A stretch of DNA of 64,000 bases, from contig OZ005689.1 of assembly GCA_963930775.1 (NCBI GenBank), positions 34,767,235 through 34,831,234 of the forward strand, written 5' to 3'. How positions within the stretch are numbered: the stretch's first letter is position 1; each line of letters opens with the position of its first letter. This document shows positions 1 through 64,000 of this stretch, in pieces. Origin of the DNA: Cliona cf. orientalis. Lineage: Eukaryota; Porifera; Demospongiae; Clionaida; Clionaidae. The translations under genes were made by a program, and so were the position numbers. Under the pieces are notes generated by a model. It did not search any database. It saw nothing but the letters and a program-made list of their open reading frames with translations, and was not told the origin of the DNA.

Positions 1-129
1 TCTCTTGGTCTTTATCTCCCTGATTGTGACTAGTTCCTTATTTTTGGCTGTTCATGTTCAGCACCTACTTACAGAAGTCGAAAAGTTTGTGGCTACCCCA
101 CTTTGATCTCCTTTTTGAAGTGTACACAC

Positions 130-197
130 ACATACATACATACATACATAGACATACACACACACACACCAAAGATAACCATACATACATACATCAT
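130..197. repeat. CA/CATA microsatellite
   Basis: Short runs of (CA)n and (CATA)n alternate here. The rest of bases 1-358 has no reading frame or family signature that I recognise. Confidence 0.9.
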
Positions 198-358
198 CAT
201 ACAATTACCAATTTGGAAGTCTAGCCCAGCCATGCAGGCGTAATAAAAACAACCTTGTTAAAGTAACAAAAATTGTGAGTCATACACTGTAGATTGTAGA
301 AATGACAAGTTGCTGTTATCTGCATTGGCAATCAAGATTGCCTGTTAGTGTGCATGCA

Positions 359-1005
359 CAGGTGGGAAAACCCTCCGTGTGGGATTTTTTCAGAAAATTG
401 AGTTTGATGCATGGTTGATAAGCTCTAGCATAGAGCTAACCCGCGTTCAAATCTTAGGCCGATCGCACGCTTCGTTGTTGAGATACAGCACTTTGTTTGC
501 GATCGCACCACACCCCCAGTAATCGAGAAATTACGGTCTAAAGGCGTTGCTATGCACGCATATGGCGTTTCCGCATACTACGCATGACCCGTAAATCAAT
601 TAAATTGACCTGGGTGGAGCCGTTCGAAATGAACGTAAAGATCGAGCAAGAGTTGAATTTCGTTATTGACGACAGCCGATTGTTCTTAGATGCCCAAGAA
701 GCTAAAAAGGTGAGCGAACGTACAGTAGTTCGATGAATCTAGCTGTATGTAGGTAGAGAATTCTAATTAGCGCCCATAGCAACGGGCTCCGTGTACGGCA
801 GCTGTGCAGACTAGGTGGGTCAAATGAAGGCTTATTTCGCCTTCGTATAGCACGACTAGCCTCCGTAGAAGACGGCAATAGTTAGAAGAAAGGTTGTTCG
901 ACATGTATATGGACTTTGACAAATTTCGACGTGAGCTACTAAAAACGCACGTTGCGCGAATCGCGCGTGGATCCCTTACGGAGGATTTTCCCAAATCCGG
1001 TCACA
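359..1005 (-). mobile_element. Miniature element family 1, copy A
   Basis: About 650 bp, ending in TTTTCCCAAATCCGGTCACA followed by TA; the left end is a diverged inverted copy (GGGAAAACCCTCCG). The same sequence recurs at about ten places in the window, in both orientations. The plus strand here carries the conserved frame with residues EMNVKIEQELNF and DAQEAKK, ending at a splice-donor-like AAG|GTGAGC near 710. No transposase is encoded, so the element is non-autonomous. It abuts the Gypsy tail to its right. Confidence 0.85.
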
Positions 1006-1494
1006 TATGGAGAATATACGAAACAACTTCAACAGAAATTGGGTATCTCATTTCAGGTTGCCAGGAGGAAGTTGCAGCTCGCGCAAAAGTGACAAGCTGA
1101 TGAATATGATCGAAAGGCTTGGGGATGTCCATACAAGAAAGGAGATCGAGTGTGGCTACTTAATCTGAGCACACCACGTGGACTCCCTCCCAAATTAACA
1201 AGCCATTGGACAGGACCATATGTTGTGAAATGGAATATCCACAGTATAGACTACGTCATCCAGTTGGAAAGAAGGCGTAAAGTCCTGACAGTCCACCACA
1301 GCCGGCTGAAACCCTGCTACACACTAAAAGAAGATCCAACGACAGGGTCACAGAACACTGAAACTCGAGAACCAGAGATAGGAGTCATTCCCAACCAAGA
1401 AATAGATGATGGCAACTCACGACCTAGGAGGAACAGACGACCTCCCAACAGATATGGGGATGCAGTCTACGACAATGACAAACTAATACCTTAA
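1006..1494 (+). mobile_element. Gypsy fossil: integrase C-terminal end
   Basis: The translation carries typical Gypsy integrase tail motifs: a basic KKGDRVWLLN strand, then LTSHWTGPYVV, then VHHSRLKPCY, then a charged tail ending in RRNRRPPNRYG. Only the integrase tail remains; the rest of pol is not adjacent. It is a broken fossil. The left boundary is the end of miniature copy A, which probably inserted in the element or joined it by deletion. Confidence 0.8.
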
Positions 1495-1527
1495 TCACAG
1501 GTCGTGATTCTTCAATAGCGTGGCGAA

Positions 1528-1697
1528 TGTAACTAGAGTACCAGACATAACAATAGTTCATGGATATGAGAGCACTTATTGAATACTAATTATTGCTTTG
1601 CCTATTCTAGACTAGCCCTGATTTGGTGCTTATTGCTTTCTATAAATAGCTAGTCTCATTCTCTCTATCAGTATCTTGAACCAATATTGTTACATAA
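1528..1697 (+). repeat. Putative Gypsy 3' LTR remnant
   Basis: This lies 30 bp after the Gypsy stop codon. It begins TGTAAC and ends near GTTACATAA, contains TATAAATAG, and is about 170 bp long, similar to the LTRs of the young Gypsy at 56.3 kb. No second copy is present in the window, so the LTR call rests on position and ends only. Confidence 0.5.
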
Positions 1698-1991
1698 CAG
1701 GGCCGTAGCCACCAAATTTGAAGTGGTCAGGTAGGAGAGATGAAGTCCGTGAATCGGCGTGGCAGGCAGGACTATCATAATGCGCACGTAAGCGCGCAAA
1801 AGCTAGGGGGGTCTGGGGGCATGCTCCCCCAGAAAATTTTGGATTTTTAGATCTTCTGAGAGCATTTCTGATGCATTTTTGGGCACAATTTTAGATGAAA
1901 ATGAATCAGAATTATTAATTATGATGATAATGATTATAATGACATGATGCATGGCATGGAATTCAAGTTTGCAGCTACCTAATCTAGAGTC

Positions 1992-4350
1992 TCAGAATGT
2001 AGCAAATATGCTTTGTCTAGTGTCATTTCTTGAAATATATTCATTTGTTACTGAGTTAAGATCAAGTTTGTCACACAAATCCTGGTGATAGTGAAGGATC
2101 ATGAGATAATTAAGCCGAGCCTGAGTCATAGTACTTCTCAAGTAAGACTTAACACGGCGGAGAGCACTGAAAGACCTTTCAGAAGTTGCCGGTAAGACTA
2201 TCAATAACTGAAATAACCTACAGATTGCATTTATCAACATTCGCTGTGCATTGGACAAGGTGAGCAAGGCTTTTCTTATGTTGTCTACTATTGGTGCTTC
2301 GCTTCCTATAGCTGACTGGTACAGCTGCTGAAGTGTCAACAGCTCTGCTTCCAACTCAGCTGTGTCAAAGTCACCATAGAAAAACTCACACACTTTAGAT
2401 TGCTCATCTTTGAAATCCTCCCCCCTACAGGCCTTAAATAAAAGTTGTTCCACACTAGAATAAATCCCTTTTGATCAAATCTGCTATTGATGCTAGTCAC
2501 AGTAAGATCAAGGACCTCAAAGTACAGGCGGCGGTATTCTTCCTTAGGAGATGCTGGAAATTCAGCTTGGGCTAATCCTTGCTCATACCTCCTTGGAGCC
2601 TTGCGCCTCCTTGGTAGCTGTGGATCACCAACATCAATCTGGTCTCGTGCCTTGTCAACCTTTTCCCAAAATAAGTCAAAGTTGCTATCGGTTCTAAGGC
2701 CTCTGAGGGTCTCTATAGTGAGCATTGCAACAGCATGACCTTCAATGCTAGAAAGACTAGGTTATTGTAAGTGTAAGGTCTGACTTAGCTTATCAGTGTG
2801 ACGAAGGATCATCTCAGACAGCAGTAGACAAAAGAAGAAACGGAATGTCTGCATCTGACTATCCACCCCATGAATTCTTGCTTTCATCTCACTGTCTGAT
2901 GATGAACGCAAAGCACTGTCCCAAAGCTCCTGGATATTATTGTAGTTAGCTATGACACTTGCCAAACTATCAGCTCGGACAGTCCACCTAGTTGGACACA
3001 CGGTTCACACTCTTGGAGCATCACTACCACTCTCTTCTTTCAATGTTCGCAACATTGCCTCTCGCTTAGGGGAAAACTTAATCAGCTTAATGATCTCAAA
3101 GCATGTGTCCAAACAATCTTTCATAGCCATAGAGTGTTTGATTGTGTCACTAACCCCTAGACTGAGTGCATGGTCGTAACAGTGTGTAAACACTGCACAG
3201 GGTTCTAACTCCTGAATTTTTGCTGCTATACCAGCTTTTGCTCCTGCCATGGTACTGCATCCATCGTAGCATTGGCCACGAAGCTTTGTCAAAGGAATTT
3301 GGAATCGCAAAAAGGCATCTTTCATGACATCTACTATGCTCTGTGCATTAGCACTAGATAGACAGTATAATCTTAAGAACTCCTCAGAGACTATGAATTC
3401 TTTACTGACCCACCTTATAACTAGAGTTAGCTGTTCCTTATTGGACTTGTCTGTAGTCTCATCTACCATAACAGCAAGGAAAGGTGAGGGATGAATGTCT
3501 TCTATGATTTTTCTAAGAACACTATGAGCCATAATTTCAAGTATTTCATTCTGATTCTCAGGTTAGGTGTGCTTATGGACACTCCTATCTAGCCACTCTC
3601 TTATTTGAGGCTTATCTTCAGCTCGCAAACAAAGTAATTGAATCAGGTTTGCAGAAGAATCATCACCACTCCCCCGTAAGTCTAGTCCTTGCCTAGCAAG
3701 AAAACCAATACTCGAAATAATCAATCTTAGCATATCTCTTGCCTGCTGTCTCTGGGCAGCACGTGCTGTACTTAGCAGCTCTCCGATATTCCTAGTGGTT
3801 CTCGGTAGAGTTATTACAGCTTGAACAGCTTCATTGTGAGTTTTACACTGCTGATGCCTCTTGAAACTACCAGTGGCATTTTTCCAGTCAGAGAATCCCC
3901 TTGTGACCTGTCAGTGAATGCATATGATTTACTCCTTGGCATGATCTGTTTCAATCAGGGCTCTGGCTCCAAGTCCAGAGTCTCTCTCTCTCTCTCTCTC
4001 TTTCTCTGTCACACACACAGGCTTACAAAAGCATCAGAAAGATTGTTGCTAAATTTGATTCTGTCAAGTGATATGGCCTTAACACAAGTGTGGCAGTAGA
4101 CAACATCCTGGCCTTCATCATAATGCAAAAAAGGCCAGGTTTTGAACCACTGGCTCTGAGCTGAGTACTGCACTGGTTTAGATTTTCCAAAAGATCTCTT
4201 GGGAAACTTGAAGTTTTCAGGGTGGTGAGGCTTTTCAGGAAGGCTAGGAAGGCTAGGAAGGCTAGGAAGCGAATCCTTCAAGTCCTTAGCGACTGCTAGA
4301 GCCATAGCAAACTGTGTACTGCTATGCACGTGGCAAATACGCGTGGACAC
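1992..4350 (-). pseudogene. hAT transposase, ZMYM1/TTF-finger type, broken
   Basis: Reading 4350 to 1992: an N-terminal segment with three SLP repeats (from a 9-bp DNA tandem repeat near 4235-4269), then a TTF-type zinc finger region (SKPVQYSAQSQWF ... CHTC). Next is a DUF4371-like stretch (LARQGLDLRGSGDDS) and the RNase H-like core with VMVDETTDKSNKEQ and GQCYDGCSTMAG. CPTRWTVRADSL follows, and last the hAT dimerisation region with LPATSERSFSALRRVKSYLR and LMILHYHQD. The frame is broken by at least one stop (near 3565) and several frameshifts (around 2400, 2750 and 3000). The family cuts and pastes DNA; this copy cannot make a full enzyme. Family assignment is secure. Confidence 0.88.
3979..4022. 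repeat. (TC)n/(AC)n microsatellite inside the hAT gene
   Basis: A run of TC dinucleotides followed by CACACACA interrupts the region after the zinc finger and probably adds to the loss of frame. Confidence 0.85.
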
Positions 4351-4469
4351 TCCCCCGAAAGGTCAGAGTGCTCCATTATATACTGGACCCGCCCATCTAG
4401 ACGTTCAGAAAAAGTGGTCAGGTAAATACCTAAATACCTGACCGGTGGCTACGCCCCTGCATAACTGTC

Positions 4470-6760
4470 GACGACTAGCTATCCACACGTATTGTTACTG
4501 TTGGACAGATAGGTGTTTGGAGACTTGTGCAGTATGAAATGGTCTCTAGTAATGGAACAACTTTTAAGCAGATAGCCGAGGAAGCAGAACCATTTCTACC
4601 AGAACAGCACGACTACTGTGATCGAAATATTATGCAAGAGTAATTTGCTGATCCATGTCAATACAGAGCCAATGAGATGTTGGGGAGTGTGAACGTTGAT
4701 GAACTTATGGAAGACGATCATGACATGGATGATACCTGGCATAAATGGGAGGAACATTTTATGTCTATGATGCACCAGTGCATACCCAGAGTGTCAGAAG
4801 AAGAATCCTCCTTGGATAACACATGACTTGTTGATAGCAATTAGATTGAGAAAAAATTTCCTATAGATGTGCACGGAAGACTGGAAAACCGGAGCATCTA
4901 GAGTGTTACAAAAAGAAAAGAAATAAAGTGGCAAACATGCTTAAAACAGCAAAACTAAATTTCTTGAGTCAGTTAAATGTCTCCACCCCAAAAACATTCT
5001 GGCGAATTACTTTACCAAGCAGAAGTCCTCTATTCCTGTGCTAAAGGATGCAGATGGCCAAACGATTTCGGATGATGTGGATAAGGCCACTATATTAAAT
5101 GATTACTTTGTTCAATGTTTTAATACTGCAGTCCCACAGCTTGATGACAGCTCATTCGAACAATTTCAGTTAGATCCTCTTTGTTGCCCTGATAACTTTC
5201 TGTGCTCGGAGTAGGAAGTCACGGACTTATTACTCAATCTTGACGTATCTAAAGCCAATGGTCCAGATGGGATCTCTGCAATCACGCTTAAATCCACTGC
5301 ATACAGTATCGCACATGGATTGACCAAATTCTTTAACAAGTGCATATCAACTGGCAGATTGCCAAGTGCCTGGAAATTATCATCAGTGGTTCCAATCCCA
5401 AAAGGGGACGATGGATCAAGTGTAACTATCGACCTCTCTCTCTACTTTCTATTGTAAGCAAACTCCTTGAAAGACACATGTACTGGCTGATTGTATCACA
5501 TCTGGAAGTTAGCTCGCCAATTAGTCTACATCAATGGGGATTTCAGCCAAAAAAGTCAACAACTGCTGCTCTCTTGGATGTTTATAACTCCTGGGCTATG
5601 GCCGTGGACAAGGGAAAGGAAGTATGTGCAATCTTTTTTATCTTAGGAAAGCATTCGACTCTGTCCCACATAGAAGTCTTGTTGATAAACTACAGAGTAT
5701 CGGTTTAGACCAGTACATCCTTAGGTGGATTGTGTCCTATTTGAGTGACAGGTCACAATATGTGGTGCTCAATGGTGAAAGATCACCAACTCACACGGTC
5801 ATGTCTGGAGTTCCTCAGGGATCAGTGTTGGGGCCATTGTTGTTCTTAATCTACATCAATGACTCAGTACTACAACCCCTATCAGTTGGTAGTGCAATGA
5901 ATTTATATGCTGATGGCACACTTCTCTATCGAGTAATTACATCCCCTGACGACTATGTCAAACTTCAACATGACATCACTACCATCGCTAGTTGGGTGGA
6001 TCAAAATAATCTGACTCTAACTGCTAAAAACAGCAAATGATGCTACTCGACCAACTGATGGACCGAGTATCCAGTTATAGGTATCTTGGTGTGATCATAT
6101 CTGAAGACTTGTTGTGGTCGCCTCATATTGAGAAAATAACCAGCAAAGCTAGGAGACTAGTTGGAATGTTGTATAGAAATTTCTATCAGTGGTCTAGCCC
6201 ATATTCTTTACTTAAGCTCGAAGTCTCATACATCCACACCTCGAATATGTCGTGCAAGTTTGGAATCCATATCTCGTTAAAGACATTCAAAAGCTTGAAG
6301 CCGTGCAGAGATTTGCTCTTCGGATGTGCTTGAAGCAATGGAATTCCAGCTACACCAATCTACTACGTGAAAGTGAGGTACCTGAACTCACCGAAAGAAG
6401 GAAGTTTCACAACTTAATATACTTTTAAAAAGACAATAAATGGGCACATCATCACTTCTGACATTATCACTGCTCGTCACTGTTCACACAATACTCGTCT
6501 AAGTAGTCAAACTACTTACTACCGACCATTGGCTCGCTCAAATGTGTACCACAACTCATTTTTTCCATTGACCATTTCATTATGGAATTCACTGCCGCAA
6601 GATGTTGTTTGTGCTCCGTTCATTATGTCCTTTAAACATAGCCTATTGAGAATTACTATACTGTAGCATAAACTCTTAGTCATTGTTTTTAATATACATC
6701 ATTATTATTCTTTACTATTATTATTCAATTATTATATAAGTTTATTAGTACAGGGTATAC
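4470..6760 (+). mobile_element. LINE, CR1/L2-like, 5' truncated
   Basis: The element starts in the linker between endonuclease and reverse transcriptase and ends in an AT-rich tail with ATT/TTA repeats (6690-6740). No ORF1 or intact endonuclease is visible, as expected of a 5'-truncated insertion. It starts just after the hAT right end. The C-terminal sequence NSFFPLTISLWNSLPQDV (about 6550-6605) is typical of CR1/L2/Rex-type LINEs. Confidence 0.8.
5215..6668 (+). pseudogene. LINE reverse transcriptase, broken
   Basis: RT motifs appear in order: LDVSKANGPDGIS, NYRPLSLLSIVSKLLER, HQWGFQPKKSTTAALLDV, DLRKAFDSVPH-like (the D is lost), MSGVPQGSVLGPLLFLIYIND, then LYADGTLLY where the catalytic YADD has become YADG, and SYRYLGVIISEDL. 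Several frameshifts separate the pieces (near 5440, 5640 and 6040). The loss of the second catalytic Asp plus the broken frame make it inactive. Confidence 0.85.
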
Positions 6761-7279
6761 AACTTTGTATTAGTGTTATCACTATTTGTGTATCCTTGCA
6801 TTTAGATGCTAAATGATATAGACAAAAAAAATACAATGCTACATGCAATACAGTAAGTACCTATTTCCCATGTATATAGGAAGCTTTGCTCTGCTCTGAC
6901 GTAATTTAGAGCTGATTTCGATGTTGGAAGCTCTGAGATGATAGAATTGAAGAATCTAACACACCATGTGGTAGGTGAGTCACTTTCATGAATACACACA
7001 AATGTATCCCATGCCTCTTTGTAGAGAACAGACCAGTCAGATCTGCTAGACAAAGTACCATCACTAATGGCTATGCCACTCTCTTAGTTTTATCTCCCTA
7101 TCATGGCGAAGTCTCCTATAAACGAGAGAATATTATGGCAACTGGGCATGGAAGATGATCGATGTGCCATTGGTGATGTTTGCTGTATGTGAACTGCTGT
7201 GGGATGTACAGGTGCAAGGATGATGACACTACTCAGTGCCTTTAAGGACTGTCTCAAGTCTTATCACGCGCGCCGTACT
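6761..7279. other. No gene recognised
   Basis: One minus-strand open stretch (6802-7053) starts MSSRSDWSVLYKEAWDTF and could be an isolated exon, but I recognise no family, no repeat partner in this window and no clear splice sites. Confidence 0.5.
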
Positions 7280-7700
7280 AATGGCCACTTAACGTGCATG
7301 TTTGTGGCCAATTAAGCAGTTAGACGTGACGTCATCCGATAGTGGCGTAGTACAAGCCACGGCTGTGTAGCCGCATAGCTGCAATAATTGACCAAATTTT
7401 TTCGTTCTGCGAGTTCCAAAGTTGTTCCAGGGGTTGTTTCGCAGTTTGAATGATGGAAAACTAAACTTCCAGATATTTATCGAGGATCTGCCGAGGGAGC
7501 AGTTGACTGCTCGCTCCGCTTTGTGGGCGTATGTGAAAGATTGTACCGTCACGGTAGCTGAAAAGGCGTTTTTTGCAATTATTTTCTTAACACGATGTTA
7601 TTTCCGAATCTCCCTCGGTGAAAATCAAGAAAATGGTGTAGACAATTGGTGGACTGGTGGACTGGACTACTGGACTGGATTACTGGATTGACTAATATGA
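7280..7700 (+). other. MULE-type 5' leader fragment
   Basis: Ends in a run of TGGACTGG units after GTGTAGACAATTGG. The reverse complement of 16040-16085, just upstream of the MULE1 N-terminal exons, is nearly the same (GTGTAGACAATCGG then GGACTGG units), and a diverged version lies at 52262-52330 upstream of MULE2. I infer a stranded piece of a related element's leader. An 89-codon open frame (7422-7691) crosses it but has no recognised domain. Confidence 0.5.
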
Positions 7701-7810
7701 TATTGGAAACACACCAGGCAGCCAGCCTAAATTGAAATCTGGTACCACGTTTCTGCGAATATAATATTATTTAGCATACATATTATACATGTACACATTC
7801 GGCATACATA

Positions 7811-8470
7811 TGTGACCGGATCTGAGAAAACCCGCCATATTCATCAATCCATGAAATTTTAATTAGCTATATATTTGGATTGCTGTATCATAGGGCTAAC
7901 CTGCCTCCAAGTCTGAGACCCATCGCGCGCTTGGCTGTGGAGCTAGAGCGCTTCGTTTGCGATCGCGCCACACCCTCAATGATCGAAAAATTACAGTCTA
8001 AAGGCGTTGCTATGCACGCGTATGGCGTTTCCGCAAACTACGCGTGACCCGGAAATCAATTAAATGGACCTGGGCGGAGCCGTTCGAAATGAACGTAAAG
8101 ATCGAGCAAGAGTTGAATTTCGTTGTTGACAACGACAGCCGATTGTTCTTAGATGCCCAAGAAGCTAAAAAGGTGAGCGAACATACAGTAGTTAGATGAA
8201 TCTAGCTGTATCTAGGTAGAGAATTCTAATTACCGCCCATAGCAACGGGCTCCGTGTACGGCGCCGTACTAACTAGGTAGGTCAAAATGAAGGCTTATTT
8301 CGCCTTGGTAACTCCCTCTGTAGGCGGTGGCAACAGTTAGTAGAAGGGTTCTTTGACATAAATATGGCAAAAACTGGACTTTGATATTTTTTGACAGTTG
8401 ATACTAAAAACGCGCATTGCGCCATATGCGCGTTTTGACAGTATGCCGGGTTTTCTCAGATCCGATCACA
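7811..8470 (-). mobile_element. Miniature element family 1, copy B
   Basis: Ends TGTGACCGGATCTGAGAAAA and its inverted copy, flanked by TA on both sides. The plus strand has the conserved frame with an in-frame extra codon (DNDS instead of DDS) and the donor AAG|GTGAGC near 8175. It belongs to the subfamily whose inner end reads CCCGGCATA. Confidence 0.9.
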
Positions 8471-8519
8471 TATCCTATAGCCAATCATGTATAATATTAT
8501 CATTAATATTGTGCTTTTA

Positions 8520-8910
8520 TTTATTTTTTTTTCTCTAAAACTTTTTTGCAATAAAGCAAGGAACAACCAAATAGCAACTGAATGCTAATAGTAAAGGCTG
8601 ACCACAAAGCATAAAAGTGAGAGCACGGACAAAAACAGAAAATGGGATAAAAAGCAAATATACAGTATCATGTAGTTAATTGATAAAGGAAGGCAATTGT
8701 AGCAAAGATGACTTAAATAAAAATGAGGATGATGCACGAGATATCACGTGGGTGGGAAGGCTATTCCAAAGCCGATAGGCAGACACAAAAAAGGATGACT
8801 GAAAAGAAATGGTCCTAGCAAAAGGGACCACGACTGGACAAGTGTGTTGAGTACGAGGATTGGGATTGGGGAGAGGATGAAAATACTTATGAGAGGGTAT
8901 TATGACCACT
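8520..8910 (-). pseudogene. LINE 3' tail fragment
   Basis: The minus-strand frame carries SFQSSFFVSAYRLWNSLPTH, the C-terminal signature found at the end of CR1/L2-type reverse transcriptases, as in the LINE at 4.5-6.8 kb but clearly diverged. Nothing upstream of that motif is kept. It is a dead fragment. Confidence 0.7.
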
Positions 8911-9126
8911 TACCAACCAAACAATTATGATCTCAACATAGGTGTAATGCAAGATTTTTTCGACAATCATATTTTAGTGATAAGAAATTGTATCAACTCT
9001 TGAGAATCAAATTAATAAGAGTGATGATTGTTGCGACAGCAAGCTACTGCTGTAAGTATGACATTGCATTATTAAACACAGACCAAGTGAAGCATAATTA
9101 CAGGCAAAGGAAAGAGAATGAAAAGG

Positions 9127-10180
9127 TCAAACGCGCAGTCCAAGTTGAGTGAATACCAATTCCTTATGACAGTCCAATAATTGTGGGCGGATGTGATTTT
9201 CCACTATCACCTGAGAAATCGGGTCAAATGATGGCCACCTGAGACGCCAGGTTATGCTAAGATGGTAGTACGTATTGGCCCAGTGAGACTTAGTCTGGGG
9301 CACAGCACTGTGACCTCCCTGTGGTGTGTACTCCCTCCATTCCTCTGTTTGCAGACATAAATTATTCGGTGGTGGTGGCTTCTTTGAATACTTGTTGCGA
9401 CATCCATAACAAAGGCTGATGTGAATATTCAGGTGACATAACCTGCTGCAATGTATGTTTGGTGCCCATGGTTCACATATGATGCTTGCCACCATGGAAT
9501 TGATGATTGGACAAAACTACTTGGTCCTGGGGGGGTATGAACCCTGGAAAGGCAAGAAGGCTGTAAGATAGGACTGTATGAGTAACTGTAATAGCAGAAG
9601 AGCTAGGGAGATCAAAAGGTTGCTGAAAAGTGGGCTGTGGGGTAGTAGCTTCATGTTCACGGGCTGCAGGTATAGGATTTAATTTAGGAACACCTGAAGA
9701 TTCAGGAGTGGCATTTTCACTTGCAACTGAATTAACATCCACCAGGTCAACTCTTGTAGCTATAGGTGTCTTCGTCTGCTTCTTTTGAGGTACACGTCCA
9801 CCTTTACGCCCTCTTCCTTTTGGCATGTCACTTGTGGCCAACTTAGTAAGACTAGGCATCTTCTTTGCTTTTCTGTACCACTCTATGAACTGTTTTAACT
9901 TTCCATTCACCTCTGCTACAGCAACAACATGAGAACAGATACCGAGAGAACGATCATTTGCAAAGTCACAATTGAACTTGTCTCTTCCTGGAGTAACTAA
10001 ATGGAAGCCAGTCTTGGATGCATTTTGAACTGTTCATGCCTCAGATGGGTAGCCAAGAGCCGCTGCCATAGATCCACCTTGAGAAATAAATCGTAACGCT
10101 TTTTCCCAGATCCCTTCATACACAGTTAAAGGAATAGTGGAATTGGCACTTACATCATTTATATTTACTGATAAACTAAT
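9127..10180 (-). pseudogene. MULE1 SWIM finger and C-terminal Cys/His domain
   Basis: Past the miniature insertion the frame continues ISLSVNINDVSANSTIPLTV, then the SWIM-type motif NCDFANDRSLGICSHVVAVA (C-D-F ... C-S-H) at about 9935-9990. A basic proline/threonine-rich linker and a last domain with ISLCYGCRNKY, NNLCLQTEEWREYTPQGG and NTYYHLS follow. The stop at 9127 follows LVFTQLGLRV. The C-x2-C and YYH residues suggest a zinc-binding tail; I recognise the pattern from other MULE-like proteins but cannot name a domain. One in-frame TGA lies after PSEA (near 10036), and a frame change near 9480. Confidence 0.75.
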
Positions 10181-10849
10181 TGTGACCGGATTTGGGAAAA
10201 CCCTCCGTAAGGGATCCGCGCGCAAGTCGCGCAATGCGCGTTTTTAGTAGCTCAGGTAGAAATTTGTCAAAGTCCAGATTTTGTCATATACATGTGGAAC
10301 AACCCTTCTTCTAACTGTTGCCGTCTTCTACGGAGGCTAGTCGTGCTATACGAAGGCGAAATAAGCCTTCATTTTGACCCACCTAGTCGGCATAGCCACC
10401 GTACACGGAGCCCGTTGCTATGGGCGGTAATTAGAATTCTCTACCTAGATACAGCTAGATTCATCGATCTACTGTACGTTCGCTCACCTTTTTAGCTTCT
10501 TGGGCATCTAAGAACAATCGGCTGTCGTTGTCAACAACGAAATTCAACTCTTGCTCGATCTTTACGTTCATTTCGAACGGCTCCGCCCAGGTCCATTTAA
10601 TTGATTTCCGGGTCACGCGTAGTATGCGGAAACGCCATACGCGTGCATAGCAACGCCTTTAGACCGTAATTTCTCGATTATTGGGGGTGTGGCGCGATCG
10701 CAAACAAAGTGCTGTATCTCCACAACGAAGCGCGCGATCGGCCTAAAACTTGAACGCGGGTTAGCTCTATGGTAGAGCTTATCAACCATACATCAAACTT
10801 GATTTTCAGAAAAAATTCGTTACGGAGGGTTTTCCCAAATCCGGTCACA
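10181..10849 (+). mobile_element. Miniature element family 1, copy C, inserted in MULE1
   Basis: Both ends are intact (TGTGACCGGATTTGGG and CCCAAATCCGGTCACA). It splits the MULE1 frame between the residues TASPI and ISLSV, so it arrived after the MULE was in place. The flanks are AT on both sides rather than TA. The minus strand carries the 58-codon frame starting MVDKLYHRANPRSS and ending SAYYA, then the donor frame. Confidence 0.9.
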
Positions 10850-12228
10850 ATTGGGGATGCTGTGTGCGAGCATTCTGGTTGATTGGTTGGTTGTTCACAT
10901 GCTCGAGGTAACATTTGATGCAGTTTGTTCAAATGTGTTTCATGTGCCTTTGTATCCATGTTAAACCATGTACTTTCTGGAATTTCCAATGACTGGTATG
11001 CTGATCGAATTTGAAACTTACCACGGCTAATAACTGCTAGTTCAAATTCAGATTTCTGATCCTTTACTAGCTCTTCCATTTTACGAACAAATGCAGGTAA
11101 CTCGCTACGCTTGTAGTCCACTTTAGCTTTCAAGACAGCATTCACAGATTCACTTGCATTTGTTGAAAACTGCTCTGGAGGGTTTCCCAGACCTGCTTCC
11201 TGCCTGACGGGCTTCAACGTTGTCTCCTTCATAACGTGACTCTCGTATCGCACAAACCAGTCGTGAAATCGATCGATTTCAATGGCCGTAATTTCTCCAC
11301 TTCTCCTTAATGGCATCCAGCTTCATGTCAAACAAACTGCTGTTTTGAGAGTCAACAAGCCCTTCATACATAGTATCTCCTCTTTGCTTACCAAACATGT
11401 CATCAAGGATCTGATTGCGAGTCTCGACAGGAAACCCCATATCCTTAAGCTTGGCTTCTATGTTGCGACGCTTGTGAATCTGACAGCCAAGATGAATAGC
11501 CAAAGGAAATCCATGACGAAGCGCATCTGATAGTGATTCTTCTCCATCAGTTCCAAAAGCTTGGACATTTTTTAGCTCTTTTTGCAAACCAATCAAGCTA
11601 GACACGAAAAACAAGTAGGTGGGAAATGTCTTCCTATAGTGTATAAGGATTGGACCAACACAAATAGGAGGTTTTCCAGTACGTCTCGATTCCAAAAGCA
11701 AATGCCGGTATGTGATTGGAGTGACATCAAACTCGCCCAAAGAGAACGTTGGATCAACTGTCAAAATACAATGCTCAGTACTATCTGTACCAAATCGTAC
11801 TAAATCTCGTAGTTGGTAGTCAGAAGCAAGAACAATTGCTGGATCTGGCAAGATTTTTATATCACGAATAAAAGTGCAACTTGCATCCTCCTGCTTGGCT
11901 TGAAACATGATCGAGTAGAGGTCATCAGCTGGATTATACTCAGAGCACATGGCTACTGAGTTGGAATATCTAGCTTGACGCTCATTGCGTGGAAGTTGCC
12001 CAGGACAGGAAGAGGACATTAATCCACCCACTTTCTCTGATACACGATGAATAGCTTGTTTTGGGCCAGCTGTTTCACAATCAGATTTGATCATTTCCTT
12101 GGTGCTAGGCCACGTTGGGAAGAACGGTCGATCACACTTCGAATTCCCATGCTTTTGTGCTGACGGAATGAAGTTACCAGGAAAATAGTATGCTAGTAAA
12201 GCCAAATGATGTGGGTTATTAGCAGCAT
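10850..12228 (-). pseudogene. MULE1 DDE catalytic core exon
   Basis: The exon opens at 12228 after the acceptor ...TTTCAATACAG. The DDE-type core shows ILTVDPTFSLGEFDVTPITY (first Asp), FGTDGEESLSDALRHGF (second Asp) and HLGCQIHKRRNIEAKL with the C-x2-H found in MULE transposases. STNASESVNAVLKAKVDYK follows. The MULE2 exon at 55063 aligns along its length (shared HGNSK near the start, GEF-VTP-TY-HL, FGT, STNAS-S-NA). The stretch 11316-11279 changes frame, so one frameshift is present. Confidence 0.85.
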
Positions 12229-13556
12229 CTGTATTGAAAAAATATTGATAGAGAGATTAAGAGCTATGCTCAACTATTTCAGCATAAGCATGATAAATTT
12301 TAATAGATTAACAATAATATACAACACACATACATGTCTTTAATTGTAATCATTCGGGGTGAGCCCCCAAATACACGAGAGACAGGAAGCTATCTTGTAA
12401 TATCTATACATAAAAGTTTGTGGGTTGATAATATCAGTGAGGAGAGAATTAAATTTGTACCCATAAGGTAATGGTTGTCACACACTGCACACGATTTAAA
12501 TGCAGAGATGACCTGTAAGCAGGCTACTAGCTAAATGTGCAAAGGCATAAAACAGTAGTGAACCATGCTGACAAGGCTCAGGTACACAATTAACATCACT
12601 GGTAGATCTACTTCCTGAGCATGAAGGTGACTGCATGGAGTCTTGTCCTCTGGGTACAGGTGCTTGAACTCGCATGTAGACTGGAGTACGCTATTCAAGT
12701 ATAGATGATCAATATCATTGGACTACTATAATATGTGGAACTCCCCACGTTGTGCACACATCATGCCATGTACTATAATATACATGGAAATTTTCGCTTT
12801 TGCCTAGCCCAGCTACCTTTGCAGTGCAGAAATTCACCAATCCGATAACAGTGTGGATTATAACGGTTGGTCATCGGCTAAAATCTGACCAACATGGCTC
12901 CATGGCTGGCCGAACCGCTCCTGGTTGGACACATGGCCGCCTTACCATCATTTGCCAGTGGGGTTTGCAATGCACATGCATTCTAATAGTACTGGCAGTA
13001 GCTGGGGGATGTTAGTAGTAGTAGTTTATTTAGCACCCACAGGCACTTAGCTTACAACCTTCACTGCTCTGTGCTGTGGTTTGTGGTACATGCAACTGCA
13101 CCTCTGCAGATACATGTAGCTACAACTGTATAGCTGTGCTTGTGCATTGCTGCTACCTTCCCTTGCAAGGACACTCGTCTTATAATATTATCTGGCTGTA
13201 TTACGCATAGACATGTACAATGCATATAGTGTCCGATCAAACTAGAATATTCGTGCATGATAAAAAATTTTGCCAATGAGAGATGGTGGTGAAATTTTCA
13301 AAACCTTTCTCCTGACAAAAAGTTCCTGAGTATACAGTACCGTAGATCTGGAAATTTTCGTGTAAAGAAACTTTCGTATAAAATTATCGCATAAATATTT
13401 TTTTCATAGGAACGACCCCTTACCGCATTAGTGCTATTAGTGCATGCTAATTTTTGTAAGATTAATTTTCGTAGCCACCATTAACTACGAAAATATTTTT
13501 ACAACAAAAATTTCCAGATTTACGGTATATGAAATAGTCTAATATTGTAATAATAC
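12229..13556 (-). other. MULE1 intron
   Basis: Donor ACAG|GTATTA (13556-13551) and acceptor ATACAG (12230-12229). It interrupts a codon after its first base, the same position and phase as the 340-bp intron of MULE2 (54723-55062). It holds the small miniature element at 13338-13527 and low-complexity GTAGTA repeats; I see no gene in it. Confidence 0.75.
13338..13527. mobile_element. 190-bp miniature element, TACCGTA ends
   Basis: Inverted ends TACCGTAGATCTGGAAATTT and AAATTTCCAGATTTACGGTA, starting and ending in TA, which is probably the target duplication. It is related by its ends to the element at 20072-20581 and to the sequence at 53309. No coding capacity. Confidence 0.8.
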
Positions 13557-13925
13557 CTGTAATCAGAGCTATGAGACGTCGGCAGGAGCTGTTTGAAGGA
13601 TGTACACTATGCAGTCTTCGAAGGTAGTATACATTGCTCCCAGATGCTCCAGGTGCACACTTTTCGACATCAATGTATCCATCTTTAAAAAAGCTAGCAT
13701 GAAAGGATACAATGTGTGAACCACTATAGGTCCATTTTCCAAACGAATCTTTCTTGATGTCATCTGGGTGGCCAAGATTAGTAATATTCACCACGAACGC
13801 TGATGTCTTGGAAATACTGGTGGGCCGAACTTTGCATATCTTTGATCTATCTTGGGATTCAATAGAATGCGAAGAATTTGCTCAGCAGAATAGTTTGGAG
13901 GCGGTATTTCATAGATAGGTTGCAG
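13557..13925 (-). pseudogene. MULE1 N-terminal domain exon
   Basis: The frame reads SKTSAFVVNITNL, then KKDSFGKWTYSGSHIVSF, then GSNVYYLRRLHSVHPSN, then RRLIALITG at the donor. MULE2 has TKTATFVVDLDDV, ADDLGTWNANGTKSRYF, STRSCYYTLTRRNYTHGTYN and LRRIVIDIRG at the same places. Conserved W, G, paired Tyr, Arg and His suggest a FLYWCH/WRKY-GCM1-like DNA-binding domain, but I cannot see a clear zinc ligand set in both copies. A one-base frameshift near 13830 separates the upstream part (PNYSAEQILRILLNPKIDQR). Confidence 0.65.
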
Positions 13926-14058
13926 ATTATCCCTATAAAATTTAATTGCACAATAGAGACTGCATAACAACTATTACAATGCATGCTCACTGCAGGAGTA
14001 AATTTGATAGGAGTGTCAAAGTACTCTCTATGTACGTTACTACACTATTGGGCTGGAC

Positions 14059-14677
14059 CAAGGGCTTATAGACCCCAAAGGGGGAGAGGGCATGTAACTG
14101 GCACCTGGCAAAATTCCAATCCATAGGCTAAAAATAGTAAAATCCATATTATCAGTGCACAGCACTAATGCAACTAGAGCTCTATAGAGCACATACCCCG
14201 CGCGCCCTGTAGCCACTCTAGCGTAGTACTATGAGGCACACATGTAGCGGTTTCATGACGTGACGACCCTTTACAACACAGTGCTTGAGCATGCGCAGTC
14301 GCATCCGCATACTAAAAGAGTGGGTGTGGTCGATAAACCACAGGCATGCTGAACAGAAAATGCACGATTTGTAGAACTAATAAGCTTTTTCGAGAAATTC
14401 GAAGCGCGTACAAACCATTTTTTCACCGATATCTACCGATTGGTTGTGCTTATAGCACGCACAGACGCCTAGAACTCGAGATCTGGCAATTTTCGTGCCA
14501 ACGACGACAACAACAACAACAACAGACATACAAACCGATTGCTTTACCCCTTGCGCATGCGCGCGGGGTAATTACTATAATTAGTTACAAACCACTGTCT
14601 GATTTGAATTTTGCTAGGTACACTATCATGTATGGCAGTTACATGCCCTCTCCCCCTTTGGGGTCTATAAGCCCTTG
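14059..14677. mobile_element. hAT-type miniature element
   Basis: Inverted ends CAAGGGCTTATAGACCCC and GGGGTCTATAAGCCCTTG, extending about 40 bp, flanked by GCTGGAC on both sides (14052-14058 and 14678-14684), a 7-bp duplication close to the hAT 8 bp. The inside holds a CAA/ACG-rich block and an NRF1-like TTGCGCATGCGCGC; inner segments recur in the element at 41563-42822. It lies in an upstream intron of MULE1. Confidence 0.75.
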
Positions 14678-14689
14678 GCTGGACTTATT

Positions 14690-15386
14690 ATCATGTAACT
14701 TAGGGGACTCTAAGGGGAGCATCACATGAAACTACATGTATCTCTGCTCACTAGCAAACATGCTTTATTCCACTGCGAGTATTAGCTAGATGCACGAATT
14801 TAAAGGATTTGATTGCCAAAGGGCAGATGCAAAAAAAGCAGCTATTTTTAAAGTGGGGCACATGTATGCGCAAAGGCAGCAGTCACAGGCATCCCAGGCC
14901 AGGCCAAGGGCTGCTTTGCCTTCTATACTACACATTTCTCTGAAGTGGTACCCAGACTGACCGTGATAATCCTCATCCAAACCCGCCCACCTGTAATATC
15001 CTCGAAATTTCCCGGGTAGAACCCTGCAATACTGATGATCTTGCTATATAGCAGGGAACACAGGGGTGCTTTCGCCCTTGGGATCGACTCCCCCCTCCCC
15101 TCTTGCAAATTATAGGGGTTGCCCCCCTCTCCCTTAAAATTTGCTGTCCCACTCTAGAGCGAAATCCTGAAATAAGCCCTCACTAGGTATATTACACTCA
15201 CAGTTCTGTTGCAGATCTCGATTGTTCTATAGTTGGTTTTGCAAATTCATCCTCCAAACGCCTACATTAATATGATTTCAACATGGAATCATTGGAGTTC
15301 ATGAGACAATGTCACACTGAGGCAGTACCCCTTCCCCATAATAACTACTGTAACCAATATCCCCCCTACAAGACCTTTAGTACTAG
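14690..15386. other. No gene recognised
   Basis: Presumed intron of MULE1. C-rich pieces near 15080-15135 look like decayed repeat ends. The small open frames on both strands have no recognised domain. Confidence 0.5.
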
Positions 15387-15407
15387 CCCCCCCCCCCCCC
15401 CCCCCCC
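15387..15407. repeat. Poly-C tract (21 C)
   Basis: An uninterrupted run of C, one of five such tracts of 13-26 C in the window. Confidence 0.95.
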
Positions 15408-15469
15408 ACTCAAGTTATTAACTTCATGCACCAGTCTTATCGTACTATTACAAAAGTTATTTGTCTTAC

Positions 15470-15920
15470 CTTTTCACTTTCTTTGGAGGTGGAGAATCTG
15501 ATGATGACCCTACCAACAATAATTAACAAAGGGCATAACACTCAGTTACTGGCATCGTTTCAGTCATTGACCGTTCAGTACCCGCTACCAACTAGCTACA
15601 CCGTACGTACATGTACGTTCTTGCTCAACTTTCACTAGAATACAGCTATCATCCGAAACTTCCTCATCAAAATCTGCCAAACCTTCCCTGTACAGTCAGT
15701 CAGTCACAATCAAATCACAGTGTGTACTACGGTGCAGGACAAGAAACTAACCTGAACTTTGGTGACATCCAAAGCTTGATAGGCGACCCTTCACGGACAA
15801 GAGGTAAGAGGAGGACGATGACAAAGACAAAGGTGATAAGGTAGCATCATAATTATCATTAATTGGTTGGATTGCTCCAGATTCTTCCAACTCGTGGCTC
15901 TCCATCATTTTCTTCTGCAT
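15470..15920 (-). pseudogene. MULE1 N-terminal exons
   Basis: Exon 15920-15752 (ATG at 15920) encodes an acidic Ser-rich segment and ends at TTCAG|GTTAGT. A 40-bp exon 15509-15470 follows with acceptor GGTAG and donor AAAAG|GTAAGA. The join keeps frame across both introns and spells SSGSSSDSPPPKKVKR, a monopartite nuclear-localisation-like motif. MULE2 has two exons in the same place that also end in a basic KR at codon phase 2. Inferred from frame and splice sites; no cDNA is available. Confidence 0.6.
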
Positions 15921-16034
15921 GGTGTGCGGATTAGAATGCGCATGCGCATAGGCCTGCAGTTGCGTATTATGGAAAGGGGTCATATCATACATATTATACG
16001 CACAATCCGCGGAATACTCGGTCAGCGTTGTAAT

Positions 16035-16090
16035 AGTCAGTCCAGTAGTCCAGTCCACCAGTCCAATCCACCGATTGTCTACACCCTCAA
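16035..16090 (-). repeat. GGACTGG tandem leader repeat
   Basis: On the minus strand, TGGACTGG units just upstream of the MULE1 N-terminal exons. Counterparts lie at 7650-7692 and 52262-52330. Confidence 0.7.
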
Positions 16091-16539
16091 GAAAAGCAGC
16101 TTAGATTTAACTTTGTCTACTTAAGGTAAGGAAAATCTGACAGGAACAATGTTGGAAAACTACAAATAGTGTTTCAGAGGGCGTGGCTAATCGCGATTAT
16201 ACCGCTTAATTGATTAGATATTTGTGGTTTATTGTTTCATATTATGAAAGTACTAGAGTTGGGCTTCAATTTCAATATCATGATCAGTACTCAATTGTCA
16301 CACAAGGCACTAGTATTAGCTCCTGAAAATGTGCATATTTCATTGGTGAACACAGATGAGAGTCCTTAACTGCACTGAGTATTTACTGTTTTGAAGTAAT
16401 TGGTAAGTCATACTATTATAAATGCTAAGTTTTACTGTTTATCAATACTTTAGAAAAGATAAGGAAAGGCACAAAAGGATGGTAATGTTTATGTATGCAT
16501 GTACACCCACATCTACACCATAATAGTCGCACCGTACAC

Positions 16540-16640
16540 ATGGCGTTATCACAAAAGTCGCCATATCTCAAAATATAGGTGTCTGAGACACTCGTAAGCA
16601 CAATGAATCAGTTGAATTCATCAAACAACTGGTTTCAATG
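16540..16640. repeat. Shared repeat block (CGCCATATCTC... family)
   Basis: The stretch containing CGCCATATCTC, TCGTAAGCACAA and GAATCA recurs at 41966-42050 in the TTAA element and, inverted, at 14380-14500 in the hAT-type miniature. The carrier family here has no visible ends. Confidence 0.6.
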
Positions 16641-16737
16641 TTCAGGGAATGTTGCAAACAAAATTTTAGTGGAGCCCCTGAATTTTCTCAGATTACATCA
16701 TAATTATCTCATAACCACAGAAAAGTAAATTGCTATA

Positions 16738-17372
16738 TGTGACCCTCCACGAGGAAACCAAGCATAATGCGTGGAAAAAAATTTGAGTTAAGGCCACCAT
16801 TACCAACTACAACCTTTGAACTATTGCTCCAGCAAATTTGAAGTCTCTAGCCCGTGTAGTCATGGAGATATGAGCAAAAATATACCCGGATCGCCCGTAC
16901 TAAAGTGTTGCAAAAAATTGCAATGAACATTGCTACGTACGTTGCACGCGGAAGTCCATATATTCGCCATTTATGGCAAATACGTGGCCCCGCCCACTAA
17001 GTAAAAGAGCCAGATGGCTGCCAGAACGTTGGAAAGAGAGCAGCAGCCGTGTCTATAGATCGTTAGTATACAAAATCTAAGAAAGAAGTGACTGGAGAGT
17101 ATTTTCTGTGCAGCTGCCGTGCTTGCCTAGCGGCAACGGCTCCGTATCATGGACGATCAATGTTAGCTACACGGTCGACTTCTTCGAGCCATAACTCGGT
17201 AAGTATAGCGTTCTAGAAGCTATGAAGCAGATTTTTGTGTAGAGGAATGATTCCTCTATCGATCTATACCAAAAAGTGAAAAACGATAATTATCACCTTG
17301 GGCAACTATTTTGGCCTGTATCTCAGATTGATATCCAGTGCATTATGCTTGGTTTCCTCGTGGAGGGTCACA
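16738..17372. mobile_element. Miniature element family 2, copy a
   Basis: Inverted ends TGTGACCCTCCACGAGGAAA and TTTCCTCGTGGAGGGTCACA of about 33 bp, flanked by TA on both sides; 635 bp. The inside holds ATGGCTGCCAGAACG (M-A-A-R-T-L-E) after a CCCCGCCC GC box and a strong donor-like CTCG|GTAAGTAT near 17200. No transposase. A second, end-less copy lies at 29497-29936. Confidence 0.9.
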
Positions 17373-17590
17373 TATACTGGGGGTGCAATTTGTATTGGCC
17401 ATTGGTTCTAATGTATCATGCAGAGCTAATGGTTGATATGAAACCCGTGTACAATTTTTTGGCCATAATTCGGCTTGGGAAGCTTTTTAGAGCCTGGCTC
17501 TTTGACCGTTGAACTCTACAGTAAATTCTGCGTCGACCTATACCCAAAAGCGATTTTCATGAAAAATCGCGAGTGGTCGGTTTTTCCATA
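17373..17590. repeat. Diverged duplicate of the family 2 right end
   Basis: The order GGCCATAATTCGG, a response-like spacer, then TATACCCAAAAGCG and GCGGGTCACA parallels the last third of family 2 (CCATAACTCGG, TATACCAAAAAGTG, GGGTCACA). It looks like a second, older element or tail attached to the first. Confidence 0.5.
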
Positions 17591-18530
17591 GCGGGTCACA
17601 TTTGAACTTGCTGTAAGTCATAGCAGAGGCTCAACATTGCACATCATGGGCCTATGAGTCTGTGTGGTCATAACTATTGTGTTTGTATGTTTTGCTCCAT
17701 GCATGTAATTAAGATGATTTTAATACAATAATTATTAATTTTTATAAAATTGTGTACATAGTGATAAGCAATAATATTGTTATTTTAATTAAGCTAGTTA
17801 AGTAAGTTAGGTGATGGCGAGGCTGCCGATCATCAGGGGAGAACCGAGTCTGATCCACACCAGCCACAGGTTTCGGTCCCATTAATCTCCCGACCTGTGG
17901 TCAGCTACAGAAATTAAGGGCGGGACCACTACAAGGAGTCCAGTTGGGGGGTCTTTAGATATGTCCTCTCTTCTTCGTTTCGTGTTATCACGTGACCAGA
18001 CTTAGGCGTAGTCATGTGTTCGGTTGGTGTACACATGATGGGTCGCGCATGCAGTTTCTTACTATTTGTTGTGTGCAGAAGCGAGTATTATGATGCTTAA
18101 GAGGTATTGTAAGTTAGGTAGGCTGTTAACTCTCTCCCAATATCCCATTACCAAGTTTTATGGATTCAAGCAGATCTATTTTCACTTTACTAACTTACTT
18201 TCCATTGTGAGGCTTGGACAGTCTATATTGACATGTGCTCTCTTAGCAAAGCCAGCTAATTGGACCATGTGATTTTAATCATATGCAGTGTTGGGGCCAG
18301 ATGCTGATTTGTGGGATACAGCACTATATTTCATACTGTCTGCCAGTTGTATTTTACATAATTATACTTTTGTACTGTGTGTGTATGTGCATGTGCATGT
18401 GTGTTGTGTATGACACTGTTTCGCGTTCTAATGCTTACAGTGGGTCAAGACCGTATGATAAGAATGGCAGCTTTTTCTTAAAATAGCTAGCAGCTGAAAG
18501 AAAGTTCATCCACCCTTTAGTAGCTCCCAG
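17591..18530. other. No gene recognised
   Basis: The stretch 17810-18060 has CACGTG-like and GC-rich blocks and could be the LTR or leader of the Gypsy fossil that follows, but no second copy is present. Poly-GT near 18380-18410. No supported reading frame. Confidence 0.5.
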
Positions 18531-18543
18531 CCCCCCCCCCCCC
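18531..18543. repeat. Poly-C tract (13 C)
   Basis: A run of C just before the protease part of the Gypsy fossil. Confidence 0.9.
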
Positions 18544-19347
18544 TCCACATGGCCGCACTACCTTAAATTTGCTTGCTCCAGACCTGTAGTCTCAGCCCCA
18601 ACTGTCATTATCCAATTGACCACAAGCAAAGGACAGGCCAGAATCGAGACTCGGGAGCAGACATTTGCGCAGCAGGACCAGATTTTGTCCACAGCCTCAG
18701 AAAACACAATGACAATCTGGCCACGTCGGATGTTACTCCACAAGCCATCAATGGCTCGCTCCTGCACCCAGCAGGAAAATTCCCTAAAGTGCAGTTTCGC
18801 CTTAACGGCAGGGAAGCACAAGACGACGTGCACATGTACTCCTCAGTCTTGGGCGAATCAACATACATGTGAATCCTGTCAGAATTCTTAGGGGTCACCA
18901 CGATTGGTGAGAACCATTCAGTTGGCTCAGTCCCTGGAGCAATTAACGAGGAGGTCAATCTCTTCCCTCACTTATCTCTGTATGCCAAAGGTACGGTATG
19001 TGGTGTTGTCACACAGAAGGGTCGAGCATCATCCCTGAGCTCACCCTGCATAGTACGTATCTTTCCGTCGAAGACAGTTGGAAACTCTACCATGATCTGT
19101 TCAGCGGTAGCCTGTGTAATGCTGAAACAGGTTTAGGGTAACATTCTGGCAGAATTCCAAGTTGCTTTGCGGTGAGCCAGGATATAACTGTGTCTAAGCT
19201 CAACCTATTTGTCCGATGAGCATCAGTCAGAAGCAGTTGCTGATATAGCCCAGTTAAAAGCCAAATATTTCACCATCCTGGACGCTTGGAAAGGATACCA
19301 CCAGTGCCCACTTGATGCACAAAGTCAACTCTTAACCACATTCATTA

Positions 19348-19369
19348 CCCCCCCCCCCCCCCCCCCCCC
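19348..19369. repeat. Poly-C tract (22 C)
   Basis: Sits inside the reverse transcriptase part of Gypsy fossil 2, directly after the codons for TTFIT. Confidence 0.95.
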
Positions 19370-20073
19370 ATTGGGCGGTTCAAATACTTACGTGCCCCAC
19401 ATGCAATCTGTTCCATAAGTGAGCAGTATAACAGACACATTGATGAAGCTCTGGCTGGTATGAAAGTTTCGAAAGATCATTGATGATGTTTATAGCAGTG
19501 TATCACGATGAGCAGGAACATGTGGAGCATGTGCGACAGCTCCTGCATCGATATGAGGAAAAGAAAATTTCGCTGAACAGAGAAGTTTCGTTATCAGACA
19601 GAAGTATTTTTTGCCGGATTTATGTTGACATCTGAAGGCCACTATATCAGCAAGGACATCACTTCAGCTCCGATCATTGTTTGGCCTAACCAACCAGTTG
19701 GCATCCAGCCAGAGCCCGACAGCAAACATCCTTACTCCCCTCAGACCTCGATTGAGCTCACGTAACAATTTTATGTGGACAGAGGTACACGAAATGGCTT
19801 TTCAGAATGCAAAGAAAGCTGTAACAGCTCCCACCCTAGCCTACTTAAGGAAACATGCCTGCACACGGATGCATGCACAATGGACTAGGATTTGACTTGC
19901 TACAAAGAGCCAAAGGCAGTGATGGCGAATGGAAAACCGTTCAAGATTCCTTACGGACACAGAATCCAGGTATGCCATCATAGAGCTGGAATGCTTGGCA
20001 GTCGCTTGGGCCGTGAAAAAGTGTCAAATTTTCCTGTCTGGGCTTAATCATTTTACTGTACTCACTGATCATA

Positions 20074-20579
20074 CCGTATAGCGAAAAATTTTCAAGGGTA
20101 GCAATTTCGCGGATATGGGATTTTGAATTTTTTCGCGTTTTAATTTTCGAGGATCAGCCCTGAGACAAAGCCACACCCCCAAATTGGATGCAATCAAAAC
20201 CACGCCCCTCTTCTTTCATATGCGCGTGCAAATCATATATGCATAGCAGATAGTGTTAAACACGAGCTAACTATGTCTGAACTCCGAAGCTGTGTGTTGT
20301 GGAGGCGATGATCCATGGCTACCACGAGTATCAAAGTATATGAGAGGCTGAAGTTGGAGAAAATCTGACGTGTATCCGAGAACCCAGCAACGTCCGTGAC
20401 CCCTACGTTCCTCGTTCAAGGTGCTAGTTAGCTAGAGAAGCAAAACGTGTCACGAGACGGACGTAAACAGCGCTGGCTTGCTGTCGTAAGTTTAATTTCG
20501 AGGTATAAAATTTCGTGGATTCACCCTGATCCGTGAAAACAGCGAAAATTAGTACCCTCAAAATTTTCCCGCTATATGG
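20074..20579. mobile_element. Miniature element, CCGTATAGCG ends
   Basis: Inverted ends CCGTATAGCGAAAAATTTTC and ...AAAATTTTCCCGCTATATGG, flanked by TA (20072-20073 and 20580-20581). It has no reading frame and lies within the RNase H part of Gypsy fossil 2. The ends resemble those at 13338 and 53309. Confidence 0.8.
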
Positions 20580-20890
20580 TAATCCATTAGTACCAGGAGT
20601 ACATTACCAGGAGTGTGCAACACACTCAGTAGTAGTACAAACATCTCCTTCCAGATGTGACATCACAACCACCCTTGTACATGGGCCTGAATATCATTAG
20701 AAGGTACTTAAGTTGCAACCACTGAGTTACATTCTGTATAGATGCAGCTGCAGCTAGTTACTGATAGGACAGTGCAGATACAACGTTCATGGCTTCATGG
20801 TTTTAGTGGTTGCATGTTAATGATATTCTATGATGTCACGAGTCAAATCTGGAAAGAGATGATTGTACTATTACTATGTGGGTTGCATAC
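20580..20890. other. Unassigned insertion within Gypsy fossil 2
   Basis: Sequence between the miniature element and the resumed RNase H region. No gene or matching repeat was recognised. Confidence 0.4.
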
Positions 20891-21180
20891 TCCCAGTAAT
20901 GTACTTCAGTTAGTACCCATCCTCAACACACACAGGCTTGACGAGATAGAAAATTCCCACCTGCAACGCCTCTGTACACGGCTTATGGCTTATGGGATAT
21001 AACTTCACCATACAATGGTTGAATGGTACACGGAATGAAGCTGCCGATGCCCTTTCTCGCCACCCTCACTGCCCATCAAGCATTGGAGATGACCTTGCTA
21101 AATATGAGACAGCAACCTTAGAATCTGCATGTGCAAAGGAAGTTGTATAACATGCAATGCCAAAAATGTCAAGCCCCCTT

Positions 21181-21780
21181 CTATTCTCTTAGTGAGTTGA
21201 GAATAACGTGTCGTAATGATATTGTATGCACCGAATCAACTTTGTCAGTGAGATTACTAACTTGTGAACAGGTCGTGCGTATCCACACTAAGCCAAAACG
21301 TCCGTATTCTTAAGAGCAAGGTCTCTCTCTCAAAGCACCATCACTACTATTAGCTTATTGTATCTGTAATCTAATAACTGCAATAGATATAAGCGCATGT
21401 CACATACAATGTGTGGACAACTTTAATGTATGTATACATGTGGCTAGTATTATTAATTTTGTTGTATACTGTTCCTGTGGACTACTTCACATCTCAGTTA
21501 CTAATACTAGTTTTGAGGGAGGACAGTTAGGCAAATTAGAGTGCAGGGATGGTGTGTGTAGTGGTTGTCACACGGAATTAATTATGATCCTGCAAACAAC
21601 CGCTTCACAGTTTTGCCCAATGTTTATGTGCGGAAAGTTCCATTCAGTTCATATTTATTCCGAATGGTAAATGTGAAACGGAACAGTATAGGTGCGCATG
21701 CACATTCACGGTGGTACACATTGTGTGAGAAGAACTGACCTTTGACCCTTGCAATGCTCAAGCACTAGCCATAGCACATG
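21181..21780. other. No gene recognised
   Basis: AT-rich unique-looking sequence with only short open frames. Confidence 0.5.
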
Positions 21781-21799
21781 GACAATGGAAATCTAGGGA

Positions 21800-22130
21800 T
21801 ACAAAGTGACGCTAAAACTCATTGATATTTGGGGTAAAGACACTACTGGTAGGTAGTTATAGAAATAAGGACGTATTTAAGAAGATCGCTGATAAAATGA
21901 CAGATGCAGGGTATGACAAGACAGCTGATCAGTGCAACAGCAAGGTAAGAAAGCTGAAATTGGAGTATAAGATTAAAGACTGTAGGAGCAAACGCACTGG
22001 GAGGAAGGAGTGGAGGTTCATTGACGCAAAGGATGCTGTTCTTGGGCACAAGCCAGCAACAAAAATTAATCTGATTAGCAAGGAACAAGAAGCAGGTCTG
22101 AATCATCAGTTACACACACACATACATACA
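21800..22130 (+). pseudogene. Myb/SANT-like domain relic
   Basis: KLIDIWG (about 21811-21831) and, in a shifted frame, SYRNKDVFKKIADKMTDAGY, QCNSKVRKLKLEYKIKD, GRKEWRFIDAKDAVLGHKPA match the Myb/SANT-like (trihelix, Myb_DNA-bind_4) fold: tryptophan near the start, QC-x2-K-x3-LK-x2-Y in the third helix, and the closing LG-x-x-P. Such domains occur in Harbinger transposon accessory proteins and in host proteins. One frameshift lies near 21850. It ends soon after the domain at a CA/CATA microsatellite (22113-22135); no neighbour supports a larger gene. Confidence 0.65.
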
Positions 22131-22366
22131 TACACACTCTCTCCCACTGATGAACGTATCTGTGTCATTGTAACTCCAACATCTGTTTATAACGTACAGT
22201 AACCTGTACCATACTTGTGTAACGCCATTGCTGCATTCTATTTAATGCCCACCAAACAAAAAATCACTTCTGTGGGGGTGCAATCTATTATATTTCGCGG
22301 AATTATCGATAGAACACAGGTCACAGAATATATCATGCAAGTTTGGATGATTATGAATATATAATA

Positions 22367-23014
22367 TGTGATCGGATTTGGGAAAACCCTCTGTAAGGGA
22401 TCCGCGTGCGATTCACGCAATGCGCGTTTTAGTAGCTCAGGTCGAAATTGGTCGAAGTCCAGATCATATCGAACAACCCTTCTTTTAACTGTTGCCGTTG
22501 TCTACGGAGGCTAATCGTGCTTTACAAAGGCGAAACAAGCCTTCATTTTGACCCACCTAGTTGGCTCAGCTGCCGTACCCGGAGCCCGTTGCTATGGGCG
22601 CTATTTAGTACCTAGCTACAGCTAGATTCATCGAACTACTGTACATTCGCTCACCTTTTTAGCTTCTTGGGCATCTAAGAACAATCGGCTGTCGTCAACA
22701 ATGAAATTCAACTCTTCCTCGATCTTTAAGTTCATTTCGAACGGCTCCGCCCAGGTCCATTTAATTGATTTCCGGGTCACGTGTAGTATGCGGAAACGCC
22801 ATACGCGTGCATAGCAACACCTTTAGACCATAATTTCTCGATTAGTGGGGGTGTGGCGCGATCGCAAACAAAGTGCTGTATCTCCACAACGAAGCGCATG
22901 ATCGGCCTAAGACTTGAACGCGGGTTAGCTCTATGGTAGAGCTTATCAACCATGCATCAAACTCAATTTTCAGAAAAAAATCCCATACGGAGGGTTTTCC
23001 CAAATCCCGTCACA
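22367..23014 (+). mobile_element. Miniature element family 1, copy D
   Basis: Ends TGTGATCGGATTTGGGAAAA and CCCAAATCCCGTCACA, both with a single change. The minus strand keeps the 58-codon frame (MVDKLYHRANPRSS ... GVSAYYT) and the donor frame (NFIVDDSRLFLDAQEAKK then GTGAGC). Confidence 0.9.
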
Positions 23015-23129
23015 CATACCTAGGCTCTCGTTTTTACTCTGGAGTCTATGGCCAACACTTGAAGCGATAGCCAACTATTCAAATCTTATCCAATACAAGC
23101 ACAAAGGTGATCATTATTAGTAACTAACC

Positions 23130-23199
23130 TACCTTCAATCGTTCTGCTAGTCCTCGTCTACGTATCCCGTGGGCACCTCTTCTTGGCTTACTGCTCATA
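23130..23199 (-). other. Possible isolated first exon
   Basis: ATG at 23199 opens MSSKPRRGAHGIRRRGLAER followed by AAG|GTAGGT. It is short and basic. No partner exon was identified, so this is weak. Confidence 0.3.
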
Positions 23200-23269
23200 A
23201 AGTGTACACAAAATTTTCAAATGCGATTAGGGTGGGGCTATGCATGTTTTGAATTAGATGCCAGTAGGT

Positions 23270-23388
23270 CGTCACGTTCGCAAACGCGCAGCTATGGACA
23301 TAAGTGTTGGATTGCTGTCAAACGATCTCTCCTCAATCTTGCTCGATCTTTACGTTCATTTCGAATGGCTCCACCCAGGTCCATTTAA
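23270..23388 (+). mobile_element. Miniature element family 1, copy E, left piece
   Basis: CTTGCTCGATCTTTACGTTC through CCAGGTCCATTTAA matches the middle of family 1 and stops exactly at TTAA, where the 5.86-kb element begins. The sequence resumes at 29244 with TTAATTGATTTC, the next bases of family 1. The outer left part is diverged or missing. Confidence 0.75.
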
Positions 23389-23402
23389 ACGAGGAGGCAG
23401 GG

Positions 23403-23410
23403 TATAAAAG
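23403..23410 (+). promoter_or_regulatory. TATA box of TTAA-element gene 1
   Basis: TATAAAAG lies 15 bp inside the left end, about 220 bp before the ATG at 23631. An inverted CTATGGCGCCA pair (23505 and 23553) lies in the leader. Confidence 0.6.
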
Positions 23411-24492
23411 GGCCCGCCCTGGACGGAAGCAATGTATTTACCACATCCGTCACATGAGCCAATATGGCTGTATTACAAAAATTCGCGAGTTCACTGCCAC
23501 GGCCTATGGCGCCAGCTATTTTACACAGACACAGTACAGAGCGAACCTGCGTTGGCGCCATAGCGCGAATAATAAAGAAAGCGCGAGACATGCCAGAGAC
23601 ACCTTTTTGAAGGCACCTGTAAGGAAAAAAATGGCTACTTTGAATGAACAGAGAAAGAAGCGCGCGAGACTCGGATTTCGCTACGCGATGGAGCTGAACT
23701 TCGCCGGTGAGGAGAGCAAGAAGGTGTTCTTGTCGAGGGTGGAGAGTGCTAAGCCGAGGCTCGCTCCCAGAGGCTCACCCCTGCTGGACAGTCGCGAGCT
23801 ACTTAGCTCTCTATTGGATATGGCTGAAGCCACTCCTAGATCCTCCACCTGCTACCACGTGCACTAGAGATCAGTTTCGAAGCCAGGCAGTCCCTACAGG
23901 ATCTATGGCAATGCTGGAAAACTCAGGTGTGTATTAGATACATGTAACTAGCTTAGTCATATTAAAACAACAAACTAACAATTGTGCTTAGGATTCTTTT
24001 TACCCGGTGATGAAGGCAATGATGAAGCCCAATCATTGTTTATTTGTGAGCGCAAGATGTTTGAGGATCTGGGCTCACACAACCATGTCAGTGCCAAGCT
24101 AGTGCACGGAGGATGATCAAGACTGCTCAGGTGTGCATAGCCCATTCAAGTGAACTCACCAAGTATTTAGTTGGTGTTTATGCATGTATCTCAGAGAGGA
24201 CATGTCCTTCGTGTCGAGTTTCAGTGTCGGCAGTGTAAACAGAAGCAGCGGTGGGCCAGTTCACAAATACTTGGAGGACGCTATTAACCAGAAGTAAGTT
24301 TCCATTACTTTCCCTTCATTATAAGCGGTACTGAAATATGTTTAGAATCGTGCATTCGTTCATCTATCAGTTGTTCACTTACCTTCCCTAACGTATTCAT
24401 TCTGGCTTCAAGATAAGAATGAACCTTGCTATTATAGATTGGCTATATTGTTCATTTTACTGTGTTCATAAATGTTGACCCTCATCCCACCT

Positions 24493-24518
24493 CCCCCCCC
24501 CCCCCCCCCCCCCCCCCC
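24493..24518. repeat. Poly-C tract (26 C)
   Basis: The longest C run in the window, in the intron before exon 4 of gene 1, at the place where coding sequence seems to be missing. Confidence 0.95.
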
Positions 24519-24831
24519 AAAAAAACTAGAATGAGAATGTACAAAGAGCCAGCACAAGTAAGCGTTTTGTTCTGGATATGAGGAGAACCGACCGAAGAAC
24601 TCCCATGGTGCTAGTCAAGAAGACTTTCAATTTTGCAGGTGATATCTGAAGGACATACATTCGCTGGAAGGTTACCGACCTCAGGTGAGTGAGGTGTTAT
24701 GCATCTTGTGTGGTGGAGAGTGGTGTGGTACTTCATGTATGAACATATTTACATACATGTACATGTACATGCATATGCATATTTACATGCGTGTACACAT
24801 GTATGCATCTCTCGCTGTTGCTCCTTCCCCT

Positions 24832-24844
24832 CCCCCCCCCCCCC
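24832..24844. repeat. Poly-C tract (13 C)
   Basis: Runs into GG and CCCC just upstream of the DD34E element's left end. Confidence 0.9.
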
Positions 24845-24888
24845 GGCCCCCTTCCCCATCTGTAAGTGAATTCTACTGCGCTTTGCAG

Positions 24889-25032
24889 GTTACTTGTCAA
24901 GAGCAAGTGTAAATGGGCGGTGGCTCAGTTATGATAGGCACCAGACTGGGTACAGGCCCTATTAGTATGGTTGCTATGAAGCCGTAGAGCCTCTCAGTAG
25001 TTGCTCCGGTAGTGGAATGTGCTGCATCAGCA
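24889..25032 (+). repeat. Left long inverted repeat of the DD34E element
   Basis: Begins GTTACTTGTCAAGAGCAAG and ends GTGCTGCATCAGCA. Its inverse is at 27287-27430 with no difference that I can see. Confidence 0.92.
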
Positions 25033-25082
25033 CCTTGCAATTGCGCGCGCTGCTGTATTCCAGTTTGGACTAATCAAGAATC

Positions 25083-26096
25083 ATGGCAAATAATATGAGC
25101 TATAGTCCCAGTGGATTGTGGTGTTACAACTTCTACGCTGGTCCCAACCCGTTTCCTTCACCAAACGCTCAGTTTCCTAGGGGACAGTTTAACGAAGAAC
25201 ACCATTTTGATCTAACTGAAGAAGATGTTCTAAGCCAAGGCTCAAGTTCCCGGTCTCCTACACGCGATCCCCGCCATTTATCACGTGAGTCCAGCTATCC
25301 TGAACATGTACTTTGTAAGGCAATGACCGTGAAAGTGCTAAGCCAGTCTAACAAAAGGGATTGTACCGTTTTTACATTGAGGGATGTTACTCAGGAAGAC
25401 ATGCAAACCCCAGATTCGGTAAAGGCAATGATTTTTGAACAGGTTGGCGATGCTGTCTCAGATAAGCTGGACTTTCCGCTTGGATACTATCGTAAATCTG
25501 AAAAGGTGTGGATAAATAATGAGCATGATGTACATGATGCAATTCAGCTGATGAAGGAGATTGGAAAGGTAACACTTTGGTGTGTGGGTCAAGATCGAAC
25601 CACGACAGCAAGGAAACGGGAGCGAAGTGGAGATGACATTAGTATTCCGGCAAAAAAGAAGAGTGTTAGTGAGGAACGAGCTATTCGTGTGAATGATTTA
25701 AAAGGACAGCTTCGTAAGAAACATGGTTCGGCATACGCTCCTGTACAGTATGCTATGTGGGCAGAAATGCTTGTTGGTGGGGGGCACGATAGCTTGGACG
25801 AACCTCCGGCAACACCAATGTTTGGAGCTGCCCGTGCTCGTGGCAAGTCAGGCACTGGCGCAACCAACATGATAGAAGCATTTACTGCCCTAGCTGGATC
25901 ATTTGCTGATGCCCTGTCCCCACGGCAAATCAATTCGGGTGCAACTGATTCTCCCACCAAAGCAGTGAATCTCAGGGGCAAATACATCCAGCAATTGAAG
26001 GAGCTAGTCGATTTACGTGAGATTGGTGCCTTAACTGTGGAGGAATATGAGGAGCACAGGTCTGCTGTGGTCAATCACATGCGAAAGCTTAATTAA
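25083..26096 (+). CDS. Accessory protein of the DD34E transposon, PB1-like plus SHOCT-like, 337 aa
   Basis: The longest intact frame in the window; ATG at 25083, stop TAA at 26094. Residues 1-75 are Ser/Pro/Asn-rich and disordered-looking, with a short acidic DLTEEDVLS. Residues about 82-168 (MTVKVLSQSNKRDCTVFTL, VKAMIFEQVGDAV, GYYRKSEKVWINNEHDVHDA) look like a PB1/ubiquitin-like beta-grasp domain. A basic KKK/RKRER block near 172-192 may be a nuclear signal. Residues 300-337 (KYIQQLKELVDLREIGALTV EEYEEHRSAV) match the SHOCT pattern of Leu, Gly-x-LT and EE(Y/F). It is convergent with the transposase, 50 bp away. The role is unknown; SHOCT motifs mediate oligomer contacts in other proteins, so a transposase partner is a guess. 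Confidence 0.75.
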   Translation: MANNMSYSPSGLWCYNFYAGPNPFPSPNAQFPRGQFNEEHHFDLTEEDVLSQGSSSRSPTRDPRHLSRESSYPEHVLCKAMTVKVLSQSNKRDCTVFTLRDVTQEDMQTPDSVKAMIFEQVGDAVSDKLDFPLGYYRKSEKVWINNEHDVHDAIQLMKEIGKVTLWCVGQDRTTTARKRERSGDDISIPAKKKSVSEERAIRVNDLKGQLRKKHGSAYAPVQYAMWAEMLVGGGHDSLDEPPATPMFGAARARGKSGTGATNMIEAFTALAGSFADALSPRQINSGATDSPTKAVNLRGKYIQQLKELVDLREIGALTVEEYEEHRSAVVNHMRKLN

Positions 26097-26146
26097 ACAA
26101 TAAGACCGTGATTAACAGTGCTACTAATATTGTTATTGGCGACTAA

Positions 26147-27234
26147 TTACAGTTTGGTTTGATGTATGTACAACATGTATATACACTTATTACAAATAAC
26201 CACTATGTTGCATGTAATGTAAGCAGTCTTGTTGAGTAACAGTATTGAAAGCCATTGAAACTGTAATGTGGGGTAAATATTGAAAGACCAATTCGTTGCC
26301 CTAACAAAAGCTTTCACCTTGGAAAATACCAATTCTATTGGGTTTAAGTCTGGGCTATATGGTGGTAGAAAGCGAAGGAGTGCACCAGTACTGTGAATCA
26401 TTTCAACAACTCCGTTAACATGGTGGACAGAGCAGTTGTCCATCACGACAACTGAATGGGTGTTGATGCCATTGAAGGGCATCAGGAGGGGAATGAGACA
26501 CTTCCTACAAAAATCTTCAAATACATCACCATCAACTGTGTCTTCCAGGATGTATACATCTTCAACACCAAGATATGACATTATTCCAATGGAATTGATA
26601 CGTACTCCGCCATGCTTCAATTGATGATCAATAGCACACATACCTCGTAGACTATAGCCATATGCTCTGATGGTATTTCTACGATTGAATCCAGATTCGT
26701 CAACCCACACTATCATTGCTGGGTCAAATAGCGAGATTTCAGCCAGCCATATGCTCTGATGGTATTTCTACGATTGAATCCAGATTCGTCAACCCACACT
26801 ATCATTGCTGGGTCAAATAGCGAGATTTCAGCCATGAATTTTCCTCTTAAATCATCGCTACACTGCAATGCTATGCGCTAAAGTCACTTTCTGCAGAAGC
26901 CTAGATATTGTATTGTACGGCAGATAGTGGAATTGTGCACATAAGTTCCAGTCATCTTATACAATTCCTCTTGTATTTCATCCAGGTACATGCTGGGCCT
27001 AGCTGCCAACAATTGTATCACTATAATCATTTCAGCCTCATTTAGCATCTTTTCAGGTCCATGTCTGTGTTTTCTAGGTTCAACATCTCCTGTTGACTGG
27101 TATTGATCAACATACCTTCTAACAGATCGTTCAGACATGAAAAGAATATCACTCGCTTCATTATAGCTCATCTTACGTAACAGCACTAACCACACAACTC
27201 TCCACCGCAAATCAGCTGAATAGTGTTTAGGCAT
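26147..27234 (-). pseudogene. DD34E transposase, broken
   Basis: ATG at 27234: MPKHYSADLRWRVVWLVLL, a helix-turn-helix (YNEASDILFMSERSVRRYVD), the winged second helix region to YLGFCRK, then TGA and TAG within a few codons. The frame resumes LQCSDDLRGKFMAEISLFDP, AMIVWVDESGF (first D), HSVVVMDNCSVHH (second D) and FLPPYSPDLNPIELVFSKVK (E). Between the second D and the E there are 34 residues, so DD34E. An 89-bp tandem duplication (26656-26833) over the first catalytic Asp shifts the frame. IS630/Tc1-type enzymes insert at TA, matching the flanks. Otherwise the catalytic residues are kept. Confidence 0.88.
26656..26833. repeat. 89-bp tandem duplication in the transposase
   Basis: The unit starting AGCCATATGCTCTGATGG occurs at 26656 and again at 26745, apparently without change. 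It covers the codons for the first catalytic Asp (WVDESGF), so the motif is present twice. Confidence 0.93.
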
Positions 27235-27286
27235 GGTGCACTATACCCATAGCAAGAATTTTCAAATGTAGCGCGCTTAACGTGTT

Positions 27287-27430
27287 TGCTGATGCAGCAC
27301 ATTCCACTACCGGAGCAACTACTGAGAGGCTCTACGGCTTCATAGCAACCATACTAATAGGGCCTGTACCCAGTCTGGTGCCTATCATAACTGAGCCACC
27401 GCCCATTTACACTTGCTCTTGACAAGTAAC
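27287..27430 (-). repeat. Right long inverted repeat of the DD34E element
   Basis: Inverse of 24889-25032. The transposase ATG at 27234 is about 50 bp inside it, so the repeat may hold its promoter. Confidence 0.92.
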
Positions 27431-27715
27431 GTGAAAAGCGCAGTAACCTGAAGTGATATTGAGGGTGGAGAGATGTAATGAATACCACAGTGTGTTTTAT
27501 TTTCTGCATAACCTTACAGAGAGATTGATGAGAACGACTACGATGTGGATGTGGGTGATGAGGATGATTTGTGATATGGCTGATGGGGAAGGTACACCAG
27601 ATGATGATACTATGGAGGTGCAACCACAAGAGTAAATGAACTAGCTACATGTAAGCATATGAAACTGTTTGCCTAGCAATGTGTGTGTGCATTAATAGTA
27701 TGATACATCTAACGA

Positions 27716-28960
27716 TTAGAATTCGATAGTGAACCGTGATGATGACTTGAAGTTGGTGTAAGGCATCCCAGGTGGATTAGGGAATCTGCGACGCACCTCC
27801 TGAAAGGACCATACTCAATAATATTGTAAGCTCCTATGGTTATAAAAGTAAATAGGCTTACCCAGCAGGCAGCACATCCCTAGTGTCCATTACACTCGTC
27901 TTTGTACGCTTGTGTTGTAGGTATGGAGGATGGTTCCACACACCCAGCTGACGTAAAAATGTCCAAAACCTCCTGTATAGTGTGAAACGCTTGGAATTAT
28001 TCCCAAGACTTGGTGCTGAAGAGCCTCTTACCCAACTGGGTGGTCTCTCTATCACACAGGGGGACAGATGGCAGTGTGGGCAGGCATTCGGACCATCGAG
28101 CACAGGAGGATCCATCATCATCGTATCCACTTCGATCTATATAAACGTAAGTTACCACTATGCTAATGTACAACTGGAAATATTGGTGGGAATGACAAAC
28201 ACTACAAAGGTATTGGCGGACATAAATTGGGCAGTATTGGAATGCCATACATGTACACTGTCATGATATTGGCGGTTACAAAGATGGACTGCCAAACTGC
28301 CAAATTTAATCCCCACTGATTTTTCTGACTGTATACAGTATTAAATTTTATGTTTAGTGACTGCAGGATAACCTTTCTTTGCTAGGGGAGCAGTGGCTTG
28401 GCCAGTAGCAGAGGAGCTGGAGGAATTCTCGGTTGGACAGCTATCACAGATACACTTCGTGGATACTAGCTCTATCCCTGGATGAGAGCCTATCCAGTGG
28501 CGGATCCAGAGGGGGATCCAGGGGTGCACAGGAACCCCCCTTTTGGCTACACCTAGCACTAAGAAGTATACTGATGATAGGTAAATGGAACCCCCCTTTC
28601 TGGCTACAGAACTAAGAAAACTGCTGCTATGGCTCACCTTAGAATGCTTTAGAAGAAATTCGTTCGAAAACAGATCGATTGGACTGAAAGAGCTGGTAGA
28701 CTGTCTCAAGAACGATCGAAAGTGGGCGTGGTTTTGCCCAAAAGTGGGCGTGGCTTCTAAAAATTCGCGCGCAACAGTATATTAGAACCCCCCTTTTAGA
28801 AATCCTGGATCCGCAACTGCTATCAGTAGCCTGAGCTCCTCCAGAAAGTCACTTGGAGCCTGTTCCTTATAATGTACCTCAAGCTAATGGAATTTTAGTT
28901 ATTATTTATGTTTTGTTGATATTCAGCTAGCTCACCTTGAATTTTGCCTGTGAAAGCCAT
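27716..28960 (-). pseudogene. TTAA-element gene 2: small Cys-rich protein, P2RX7-tail-like
   Basis: Exons on minus: possible first exon 28960-28936 (MAFTGKIQ then AAG|GTGAGC); 28883 to about 28370, split by the hAT miniature, with EELRLLIGSHPGIELVST then KCICDSC; 28136-27862 with NACPHCHLSPCVIERPP, KRFTLYRRFWTFLRQLGVW and SVMDTRDVLPAG; and 27799-27716 with VRRRFPNPPGMPYTNFKSSS, stop TAA. The ending (LYRRFW, R-x-x-LP, RRRFPNP-x-G-x-PYT) resembles the P2X7 intracellular-type domain found in many transposon proteins, at low confidence. The splice phases as drawn do not all agree, so the gene is broken or the borders are slightly off. Confidence 0.55.
28495..28819. mobile_element. hAT-type miniature element inside gene 2
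   Basis: Ends CAGTGGCGGATCCAG and CTGGATCCGCAACTG, flanked by CTATC on both sides (28490-28494 and 28820-28824). The 5-bp duplication equals in size that of the hAT at 1698-4459. It interrupts the codons between LLI and GSHPG of gene 2. Confidence 0.87.
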
Positions 28961-29165
28961 TATTTACTTTGTTTTTTGTTATGAAACTGTCAGACAGCAG
29001 CTGTTCAAATCTCTATTGTTTGGCGCGCTTGTATGGTACCGTGCATGCTATGTAAAGTTCATTGTAAGGGTTTCATAGTGGTAAGAGACTGGCTATACAG
29101 CGATGGCAAACTCGCCAAATTTGAATATTGGCGGCGAGGTCAAAGGTCGTGCCCTGGGCACCCTC

Positions 29166-29173
29166 CTTAAATA
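29166..29173 (-). promoter_or_regulatory. TATA-like box of TTAA-element gene 2
   Basis: TATTTAAG on minus, about 70 bp inside the right end and 200 bp before the ATG at 28960, mirroring the TATA box of gene 1. Confidence 0.45.
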
Positions 29174-29243
29174 CCCACAGTCCGCAAACAATTGCGCGTT
29201 GGAAACTTTCGCATATTGCAATATTTAACCCTAACTTCCTCGT

Positions 29244-29496
29244 TTAATTGATTTCTGGGTCACGCGTAGTATGCGGAAACGCCATACGCGTGCATAGCAA
29301 CGCCTTTAGAACATAATTTCTCCATTATTGGGGGTGTGGCGCAATCGCAAACAAAGCGCTGTGTCTTCACAATGAAGCGCGCGATTGGCCTAAGACTTGA
29401 ACGTGGGTTATCTCTATGGTAGAGCTTATCAACCATGCATCAAACTCAATTTTCAGAAAAAATCCCATATGGAGGGTTTTCCCAAATCCAGTCACA
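29244..29496 (+). mobile_element. Miniature element family 1, copy E, right piece
   Basis: Continues from TTAATTGATTTC to the intact end CCCAAATCCAGTCACA. Its minus strand keeps MVDKLYHRDNPRSS through GVSAYYA. Confidence 0.85.
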
Positions 29497-29936
29497 TATG
29501 AGCAAAAATGTACCCGGCTTGCCGTATTAAGAATATGCAGCAAGCACAATGAATCATTGCTGCGTACGTTGCACGTGGAAGTCCATATACTCGCCGTTTA
29601 GTGCCACACCGACTAAGTCAAAGAGATGGCTGCCAAAACGTTGGAAAAAAAGCAACAGCCATCGTTTCGATGGGAAAAAACAAAAAGATAAGCATGTCTG
29701 TAGATCGTTAGTACATAAAATCAAATAAGAAAGTGACTGGAGAGTTTTTTTCTGTGTGCAGCTGCCATGCTTGCCTACCTGCAACTATGGCAACGGCTCC
29801 GTATCATGGACGATCAATGTTAGCTACACAGCTGACTTCTTTCGAGCCATAACTCAGTAAGTACAGCGTAGAAGCTACGAAGCAGATTTTTGTGTAGAGG
29901 AGTGATTCCTTTATCAATCTATACCAAAAAGTGAAA
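29497..29936. mobile_element. Miniature element family 2, copy b, without ends
   Basis: Matches 16868-17285 of copy a (TATGAGCAAAAATGTACCCGG to TATACCAAAAAGTGAAAAA). It begins exactly at the right end of family 1 copy E, with TA at the junction. It keeps ATGGCTGCCAAAACG and the donor-like CTCA|GTAAGTA. Confidence 0.85.
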
Positions 29937-30205
29937 AATAAATCATAAATCGTACAATTTACAATAACATATACACAGTGGACGTACCTTTCGTGTCTTT
30001 GGGGGGAGATTAAGAGTTTGTGTACTGTATATGGACTCAATGGTGCAAGTGGCGAGTTTAGTCTGAGTTGTACGATGGCCCTTGAGGTTACACGTCATTC
30101 CAGTTTCTCTCACGCATCACTCCAGTAGCTGTCCTCCGTCACGCCAGTAATGGTGCACCATCATTCTAGTGACAGATAACAGTCACCTGTCGCTTAGTTG
30201 ACTTT

Positions 30206-30335
30206 CCTCTTACCTCTGTGCATCTCCATGCCAATCACTTGCGCTTACCTCTGTGCATCGTTATGCCAGTCACATCTGTTTGTCTCCATGCCAATTGCTT
30301 GCACTCACATCTGTGTGTCACCATGCCAGTTGTCA
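30206..30335. repeat. Degenerate minisatellite, about 40-45-bp unit
   Basis: Three to four units of the type CTCTGTGCATC, CCATGCCA, CACTTGCGCTTAC with many changes. Confidence 0.7.
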
Positions 30336-31021
30336 ATCCAGTGATACCCCTTCCCCAGATACCGCCCTCCTGAGAGCAGGCGGTGTGTCGCAAGTGCACT
30401 CTTAGCCTCATGGCCAGGGTACAAATGAGGCTAGTGCACTCAGGACCGAACCAACATAATTTCAGCACAGCACGAAGATGAAGCTTGTCATTCTCTTGCC
30501 GATGACCACTTGTGTGTCTGTTAGAATATTTAAAAATCTATCTACTTGAGACAAGCTAGCACGTATCAGCACTGAATTCTTCTCTTATTGGGCTAATTAA
30601 GAAGTATTCGAACAAAAACAAGTATTATTATACTAGCATACTTGCAGAGTGTACATCATGCAAGCTTGTACAAAACTATTAGTACTTATAAAATTAGCGT
30701 GATTAAAATCATCTGTGTGGGGTGAGCTTTCGTGAAAGATTTCCTTAAGGCGCAAGGCTGGAACAGTATGTCAGTAAGTTGCATGAGTAGTAGCCTTGTA
30801 ATGGGGTATAGGCCTGAGAACCGGAGTATAATGACTAGCTATTAGCAGTGTACCTACATGTACTATATTCTCAGGGAATGGTAGATCTACCAGTCTAATG
30901 TTGTACACCTGAGCCTTGCCAGAGTGGTCCAGCACTCACCTTTCCAGTTTCATGCCTTTACCCTACACTGTGCAAGTCGTCTCGGTGCCTGACTTGCCAC
31001 TCAGATCAGTGCAGTTTGTGT

Positions 31022-31051
31022 TAGGTGTAGGTGTAGGTGTAGGTGTAGGTG
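31022..31051. repeat. (TAGGTG)5 array
   Basis: Five perfect hexamer units. Confidence 0.95.
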
Positions 31052-31326
31052 CATGATGGCCATTACCTCACATGTTCAAAATTATTTTATTTAACTCTCT
31101 TCTAACTGAAATGATTGCCCAACAAATGCTTCCTATCCCTCATGTAACCTCTCGTTTATCTCATAGCTTGACATGGCTAAAGAAAATGAATAAAATTTCT
31201 TGGACTAAAGAGAAGAGGCGAAAATGTTCAATATACACTAAGTTGTGAAGGCAAACTGTAGGAGCTTAGTAACCATGTGGGGTCCTGTGAGAGTTGCTGT
31301 GGTGTATTCCTCTCTCTTGTTGATCA

Positions 31327-32690
31327 TCAAGGTTCAACTGTAGGAGCTGGTTCTAACGACTCCTGCATCCCAATGTCACTTCTTGGGGCTCCAATAGATA
31401 TTGGAATTTGCTTATGGAGAAAAAGACGGTTCCTCACCAAGACACAGCCACTTTGAGTTTTAATGAGATAGCGTCGGTGGGATGCTGTTACTGTGACTTT
31501 CCCATAGATATCCCATAATTTAGATTTGGGGTTTTGTATGTCCACCTGACTTCCAATGGTGATATCGGGTAGTTGTTGTGCATGGTGGTTGTAGACTTCT
31601 TCAGTATTCCATCAGTAGCCTCAGCTTTCATATGTGCGTCCTCAGAGGGCGATTGCCACTCTTGAGCGAATGAACGGCAGTGAGCCAATAAGCTATCTTG
31701 TACTGGGTTCCCAAATAAGAGTGTTGAGCAGGCGATATGCCATTGTTTCAGCATGGTGTATTCTGGTACTGCAGCAAGGACTTAGATAGTGTTTCCCAAT
31801 TGATTGCTCTTCCTTTCCAAGCTGCCGGTATGAGTTTCTTCATCGATAAAACTGCGGCTTCAGCTTTTCCATTGCTCTGTGGGTGATGTAGTGATATGTG
31901 AAGTACCCCAAGTTGCAAGGAAACTGGACAATTTGGTGGAGGTGATCAATGATATCTTGCCAATTGTGACAGGATCTGAGAAAAGGGGTAATTTCGTGCA
32001 AAACGCTAAATTTGGACATTTTTCAAGTTGTCACCACTCAAAGGTACCAAGAGCCATAGGCTTTATTCTTGGTTTATAAGCACCCCAGCCCTTCTACTAA
32101 AGAAATCCAACGTTAGAAAGCCTAGCTATGTTCTTACCTGAAATGGTGGGGCTCCAAAGTGAGGCATAAAACGGCCGATTTTCGACCGCGTGCGATATCG
32201 GCGATCGCCACGCCCATACCGGAAGTGGGAGGGGCGCGAAATTTTCAGCGAGTGTAGAGCAATGATTGGAGAATTATTGTACCAGGTTTGAAGATTGTAG
32301 CTACTACAGCCTTGAAGATATGCGCGATTTAAAACGAAAATCTGGTCTGCGCGCGAAATTACCCCTTTTCTCAGATCCTACCACAATTAGTCTTGCAGTC
32401 GACAATTATGAGAAATTGACGTCTCCATATGATGCAAAGTTGACTGCAACTTGTTGAAATGGACGTTCTGGCACTGCTTTGGATACAAGTGGTTCTCTAG
32501 CATTGGACGGCAGATGATCTTGGCAATGCCAGCATCCTTTTACAAAATTAGCAATGTCTTGATCAATACCAAGCCAGTAGAGAGTGAAGCAGGCTCACGC
32601 TTGAGATCGGGCAGGTGCCCTGATAATCTTCATGGGGTCGGCTGAGCATGGTTTCTCTGAGACAGGCGGTAACAAGAGTATATAATAGAT
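31327..32690 (-). mobile_element. Gypsy fossil 3: integrase region
   Basis: Minus-strand parts in order: integrase zinc-finger and linker (LYWLGIDQDIANFVK near 32560, then PERPFQQVAVNFASYGDVNF near 32450), the catalytic core with HHPQSNGKAEA-like codons near 31880, and the tail with PAQ-LLFGNPVQDSLLAHCRS and DIQNPKSKLWDIYGKVT, stop near 31327. No LTRs or upstream pol. A broken fossil with several breaks, also split by the miniature element at 31965-32385. Confidence 0.75.
31965..32385 (+). mobile_element. Miniature family F, copy 1
   Basis: Ends TGTGACAGGATCTGAGAAAA and TTTTCTCAGATCCTACCACA; 421 bp, flanked by AT on both sides; inserted in the Gypsy integrase fossil. Carries an ETS-like ACCGGAAGTGGG core. 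Confidence 0.88.
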
Positions 32691-33307
32691 AGTATCCTAC
32701 TCCAGTATAGTACAGTGTAACTGCTGTTATAATCATATTCATGCCTGTGGGAAGCCATGCAGGGCACTAGCGTGTACACTACACTGTACTAGCAGACAGC
32801 TTGTGTAAACCTACATATGAATATGTTTATAAAGGTCATAACCTTGCCTAACAACTGTTTCACTGTACTATACTGTAGAGAATACTCTCCATTATAATTA
32901 TACTCTTGGTGGCAACCATATACTATTAGATAATCATCTATCCTTGATGCTCCAAAAGTTTTTCAATGGCTCTTTTAGAGAAGCCTTTTGATCTGGGAAG
33001 CCTGTTTTGATGAGTTCTTTAAGTGCTGCATATTCTTGGTCTTCAGCAGCATGCCTCCTAAGTTCATGGACGTGTACGTTTTCCACATCTGACGAGCTTG
33101 ACAGGGTTGCCTACTTTGGGTTATTAATAATTAAGACTTATGATTTCATTAAAGTGGCTACATCTGCAGACAAAACTAGAAAGCTGTTTGACGTTATCAA
33201 GTATTCACAGGGGGATCTAATGAGTATGGTAAAGAAACTGCTACGTTCATGTTTGTTGATATCTTGGAGGACTTAGTAGTACTATTTTTTTCATAAGTTA
33301 CATAGTA
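32691..33307. other. No gene recognised
   Basis: AT-rich with short open frames and no recognised family. Confidence 0.5.
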
Positions 33308-33963
33308 CAGTGCTTCAAGGCAAGAGAGCAAATTTTTTGAACTTCTATTTTTTGAGGTTAAATGAGCTTCACTGTGCTTAACATCTAGATATGAAAATCA
33401 CTTATCATCTTGCACAAGTCATTCCCATATATAGTAATAGAGAAGCTGCAGAAGTTCAGGCAGTTTTTGAGCCATTTTTCACAAAGCTTGGACAAAAGTG
33501 GCAATATCTCGAGAGTACTTTTGAGTTGAATCTTCAAATTTGGGAATCTGAAACTAATAGAAGTACTTTGATAGGCTCAAGTGGATTTTCTTAACTCAAA
33601 GTAATTTTTAAATAAAATGCAGTTTTTGACACTCTGAAATGACATTTTTAATGATATCCGACAAACCATACTTCCCTTAGCCTTCAAATTTGTGTCCAAG
33701 TAACTTCATATGGTGCCACATCAGAGGAAAAAGTTTCTAAACTCAAAATAAGCTTTTTTATGCCAAAAGTATTTCTCAAAGTGAAACCGCTTGTGAAGCC
33801 ATTGAAGCGAAACTAATCAAAATTACATCCCATAAATCCAGCTGTAAATTTCATTATGGTTATAGAAAGTGTAAACCAGATTTCATCCGATAATATTAAA
33901 CAGAACCATCTTTACAACATTTTAAGCTCAAAATAAAATTTGCTCTTTTGCCTTGAGGCACTG
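33308..33963. mobile_element. Tc1/mariner-type miniature element
   Basis: Ends CAGTGCTTCAAGGCAAGAGA and its inverse (GCAAAATTTGC-like then CTTGAGGCACTG), flanked by TA (33306-33307, 33964-33965). 656 bp. One 67-codon open frame inside has no known domain. Confidence 0.75.
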
Positions 33964-34501
33964 TATAATACCAACTACAGCCAAGGTTGATGGAGAACCT
34001 GGAGAAGTAACTTGGGCATGGTGTTGAACTTTCTTACTGGTTTTGATGCTGTTCTACCATGTGGTTGCGCTAATCTATCTGAGCTTAACATTTGTCCCTG
34101 CAATGTGATGCCAACTGCAAGCACCTTACTGACCCTACCAACTACCAAGAATTCAAAAGTAATTTAATTTAATCAAAGGCATAACTTGATGTGAGAGAAA
34201 AAGCAGACCTGTCACAATACAACCATAAAAAGAATTTAACAATGATTCTGTGATTTCAATTGCCTGTCTTCCTTCAATTGTCATTTATTCTTTGCTGAAC
34301 AAATGCTAGAGTATTTAGACACATCAATACCCCAACGACCATTGTGAGTGGAAGGGGGGATAGACTGGAGTTATTCTGCAAGTCATCCAATGCGCACAAG
34401 GTTTCAGGAACTTTCAACATGGTTGTCTTCATGTGTACAAAGCAAGTGTCCATTCCAATCCACCCCATACGACAAAACTTCATCCTGGGTAAATGTATAT
34501 A
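33964..34501. other. No gene recognised
   Basis: Short frames only. A minus frame at 34274-34591 runs into the neighbouring miniature element and is not credible as a gene. Confidence 0.5.
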
Positions 34502-35140
34502 TGTGACCGGATTTGGGAAAACCCTCCGTATGGGATCCACACGCGATTCGTGCAATGCGCATTTTTTGTAGCTCAGGTCAAAATTTGTCAAAGTCCAGAT
34601 TTTGTCATATACATGTCGAACAACCCTTCTTCTAACTGTTGCCGTCTTCTACGGAGGCTAGTCGATCTATACGAAGGCGAAATAAGCCTTCATTTTGACC
34701 CGAGCCCGTTGCTATGGGCGTTAATTAGAATTCTCTACCTAGATACAGCTAGATTCATCGAACTACTGTACGTTCGCTCACCACTTTAGCTTCTTGGGCA
34801 TCTAAGAACAATCGCCTGTCGTCAACAACGAAATTCAACTCTCGCTCGATCTTTACGTTCATTTCGAACGGCGCTGCCCAGGTCCATTTAATTGATTTCC
34901 GGGTCACACGTAGTATGCGGAAACGCCATACGCGTGCATAGCAACGCCTTTAGACCGTAATATCTCGATTATTGGGGGTGTGGTGCGATCGCAAACAAAG
35001 TGCTGTATCTCAACAACGAAGCGCGGGATCGGCCTAAGACTTGAACGCGAGTTAGCTCTATGGTACAGCTTATCAACCATGCATCAAACTCAATTGTCTG
35101 AAAAAATCCCATATGGAGGGTTTTCCCAAATCCGGTCACA
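34502..35140 (+). mobile_element. Miniature element family 1, copy F
   Basis: Intact ends (TGTGACCGGATTTGGGAAAA and inverse), TA on both sides. The minus strand keeps the 58-codon frame (MVDKLYHRANSRSS ... SAYYV) and the donor frame to AAAGTG|GTGAGC. Confidence 0.92.
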
Positions 35141-35189
35141 TATTATTGGGTTCATAATGGTGTGTGCATAGTGAATACTGGTGTTACTG

Positions 35190-35600
35190 GCAATTACCTC
35201 TGTAAAAAATGGTGAGGTAGGCCAGCAGGATAAACCACTCACCCACATGGAGAGAGATTGCTTTATGACGAGAGGGGATGGTTATTCCAGCCATCAGCAA
35301 ATACCCACAGTGATTCATTTATTGGTGGTAGATCAGCAGAGGATATGGACATTGCTGCCAGGGTCAAAGATGAATTATTTTCCATGTGATGGAAGAGTTC
35401 ATAGTACATTACTGCACATTCACTGAAGACATCATGCCACATACTCTCGATGTGCTGGTTATGGACAGAGGGACCGCTAATGAAGCTCCCCCTTCTTGGG
35501 CCATGTAAGGGATGCTCCAACATAATATAAGAAGCCACTCCAACATTTTAACCACCTTTTATTGGCCCACATGACATGGTAGTCCAACGTGCACTATACT
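35190..35600 (-). mobile_element. Integrase-core fragment (Ginger/retroviral-integrase-like)
   Basis: The minus frame has YIMLEHPLHGPRRGSFISG, SVHNQHIESMWHDVFSEC, VMYYELFHHME and FADGWNNHPLSS. This pattern marks a family of retroviral-type integrase cores that occurs as stand-alone genes or Ginger-like elements in invertebrates and fish. Only the second half of the core is present. It is a broken fossil fragment. Confidence 0.7.
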
Positions 35601-35761
35601 GCTCTCAAAAACCTTGAACACTGTCTCAGCCCTGTTATTGTCAGTATAATATTTCAAGTATATGATCATGCGACTGCCCGTCAACGCAGCGATGAATGAA
35701 TGAATGAATGACACATCGCCATCTGCATTATGATAGGATAATATACATGGCTCAAGTCACT

Positions 35762-35943
35762 TGTTGGTTGTATGCATTAGTTGATAGTCTCATTTGGTAT
35801 TGGTCGTTACGTTTGGTTGTATCTCACCCCCTTATTAAAAATTTCTTGTACGTATATTTAGAATGTAAGATTAAAAAAGAAGTTTGTGTGTGTGTGAATT
35901 AGTCAGGTCTAAATCTATTGCAATCCGAGAAAGGGCTCATACA
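35762..35943 (+). repeat. BEL 5' LTR
   Basis: Pairs with 42902-43076. Contains TTTAAAAA-like promoter sequence and a GT run. Confidence 0.88.
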
Positions 35944-36080
35944 TTTATGATCCGAGCCGGATTTAAGTCGTAGCAGCGTCCTTTCACTGGTCCTATCTCG
36001 GAAAAAAACATCGTTGAAGTTTGTTCATACCACTTGTTTGTGGACTGACGCCATTTTGTTCTGTCGTCTATCGATCAACC

Positions 36081-37640
36081 ATGCCTGAAACCGATGCACG
36101 CGCTATTTCCAACCAAAGGAAGAGAAGAGGCGTCGTTTGAGCCTCCATCACTCACCTTGGCACCCACCTCAAGGAGCTTGAAGACAAGATTGAGGAACCA
36201 ACCACCAACGATCTTGCCAAACGTCTTTCTGCGCAGCTGGAAACGCTCGATGCCGAGTTCAAAGGTCATCATTTCTCTCTAATAGATCTCATTGATGATG
36301 AAGGAACTCTGGGGAAAGAGCAAGAAACTCTTGATCAACACGATGATGTCACCGCTCTCGCTGTCCGGATACAGCAAGTAATTACGATAAGTTCGGCCAC
36401 GCCCACTAATCTCGATCAACGCAAAACTCTCGCGCAAGCTCCAGCACCTGGATAAGAACCTATCCCTGGTGAGTGAGATTATCAAGACCTTGTCTAGTCG
36501 CCCTGAGGATGTTTGTCGCCTCCAACAACACAAAGAACAGCTATCTGACTATAAGAAAGATCTTGCTGACTTTCGGAACAGCCTGCTATCCTTGGAGCTC
36601 GCAGAGGGTGATGAACTCCTGGGATTACACACTACCTTGAGAAACGCTTCTTTGATTGTTCCCTCCAGATCAAGCAGCTATTGCGACCCCACGCTCATGC
36701 TCATGAACCTACACCTGGACCTACGCACTCAGACAGCAAGGGAGTAAAGCTCCCAAAGTTGGATGTACCTACCTTTGACGGTAATATTCTAAATTGGAAG
36801 TGTTTTTGGGAGCAATTCTGCATCTCAGTCCATGATCGTTCCTCTCTCTCAGATTCTGAGAAGCTAGTATACCTACAACACGCATTGAAAGACGGACCTG
36901 CTAAACTTGTGATCGAGGGCCTGTCCTGCTCTGGTGAGTATTACGGCGAAGCCGTGAAATGTTTGACATCACGCTACGATCGTCCGCATCTCATCCACCA
37001 AACGCACGTGAAAGTGATCCTTGAGGCGCCTGCACTCAAAGAAGGCACTGGTAAAGAGTTGCGTCGATTGCACGACACCGTACAACACCTCCACGCTCTG
37101 AAAGCAATGGACTACGAACCTTCTGGTACCTTCATTACGTTGACACTTGAAATTTCAAGCTCGACACTAATACCATGTTTGAATGGCAAAAGCACAGCCA
37201 GAGCTCCACGGCTGTACCCCACTACCAAGATTTGCTCGAATTCATCAATCTCTGAGCTCAAGTCTCTGAGACATCTGTCTCCGAGTCTGCAAAGAAACAA
37301 CCAAGGCATGAGTCATCCTCTGCCAGAAAGCCCTTTTCATCCACCAAGCCAGTCGCTTTGTTTGCTATGAACACCGATTCGAACCCGAGTCAATGTATTG
37401 CTTGTAAAACGGAAAAACATCCCTTGTATGCATGCACCAAATTCAAATCAATGCCACAGGACAAGAAAGTATCCACACTGAAGTCAAACAACTTGTGCAT
37501 GAACTGCCTCGGTTCCGGACACTTCGTCAGGCAATGCAAGTCCCTCCACCGATGCAAGAAGTGTCAAAAACAGCATCATACCCTCCTACACATAGATGAG
37601 ACTCCTCACCCCTCCAACTAATTCTGCTGAGAAGCCAGTC
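36081..37640 (+). mobile_element. BEL gag region
   Basis: Starts MPETDARAISNQRKRRG at 36081. The middle carries the gag-like FDGNILNWKCFWEQFCISVH. The end has two CCHC-type knuckles (CIACKTEKHPLYACTKF, CMNCLGSGHFVRQC) followed by CKKCQKQHHTLLH. Fossil, broken. Confidence 0.82.
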
Positions 37641-37649
37641 ATCTCTAAC

Positions 37650-40600
37650 ACTGCCGTGGGATTGAAGTCAAACTCACTACTCATGACCTGTCGCGGTCAT
37701 GGTTAGTGCTCCTGATGGCTCATCGGTTGAAGCAAGAGCCATTCTTGATAGTGCCTCGTCTGCCTCATTTATCTCAGAGCGTCTCGCTCAAAGTTTGTCT
37801 TCCTCATTGCAACCAAAATGCCAGGATTTCTGGTATTGCTGGAATCTCTCACAAGTCTCCCATCCAATCCATTACTACTTTTGACATCACTGCCATTCGA
37901 TTATTGAGCGAGAAGATTGGTGTAACTGCCGTCATTGTTCCACGAGTCACTTGCAATCTACCACTCCACCCCATCCCTTTTGACTTGAAGTGGAATCACT
38001 TGACCAATGTACAACTGGCTGATCCATCATTCAGACAGCCTAGAAAGATCGATATCCTCCTAGGGTTGATGTGTTTGTGAATGTGTTGCTTCACGGCCGG
38101 CGATCTGGACCTCCCGGCTCTCCTGTTGCCTGCGAGACGAAATTTGGTTGGGTCCTTGCAGGAGAAACGAATGCCTGTACTCCTGCCGCCTGCATCACCA
38201 CCTACCATACTTCTCTCTTGTCTGGAGATGACGTACTGAGAAAGTTTTGGGAAATCGAAGAGAAGCCTATGAGTGATTCTGCTCTCTCCCTAGAAGAGAG
38301 GACTGTTGTGCATCACTTCCGAGACTACCATTCTCGCACAGATAGCGGAAGATTGGTGGTGCCCTTGCCCAAGAAATCCGATGCAAAACCAATTGGAGAG
38401 TCAAGATCCCAAGCAGTGAGATGTTTCTTGTCCCTGGAGCGCTCTCTACAAGCAAAGAATCACTTTGCCGAGTTTGAGGCAGTCATGAAGGAGTACGTCG
38501 ATATGGGACATGCTGAACCCGTTCCTCTTTCTGCTTTGGAAAAGCCTCAACATCAAGTATTATAATATCTCACTGTGGATGCACACTCTCCACAAGGACT
38601 CGAGTACCACCACCAAGATCTGAGCGGTGTTCGATGCATCCGCAAAATCATCATCAGGTGTATCACTCAATGACACTACTAGTTCATCCTACCGTTCACC
38701 TCTCTCGTTGATGTCTTGCTCCGATTCCGATTTCATCGTATAGCTCTCATCACAGACGTCAGTAAGATGTATCGAGCAGTCGAGCTCACTGAGTCTGACA
38801 GATTTCCATCGCTTCGTCTGGAGAACCACTCCCGGCGAGACGTTGCGAGACTATCGCATGACTAGGGTCACTTTCGGTGTCTCTGCCTCATCTTTCGCGG
38901 CCAACATGTCCGTTAAACAGAATGCCGCTGATCTAGCCCACAAGTACCCACTAGCAGCCCGAGCCGTTGAGTCATTCTACGTAGACGATGGGTTGACTGG
39001 TGCGGACTCTACAGAGAAAGCAGTTGAGTTGCAATAACAACTACTACAAAATCTATTTTCTCAAGGCGGCTTCCTTCTCCGCAAGTGGAATTCAAACGAC
39101 CCTGTTGTACTCCAGCACCTTGCTCCCGACCTCAAGGAAACTCAAGTCACACACGCCATTACTGAAGCAGAAACCTACACGAAAACACTTGGCATCGAAT
39201 GGAACTCCAACTCCGATCATTTCCGACTCACCATTGCTGATTTACCCCCTCTCGCAAACGTCACGAAACGTCTACTCGTCTCGGATATAGCAAAAACATT
39301 TGATGTTCTGGGATGGTTCTCTCCCGCCATAATCAAAGTGAAGATACTCCTACAACGACTCTGGGAGTTGAAGGTTGATTGGGACGATCCTGTGCCTGAC
39401 AGCATCAAAGATTCTTGATTGCAGTGGAGATCAGAACTCCCGTGTCTCTCTGACAAGCATATCTCTCGTTACTTCCCCAAAGGAGTCACCATTGAGTCTA
39501 CTCAGCTCCATGGGTTTTGTGATGCGTCGGAAGATGCCTACACTGGTGTGATCTATCTTCGATTGACTGACTCGGATTGAAACGTTCATGTCTCCCTTGT
39601 CATCGCCAAAACAAAGGTCGCACCAATCAAACGTTTGACAATTCCTCGTTTAAAACTGTGGTGCCAACCTACTTGCTCAGCTTCTCAACCATGCTAAAGA
39701 AGTCTTTCATCTTTCCCTCAGAGATATAGCACTATCGTCCTCAATTGGTTATCCAGGAACCCGAGATGTTTCAAGACATTTGTCGGCAACCGAGTGTCAT
39801 CCATCTTGGAGAACATTTCACCTGACAGATGGAAGCACGTGAGTGGTGTTGAAAACCCAGCCGACTGTGCATCTTGAGGCCTCTTCCCATCCGAATTATT
39901 GGAGTACAAGTTGTGGTGGAAGGGCCCCCTGTAGCTCCGATCCGTTTCAACCAACTGGCCTAAACTATTGAATCTCCCTCTGAGCCGTCTGATGAAGAGA
40001 AAGATAATTTGCCTATTGACTACTGTTCAGCCGAAATTGCCTATCATTCCATTGGATCGATATTCGAATTTTACCCGACTCAAACATGTTACTGCATGGA
40101 TGTTTCGATTTATCAACCGTTGTCGTACCGGAAACCGAACCAATGTGACTCGATGCCTATCAGTTCAAGAGCTTGTTGAAGCCGAAAATTATTGGATCTC
40201 AATCTCACAAGAAGAGCATTTCAAGGAAGAGATCTATTGTCTTGCTTAGAACTCAACTCTATCTTCCAAGAGTTGCTTATTGTCACTTCATCCATTCCTA
40301 GACTCCTATGGCATTCTCCATGTCGGTGGCAGAGAGCAAAGGTCCAACTTGTCGTTTGCCAATTTACATCCAGTGATCCTTCATGGACAGCATCCAGTTA
40401 CGAAGCTCATCATATCTACGGAGCATTTGCGTTTGCTGCACACTGGACCCACACTACTCACCTCCTCACTTTGTCGTTTTCACGTCATTGGTTGTCGAAA
40501 GACTGTTCGTTCTATCACTCGTGCCTGCAGTCTGTCGCCGTAACTCAGCTAAACCCCAGCCTCAAATGTTACGACAACTTCCTATCGAACGCACTACTCC

Positions 40601-41529
40601 TAGTCTCGTCTTTGAGAAAGTCGGTGTCGATTATGCTGGGCCGTTTTACATCAAATATGGATCTGTTCGTAACCCAACTATTGTCAAAGCTTATACATGT
40701 GTTTTTGTCTCATTGTCAGTGAAAGCAGTTCACCTTGAGTTAATATCTGACCTCACTTCTGAAGCCTTTATCGCCTGTTTGAGACGTTTTGTTGCTCGCC
40801 GTGGTAAGCCTTCCCTCATATTAAGTGATCATGGCACGAATTTCGTTGGAACAGATTGAGAGCTAAAAGAATTTGTTGATTTTCTGAAGCATCAAAGGAC
40901 TCAAGGAGCCATTTCTGAATTCTGTTCTACCCAGCATATACGATTGAGGTTTATCCCTGAACGTGCTCCCCACTTTGGAGGCCTTTGGGAGGCAGCTGTG
41001 AAAAGTATGAAAACTCATTTGAAGCGTATTGTATCTAGCGTCAAGCTGACTTTCGAGGAATTCACTACAGTAAACGCAAATTGAAGCCTGTCTCAACAGC
41101 AGACCACTTGTTCCTTTGTCTTATGATGATGATGGAATCGATGTTCTGACCCCTGGGCATTTCCTCATCGGAAGGCCACTTGAATCTCTCCCAGACCCTG
41201 CCTTCTCTTATCGTTCTGTCTCCCTCCTCCATCGCTGGCACTTATGTCAAAATCTGGTCCGCCGCTTCTGGCAGCGATGGTCATCTGACTATCTCTCCAG
41301 TCTCAGAAAGTTCACAAAGTGGCATTACCCCTCTAGAAACGCCTCTATTGGAGACATAGTTATCCTCCAGGAAGATGGCCTTGTTCCCGCCAAGTGGCCC
41401 CTTGCTAAGATCATCGAAGTTCACCCAGGCAAGGATGGTCTGGTTCGAGTTGTGACACTCAAGACCTTGAATGGTATTAACAAACGTCCTGTCCATAAAA
41501 TTGCTTTATTGTTACCTACTGAAAACTGA
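37650..41529 (+). mobile_element. BEL pol region
   Basis: Protease-like ILDSASSASFISERLAQSL (about 37740), reverse transcriptase with SFYVDDGLTGAD near 38975, RNase H near 39500, integrase core with GVDYAGPFYIKYGS and LILSDHGTNFVGT near 40630-40850, and the integrase tail with DGLVRVVTLKT near 41445. Fossil with many breaks. Confidence 0.82.
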
Positions 41530-41562
41530 ACAATTTGAGCTTACCTATTGTATCACCTTTAA

Positions 41563-42822
41563 CCGATTATAGGCCAAGAGGTCATGACGTCATACGTATT
41601 GCCAACGCCGAATTTTATTCAAGAAAGTATAGTGACACAAAGCGTCTTGTAAAGCATAGCAGCACAGCCACACAGGCAGTACAGGCCTTCATGATATGTA
41701 AGACAGGTAGCTGCAACATTCTAGTACGCCGCTAGGGCGCTACTCTACATACTATAAGCTACAATCATACACAAAAGCTTATAAGCTTACTTACCTCCAT
41801 AATGGCCGCCGTCTTCGAGTCGCTCCCAGGTAAGCGCTTGGCTCTGTTGAAAAGCTCGTCATATCTGTGTAGGTATAGACCTAGTCTAGCTATAATTACC
41901 CCGTGCGCATGCGCAAGGGGTAAAGTAATCGGTTGTGTCGTCGTCGTCGTCGTCGTCGTCGTTAGCACAAAAATCGCCATATCTCGAGATGTAGGCGTCT
42001 AAGCGACTCGTAAGCACAACGAATCAATCGAATTCGGCAAAAAAATGTGTTCAGTGTGCGTCAAATCGAGGGATACGGTCCACGAGCGTCACAAATAGTG
42101 CATGTTTGTTGGCCACCGTAGCCACGCCTATCGACAGTGCCCATCAATGCATAATACATTCCATTATGCTTTCTGCTCATGCGCACAACTAACAAGCGTA
42201 TGACTGGTAAAGGTCGTCGATGTTCTAAATACATGTAATTCTCGTGAAGTGACTGAAATCTGAAGCCCCATGGAATCAATCAGTATGTAAGATAGCTATA
42301 CTATTATTACAACAAAATATAGGTACAAGTTCATGTCTTCCTAGTCTGGGTGCAGAGAGGGCTGTTTCAAGTGTCACCAGAACAATTAGCTAAGCAGCAT
42401 TTCCATTATTTCTGTCAAGTTCACAAAAGTATAGCCATGCACCGAAAATAAATCTACAGATTGCACAATGTGCGCGTGGGGTATGTGCTCTACAGAGCTC
42501 TAGTTATACTTAGCGACAGAGCTGTACCTCCTGCCCTGTGGTAGAAAACGTACCGCTCTCGTACCCGGATCGATCGCCATTATCGTCGATCTTCACAAAA
42601 ACATTTTTAGTAGCGAGCGGTAGGTTGGGCCAACCGTGACCTCACGCCACAGGTATGCAAGGGAGGCCCCCTAGTAGTCATAGACAGGAAGCCAAAGCTA
42701 TGGCTTCTCGTTCTTTGGAATGTAGGCGGTGCCATAGCGCTAATATAGCTGTATTGACGCCAATTGGCATCAACGGCGGTTGGTGCGCATGACGCCAATT
42801 GGCGTCAATGGCGTATAATCGG
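41563..42822. mobile_element. TTAA miniature element family K, copy 1
   Basis: Ends CCGATTATAGGC and GCGTATAATCGG between TTAA on each side (41559-41562, 42823-42826). 1,260 bp, no transposase. It holds ATGGCCGCCGTCTTCGAGTC followed by CCAG|GTAAGC near 41830, an NRF1-like GTGCGCATGCGCAA near 41905, a (GTC)n run, and near the right end two copies of the palindromic type TGACGCCAATTGGCGTCA. It is inserted in the BEL fossil. Confidence 0.85.
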
Positions 42823-42901
42823 TTAATTAATTCTGTATTGTATCATTTAAATGTAGTTTGTCTTCCTTTGTGCAAAGACCATCCGGTCTTGGCTGGCGGT
42901 A

Positions 42902-43076
42902 TGTTGGTTGTTGTATGCATTAGTTGATAGTCTCATTCGTTACGTTTGGTTGTATCTCACCCCCTTATTAAAAATTTTCTTGTACGTATATTTAGAATGT
43001 AAAGAAGTTTGTGTGTGCGAATAAGTGTGAATTAGTCAGGTCTAAATCTATTGCAATCCGAGAAAGGGCTCATACA
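42902..43076 (+). repeat. BEL 3' LTR
   Basis: Pairs with 35762-35943; followed by the target duplication TCACT. Confidence 0.88.
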
Positions 43077-43081
43077 TCACT

Positions 43082-43660
43082 GATCCTATATATCGTGCGA
43101 TTTTTGGCATTGAAGTACTTCAACCATTAGTCAATACTCTAGGGATGCCATTGTAGTATCAGCTCCGGTGTATTGATAGCCACCTACCCTTAGGAACAAA
43201 GGAAACTGCCTCATAGGAGGACCTGGTCGTAAATTTCAACTTTTCCTGTGGGAGCTTCCCTGCTTTGGGTACACTACTGCACGCTATAATCCTTCCACCT
43301 CTATACTTTATGAAAAGATCCTTGCTCACGGTGCTGAATACCTTCTGATACCTCCATTAGGAATATTGATAATGCATGCATAAGGGTACAAGTAATCACC
43401 TTATCAGTTTATGATGTCCGTCAATATGCCATAAAGATAAGGGTACTGAAACAGAGTAAACACATCAATTTATTGTGCTCAACCCACTTAAATTAGATCC
43501 TTCAGGATCGACACAAAGCTGAGCTTCTCTATTACGATGTTGCTGGATTTGATACCCATGAGCAATGAGATGGCCTTGCATTTGCTGGAGGAAATTGTGT
43601 TGAATTGTGTTTGTATCTCCCCACTAAAGAATCCAGCTCACCAGAAGTAATGGTAGCATA
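43082..43660. other. No gene recognised; one unexplained open stretch
   Basis: A plus frame at about 43183-43383 reads GPGRKFQLFLWELPCFGYTT and further to LAHGAEYLLIPPLG. The composition is protein-like, but I recognise no family. Confidence 0.4.
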
Positions 43661-44256
43661 TGTGACCGTATTTGACAAAACAGGGCATATGGGATCAGCA
43701 CGCTATTTGCGCAATGGGCATTTTTAGTGCCACGGGTAAAAACATGTCAAGTCGAGTTTTTGAATCTTTCTACTAATCTTTGCCGTCGTGTACAGAGGCA
43801 AACTATAAGCTACTAATCTTTGCTGTCGTGTAGAGACTAAGTGTAAGCTACAAAGGCAAAATAAGCCTTCATTTTGACCTACCTAGCGTACATGGAGCCT
43901 GTTGCTATGGGCGCTATAGATACAGCTAGACTCCTTGAACTACTGTACGTTTGCTTACCTTTTTAGCTTCTTGGACATCAAAGAACAATTGGCCATCGTC
44001 AACAACGAAATTCTACTCTTGCTCAATCTTTACGTTCATTTCGAATGGCTCCACCCAGGTCCATTTAATTGATTTCCTGTTCACGCGTAGTATGCTGAAG
44101 TGCATATCAATGCCTTTGGACCGTAATTTCTCGATTATTGGGTGTGTGACACGATCGCAAGCAAAGCGCTGTATCTCCACAACGAAGCGCATAATCGATC
44201 TGAAACTTGAACATTGGTTAGCTCTATGGTAGAGCTTATCAATCCTAGATCAAACT
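43661..44256 (+). mobile_element. Miniature element family 1, copy G, right end lost
   Basis: Left end TGTGACCGTATTTGACAAAA after TA. It stops before the right inverted end. It is more diverged: the donor frame has an internal stop, though AAAAAG|GTAAGC is kept on minus. Confidence 0.85.
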
Positions 44257-44345
44257 TAAAAGGTTACTGAAATAAAAACTTTTATACATTCAATTGACTT
44301 TTACGTGCAATATAGCAAGGTAAAGAAATGCATGCATATGTACAT

Positions 44346-45245
44346 ATTGCGCCTCGCTAGCACGATTGGGAGACCTGAGGCACATGGTGGATGATAGCTG
44401 TAGCAACGCCTACAGAGATGGGGTGAGTCTATTTCTCTTCCTGAAGGACCCTCAGATCTGCGAGAAAAGAGCTGACAAGGGAAGAGGACGAGAGGTAAGT
44501 GTGACGGTCCAACGGACCATTCTGTGCTCTGTAGTTGTCACTTTGAGGAATATTGTTTCAAGGCTGATATTAAGCTTGTTCAAAGCTTTGGGGCGGAGGG
44601 TAAAAGAAATCTCGATTCAAGCCTGATGCTGTTCCCACACGCTTTCAAAAACCAAAGAGGCCTACTAGTGTGGATGCTGCTACAGCCAGTGAAGAAGAGG
44701 AGAGTTGCTTTCAAGAAGTGTGAGAGGCAAAGGGTTAGTGTTGTAGGGTAGGGGTCATGCAATTTTTATAATTTTAATAAATTACTGGTATAGTTGTTTG
44801 ATGATGCATTATCAACAGTAGAATCCATTGCCAGTGCCAGTGATCCCCCATGAGATACACCCCCATCATCTTCACCAGACGAAGAATCCTTTATGGTAAG
44901 GCTACATGCATAAGCAATATAGTATACTCTCTTAATGTATGATCACAGACAGAATCAATCACCAGGAATGTAGCAATTCTGGCATCTCCAATAAATGAAA
45001 TATAAGATTTGCTTTCGTCTTCAAATAATTAAATCTGCGTATTAAATCATTACAAAATAATCAGGGGGAGCAAACAGAACCCTATCCCAGCAAGGATTTT
45101 GCAGTTCAGTGCTGTCTCATCCCTGCAGTCCATTCACATGTTTAGTTTTGCATCGGATACTGAAGCAGGCACAGAAACTGAGATACCGACTCGTCCGGTT
45201 ACATCCCCTGTGAGGAAGCCACACAGAAGGAAAGCTTTGTCAAGT
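44346..45245 (+). pseudogene. THAP-domain gene relic
   Basis: A THAP-type zinc finger is readable across shifted frames: SCSNAYRDGVSLFLFLKDPQ (44385-44450), LCSCHFEEYCFKADIKL (44527-44577) and KSRFKPDAVPTRF (44606-44655), with KRPTSVDAATASEEEE after it. The C ... C-x2-H and closing AVPTRF are diagnostic. At least two frameshifts lie inside the domain. Three later stretches with acceptor and donor signals (to 44896, from 44950, from 45062) may be further exons, the last reading FASDTEAGTETEIPTRPVTS. THAP proteins bind DNA and occur in P- and Kolobok-type transposases and host genes; which one this was cannot be told. Confidence 0.7.
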
Positions 45246-45257
45246 TATCCATGCACA

Positions 45258-45678
45258 TGTGACCGGATTTGAGAAAAGGGGGCACTTCGCGCATTTCCCG
45301 AAATTTCGTTTTGAAATGCTTATATCTCTGGAACCATAGCAGCTGTGAAGTTCATACCTGGCATGAATGTTCTTCCACTATCCCACTACACTTGCTGCAA
45401 ATCGTGAGCTCCACCCACTTCCGGTGTGGGCGGGGCGAGCTCCCGCATCGATCGCATTCGAAAATTGCCGTTTTATGCCTCTCTTTGGCGGCTCACCGCT
45501 CGGGACAGGAGGCTTGCTCAGGGTTCTAACGTTGGATCTGTAAAGTAGAAGGTCCAAACTGCTACCAAACCAAATCTGAAGCCCAAGGCTCTCTCACTGC
45601 CTTGAAATGGTGGTAAGTTGAAAAGTGACAAAAATTGCGTTTTGCGTGAAGTGCCCCCTTTTCTCAAATCTGGTCACG
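45258..45678 (-). mobile_element. Miniature family F, copy 2
   Basis: Ends TGTGACCGGATTTGAGAAAA and TTTTCTCAAATCTGGTCACG; 421 bp. The core has CTTCCGGTGTGGGCGGGGCG (ETS-like and GC box). An 86-codon frame without ATG is open on plus (45269-45529) and matches copy 3. The right end shares its TA (45679-45680) with family 1 copy H. Confidence 0.9.
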
Positions 45679-45680
45679 TA

Positions 45681-45952
45681 TGTGACCGTATCCGACAAAA
45701 TCTGGCATATGGGATCCGCACAATGCGCATTTTTAGTACCTCAAGTCAAAGTTGAGGTTTTGTCATAGTCATGCCAAAGAACCTTTCTACTAACCTTTAC
45801 TGTCATCTACAGAGGCTAAAACGTAAGGTACTAAGGTGAAATAAGCCTTCATTTTGACCTACCTAGTCTATACAGCTGCCGTACACGGAGCCCGTTGCTA
45901 TGGGCACTAATTAGAATTCTCTACCTATATACAGCTAGATGCATCGAACTAA
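45681..45952 (+). mobile_element. Miniature element family 1, copy H, left part
   Basis: TGTGACCGTATCCGACAAAA start directly after the TA of family F copy 2. It is lost after CATCGAACTA, before the donor frame. Confidence 0.85.
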
Positions 45953-46562
45953 TGAGTCACATTTAAAGCAGGTTAATTGCGCAGGAAGTCCCCACCCCGC
46001 GTGCTCACGCGGGCGCTCCGCGCATGCGTGTACAGAGATAATGTATAAGGCGCCACGTATAGGCAATAATAATCATTGTACTGATCAATAATAACAACAG
46101 AACGAACATAAGCAACCCTTGCACCTGTCGAAACCGGTGCCAGGGCTGGAAAGAACGCAGTGTATTTAAGTGGTGGCAGGTACAACCAGCATGCGTGTTA
46201 GAGGTTAGGGTTAGTAGGTTGAGTAAGAGAGCTCAGTCTGTTACCCGGCAAGAAGGGTTTCGGAGCTAGGAGCTTATTGCTGGAATCAATGTCATCTCGT
46301 CGCAGTCGGGCCCGCACTGGGGCAGGGGTGGCCAAGGTGCCGAAGGTCATGGGCCAACATCTCAATATTAAAACACACATCGGGGCCATTTCAGTATATC
46401 ACCAAATATAGTATTAATTATAGTATGATACCAAATATAGTATAGTATTAATTATAGTACGATAGCTAGCTAGCAATGTGTGATACGTATGATCCACCTA
46501 GCTGACTGTAACTACATTAATGGGATTAATTATAAAAGACACTGATTATATTTCAAGCTTAA
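45953..46562. other. No gene recognised
   Basis: Contains a TTTCGACAGG-type block and an AT-rich duplication (46402-46462). CAGGGGTGGCCAAGG at about 46321 is a typical hAT end, but no partner was found. Confidence 0.5.
46402..46462. repeat. AT-rich tandem duplication
   Basis: Two imperfect units of about 30 bp containing ACCAAATATAGTA and TTAATTATAGTA. Confidence 0.8.
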
Positions 46563-47210
46563 CCGATTTTGGGCGGGGTTGTACGGGTCAATTGAACTTT
46601 GAACTCCGAAATATTTAACATAAAAATAAAGCGTCCTATAGACAAGCTTATTGTAGCTAAGTAACAGGCCTTAGCTACCTCTAAAGGCTTTGTTGACAAC
46701 TACATAAGTTGCCAGAAGCCTCACGTTCTTCTGTCCCGCCGTACACTATCGAACTAAACGCTGTAGTAGCGTCTAAAAGCTTAGAAGCCTTCTTACCTCG
46801 ATCATGGCCGCCGTCTTCAAGTCTGCCGCTCGCGTTCAAGGTTGGCTTCACAAAGCGGCTACTCGTAGGTAGTCGCTATCCACTCGTCTAGCTATGGACC
46901 AAGCGCCATGGCTGTAGCTCTGTTGGTTCAACGATAATAGCCTCGAACTTTCGCCCGGGTCGATCGTAATGGCGATCGAGCGGCTTGGTTAACGGTGTCG
47001 GTCACACCCACTTAATTGCTACCGGCGCGACCTGAAGCCATAACTTAGTAGCGGCGGTCAGCGGCTAACCACAAACCGGACGTAGAGCGTAGTAGCCTAG
47101 CGCTATGCACGAAAAACGCGAAGAAAACGGCTTTGACGCCATTTGGCGTCAATCGCCTATAACGTACATTACGTATATGACGCCAATTGGCGTCTATCGC
47201 CCATAATCGG
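46563..47210. mobile_element. TTAA miniature element family K, copy 2
   Basis: Ends CCGATTTTGGGC and GCCCATAATCGG between TTAA (46559-46562, 47211-47214). 648 bp. It keeps ATGGCCGCCGTCTTCAAGTC (from 46804) and, near the right end, the paired palindrome-type motifs TGACGCCATTTGGCGTCA and TGACGCCAATTGGCGTCT. Confidence 0.85.
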
Positions 47211-47417
47211 TTAAGGTAGCTATACACTTGAATCAAATCATAAGGCCAGCTGTTTCGAAGGAATACATCATTTCTTAACGATTGAAGCTCCATTTCATAC
47301 ACAGTATATAGCTACTAATTAAGCAGTATGATCATGGATCATGATGTGCAGGCAACATCCACTTCAGATTGGAGTAGCTAGGTACACATATTATTTCATG
47401 CATAGCACAACTACTGT

Positions 47418-47482
47418 CAGGGGCCATAAAAAATTGGTCAGGGGCCACAAACGGCCCCCGGGGCCGCATTTGGCCATTCCTG
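47418..47482. mobile_element. Tiny hAT-like remnant
   Basis: 65 bp from CAGGGGCCATAAA to TTTGGCCATTCCTG, roughly inverted ends; possibly a strongly deleted hAT miniature. Confidence 0.35.
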
Positions 47483-50289
47483 TGGGGGTGACCCTGAGCA
47501 ATCCTCCCTACCGCCTCCAGACACCCCTCCACCACCTCCGCCTACTGATGATCCAGAAAGAGATGGTGGTAGCGATCATCGTGATGACGAGCTGCTAAGG
47601 AATGATGGACCGGAGTCAGCCACTGGTCGGGGGTTCTGGCAATGTAAATCAAGAGGCTGTTACTGGAGCTGTGTTAGAGGCGCTATCAAACCCAGAGGTG
47701 GTACGTAGATTTCTTGCAGTAGTCTCGCCGAAGGTGCCTCTAGGCACTGCTTTATCGAGGACCACCTCCAGATCTGATGGTAAGTAATCCGTGATAGTCG
47801 TATCAGCGTTCAAATATTCTGTACTACGGGCATGAGCCATCTGTATTTTTTTGCTCTCTGTATTTTTCTCCTGGCTGCAGGAGCATCCCCGCTGGGAGAT
47901 ATGCCGAATGCAGCGGAGTTGGCCTCTCTGGCCAGCCTGGGTCTGCCACTTGCCCCGGGAGGCGAGGATCCCCTCACTGCTGTCCCTGGCTCGGCTTCCT
48001 CTGCGAGTGGGAGAGACTCATGCAAGCTCACATCCTCTGGAGCTACTCACCCCACTCCTGCCACTGGTCGTTCAGGAGTCTGCTCCGCTTCTGCCAGCCC
48101 ACCGGCAGGGTTTTCTCTCGGGCATAGTTTCCCGCTTATCCCCCAGAAGTTGTTCTCCAAGATTATGAAGTGGGAATATGTAAGCATGGCCGAGCTACTT
48201 CCTGATAATCTCGAGGTGGCCCGCCGCTCAGAGGAAGCTCAAAGTTCGGCGTCTTGCTCTTCCAAAGCCCCGAAAAAAAAGAGAAGTGACAGAGGGCTGG
48301 AAAGATTTGGTGGCATGGTCCGTCTCCTTTTCTACTTTCGTGGCCATAATTGCCAAGGAGCACCCTGAAAAGTTCAGAGAACTATTGGCCTATCAAGCTA
48401 CCATCCTCATCGAAGCTATCTGGTTTGGCTGTAAGGTCTGGTTGAGCTACGACAAGTCGTTCAGGGAGCATGTCGAGAAGGAGCCGTGGTCCATGCTGCA
48501 CCCGATATTCTACAGTTTATCGTTCCGAGTCAGCGAGTCCAAGCTCTCACGTGCCCGAGGTGCATGGCGCTGGACCATTCAAAGGCAGAATGTGCCTTGT
48601 CGACTCTGGAGCCGGCGCAGGAGCTGCCTCGTATCCGGCAGACCGACACAGGAAGGCAGTCGGGGCCGCCCTGGAAGCGATTTCGGCGTGATGGCACACC
48701 TACCTACCTACCTCACAGCCAACGTCGCAAGCTTCGAAAGTATCGGACTGCTTCTTATTCAATGAGGGCTAGTGCTTCCGCCACCCCAAGCCGTGCAATC
48801 GGGAGCACAAGTGCATCCGTTGCAGAAAGGATCACCGCATTGCAGACTGCACAGCGTCCTTTGTCCCTGCCACTTCCTCAACATAGAGAAGTAAGAGGAC
48901 TCAAGTTATGAACTAACTAGTACTGCACCGTTCCTAGTAGCTAGCAGCGTTGCTATTCTCTTTCGATACAGTATGATGAAATATTGTGTTGCAGCACGCA
49001 TGCGTGCTCAGTTATAATTATCTGTCACACCAAATTTGATATTTAGCTACTCTTATGGTATGCTTTTGCATACACTAATGCAGCTGGCTATACTTTTGAC
49101 GGTCTCTTGTTACACTGAGGATCTACTGGTCCTGGAGGCAGCCTCACATTATGAAGTGTCGCTGCCAGGAGATTGCTATCGCGTAACCACCCTGCTGAAA
49201 GCCGATGTTAGGGAGCATCTCCTATCAGCTCATCCAGATAGACGTTATGTCAAGTTCATCATAGATGGCATCCGGCGAGAGGCTTCCGCATCAGTTGTAA
49301 TGCTAAAAGTGTGATCTTCGTTCTTCCACTCGGAATATGCCGGCTGCACACAGTAATTCCAGTGTGGTGGATAACTACCTGAAGGAAGAGCTGGAACACG
49401 GTCGTCTGGTAGTAGTTGAATGTACGCAGGCAGGAAGGCGACATTCACGTATCCAAATTGGGGGTTACACCTAAGAAATACAAGCCAACGTCGCTTCCAG
49501 GGCGGCCCCAAATTTGGGGTTATACCCAAGAAACACAAGCCATAGTATATTAGTTTGGGCTTGGCATCTTGTCTGAGGTTAGTACAGGAAATACCTTACT
49601 ACAATGTGGCTTTGAGGTCACTTGTCCACGAATGGATCATCTGTTTAATGCGTGATAGCTTCTCTGTGGGCAATCTGATTTCCATGGACACTCAATTACG
49701 AAGCCCAGGAAATTAGCCAGACTGAGGAAATTCTGCATAACTGGGAATCCCACTACTTGACACAGATGCAGAGCAAGATCCAGGACCCTGCCACAGGCTT
49801 CTGAGCCAGGACGACCCCCGAACAAGAAGTCACCCAACTAGTGAATGACAAACTCCGCTTGAGCTCCACCTTCTTTCATGATTGTCCACCCCAGGGCATC
49901 CGCTACTGCATTAATTAAACAATTTTGGAGCTACCAAACGGTAGGCAAATATCCACAAATATTTCCCCCTGCCATTGGATACCCAGTAGATGACGATCAC
50001 CTGGGTGCATGGGGACGTTACTATACGCTGACTTAATGTCTAGTTCTGCCAGCAACGCTCCTCTCCCTGCTTGAAAGACATAGGCTGCTGCATCGTCCAC
50101 TGATGCATATGAAAGAGAGCACAGTGAGGGACTAAGGAAGTAGTTTGTGCTTGCTCCTTTAGGGGATGAGAGATCCACAATGACATGCATGCACGCGCAT
50201 GTGGTTTAAGGCGTATCTTGCATATAGTCGGTTAACAAGCTGTTTGCTGTATGGGCGAGCCGGTCTGACCTAAGGAACTCCAAAATGCT

Positions 50290-50820
50290 ATGGGCTGCGT
50301 CGTGCCTGGCATTTTTTTGGCATTCCTGCAGGTCGGGGAGTTCACAGCACCGGGGATCAGCCAGTTCGATGATAAAGTTCACCTCTTGGTAGCCGACGTA
50401 TCGGTGGATAGCCTGGATGCCCGTTCAATGGCGTTTGTGTCCCTGAAGCAGTCAAAAACAGATCAACTGAGGAAGGGTGTCACAATCGTTCTGGGAAGGA
50501 CAAACATGTCCTCGCTATGCCCTGTGTCTGCTCTGCTGAGCTATCTGGTGGTAAGGAGGGTTGACTCCAGGTCCCCTATTCACATGGGATAGCGGGCAAT
50601 TTCTGACTAGAGCTCATTTCTTCGAAGAGGTGAAAAAGGCACTGCAGCTTGTCGGAGCAGATGCTTCAGATTTCAATGGGCATAGTTTTGGGATAGGAGC
50701 AGCATCCACAGCAGCGGCTAACGGTATGGAGGACAGTCTGATAAAGACCCTGGAGAGAAAGTGATGTTTATCAATGATACCTCAGCAGGAATTATACGCT
50801 CATGCTTACTTTTTAGCTGG
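50290..50820 (+). mobile_element. DIRS tyrosine recombinase part
   Basis: Recognisable phage-integrase-type domain: FLAFLQVGEFTAPG at the start, the HSFGIGA box (family H-x-x-R region) and a C-terminal stretch ending QQELYAHA. In the family this enzyme closes the circular intermediate and inserts it. Fossil. Confidence 0.82.
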
Positions 50821-50825
50821 CCATA

Positions 50826-51245
50826 TGTGAGCGAATTTGAGAAAAGGGGTAACTTCGCGCAAAACGCGATTTTTTATCACTTTTCAACCTACCACCATTT
50901 CAAGCCAGTAAGAGCCCTAGGTTTCAGACTTGGTTTGCTAGCAGTTTGGGCCTTCTACTTCACAGATCCAACGTTAGAAGTCCGAGCAAGCCTCCTGTCC
51001 CGAGCGGTGAGCCGCCAAAGAGGGGCATAAAACGGTGATTTTCGAACGCGATCGACGCGCGCGCTCGCCCCGCCCATACCGGACGTGGGCGGGGCTCGCG
51101 AATTGCAGCGAGTGTAGTAGGATGATGAAAGAATATTCATGCCAGATTTGAAGTTCATAGCTGCTATGGTTCCAGAGATATAAGCGTTTTAAAACCAAAA
51201 TTCGGAAAATGCGCGAAGTTACCCCTTTTCTCAAATTCGCTCACA
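50826..51245 (+). mobile_element. Miniature family F, copy 3
   Basis: Ends TGTGAGCGAATTTGAGAAAA and TTTTCTCAAATTCGCTCACA, flanked by TA; 420 bp. The core has CCGCCCATACCGGACGTGGG and GCGGGGC. The minus strand has the 86-codon open frame (51234-50974) that aligns with copy 2. Confidence 0.92.
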
Positions 51246-51564
51246 TATATATAGTCATGCTGGTATGTCACAACACAAATTAACACTAACTTTATGATCT
51301 CGCATACACATTGTTGGCTTGGGGGTCATTGGATCTTTGGATGTAGGGGAAAGTGACGCCACTCCCCCTGGTGTTACGGACCCCAAGCCTTCAGCGTTTG
51401 GAGGCGTCCCCTGCCACACCGGGATCATGGGGACTGGAGGACTCCTTTTGTCCTCCACCTGGTGGCTGAGCAGCTCACTGCTCAGGGGCTTCCACCGAAC
51501 ACTTAACTCTGGTCACAGCTGCAGACCAGCGGACTCAGTCAGGGAGTTACCCTGCAATAAACTG

Positions 51565-51933
51565 TATATATTCGCTCACCTTTTTACCTTCTTGGGTATT
51601 GAAGAATAATCAGCTGTCATTGTCAACAACAAAATTTAACTCTTGCTCGAACTTTACGTTCATTTCAAATAGCTCCGCCCAGGTCCATTTAATTGATTTC
51701 GCGGTAATGTGTAGTATGCGGAAACGCCAAACGTGTGCATAGAAATGCCTTTGGACCATAATTTCTCGGGGTGTGGCGCAATCGCAAACATAGTGCTGTA
51801 TCTCCACAAGGAAGCGCACAGTCGGTCTGAAACTTGAATACGGGTTAGCTCTATGGTAGAGCTTATCAACCATACATAAAACTCAACTTTCACAAAATAT
51901 CCCATATGCCCGGTTTTCTTAGAGACGGTCACA
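51565..51933 (+). mobile_element. Miniature element family 1, copy I, right part
   Basis: From TATTCGCTCACCTTTTTA to the end CGGTTTTCTTAGAGACGGTC plus ACA. The minus frame starts MVDKLYHRANPYSS. Confidence 0.85.
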
Positions 51934-52019
51934 TGAATAAGGTATGCTGGTTGTAGGTGTAGAGTACCTCTCCCTGTACAAAACGAATAGAAGTATATAG
52001 TCTTTGAGGATGTTTTGAA

Positions 52020-52440
52020 CGGTATTTGTAAAATGGCGGTCGCGCATCACTCAAACGGCGCTTTTTTGGTGAAAAGGTAAGCAGTATAGCTATGTCACTT
52101 GGTTTAGAGTTAGAAAAGGACCAAGTGACCACGAATATGAAGTTAATTTACCATTGGCGTACACTTTTTAGTCAAGCGAGTCGAAAAAAACGGCCATTTG
52201 CCGAATTTTATTCAAGAAAGTATATTGGTACAAATAAAGTGTCTTGTACGGGACACTACAAAACCTGGACCGTGGACCATGGACCGTGGACTGGACTATG
52301 GACCGGACTCTGGACTGTAATTTGGACTTCATTGTCCCGCTACTGCGCACGCACAGTTTCGCAACCATGTTATGATGTAATGCACAGTGATGTTATATTT
52401 AGAATAATACATTTTGCGGGTTTACCTGAATTGAACTAAA
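52020..52440 (+). promoter_or_regulatory. MULE2 leader with a small ATG exon and GGACTGG repeats
   Basis: AAAATGGCGGTCGCGCATCA (YY1-like AAAATGGCGG with an ATG) opens MAVAHHSNGAFLVK and ends at AAAAG|GTAAGC (52077). Further on come a TTTTATTCAAGAAAGTATA block, shared with the TTAA element at 41610, and TGGACCGTGGAC/TGGACTGG units (52262-52330) read as W-T-V/W-T-G-L repeats. It lies upstream of the MULE2 N-terminal exon, as the GGACTGG block does for MULE1. I infer leader and promoter. Confidence 0.5.
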
Positions 52441-53404
52441 TATAGTTTTGTTCCTTTTGGGGGTTATCTGAATTGTGAGCTGCTCAGCTGCTCGGTTTTG
52501 TACACGTGGCTGGCTGTTGTGAAACTCTGTGTGGATCTTGTTACAACTCGAGGCTCTTCTTTTCACGAGAGACTACCAATGAGTGACTGCGAGGTGATTG
52601 AAATATCTGATACTGACTCCGTGCAGATCATTAGTGCCACGGATTCCTCCATGTACAGCCCCACTGTTGCTGCTGAACCCTCAACCCGCACAGTCACAGA
52701 ATCGAAGGTTTTCACCCCTACTAAGAGGCCGCCATCTCCTTTCTCTTCTAGGTAGGTCAACACGAGATACTAGTTTAGCTACATTCTCTTTGTGACAGTC
52801 ATACTGAAGATAATATAATTTATCATAATAATTATTAATATCTGTACCAGCGACGAAAGCGATAATGGAGGAGTACAGTCAACCGAACCCTGCTCTCTCA
52901 AGTCCCATAAAAGGTATGATTGTGTATCTATACCATAGTATGGGGTCAAGTGGCATAAACGGCACCCAAAGTTTCGCGTGCTATTGTGACTGGGTTTTAG
53001 GGCACCAGTATCTTCTATGGTTGAAAATTTTCGCCATGCCGTTCTTGCTACTTGATCCATAGTATGCTTACTGAACACTACTGATACCGGGAGTATAATA
53101 TCCTATAGTTTCAGGCAGGTCAAAATTGAAGAATGGTGTTATAGTTAAGTATCAAAGGATGATTGTGGTATACAAACCACAAAAAGAGCCCATTCTACCA
53201 CTCCTAATTAGTGTATTTCCTATGTTTTGTAACTTAGCAATGAGCAGTTGCTGTGTACGAACAATGCAGTTACTTACCAAGTAGCCCTTGACAAGTATCC
53301 AGTCCCATACCGTATAGCCGGAAAATTTGGTGGGGAATTAAATTAAAATTTGGCCGTTTGGCAGTCTATATCGTGACTGCCAAAATTTCCTGCTCGCATA
53401 ATAT

Positions 53405-53478
53405 AATAGTTATCTGACAGTATTTGGGGTGCATGAGATGCATGGTCGAATGCACCCAATTACTGTCAAATAACTATT
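53405..53478. repeat. 74-bp imperfect palindrome
   Basis: Arms AATAGTTATCTGACAGTATT and TGACAGTAATTGGGTGCAT-type inverse pair over about 29 bp each, with a 15-bp loop. Confidence 0.8.
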
Positions 53479-53535
53479 TTATTGGTAGTTGACCTACCCC
53501 TTCCCATAGCCGGCAAATTGCCTATAAAAACTTTG

Positions 53536-53548
53536 GTTGCTAGGCAAC
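53536..53548. promoter_or_regulatory. X-box-like palindrome
   Basis: GTTGCTAGGCAAC is a perfect inverted RFX-type X-box. Function here is not shown. Confidence 0.4.
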
Positions 53549-53711
53549 TACCATTAAATATACGTATACGTCCATGTGTAAGCATACTGGTATAATATGT
53601 ATGTGTATCTGTATTGTTCAGTGTTTGACGTGTATATCTCTTTATACAGTCGAAATTCAGCTATAACAGTGAGGAGTCAGATCAAGTGGATAGTGTCGTT
53701 TATTATGAGAA

Positions 53712-54378
53712 TGTGACCGTATCTGACTAAACCCGGCATATGGGATCCGCGCGCTATTCGCGCAATGCGCGTTTTTAGTATCTCAAGTCAAAAAATGTCA
53801 AAGTTGAGTTTTTGTCATATTCATGCCAAAGAACCTTTCCTACTAACCTTTGCCGTCGCCTACGGAGGCTAACCGTAAGTTACAAAGGCAAAATAAGCCT
53901 TCATTTTGACCTACCTAGTCTGTACAGCTACCGTACACGGAGCCTGTTGCTATGGGCGCTAATTAGAATTCTCTATCTAGATACAGCTAGATTCATCGAA
54001 CTACTGTATGTTCGCTCACCTTTTTAGCTACTTGGGCATCTTGGAACAATCGGCTGTCATCAACAACGAAATTCAACTCTTGCTCGATCTTTACGTTCAT
54101 TTCGAACGACTCTGCCCAGGTCCATGTAATTGATTTCCGGGTCACGCGTAGTATGCGGAAACGCCATACGCGTGCATAGCAACGCCTTTGGACCGTAATT
54201 TCTCGATTATTGCGGGGTGTGGCGCGATCGCAAACAAAGCGCTGTATCTCCACAACGAAGCACACAGTCGGTCTGAAACTTGAACGCGGGTTAGCTCTAT
54301 GGTAGAGCTTATCAACCATACATAAAACTCAACTTTCACAAAAAAAACCATATGCCAGGTTTCTCAGAGACGGTCACA
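53712..54378 (+). mobile_element. Miniature element family 1, copy J, inside MULE2
   Basis: Ends TGTGACCGTATCTGACTAAA and CTCAGAGACGGTCACA. It lies between MULE2 exons 2 and 3 and ends two bases before the first aligned codon of exon 3, so it probably removed or covers the exon start. The minus strand has a 108-codon frame from MVDKLYHRANPRSS through AQVAKK. Confidence 0.9.
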
Positions 54379-56306
54379 AATGATCCTGAGCCAAGCCTCT
54401 GAGCTGGCTAATATATTGATGGCAAAAAACATTGACCTGCAACGTATATGTCATATTCAACCACTGGGTGTAACCAAGACTGCTACGTTTGTAGTAGATT
54501 TGGATGATGTTTTATTCAGCGATCTCAAGGCGGACGATCTGGGTACTTGGAATGCTAATGGAACCAAATCAAGGTACTTCTCTATGTCCCCTAGTGGTGT
54601 GGTACATATTGCTTCTGGAAAGCCTAGTCGCAGCACAAGATCATGCTACTATACTCTCACCCGGCGCAATTACACTCATGGAACATACAACCTGCTTCGA
54701 CGAATTGTCATTGACATAAGAGGTAATATGCTATGATTGTGCGAGTGTTTCATATCAATAAGGCCTTTCTGCACTTTGTAGTGCCTGTCTTGAGTATTTG
54801 TGGGAAGTACTGGTGTTATGCTTATATTGTGATCTTAGCATTGGTAGAAATTCATTTTTTAATTCATTGTCCAAACTCGGCCTGAAATTGGTAAATGTGT
54901 TGACTATAATATGCAAAGTTGGTACTGATTAATTGTTACAAGTAAGCGGAGTTTGTGCAGGTACATGGGGATAATAATGTGCAAATAATCATTCTACCAC
55001 ATACCTTGCAGCATATTATGGTCGTACACGCATGTACTTTAATTTTCATTTCTACTGTTTAGATTCTGAAGGCCAACGGAACAAGTATTCAATGATCCAG
55101 TACCTACTAGAGGGCCCAGAGATTGACATCAAAATAAAACCTCATGGAAATTCAAAAGGAGATTGAGCTTTCTTTCGGACAGCCACTTCAACAAAGAAAC
55201 GTATTGAGCAGCTGGCCACCTCAAGCACTCCGAAAGCTGTGGTTTCTGAACTGACAAGGGAACGGGGAGGCAAAATTGAAGCTAGAGGAATTGCACCGCT
55301 ACCGCATGACTGTAGACAAGTGTCACACGTTAGCCAGAAGCAAACTCCAAGTACCTGTGACCCATTATACAGCATCATGATTGAATGCAAGCATGCACAG
55401 GGTACCGCCAGCGTGTTTGTACAAGATGTAAAGGCTGCTCCATATCCCATGAGTGTATCATGCTTTGAGTGGCAGATACAAGATATGGTTAGGTTTCTAA
55501 TGTGTAACCATCGCTTTAGTGTGCTGACGGTGGACACCACCTACAAGCTAGGTGAATTCTACGTAACTCCCATGACATACCACCACCTCATGGTCGAGAA
55601 TATCAAAACGAAAAAGCATCCCGTTATGCTAGGTCCTCTTCTTGTGCACCAAAAGGTGGACTTTCCTGCTTTTAATTATTTTGCAAGCACCCTTATTGGA
55701 TCATGGAAAGAGCCCAAACATGTTTTGGCATTCGGTACTGGAGACAAAGCAATAGTGGAAGCACTGTCTCACAACTTTCCTTTTGCCATTCAACTTCGCT
55801 GCTTTCTTCACTTTAAGAATGTTGAATAGAAACTGAAGGAGTTTGGAGTTCCTACCCAAGTCATGCAAGAGTTTCTCTTATATATTTTTGGAAAACGTGT
55901 TGCAAACACATACCAAGAGGGTCTAGTTGACAGCAATTCAGTCCAGGAGTTTGATGAGTGTATTGAAAATTTGAAGCCATTATGGGATGCCTGAGAGAAG
56001 CCCTTTGCTCCAGTCAGCGGACCTAGGTTTCATAGCTACTTTATTCAGTATCACGCGCTATCACATGAGGAGAGACCTTCATGAAAGTGCTGGCCTTGGT
56101 TCACCACCTGCCAAGTTCACCACAAATGCTTCTAAGTCCTTAAATGCAACTATTAAAGGGAGAGTTAATTTCAAAGAATCTGATTGGCCAGAGTTTATTT
56201 CTGACATGAAGCAGTACGTGGAATCTCAAAGAGAAAAGATTATCAGATCATTATCTGGTCGTGGCCAATATTGATTGTGCCCAGATGATGTTGCTCATTA
56301 TGGGGT

Positions 56307-56478
56307 TGTAGTATATTGTGATGTAATGCATTTCAATGTTATGTATGTTCGTGTATTTAGAATGCTTTGTGCCTATTTATGTGTATGTACCTGGGTATTA
56401 AAACAGTTGATGTACTATTGTTGAGTGGCTCACTAACGTGCGCAAGCCTGCACTTCTACTATTTACTCGGCTACCACA
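56307..56478 (+). repeat. Young Gypsy 5' LTR
   Basis: Starts TGTAGTATATTG, ends CGGCTACCACA; followed by a primer-binding-type TGGCGACGAG. Confidence 0.95.
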
Positions 56479-56496
56479 TTTGGCGACGAGTTCGGG

Positions 56497-57282
56497 ATGG
56501 CGACAGCGGTCATCGGGCAGGTGCCAGAGTTCAACCCAGAGACGGACTCTCTAACGGCATACGTGGAGCGAGTGAAGCTCTTCATCCAAGTGAACAGAAT
56601 CGAGGATGCTCGTAAGGTCCCAGTACTGCTCAGTGTTATTGGAGGCAAAACATATGACCTCCTACGAAACCTCCTGTCGCCTACAGACCCCAAAGACAAG
56701 ACATTCGATGAGCTGGTGGAGGCGCTAAAAGGACACTATGAACCAAAGCCGCTCGTTATTGCGGAGCGCTTCCACTTCCATAAAAGGAACCAAGCAGCTG
56801 GTGAATCAGTCGTGCAATTCATCGCTGAGTTATGGAGGTTGGTGAGATATTGCGAGTTTAAGACGTTTCTCGAAGAAGCGTTGAGAGATCGTTTTGTGTG
56901 CGGACTGGGGAGCAAGGCGATCCAAAACTGCTTGCTAAACAAGAAGGAGCTGACTCTCCAGAAGGCCGTTGAGGTAGCCACGGGTATGGAAGCTGCAGCG
57001 AAAGAAGTCACAGAGCTGCAGGCTACCTCTACTGCAAACGCTGCGAGTGCAGGTACAGCGAAAAAGGACGTGCTCAAGGTCACAATCAACTGCTACAGGT
57101 GTGGGAAGTCGAACCACAAGCCAATTAACTGTCCAGTCAAAGGATTACGTTGTCACAACTGCGGTAAGGTGGGCCACATAAAGAGAGCCTGTAAACAAGC
57201 CAAAAGGAATTCCAGTGTACAGTCATCAGATAAGAAACGTACACACAGAGTAAAGACTGCACTGCACAGACACAGAGTCTGA
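56497..57282 (+). mobile_element. Young Gypsy gag, 261 aa
   Basis: The gag frame is open: capsid-like region with LLSVIGGKTYDLLRNLLSP and FHFHKRNQAAGESVVQFIAE, then two CCHC knuckles (CYRCGKSNHKPINCP, CHNCGKVGHIKRAC) and a basic end. Its stop is 7 bp before the pol frame opens. Confidence 0.9.
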
Positions 57283-57289
57283 GGAAGAC

Positions 57290-60200
57290 ATGTACTACCT
57301 CAAGTACATGGCAGCCAAGCCTACTGGACCCATCAAAGTGGACATGCTCCTAGACAGTAAGCCTGTGAGTATGGAGTTAGACACAGGAGCTCCAGTGTCA
57401 TTAATGTCGAAGAAGATGCTGGATGATCTGTTCCCTGGGTACACTCTACAGCCGTGCAGCCTCCCTATGCAGACTTACCTGGGAGAGCCGATAACTGTTG
57501 CAGGACAAATGCAGGTGGAGGTACGCTATGGAGAGCAGGAGACACTTCCACTGGTTGTGGTGGAAGGCAGGGGTCCAAGCCTTTTCGGACGACAGTGGTT
57601 GACGAAGATTCGATTGAACTGGCAGTCCATCAACAATGTCAGGAGCCACCCTGGTTTACAGGACATCTTGGATCGACACCAAGAGGTTTTCAAGGCCGAA
57701 CTGGGCACATTGAAAGGATACAAAGCCCAGATTTCAGTCGACCCCAATGCTACTCCCCGCTTTTGTAAGGCCCGTTCAGTCCCCTACGCTATGTATGGCA
57801 AGGTGGATGAGGAACTGCAACGTTTAGAGAAAGATGGCATAATCGAAGCCGTACAGTTTGCCGACTGGGCAGCGCCTATCGTATCAGTGCTGAAATCAGA
57901 TGGGAAATCTGTTCGAATCTGTGGAGATTTTAAACTCACCGTGAATCAAGCATCAAAGCTCGATCGATATCCAATTCCCAAGATTGAAGATCTCCTCGCT
58001 AAACTGGCTGGTGGGAAACTGTTCACGAAATTGGACATGAGCCAGGCATACCAACAGCTGCTCCTGGACGAGGAGTCCAAAAAATTTGTCGTCATCAACA
58101 CCCACCGTGGGCTTTACCGCTTCGATCGTTTGCCCTTCGGAGTCGCATCGGCTCCAGGGATCTTCCAACGAGTCATGGAGAGTCTCCTAAGTGGAATCCC
58201 TGGAGTAGTGGTGTATATTGATGACATACTCATCACTGGAAAGACAGAAGGAGCTCATTTAGCTGCCTTGGAGGAGGTACTGAAAAGACTCAGCAATGCA
58301 GGACTGAGACTGAAGAGAACAAAGTGTATCTTTCTTGCACCCTCCATGGATTACTTGGGTTACCGTGTCGATGCTCAGGGCACCCATCCAACGGCAGAGA
58401 AGGTAAAAGCAATCCAGGAAGCTCCACGTCCAACCAATGTTTCCGAATTAAAGTCATATCTTGGTCTACTCACGTATTATTCGCGATTTCTACCGAATTT
58501 GTTGACAACCTTGGCACCACTGTACAAGCTGCTCAAGCACAGTGTAAAGTGGCAGTGGTCAGACGAGCAAGAAAAGTCGTTTAAAGAATCGAAATAGTCG
58601 TTTCTATCGTCTCAACTTCTCGTTCATTTCGACCCATCACTCAACATTCGACGCGCTTGTGACGCCTCAGCCTACGGAATCGGCGCAGTATTGTCCCACG
58701 AATGCCGGATGGATCGGAGAAACCTATTGGTTTTGTCTCACGTACGTTGTCTGACGCAGAGAAAAAGTATTCTCAGATTGAAAAAGAGGGACTGGCGTGT
58801 GTATTTGGAGTGAAACGTTTTCACGCATACCTTTTCGGACACCATTTCACACTGCAGACAGACCATCGACCGACCACTGATGTTGCTCTTCAATGAAAGC
58901 AAACCGATTCCAGCTCAAGCATCAAACAGGATCCAGCGGTGGACACTTACGTTGTCATCGTATCAATATACAATTGCCTGTCGAACAACCCAGCAACACG
59001 CTAATGCGGACGCCATGAGTCGATTGCCTCTACCAGAGATGCCACAGAAGACTGTAGTTCACCCCGAGTTTGTGCTGATGGTGCAGAAACTAGACGAAGC
59101 TCCGATCACAGCGGCACAGATAGCTGCTTGGACTCAGCGAGATCCACTCCTCTCAGAAGTGCTCCAATACCTTCAAAACGGATGGCCAGTGTCTGCAAAT
59201 GCTTAGTTAAAGCCTTACTGGACGAAAAGGATGGAGCTAACTTCGCACGCTGGATGTATCCTGTGGGCTGGGAGAGTGATTGTGCCACCCCCTGGTAGAA
59301 TTCAAGTGTTACTGGACCTACACAGTGGTCACCCGGGAGTCACTAAGATGAAAGCATTGGCTAGAATTCTAATCTGGTGGCCAGGACTCGATTCGGAACT
59401 GGAAAAGATGGTGAAAGAGTGCTCACAGTGTCAACAGCGTTGACCAACCCCCAGAGTAGCACCCCTACATCCTTGGCAATGGCCAACTCGACCGTGGTCT
59501 CGCCTACATATTGACTATGCCGGTCCAACAGAAGGAAAAATGTTCGTCATAGATGCTCATTCAAAGTGGATCGAGGTGTTTCCTATGACCTCAGCTACAG
59601 CCTTGACTACAGTGCAACACTTGCGTCAGTTATTCTCCAGATTTGGCATACCAGATTCGATCGTCTCAGACAATGGCTCACAATTTGTTGCCAAAGGGTT
59701 TCAAGAATTTTGCAAGTCTAATGGTATCCAACACATTCGTGTAGCACCATACCATACCACCCATCATCCAATGGGCTTACAGAACGTGCTGTTCAAGTTT
59801 TCAAGCAAGGTATGAAGAAAGTTAGCAGTGGCACTATCTGGGACAGAATTTCCAAATTTTTATTTCAGTATCGCATCACTCCTCACACAATGACTGGTCT
59901 ACCTCCATGTGAGATGCTAATGGGAAGAAAGCTTCGCTCTCGACTTGATCTACTCAAGCCAGATGTTCAAGCTAGAGTCATCAGCAAACAAGCTAAGCAG
60001 AAGAGTAACCGAGACAAACACGGTAAACCTCGCACTTTTGTAGAGGGAGAGAGAGTCTATGCTAAGAATTTCGGTCAAGGAAATAGATGGTTGCCAGGTC
60101 TCATTGTCAGCAGTAAAGGACCAGTATCGTTCGAAATCAAACTGCAAAATGGAAAGAAATGTCGCCGTCACCAAGATCATTTACGACACAGAGCAGCGAA

Positions 60201-60393
60201 TGACAGTGCTAGTGAGGATCAGAGTGAAGAGAACGCTTTGGTAATTGATGGTGATGACGATTCGTCTGATGTAGAGTCTAACCCTGAACCAGAACGTGTT
60301 GAGAACAATTTACCCGAACCTGAAGCTAGTGGTGGTGAGAGCCGACGTTATCCAAGTCGAATTCATAGACCACCAAATCAGTATGGATTGTAA
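57290..60393 (+). mobile_element. Young Gypsy pol region
   Basis: Protease with MELDTGAPVSLM, reverse transcriptase with GGKLFTKLDMSQAYQQLLLD and VVVYIDDILITG, RNase H with KPIGFVSRTLSDAEKKYS, integrase zinc finger with HSGHPGVTKMK and CSQCQQR, core with MFVIDAHSKWIEVFPM and IVSDNGSQFVAKGF, and tail ending RRYPSRIHRPPNQYGL. All parts are present; the region has about half a dozen breaks. Confidence 0.9.
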
Positions 60394-60459
60394 ACTCTTG
60401 AACTTATATGTCGTTTAGTGATTTTGAGTGTGTGTGTACTCTCTATTTTAAGGGAGGAG

Positions 60460-60631
60460 TGTAGTATATTGTGATGTAATGCATTTCAATGTTATGTATG
60501 TTCGTGTATTTAGAATGCTTTGTGCCTATTTATGTGTATGTACCTGGGTATTAAAACAGTTGATGTACTATTGTTGAGTGGCTCACTAACGTGCGCAAGC
60601 CTGCACTTCTACTATTTACTCGGCTACCACA
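60460..60631 (+). repeat. Young Gypsy 3' LTR
   Basis: Reads the same as the 5' LTR. Confidence 0.95.
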
Positions 60632-60981
60632 GGGGTACCAGCTCAATCTTGGATCAAAATGACAGCTGAACAACGATGTGAAGTAGTATTTGCCTTCGAG
60701 AAAGCCAAACCTCCAAGGAGAGCTATACCACAGGTTGATGAGAATGTAGTCTTCCACTGCCTCAGATACACTTGCCTCAGAAGCCTATTCATTTCTGCAA
60801 AAGTGCAAAACCAACTCCCCTCCTTACAGATCAATCCTCCCTGCCTCGAGAATGCCACCGGAAACCCTCATCCAAATTCACATTCCAGATCCCAGTGCCG
60901 ACCACACCCACCATTCCACTAGTCAAAACCAGATATCCACCAACGCTGCCAAGATGCCAAACTCTGAACCCTACGCTTACC

Positions 60982-60989
60982 TATATAAA
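60982..60989 (+). promoter_or_regulatory. TATA box of the Penelope-like element
   Basis: TATATAAA, about 45 bp before the hammerhead-like fold. Confidence 0.5.
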
Positions 60990-61029
60990 CTGTACGTATG
61001 CTAGCTTTCTCAGTTTTGCATGTATTGTC

Positions 61030-61075
61030 ATCCCTACTGAAGAAGGCTGTTCCTGGCCGAAACTGGTCTAGGGAT
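61030..61075 (+). ncRNA. Hammerhead-ribozyme-like motif
   Basis: Stem I ATCCCTA / TAGGGAT pairs perfectly. Core CTGAAGA fits the C-U-G-A-N-G-A box. Stem II GGC / GCC closes an 8-base loop. GAAAC follows, then the GTC cleavage triplet in GAAAC-TG-GTC, a two-pair stem III typical of the minimal hammerheads known in Penelope-like elements. One extra A lies between the core and stem II, which may lower or abolish activity. Confidence 0.6.
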
Positions 61076-62922
61076 TGTTAATGTTGAAGTGCAATATTGT
61101 TATTGTTGTTGATGAACTACTAATTCTACGAATCGCATCGTACTGTTCGGAAGCCACATCATCCATCCGTCTTAAGACCGATCTGCAGCTAATTAGCTAC
61201 ACCCCCCATGGTCAAGCTACAAACGCCAAGTCCGATTGATCGACAATCCACGAGCTACAAAGAACTGAGTCTTAACACAGAATATCACATTAAAATTAAT
61301 ACTCAATTGTGAGAAAATAAAAATAAATCAAATCCATAATCATTAAACATATTATTATCCTTATACAAGTCTCTTGAGTCCTTCAGGACCCCAACCTGAA
61401 TGGAAAATAGAAAACAAAAACAATCAAAATTACAGCAAAAAGGATCACACTCAACCCCACCCATAACTAGACAAGCATCCAAACCACTATAACCAATCAT
61501 ATCCAAACCACCCTATCACAACCGAATTCAAAATCAGTCTCTCCCACACAAACAACCAGACAATCCTTAACCCAACCAATAATCCCAATAGGATTACAAA
61601 GACCTCCCCTAGTCAGATCCTCCACTCCTATAGATATAAACAACTCCACAGACACTGATAGCCAGGCCATATATGAAACTGAACATAGCCAAAATAGTAA
61701 TCCAAACATTATCACCTTATCCACACCACAGAGCTAACAAACGCAACTACAGACTGAACGTGACATGGACAAACAACCCACCACATCAGAGACTAACCTC
61801 CTTGACGACAAGATGGAACTGATGCAGATATTAGTGACAGTGTTACTGCTATTAACCTGTCAGGGATCCTAAATAAAACAATTAAAGAATCGGAACCACA
61901 ACCAACAGCCAAGTCTTCTTAGAACAAAAGGGAAAGAGGCTGAAATCAAGAGGTGGAGAAAGAATGGAGATGTCCTCTACCGAGCATCACTCGATTTAAC
62001 AAACACACTTGCTAAACACTATGGCTAAATAATCACATCTGAACGGAAAACCCTAGAAGAGATTAAACAAGAAATAATGGACTACCTAAAGTCCATACAA
62101 CACACGGAAACACGTGACAGCTTAAAATAATCATGGAAGGACATCTCTAAGAAAGCCGAGGATGAAGCCAGACAACTAAGCCTCAGCCTAAAGGAAAGTC
62201 GAGAAAATAAACTACACCACAAACGAGGACGAACAAGTCAAACAGACTTACCAGTAAACAAATTCCCTCAGAGAGAAGACATGAGGAACACTGGTAACAA
62301 TCAACCACCAGCCAATCCTACACGTGAAGACACCCGAGACACAGCTCAGTTCATCTCGGCCCTGAGTGACCTCCTCCAACAATATAAAGGACAAGCGGAT
62401 CCAAAAAACTTGAATCCACGCCCAAACAGCTCCAAACAAAGAGGAAAGGAACCGGCACACGGAAGAGGCTATCCCAGGAAGATGCTGCCTCCAAGCGGAC
62501 CCTAAAGAAACGGAACACATATAGAAAGAACAGACTTACACAAAACTCTAATACAGGACATTATAATGACTTTCAAAACATGTTTCTTAATGACAAACCA
62601 CACCCCAAACACACTTACCACTAACACTAACCCGAACCCAGCACCAGCTAATACTAAACCACCCAGTAATCAACCACATACAGCAGATGATGCATTAGTT
62701 ATCCTAGCCACAAAAACAACCTTATCCGAAACACAAAAAAATGTACTACGCAAAGGCCTCACCTTCATTCCAAAACCAAAAAACCTAACTATACAAATTT
62801 TACATAAGGATGTAAATAATTTCATGCACAGAATGAAATTAAAGTTCGAAATGAAACTAAAAAAAAACCTAAAGTACGTGACCCCCCTCCAACCAAAACT
62901 AAAACGTACACCAAACCCAGAA

Positions 62923-63411
62923 CAGTGGCGTGTCCAGCGGGGGGCTCAGGGTGCTCGAGCACCCCCCTGGCCCTGGCTTACTTCAGAGTGATCAACAGCT
63001 GATTATTATGATGCCAGCAATGCACTGTGAAGTGTGAAGGGGCTGGCTGGCAGGGCCTCTAACTTATCCCTACCTAATAAATCTACTTTAAATACCTAAC
63101 ATAAATTAGTAAGCATAAGACTCAAACTTACTTCAATTCATGATTCTCGAGCACACGTTGAAAATCGACCACGCCTACTCATGCAATAGTTAATGGAATT
63201 AGTTCAGAGTGCAATAATTATTGACACTGGGCATGCGCATTAGACCACCAGCGTGCTCAGATCTACAGAAATGTCACTTTTGCGGTACTTCCACAGAGCT
63301 GGAACTCCAGGTCCATCTACCAGTACTATATTACTTGTGATGATGAGACTGAGAATGTGCGATTAGAAGAGCCAATTGATAATTCAGGTGAAAATCTAGC
63401 TCTAGAGTATT
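62923..63411. other. hAT-type end, otherwise no gene
   Basis: CAGTGGCGTGTCCAGCGGGG at 62923 resembles the hAT miniature end CAGTGGCGGATCCAG at 28495. No matching right end was found. An NRF1-like GGGCATGCGCATT lies near 63230. No gene seen. Confidence 0.45.
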
Positions 63412-63412
63412 A

Positions 63413-63946
63413 CAGTGGAACCCCTCTATAACGGCCACCATTGGGGAATGAGGTAGTGGCCTTTATAGAGGGGTGGCCTTAACTCAGGGGTTTTTTCCAT
63501 AAATTGATAAAACAACAATACAACTTGAATTATGCAATAAAATATTAAGTAGGATTAAGCGACTGAAAACTATAGTACATAAGCTAATCTCAGATGGCCT
63601 ATTGTAAACTGTACTGACTGATGATTATTAATAAAAAAAGTAGGTGGAGCTGGCCGTAGTATGAGATCATGCGCACTAATGATCGTTAAAGTGGGTGGAG
63701 CTGGCCGGTGACGACCTTTACCTTGGCTAAAGTGGGTGGAGCTGGCCGTAGTGCGAGGTCAATATGTATTGGTGAGCATCATTTGGGGCCACAATACGTG
63801 GCCGTTGTACGGAGTAGAGGGGTGGCCGCCAACTAGGGGTTTCTTAAGTACTATCTTATATGGAGATGCAATCGGGACCAAGGTAAGTGGCCGTTATAGA
63901 CAGGGCGGCCGCCCATCAGGGGTGGCCGTTAAGAGGGGTTCCACTG
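63413..63946. mobile_element. Mariner-type miniature element
   Basis: Ends CAGTGGAACCCCTCTATAAC and its inverse (GGGGTTCCACTG), flanked by TA (63411-63412, 63947-63948). Inside are three spaced copies of GTGGGTGGAGCTGGCC (near 63643, 63690 and 63730), the first with one change, and repeated GGCCGTTATA-type blocks. Non-coding. Confidence 0.85.
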
Positions 63947-64000
63947 TATACATATTTATGATCAACATAATATTATATAGCTATGATACAAAATATTAAG

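Follow-up and report, generated by a model that had tools for sequence, protein, structure and literature searches.

A DD34E transposon family of the sponge Cliona cf. orientalis that pairs its transposase with a putative PB1- and SHOCT-like accessory protein

Classical IS630/Tc1-type members carry one gene, and the locus studied here therefore raises the question of what a second, convergent gene is doing within the inverted repeats of such an element, where it lies intact beside a broken transposase gene. The locus was found in a window of 64,000 nucleotides, the whole stretch of DNA that was analysed. Its first-pass annotation suggested that the intact partner is either very young or kept for another reason. 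The reading that we favour, and consider somewhat better than evenly probable, is that this locus is an inactivated copy of an autonomous cut-and-paste transposon with two components, a DD34E IS630/Tc1-type transposase and a PB1-SHOCT adaptor partner.

The element and its transposase

Once the TA target-site duplication is taken off, the element occupies positions 24876-27443 of the window, and its features are as follows.

24874..24875, no strand: left TA target-site duplication, read from the sequence; near-identical relatives also end at TA, at unrelated sites
24876..25032, + strand: left terminal inverted repeat, 98.7% identical to the right one over 159 nt including the TA, with the inner 144 nt perfect
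25083..26096, + strand: accessory gene, 337 codons, single exon, an intact open frame; of the 150 related transposases listed, 136 have a convergent homologue beside them
25308..25592, + strand: PB1-fold domain, roughly residues 76-170 of the accessory protein, as suggested by fold comparison
25593..25664, + strand: basic linker with KKR/KKK-like clusters, a possible nuclear localisation signal
25665..25838, + strand: conserved helical segment, about residues 195-252, from alignments; the helices are predicted
25953..26093, + strand: SHOCT-like C-terminal helical hairpin, residues 291-337 (PF09851, 16.9 bits against a cut-off of 27)
26150..26716, - strand: C-terminal part of the transposase with the DDE_3 domain, 189 codons open (PF13358, 99.4 bits)
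26656..26833, - strand: perfect tandem duplication of 89 bp, frame-shifting; a single unit in a relative, L043
26884..27234, - strand: N-terminal part of the transposase with HTH domains (PF13384, 32.3 bits), from a three-frame reading; a premature stop at its end and a second in-frame stop two codons on
27287..27443, - strand: right terminal inverted repeat, pairing with the left one
27444..27445, no strand: right TA target-site duplication, read from the sequence

With the TA included, the repeats at 24874-25032 and 27287-27445 differ by 2 mismatches in 159 nt, both in the outer 15 nt, and the 144-bp perfect inverted repeats reported earlier are thus confirmed. Because two transposase domains, HTH_23 and DDE_3, both score above their Pfam cut-offs and near-exact repeats stand at both ends, it is excluded that the element is a chance product. 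When the genome (216.8 Mb in 149 contigs) was searched at the DNA level with the left end, four places were found, two of which are the window element's own ends. The other copies of the repeat, for which a search had been proposed, are a diverged and truncated copy on contig C15 (L043), which has one 89-bp unit and retains the second gene as a fragment only, and a solitary right-end piece of 256 nt on contig C3 (L048, 3936-4191), which is about 91% identical and has no coding parts.

A direct repeat of about 260 nt, 93% identical and 6.48 kb apart, flanks the element at 22760-23017 and 29243-29499 and looks like another dispersed repeat; a 52-nt repeat pair also occurs at 22713 and 23337, and long poly-C tracts lie immediately to the left of the element (24493-24518 and 24832-24844).

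The transposase gene starts at 27234 on the - strand, and its first frame meets stops at codons 117 and 119, after residue 116. The two units of the 89-bp duplication (26656-26744 and 26745-26833) follow further downstream, and since the unit is present once in L043, the duplication looks private to the window copy. The three-frame reading bears out the earlier description of a transposase killed by stops and a duplication; judged by its reading frames, the window copy is unable to make a full transposase any more. Its C-terminal piece nevertheless retains the D, D and E residues, with 34 residues from the second D to the E by hand count. Among 32 relatives with a long transposase ORF, this spacing is 34 in 25, 35 in six and 37 in one, so the assignment to the DD34E type holds, and the catalytic residues are conserved in 32 (first D), 31 (second D) and 32 (E) of them. 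HTH and DDE_3 domains, the D-D-34-E arrangement, TA duplication and terminal inverted repeats, which characterise the IS630/Tc1/mariner group, are all present; the single ORF, which is usual in the group though not strictly defining, is not a habit of this family. The NCBIfam IS630 profile scores above its cut-off in all three intact relatives scanned (137-146 against 100 bits), and matches to the Tc3_2 HTH stay below the cut-off in the relatives scanned, while one member of the two-gene family (C1:26254637) reaches it.

Both genes move and diverge together

The first-pass annotation held that the second gene would gain support from several copies with both genes and from an accessory dN/dS below 1, and would be refuted if no other copy had both genes or if the accessory were a host gene captured once. 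The distribution of the two genes across the genome was therefore compared, using the 150 best-scored of 468 transposase candidates found with the window's DDE part and, in the first instance, the 121 genomic matches to the window's accessory protein. Paired by position, 91 of the 150 transposases lie within 2.5 kb of a convergent accessory and none beside a divergent one; three are on the same strand as the nearest accessory, and 56 have no accessory. Two more accessory queries, taken from other sublineages and counted without the places taken as already listed, added 8 and 37 transposases, all convergent and including two of the earlier same-strand cases, giving a total of 136 of 150 with a convergent accessory within 2.5 kb and still none with a divergent one. 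For three of the remaining 14, tblastn in the fetched loci revealed an accessory (L043, as a fragment only; L046; L051); no accessory was found for the other 11 of the 150, one of which has only a same-strand neighbour. The gap between the matched parts of a pair is 29-372 bp in 84 of the 91 first pairs. Merged accessory places number 226 in the genome, fragments included, and the accessory homologues of the listed relatives reach down to about 25-30% protein identity.

Chance neighbourhood of the two genes was rejected by these counts together with random placement and controls. Against the first accessory list, random placement, which used partly approximated chromosome lengths, gave a mean of 0.7 pairs in any orientation and a maximum of 4 in 200 runs. 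In the pogo-type control, which took the first 100 rows of a list of 150 DDE_1 places, one place had a convergent accessory, 1.7 kb away, and three a same-strand one; five of six Tc3_2 HTH places above the cut-off had none, the sixth being a member of the two-gene family. Four places for which the first search had given no accessory were retrieved and inspected, and all four contain a convergent ORF with the conserved motifs of the family, broken into pieces in L055 and L058. A distant accessory query recovers the window accessory at 6.7e-10, and a DDE_3 profile search located a convergent accessory in 23 of 26 additional places, chosen by eye as new among 150 DDE_3 rows. Copies with both genes are thus far more numerous than the support asked for, and the possibility that none existed outside the window is excluded. 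Several copies of the family are clustered at C3:9139000-9163000.

The same counts bear on the idea that the accessory is a passenger, an unrelated host gene captured once by the window copy. Elsewhere PB1 occurs in cellular signalling proteins, which would agree with such an origin, but a homologue in the matching place and orientation in 136 of 150 listed relatives, together with the controls, refutes a single capture, and we give it virtually no credence.

That the pair is mobile as a unit is seen from nearly identical copies. Three copies on three contigs (L040, L041 and L042) share 99.0% and 99.8% identity over about 2.58 kb in the two pairs compared, and L037 and L038 share 99.9% over 2.5 kb; all sit at unrelated places, where identity ends at the TA-ended repeats and the flanks differ. 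An inverted-repeat pair was detected at 26 of the 49 loci examined, many of which have cut flanks, and 22 of these 26 span 2.15-2.68 kb, while both genes occur as long single-exon ORFs at 21 loci.

Selection and protein distances were estimated on family relatives, from single-exon ORFs of at least 300 codons for the accessory (33 loci) and at least 295 codons for the transposase (32 loci). By a Nei-Gojobori count without transition bias, seven close pairs pooled, which are partly non-independent since L042 and L008 were each used twice, show 33.3 synonymous and 30.7 nonsynonymous changes in the accessory, where nonsynonymous sites are 3.43 times more numerous, so that omega is about 0.27, below 1 as anticipated. 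For the transposase, six of the seven pairs give 18 synonymous and 4 nonsynonymous changes and an omega of about 0.06. In pairs with very few substitutions, accessory omega is near 1 or undefined (7 nonsynonymous and 2 synonymous changes in L031/L032, 3 and 1 in L008/L009, 2 and 0 in L041/L042), as is expected of the youngest pairs, on which selection has yet to act. Mean protein identity is 0.30 for the accessory and 0.53 for the transposase, and the faster evolution of the former would likewise be consistent with a conflict between this factor and the host; that ORFs have stayed open at a mean identity of 0.30 is stronger evidence of selection than the omegas of the pairs. Across 15 distinct elements, accessory and transposase protein distances are correlated (Mantel r 0.63, 0 of 5000 permutations). 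The two genes, in sum, share inverted repeats, move together and diverge together under purifying selection, and the PB1-SHOCT protein is a constant component of what moves.

The accessory protein and its proposed role

The convergent second gene of 337 codons was correctly described as intact, the frame at 25083-26096 on the + strand being open. Its combination of PB1 and SHOCT-like parts is supported in the family and qualified for the window protein. The PB1 beta-grasp fold is supported by fold comparison, and Pfam PB1 (PF00564) exceeds its cut-off of 23.6 bits in one relative only (L045, 25.2 bits), with L047 below it at 20.5 bits; matches at E<=1 occur in 4 of the 25 members of the accessory alignment, and no Pfam PB1 match was found in the window protein itself. 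SHOCT (PF09851) matches 21 of the 25 members of alignment A2 at E<=1, with a best value of 1.1e-7, and the window protein is among them, although below the cut-off; among the matches listed in full, only L037 exceeds it (31.8 against 27 bits). The fold comparison gave no clear match for the helical segment or for the C-terminal model. In the alignments the N-terminal part varies, and the helical segment beyond PB1 is among the parts that are conserved. Of the 33 long accessory ORFs, which were selected by length alone, 29 have a basic cluster within 70 residues past the end of PB1; in two of the 33 (L010 and L049) the C-terminal hairpin is cut short.

PB1 domains of type II are defined by a lysine in strand 1, and those of type I by the acidic OPCA motif. 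The strand-1 position, residue 84, is K in 22 and R in 3 of the 25 sequences, as in type II. The first half of the acidic motif is missing, acids occurring at residues 137-141 in 1, 0, 1, 4 and 0 of the 25 sequences, position by position, and the acids of the second half are kept (residue 149 in 25 of 25, residue 152 in 22 of 25). Since the strand-1 lysine is kept and the acidic first half is missing, the domain, with its basic face, should bind an acidic partner and not chain with itself. That partner is perhaps the transposase itself or a PB1 protein of the host. We suppose that the accessory is an adaptor partner of the transposase, in which the basic linker would direct nuclear entry and the SHOCT-like hairpin oligomerisation, and that, by analogy with the Myb-like protein of Harbinger, it might import the transposase, tether it or assemble it at both ends, while the transposase would carry out cutting and joining.

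The same features could be read differently, with the accessory belonging to the transposon and acting on the host, either against silencing or as a decoy in autophagy/ubiquitin signalling, through binding of its PB1 domain to an acidic (type I) PB1 of the host. PB1 partners are usually cellular, the domain retains the basic face alone, and the protein evolves fast with a variable N-terminal part, all of which would suit such a role. Among the listed copies, however, the accessory is seldom apart from the transposase, the two proteins diverge in parallel, and conservation also covers the helical segment, which lies outside PB1. We regard action on the host as possible but doubtful.

In L017 (386-1133), L020 and L028 an apparent intron splits the accessory gene at the codon that matches residue 236 in the alignment. 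It reads GTGAGT...TAG in L017 and L020 and GTAAGT...CAG in L028, and its position and phase agree between the two sublineages. The window accessory and the 33 single-exon accessories lack this spliceosomal-type intron, a distribution that suggests gain or loss of an intron within a transposon gene, and its presence in the three loci makes the accessory look like a eukaryotic, spliceable gene.

This intron also bears on the survival of single genes. Among 47 fetched loci, a biased sample because they were picked by similarity to the window's DDE part, only the accessory is intact by single-exon ORF length at 12 (the window copy, L005, included) and only the transposase at 11. In four of the latter (the near-identical L016-L018, and L028) the accessory may be intact across the intron; L020 has the intron of the L017 type as well, yet its second exon contains a stop. 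If intron-bearing accessories are allowed, loci where the accessory alone survives might be somewhat more frequent. Preferential survival of the accessory is not borne out, and with 12 loci against 11 the suggestion that youth or some other reason for retention is needed to explain an intact partner finds no support; the window accessory is probably intact by chance or recency.

Accessory-only loci are also what would be expected if the accessory were a repressor or controlled the dosage of the element, as repressor copies would give such loci (12 of 47 by ORF length). We think this improbable in view of the similar frequency of transposase-only loci (11 of 47, four of them perhaps with an intact intron-bearing accessory). 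Domestication of the window accessory for a function of the host would account for an intact gene beside a dead transposase, and the perhaps somewhat commoner accessory-only survivors and a 98% identical protein in another public record (P0001) could be cited in its favour. Yet P0001 may derive from the same or a near species, and the window copy may well be young because its two repeats are nearly identical, so that domestication seems to us very unlikely.

Known systems and wider relatives

Tc1/mariner elements are the minimal model of transposition, with one protein and two ends. The Cliona family resembles them and bacterial IS630 in its TA target duplication, DD34E triad and HTH plus DDE_3 architecture, and differs in the convergent second gene beside most copies. 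Within the superfamily, the nearest anatomical parallels are the ciliate ITm elements (Oxytricha TBE, Paramecium elements and Euplotes Tec), which join an IS630-Tc1-mariner transposase with extra ORFs (PMC4724952, PMC5405496). TBE elements have three ORFs, all under purifying selection, with the 22-kD ORF reverse-oriented (PMC4724952), and 13 Paramecium DNA transposons have an ORF2 of unknown function in common (PMC5405496). The Cliona family differs from both, since TBE elements have three ORFs and the largest Paramecium elements have four, one of which encodes a tyrosine recombinase. DD34E/Gambol elements, also compared by description, share DD34E and TA duplications and form a separate clade beside Tc1/mariner; a second gene is unmentioned in the description consulted, where pogo members are said to have one or two ORFs encoding transposases (PMC7386202).

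Outside the superfamily, PIF/Harbinger elements are likewise two-gene cut-and-paste transposons in which the second protein has diverged further and the genes evolve congruently. They differ in transposase superfamily and in the second protein, which in Cliona is PB1-SHOCT: no Myb/SANT-like Pfam match was seen in the window accessory at E<=10, for 20 relatives at E<=0.05 or among 25 of 40 families listed. The Harbinger Myb-like protein is described as binding the repeats, interacting with the transposase and allowing joint nuclear import, which makes it the nearest worked example of the proposed adaptor role (PMC9179366). A PB1 domain was probably acquired by a transposon lineage also in MUGB, comprising MUG7 and MUG8 (PMC8616336); unlike the Cliona accessory, MUGB is domesticated and belongs to another superfamily, and its PB1 lies in an extra 5' exon, with no separate accessory gene.

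No two-gene IS630/Tc1-type element with such an accessory was found among the matches listed from the literature searched, a scope outside which Repbase and closed journals lie. To our knowledge, a solution with PB1 and SHOCT-like modules occurs in no other member of the IS630/Tc1 superfamily. We put at about even the chance that an undescribed, old and very successful IS630/Tc1-type lineage constitutes a genuine two-protein transposition system, with PB1 interaction and SHOCT-like oligomerisation modules. Were a second protein retained through deep divergence, it would demonstrate that a minimal system is able to turn two-component, and hundreds of natural copies in one genome offer material to test why it is kept. 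The lineage would bring PB1 interaction modules into transposon biology, and it also calls for caution, as PB1/SHOCT-like genes in such genomes may be transposon-derived.

Public assemblies contain relatives of both proteins, with 29 matches to the accessory, none of them named, and 756 to the transposase, 120 of which were listed. Several of the accessory matches are 61-73% identical over 97-99% of the window protein, and they come from other genomes because the best other copy scored in the window's genome reaches 51%.
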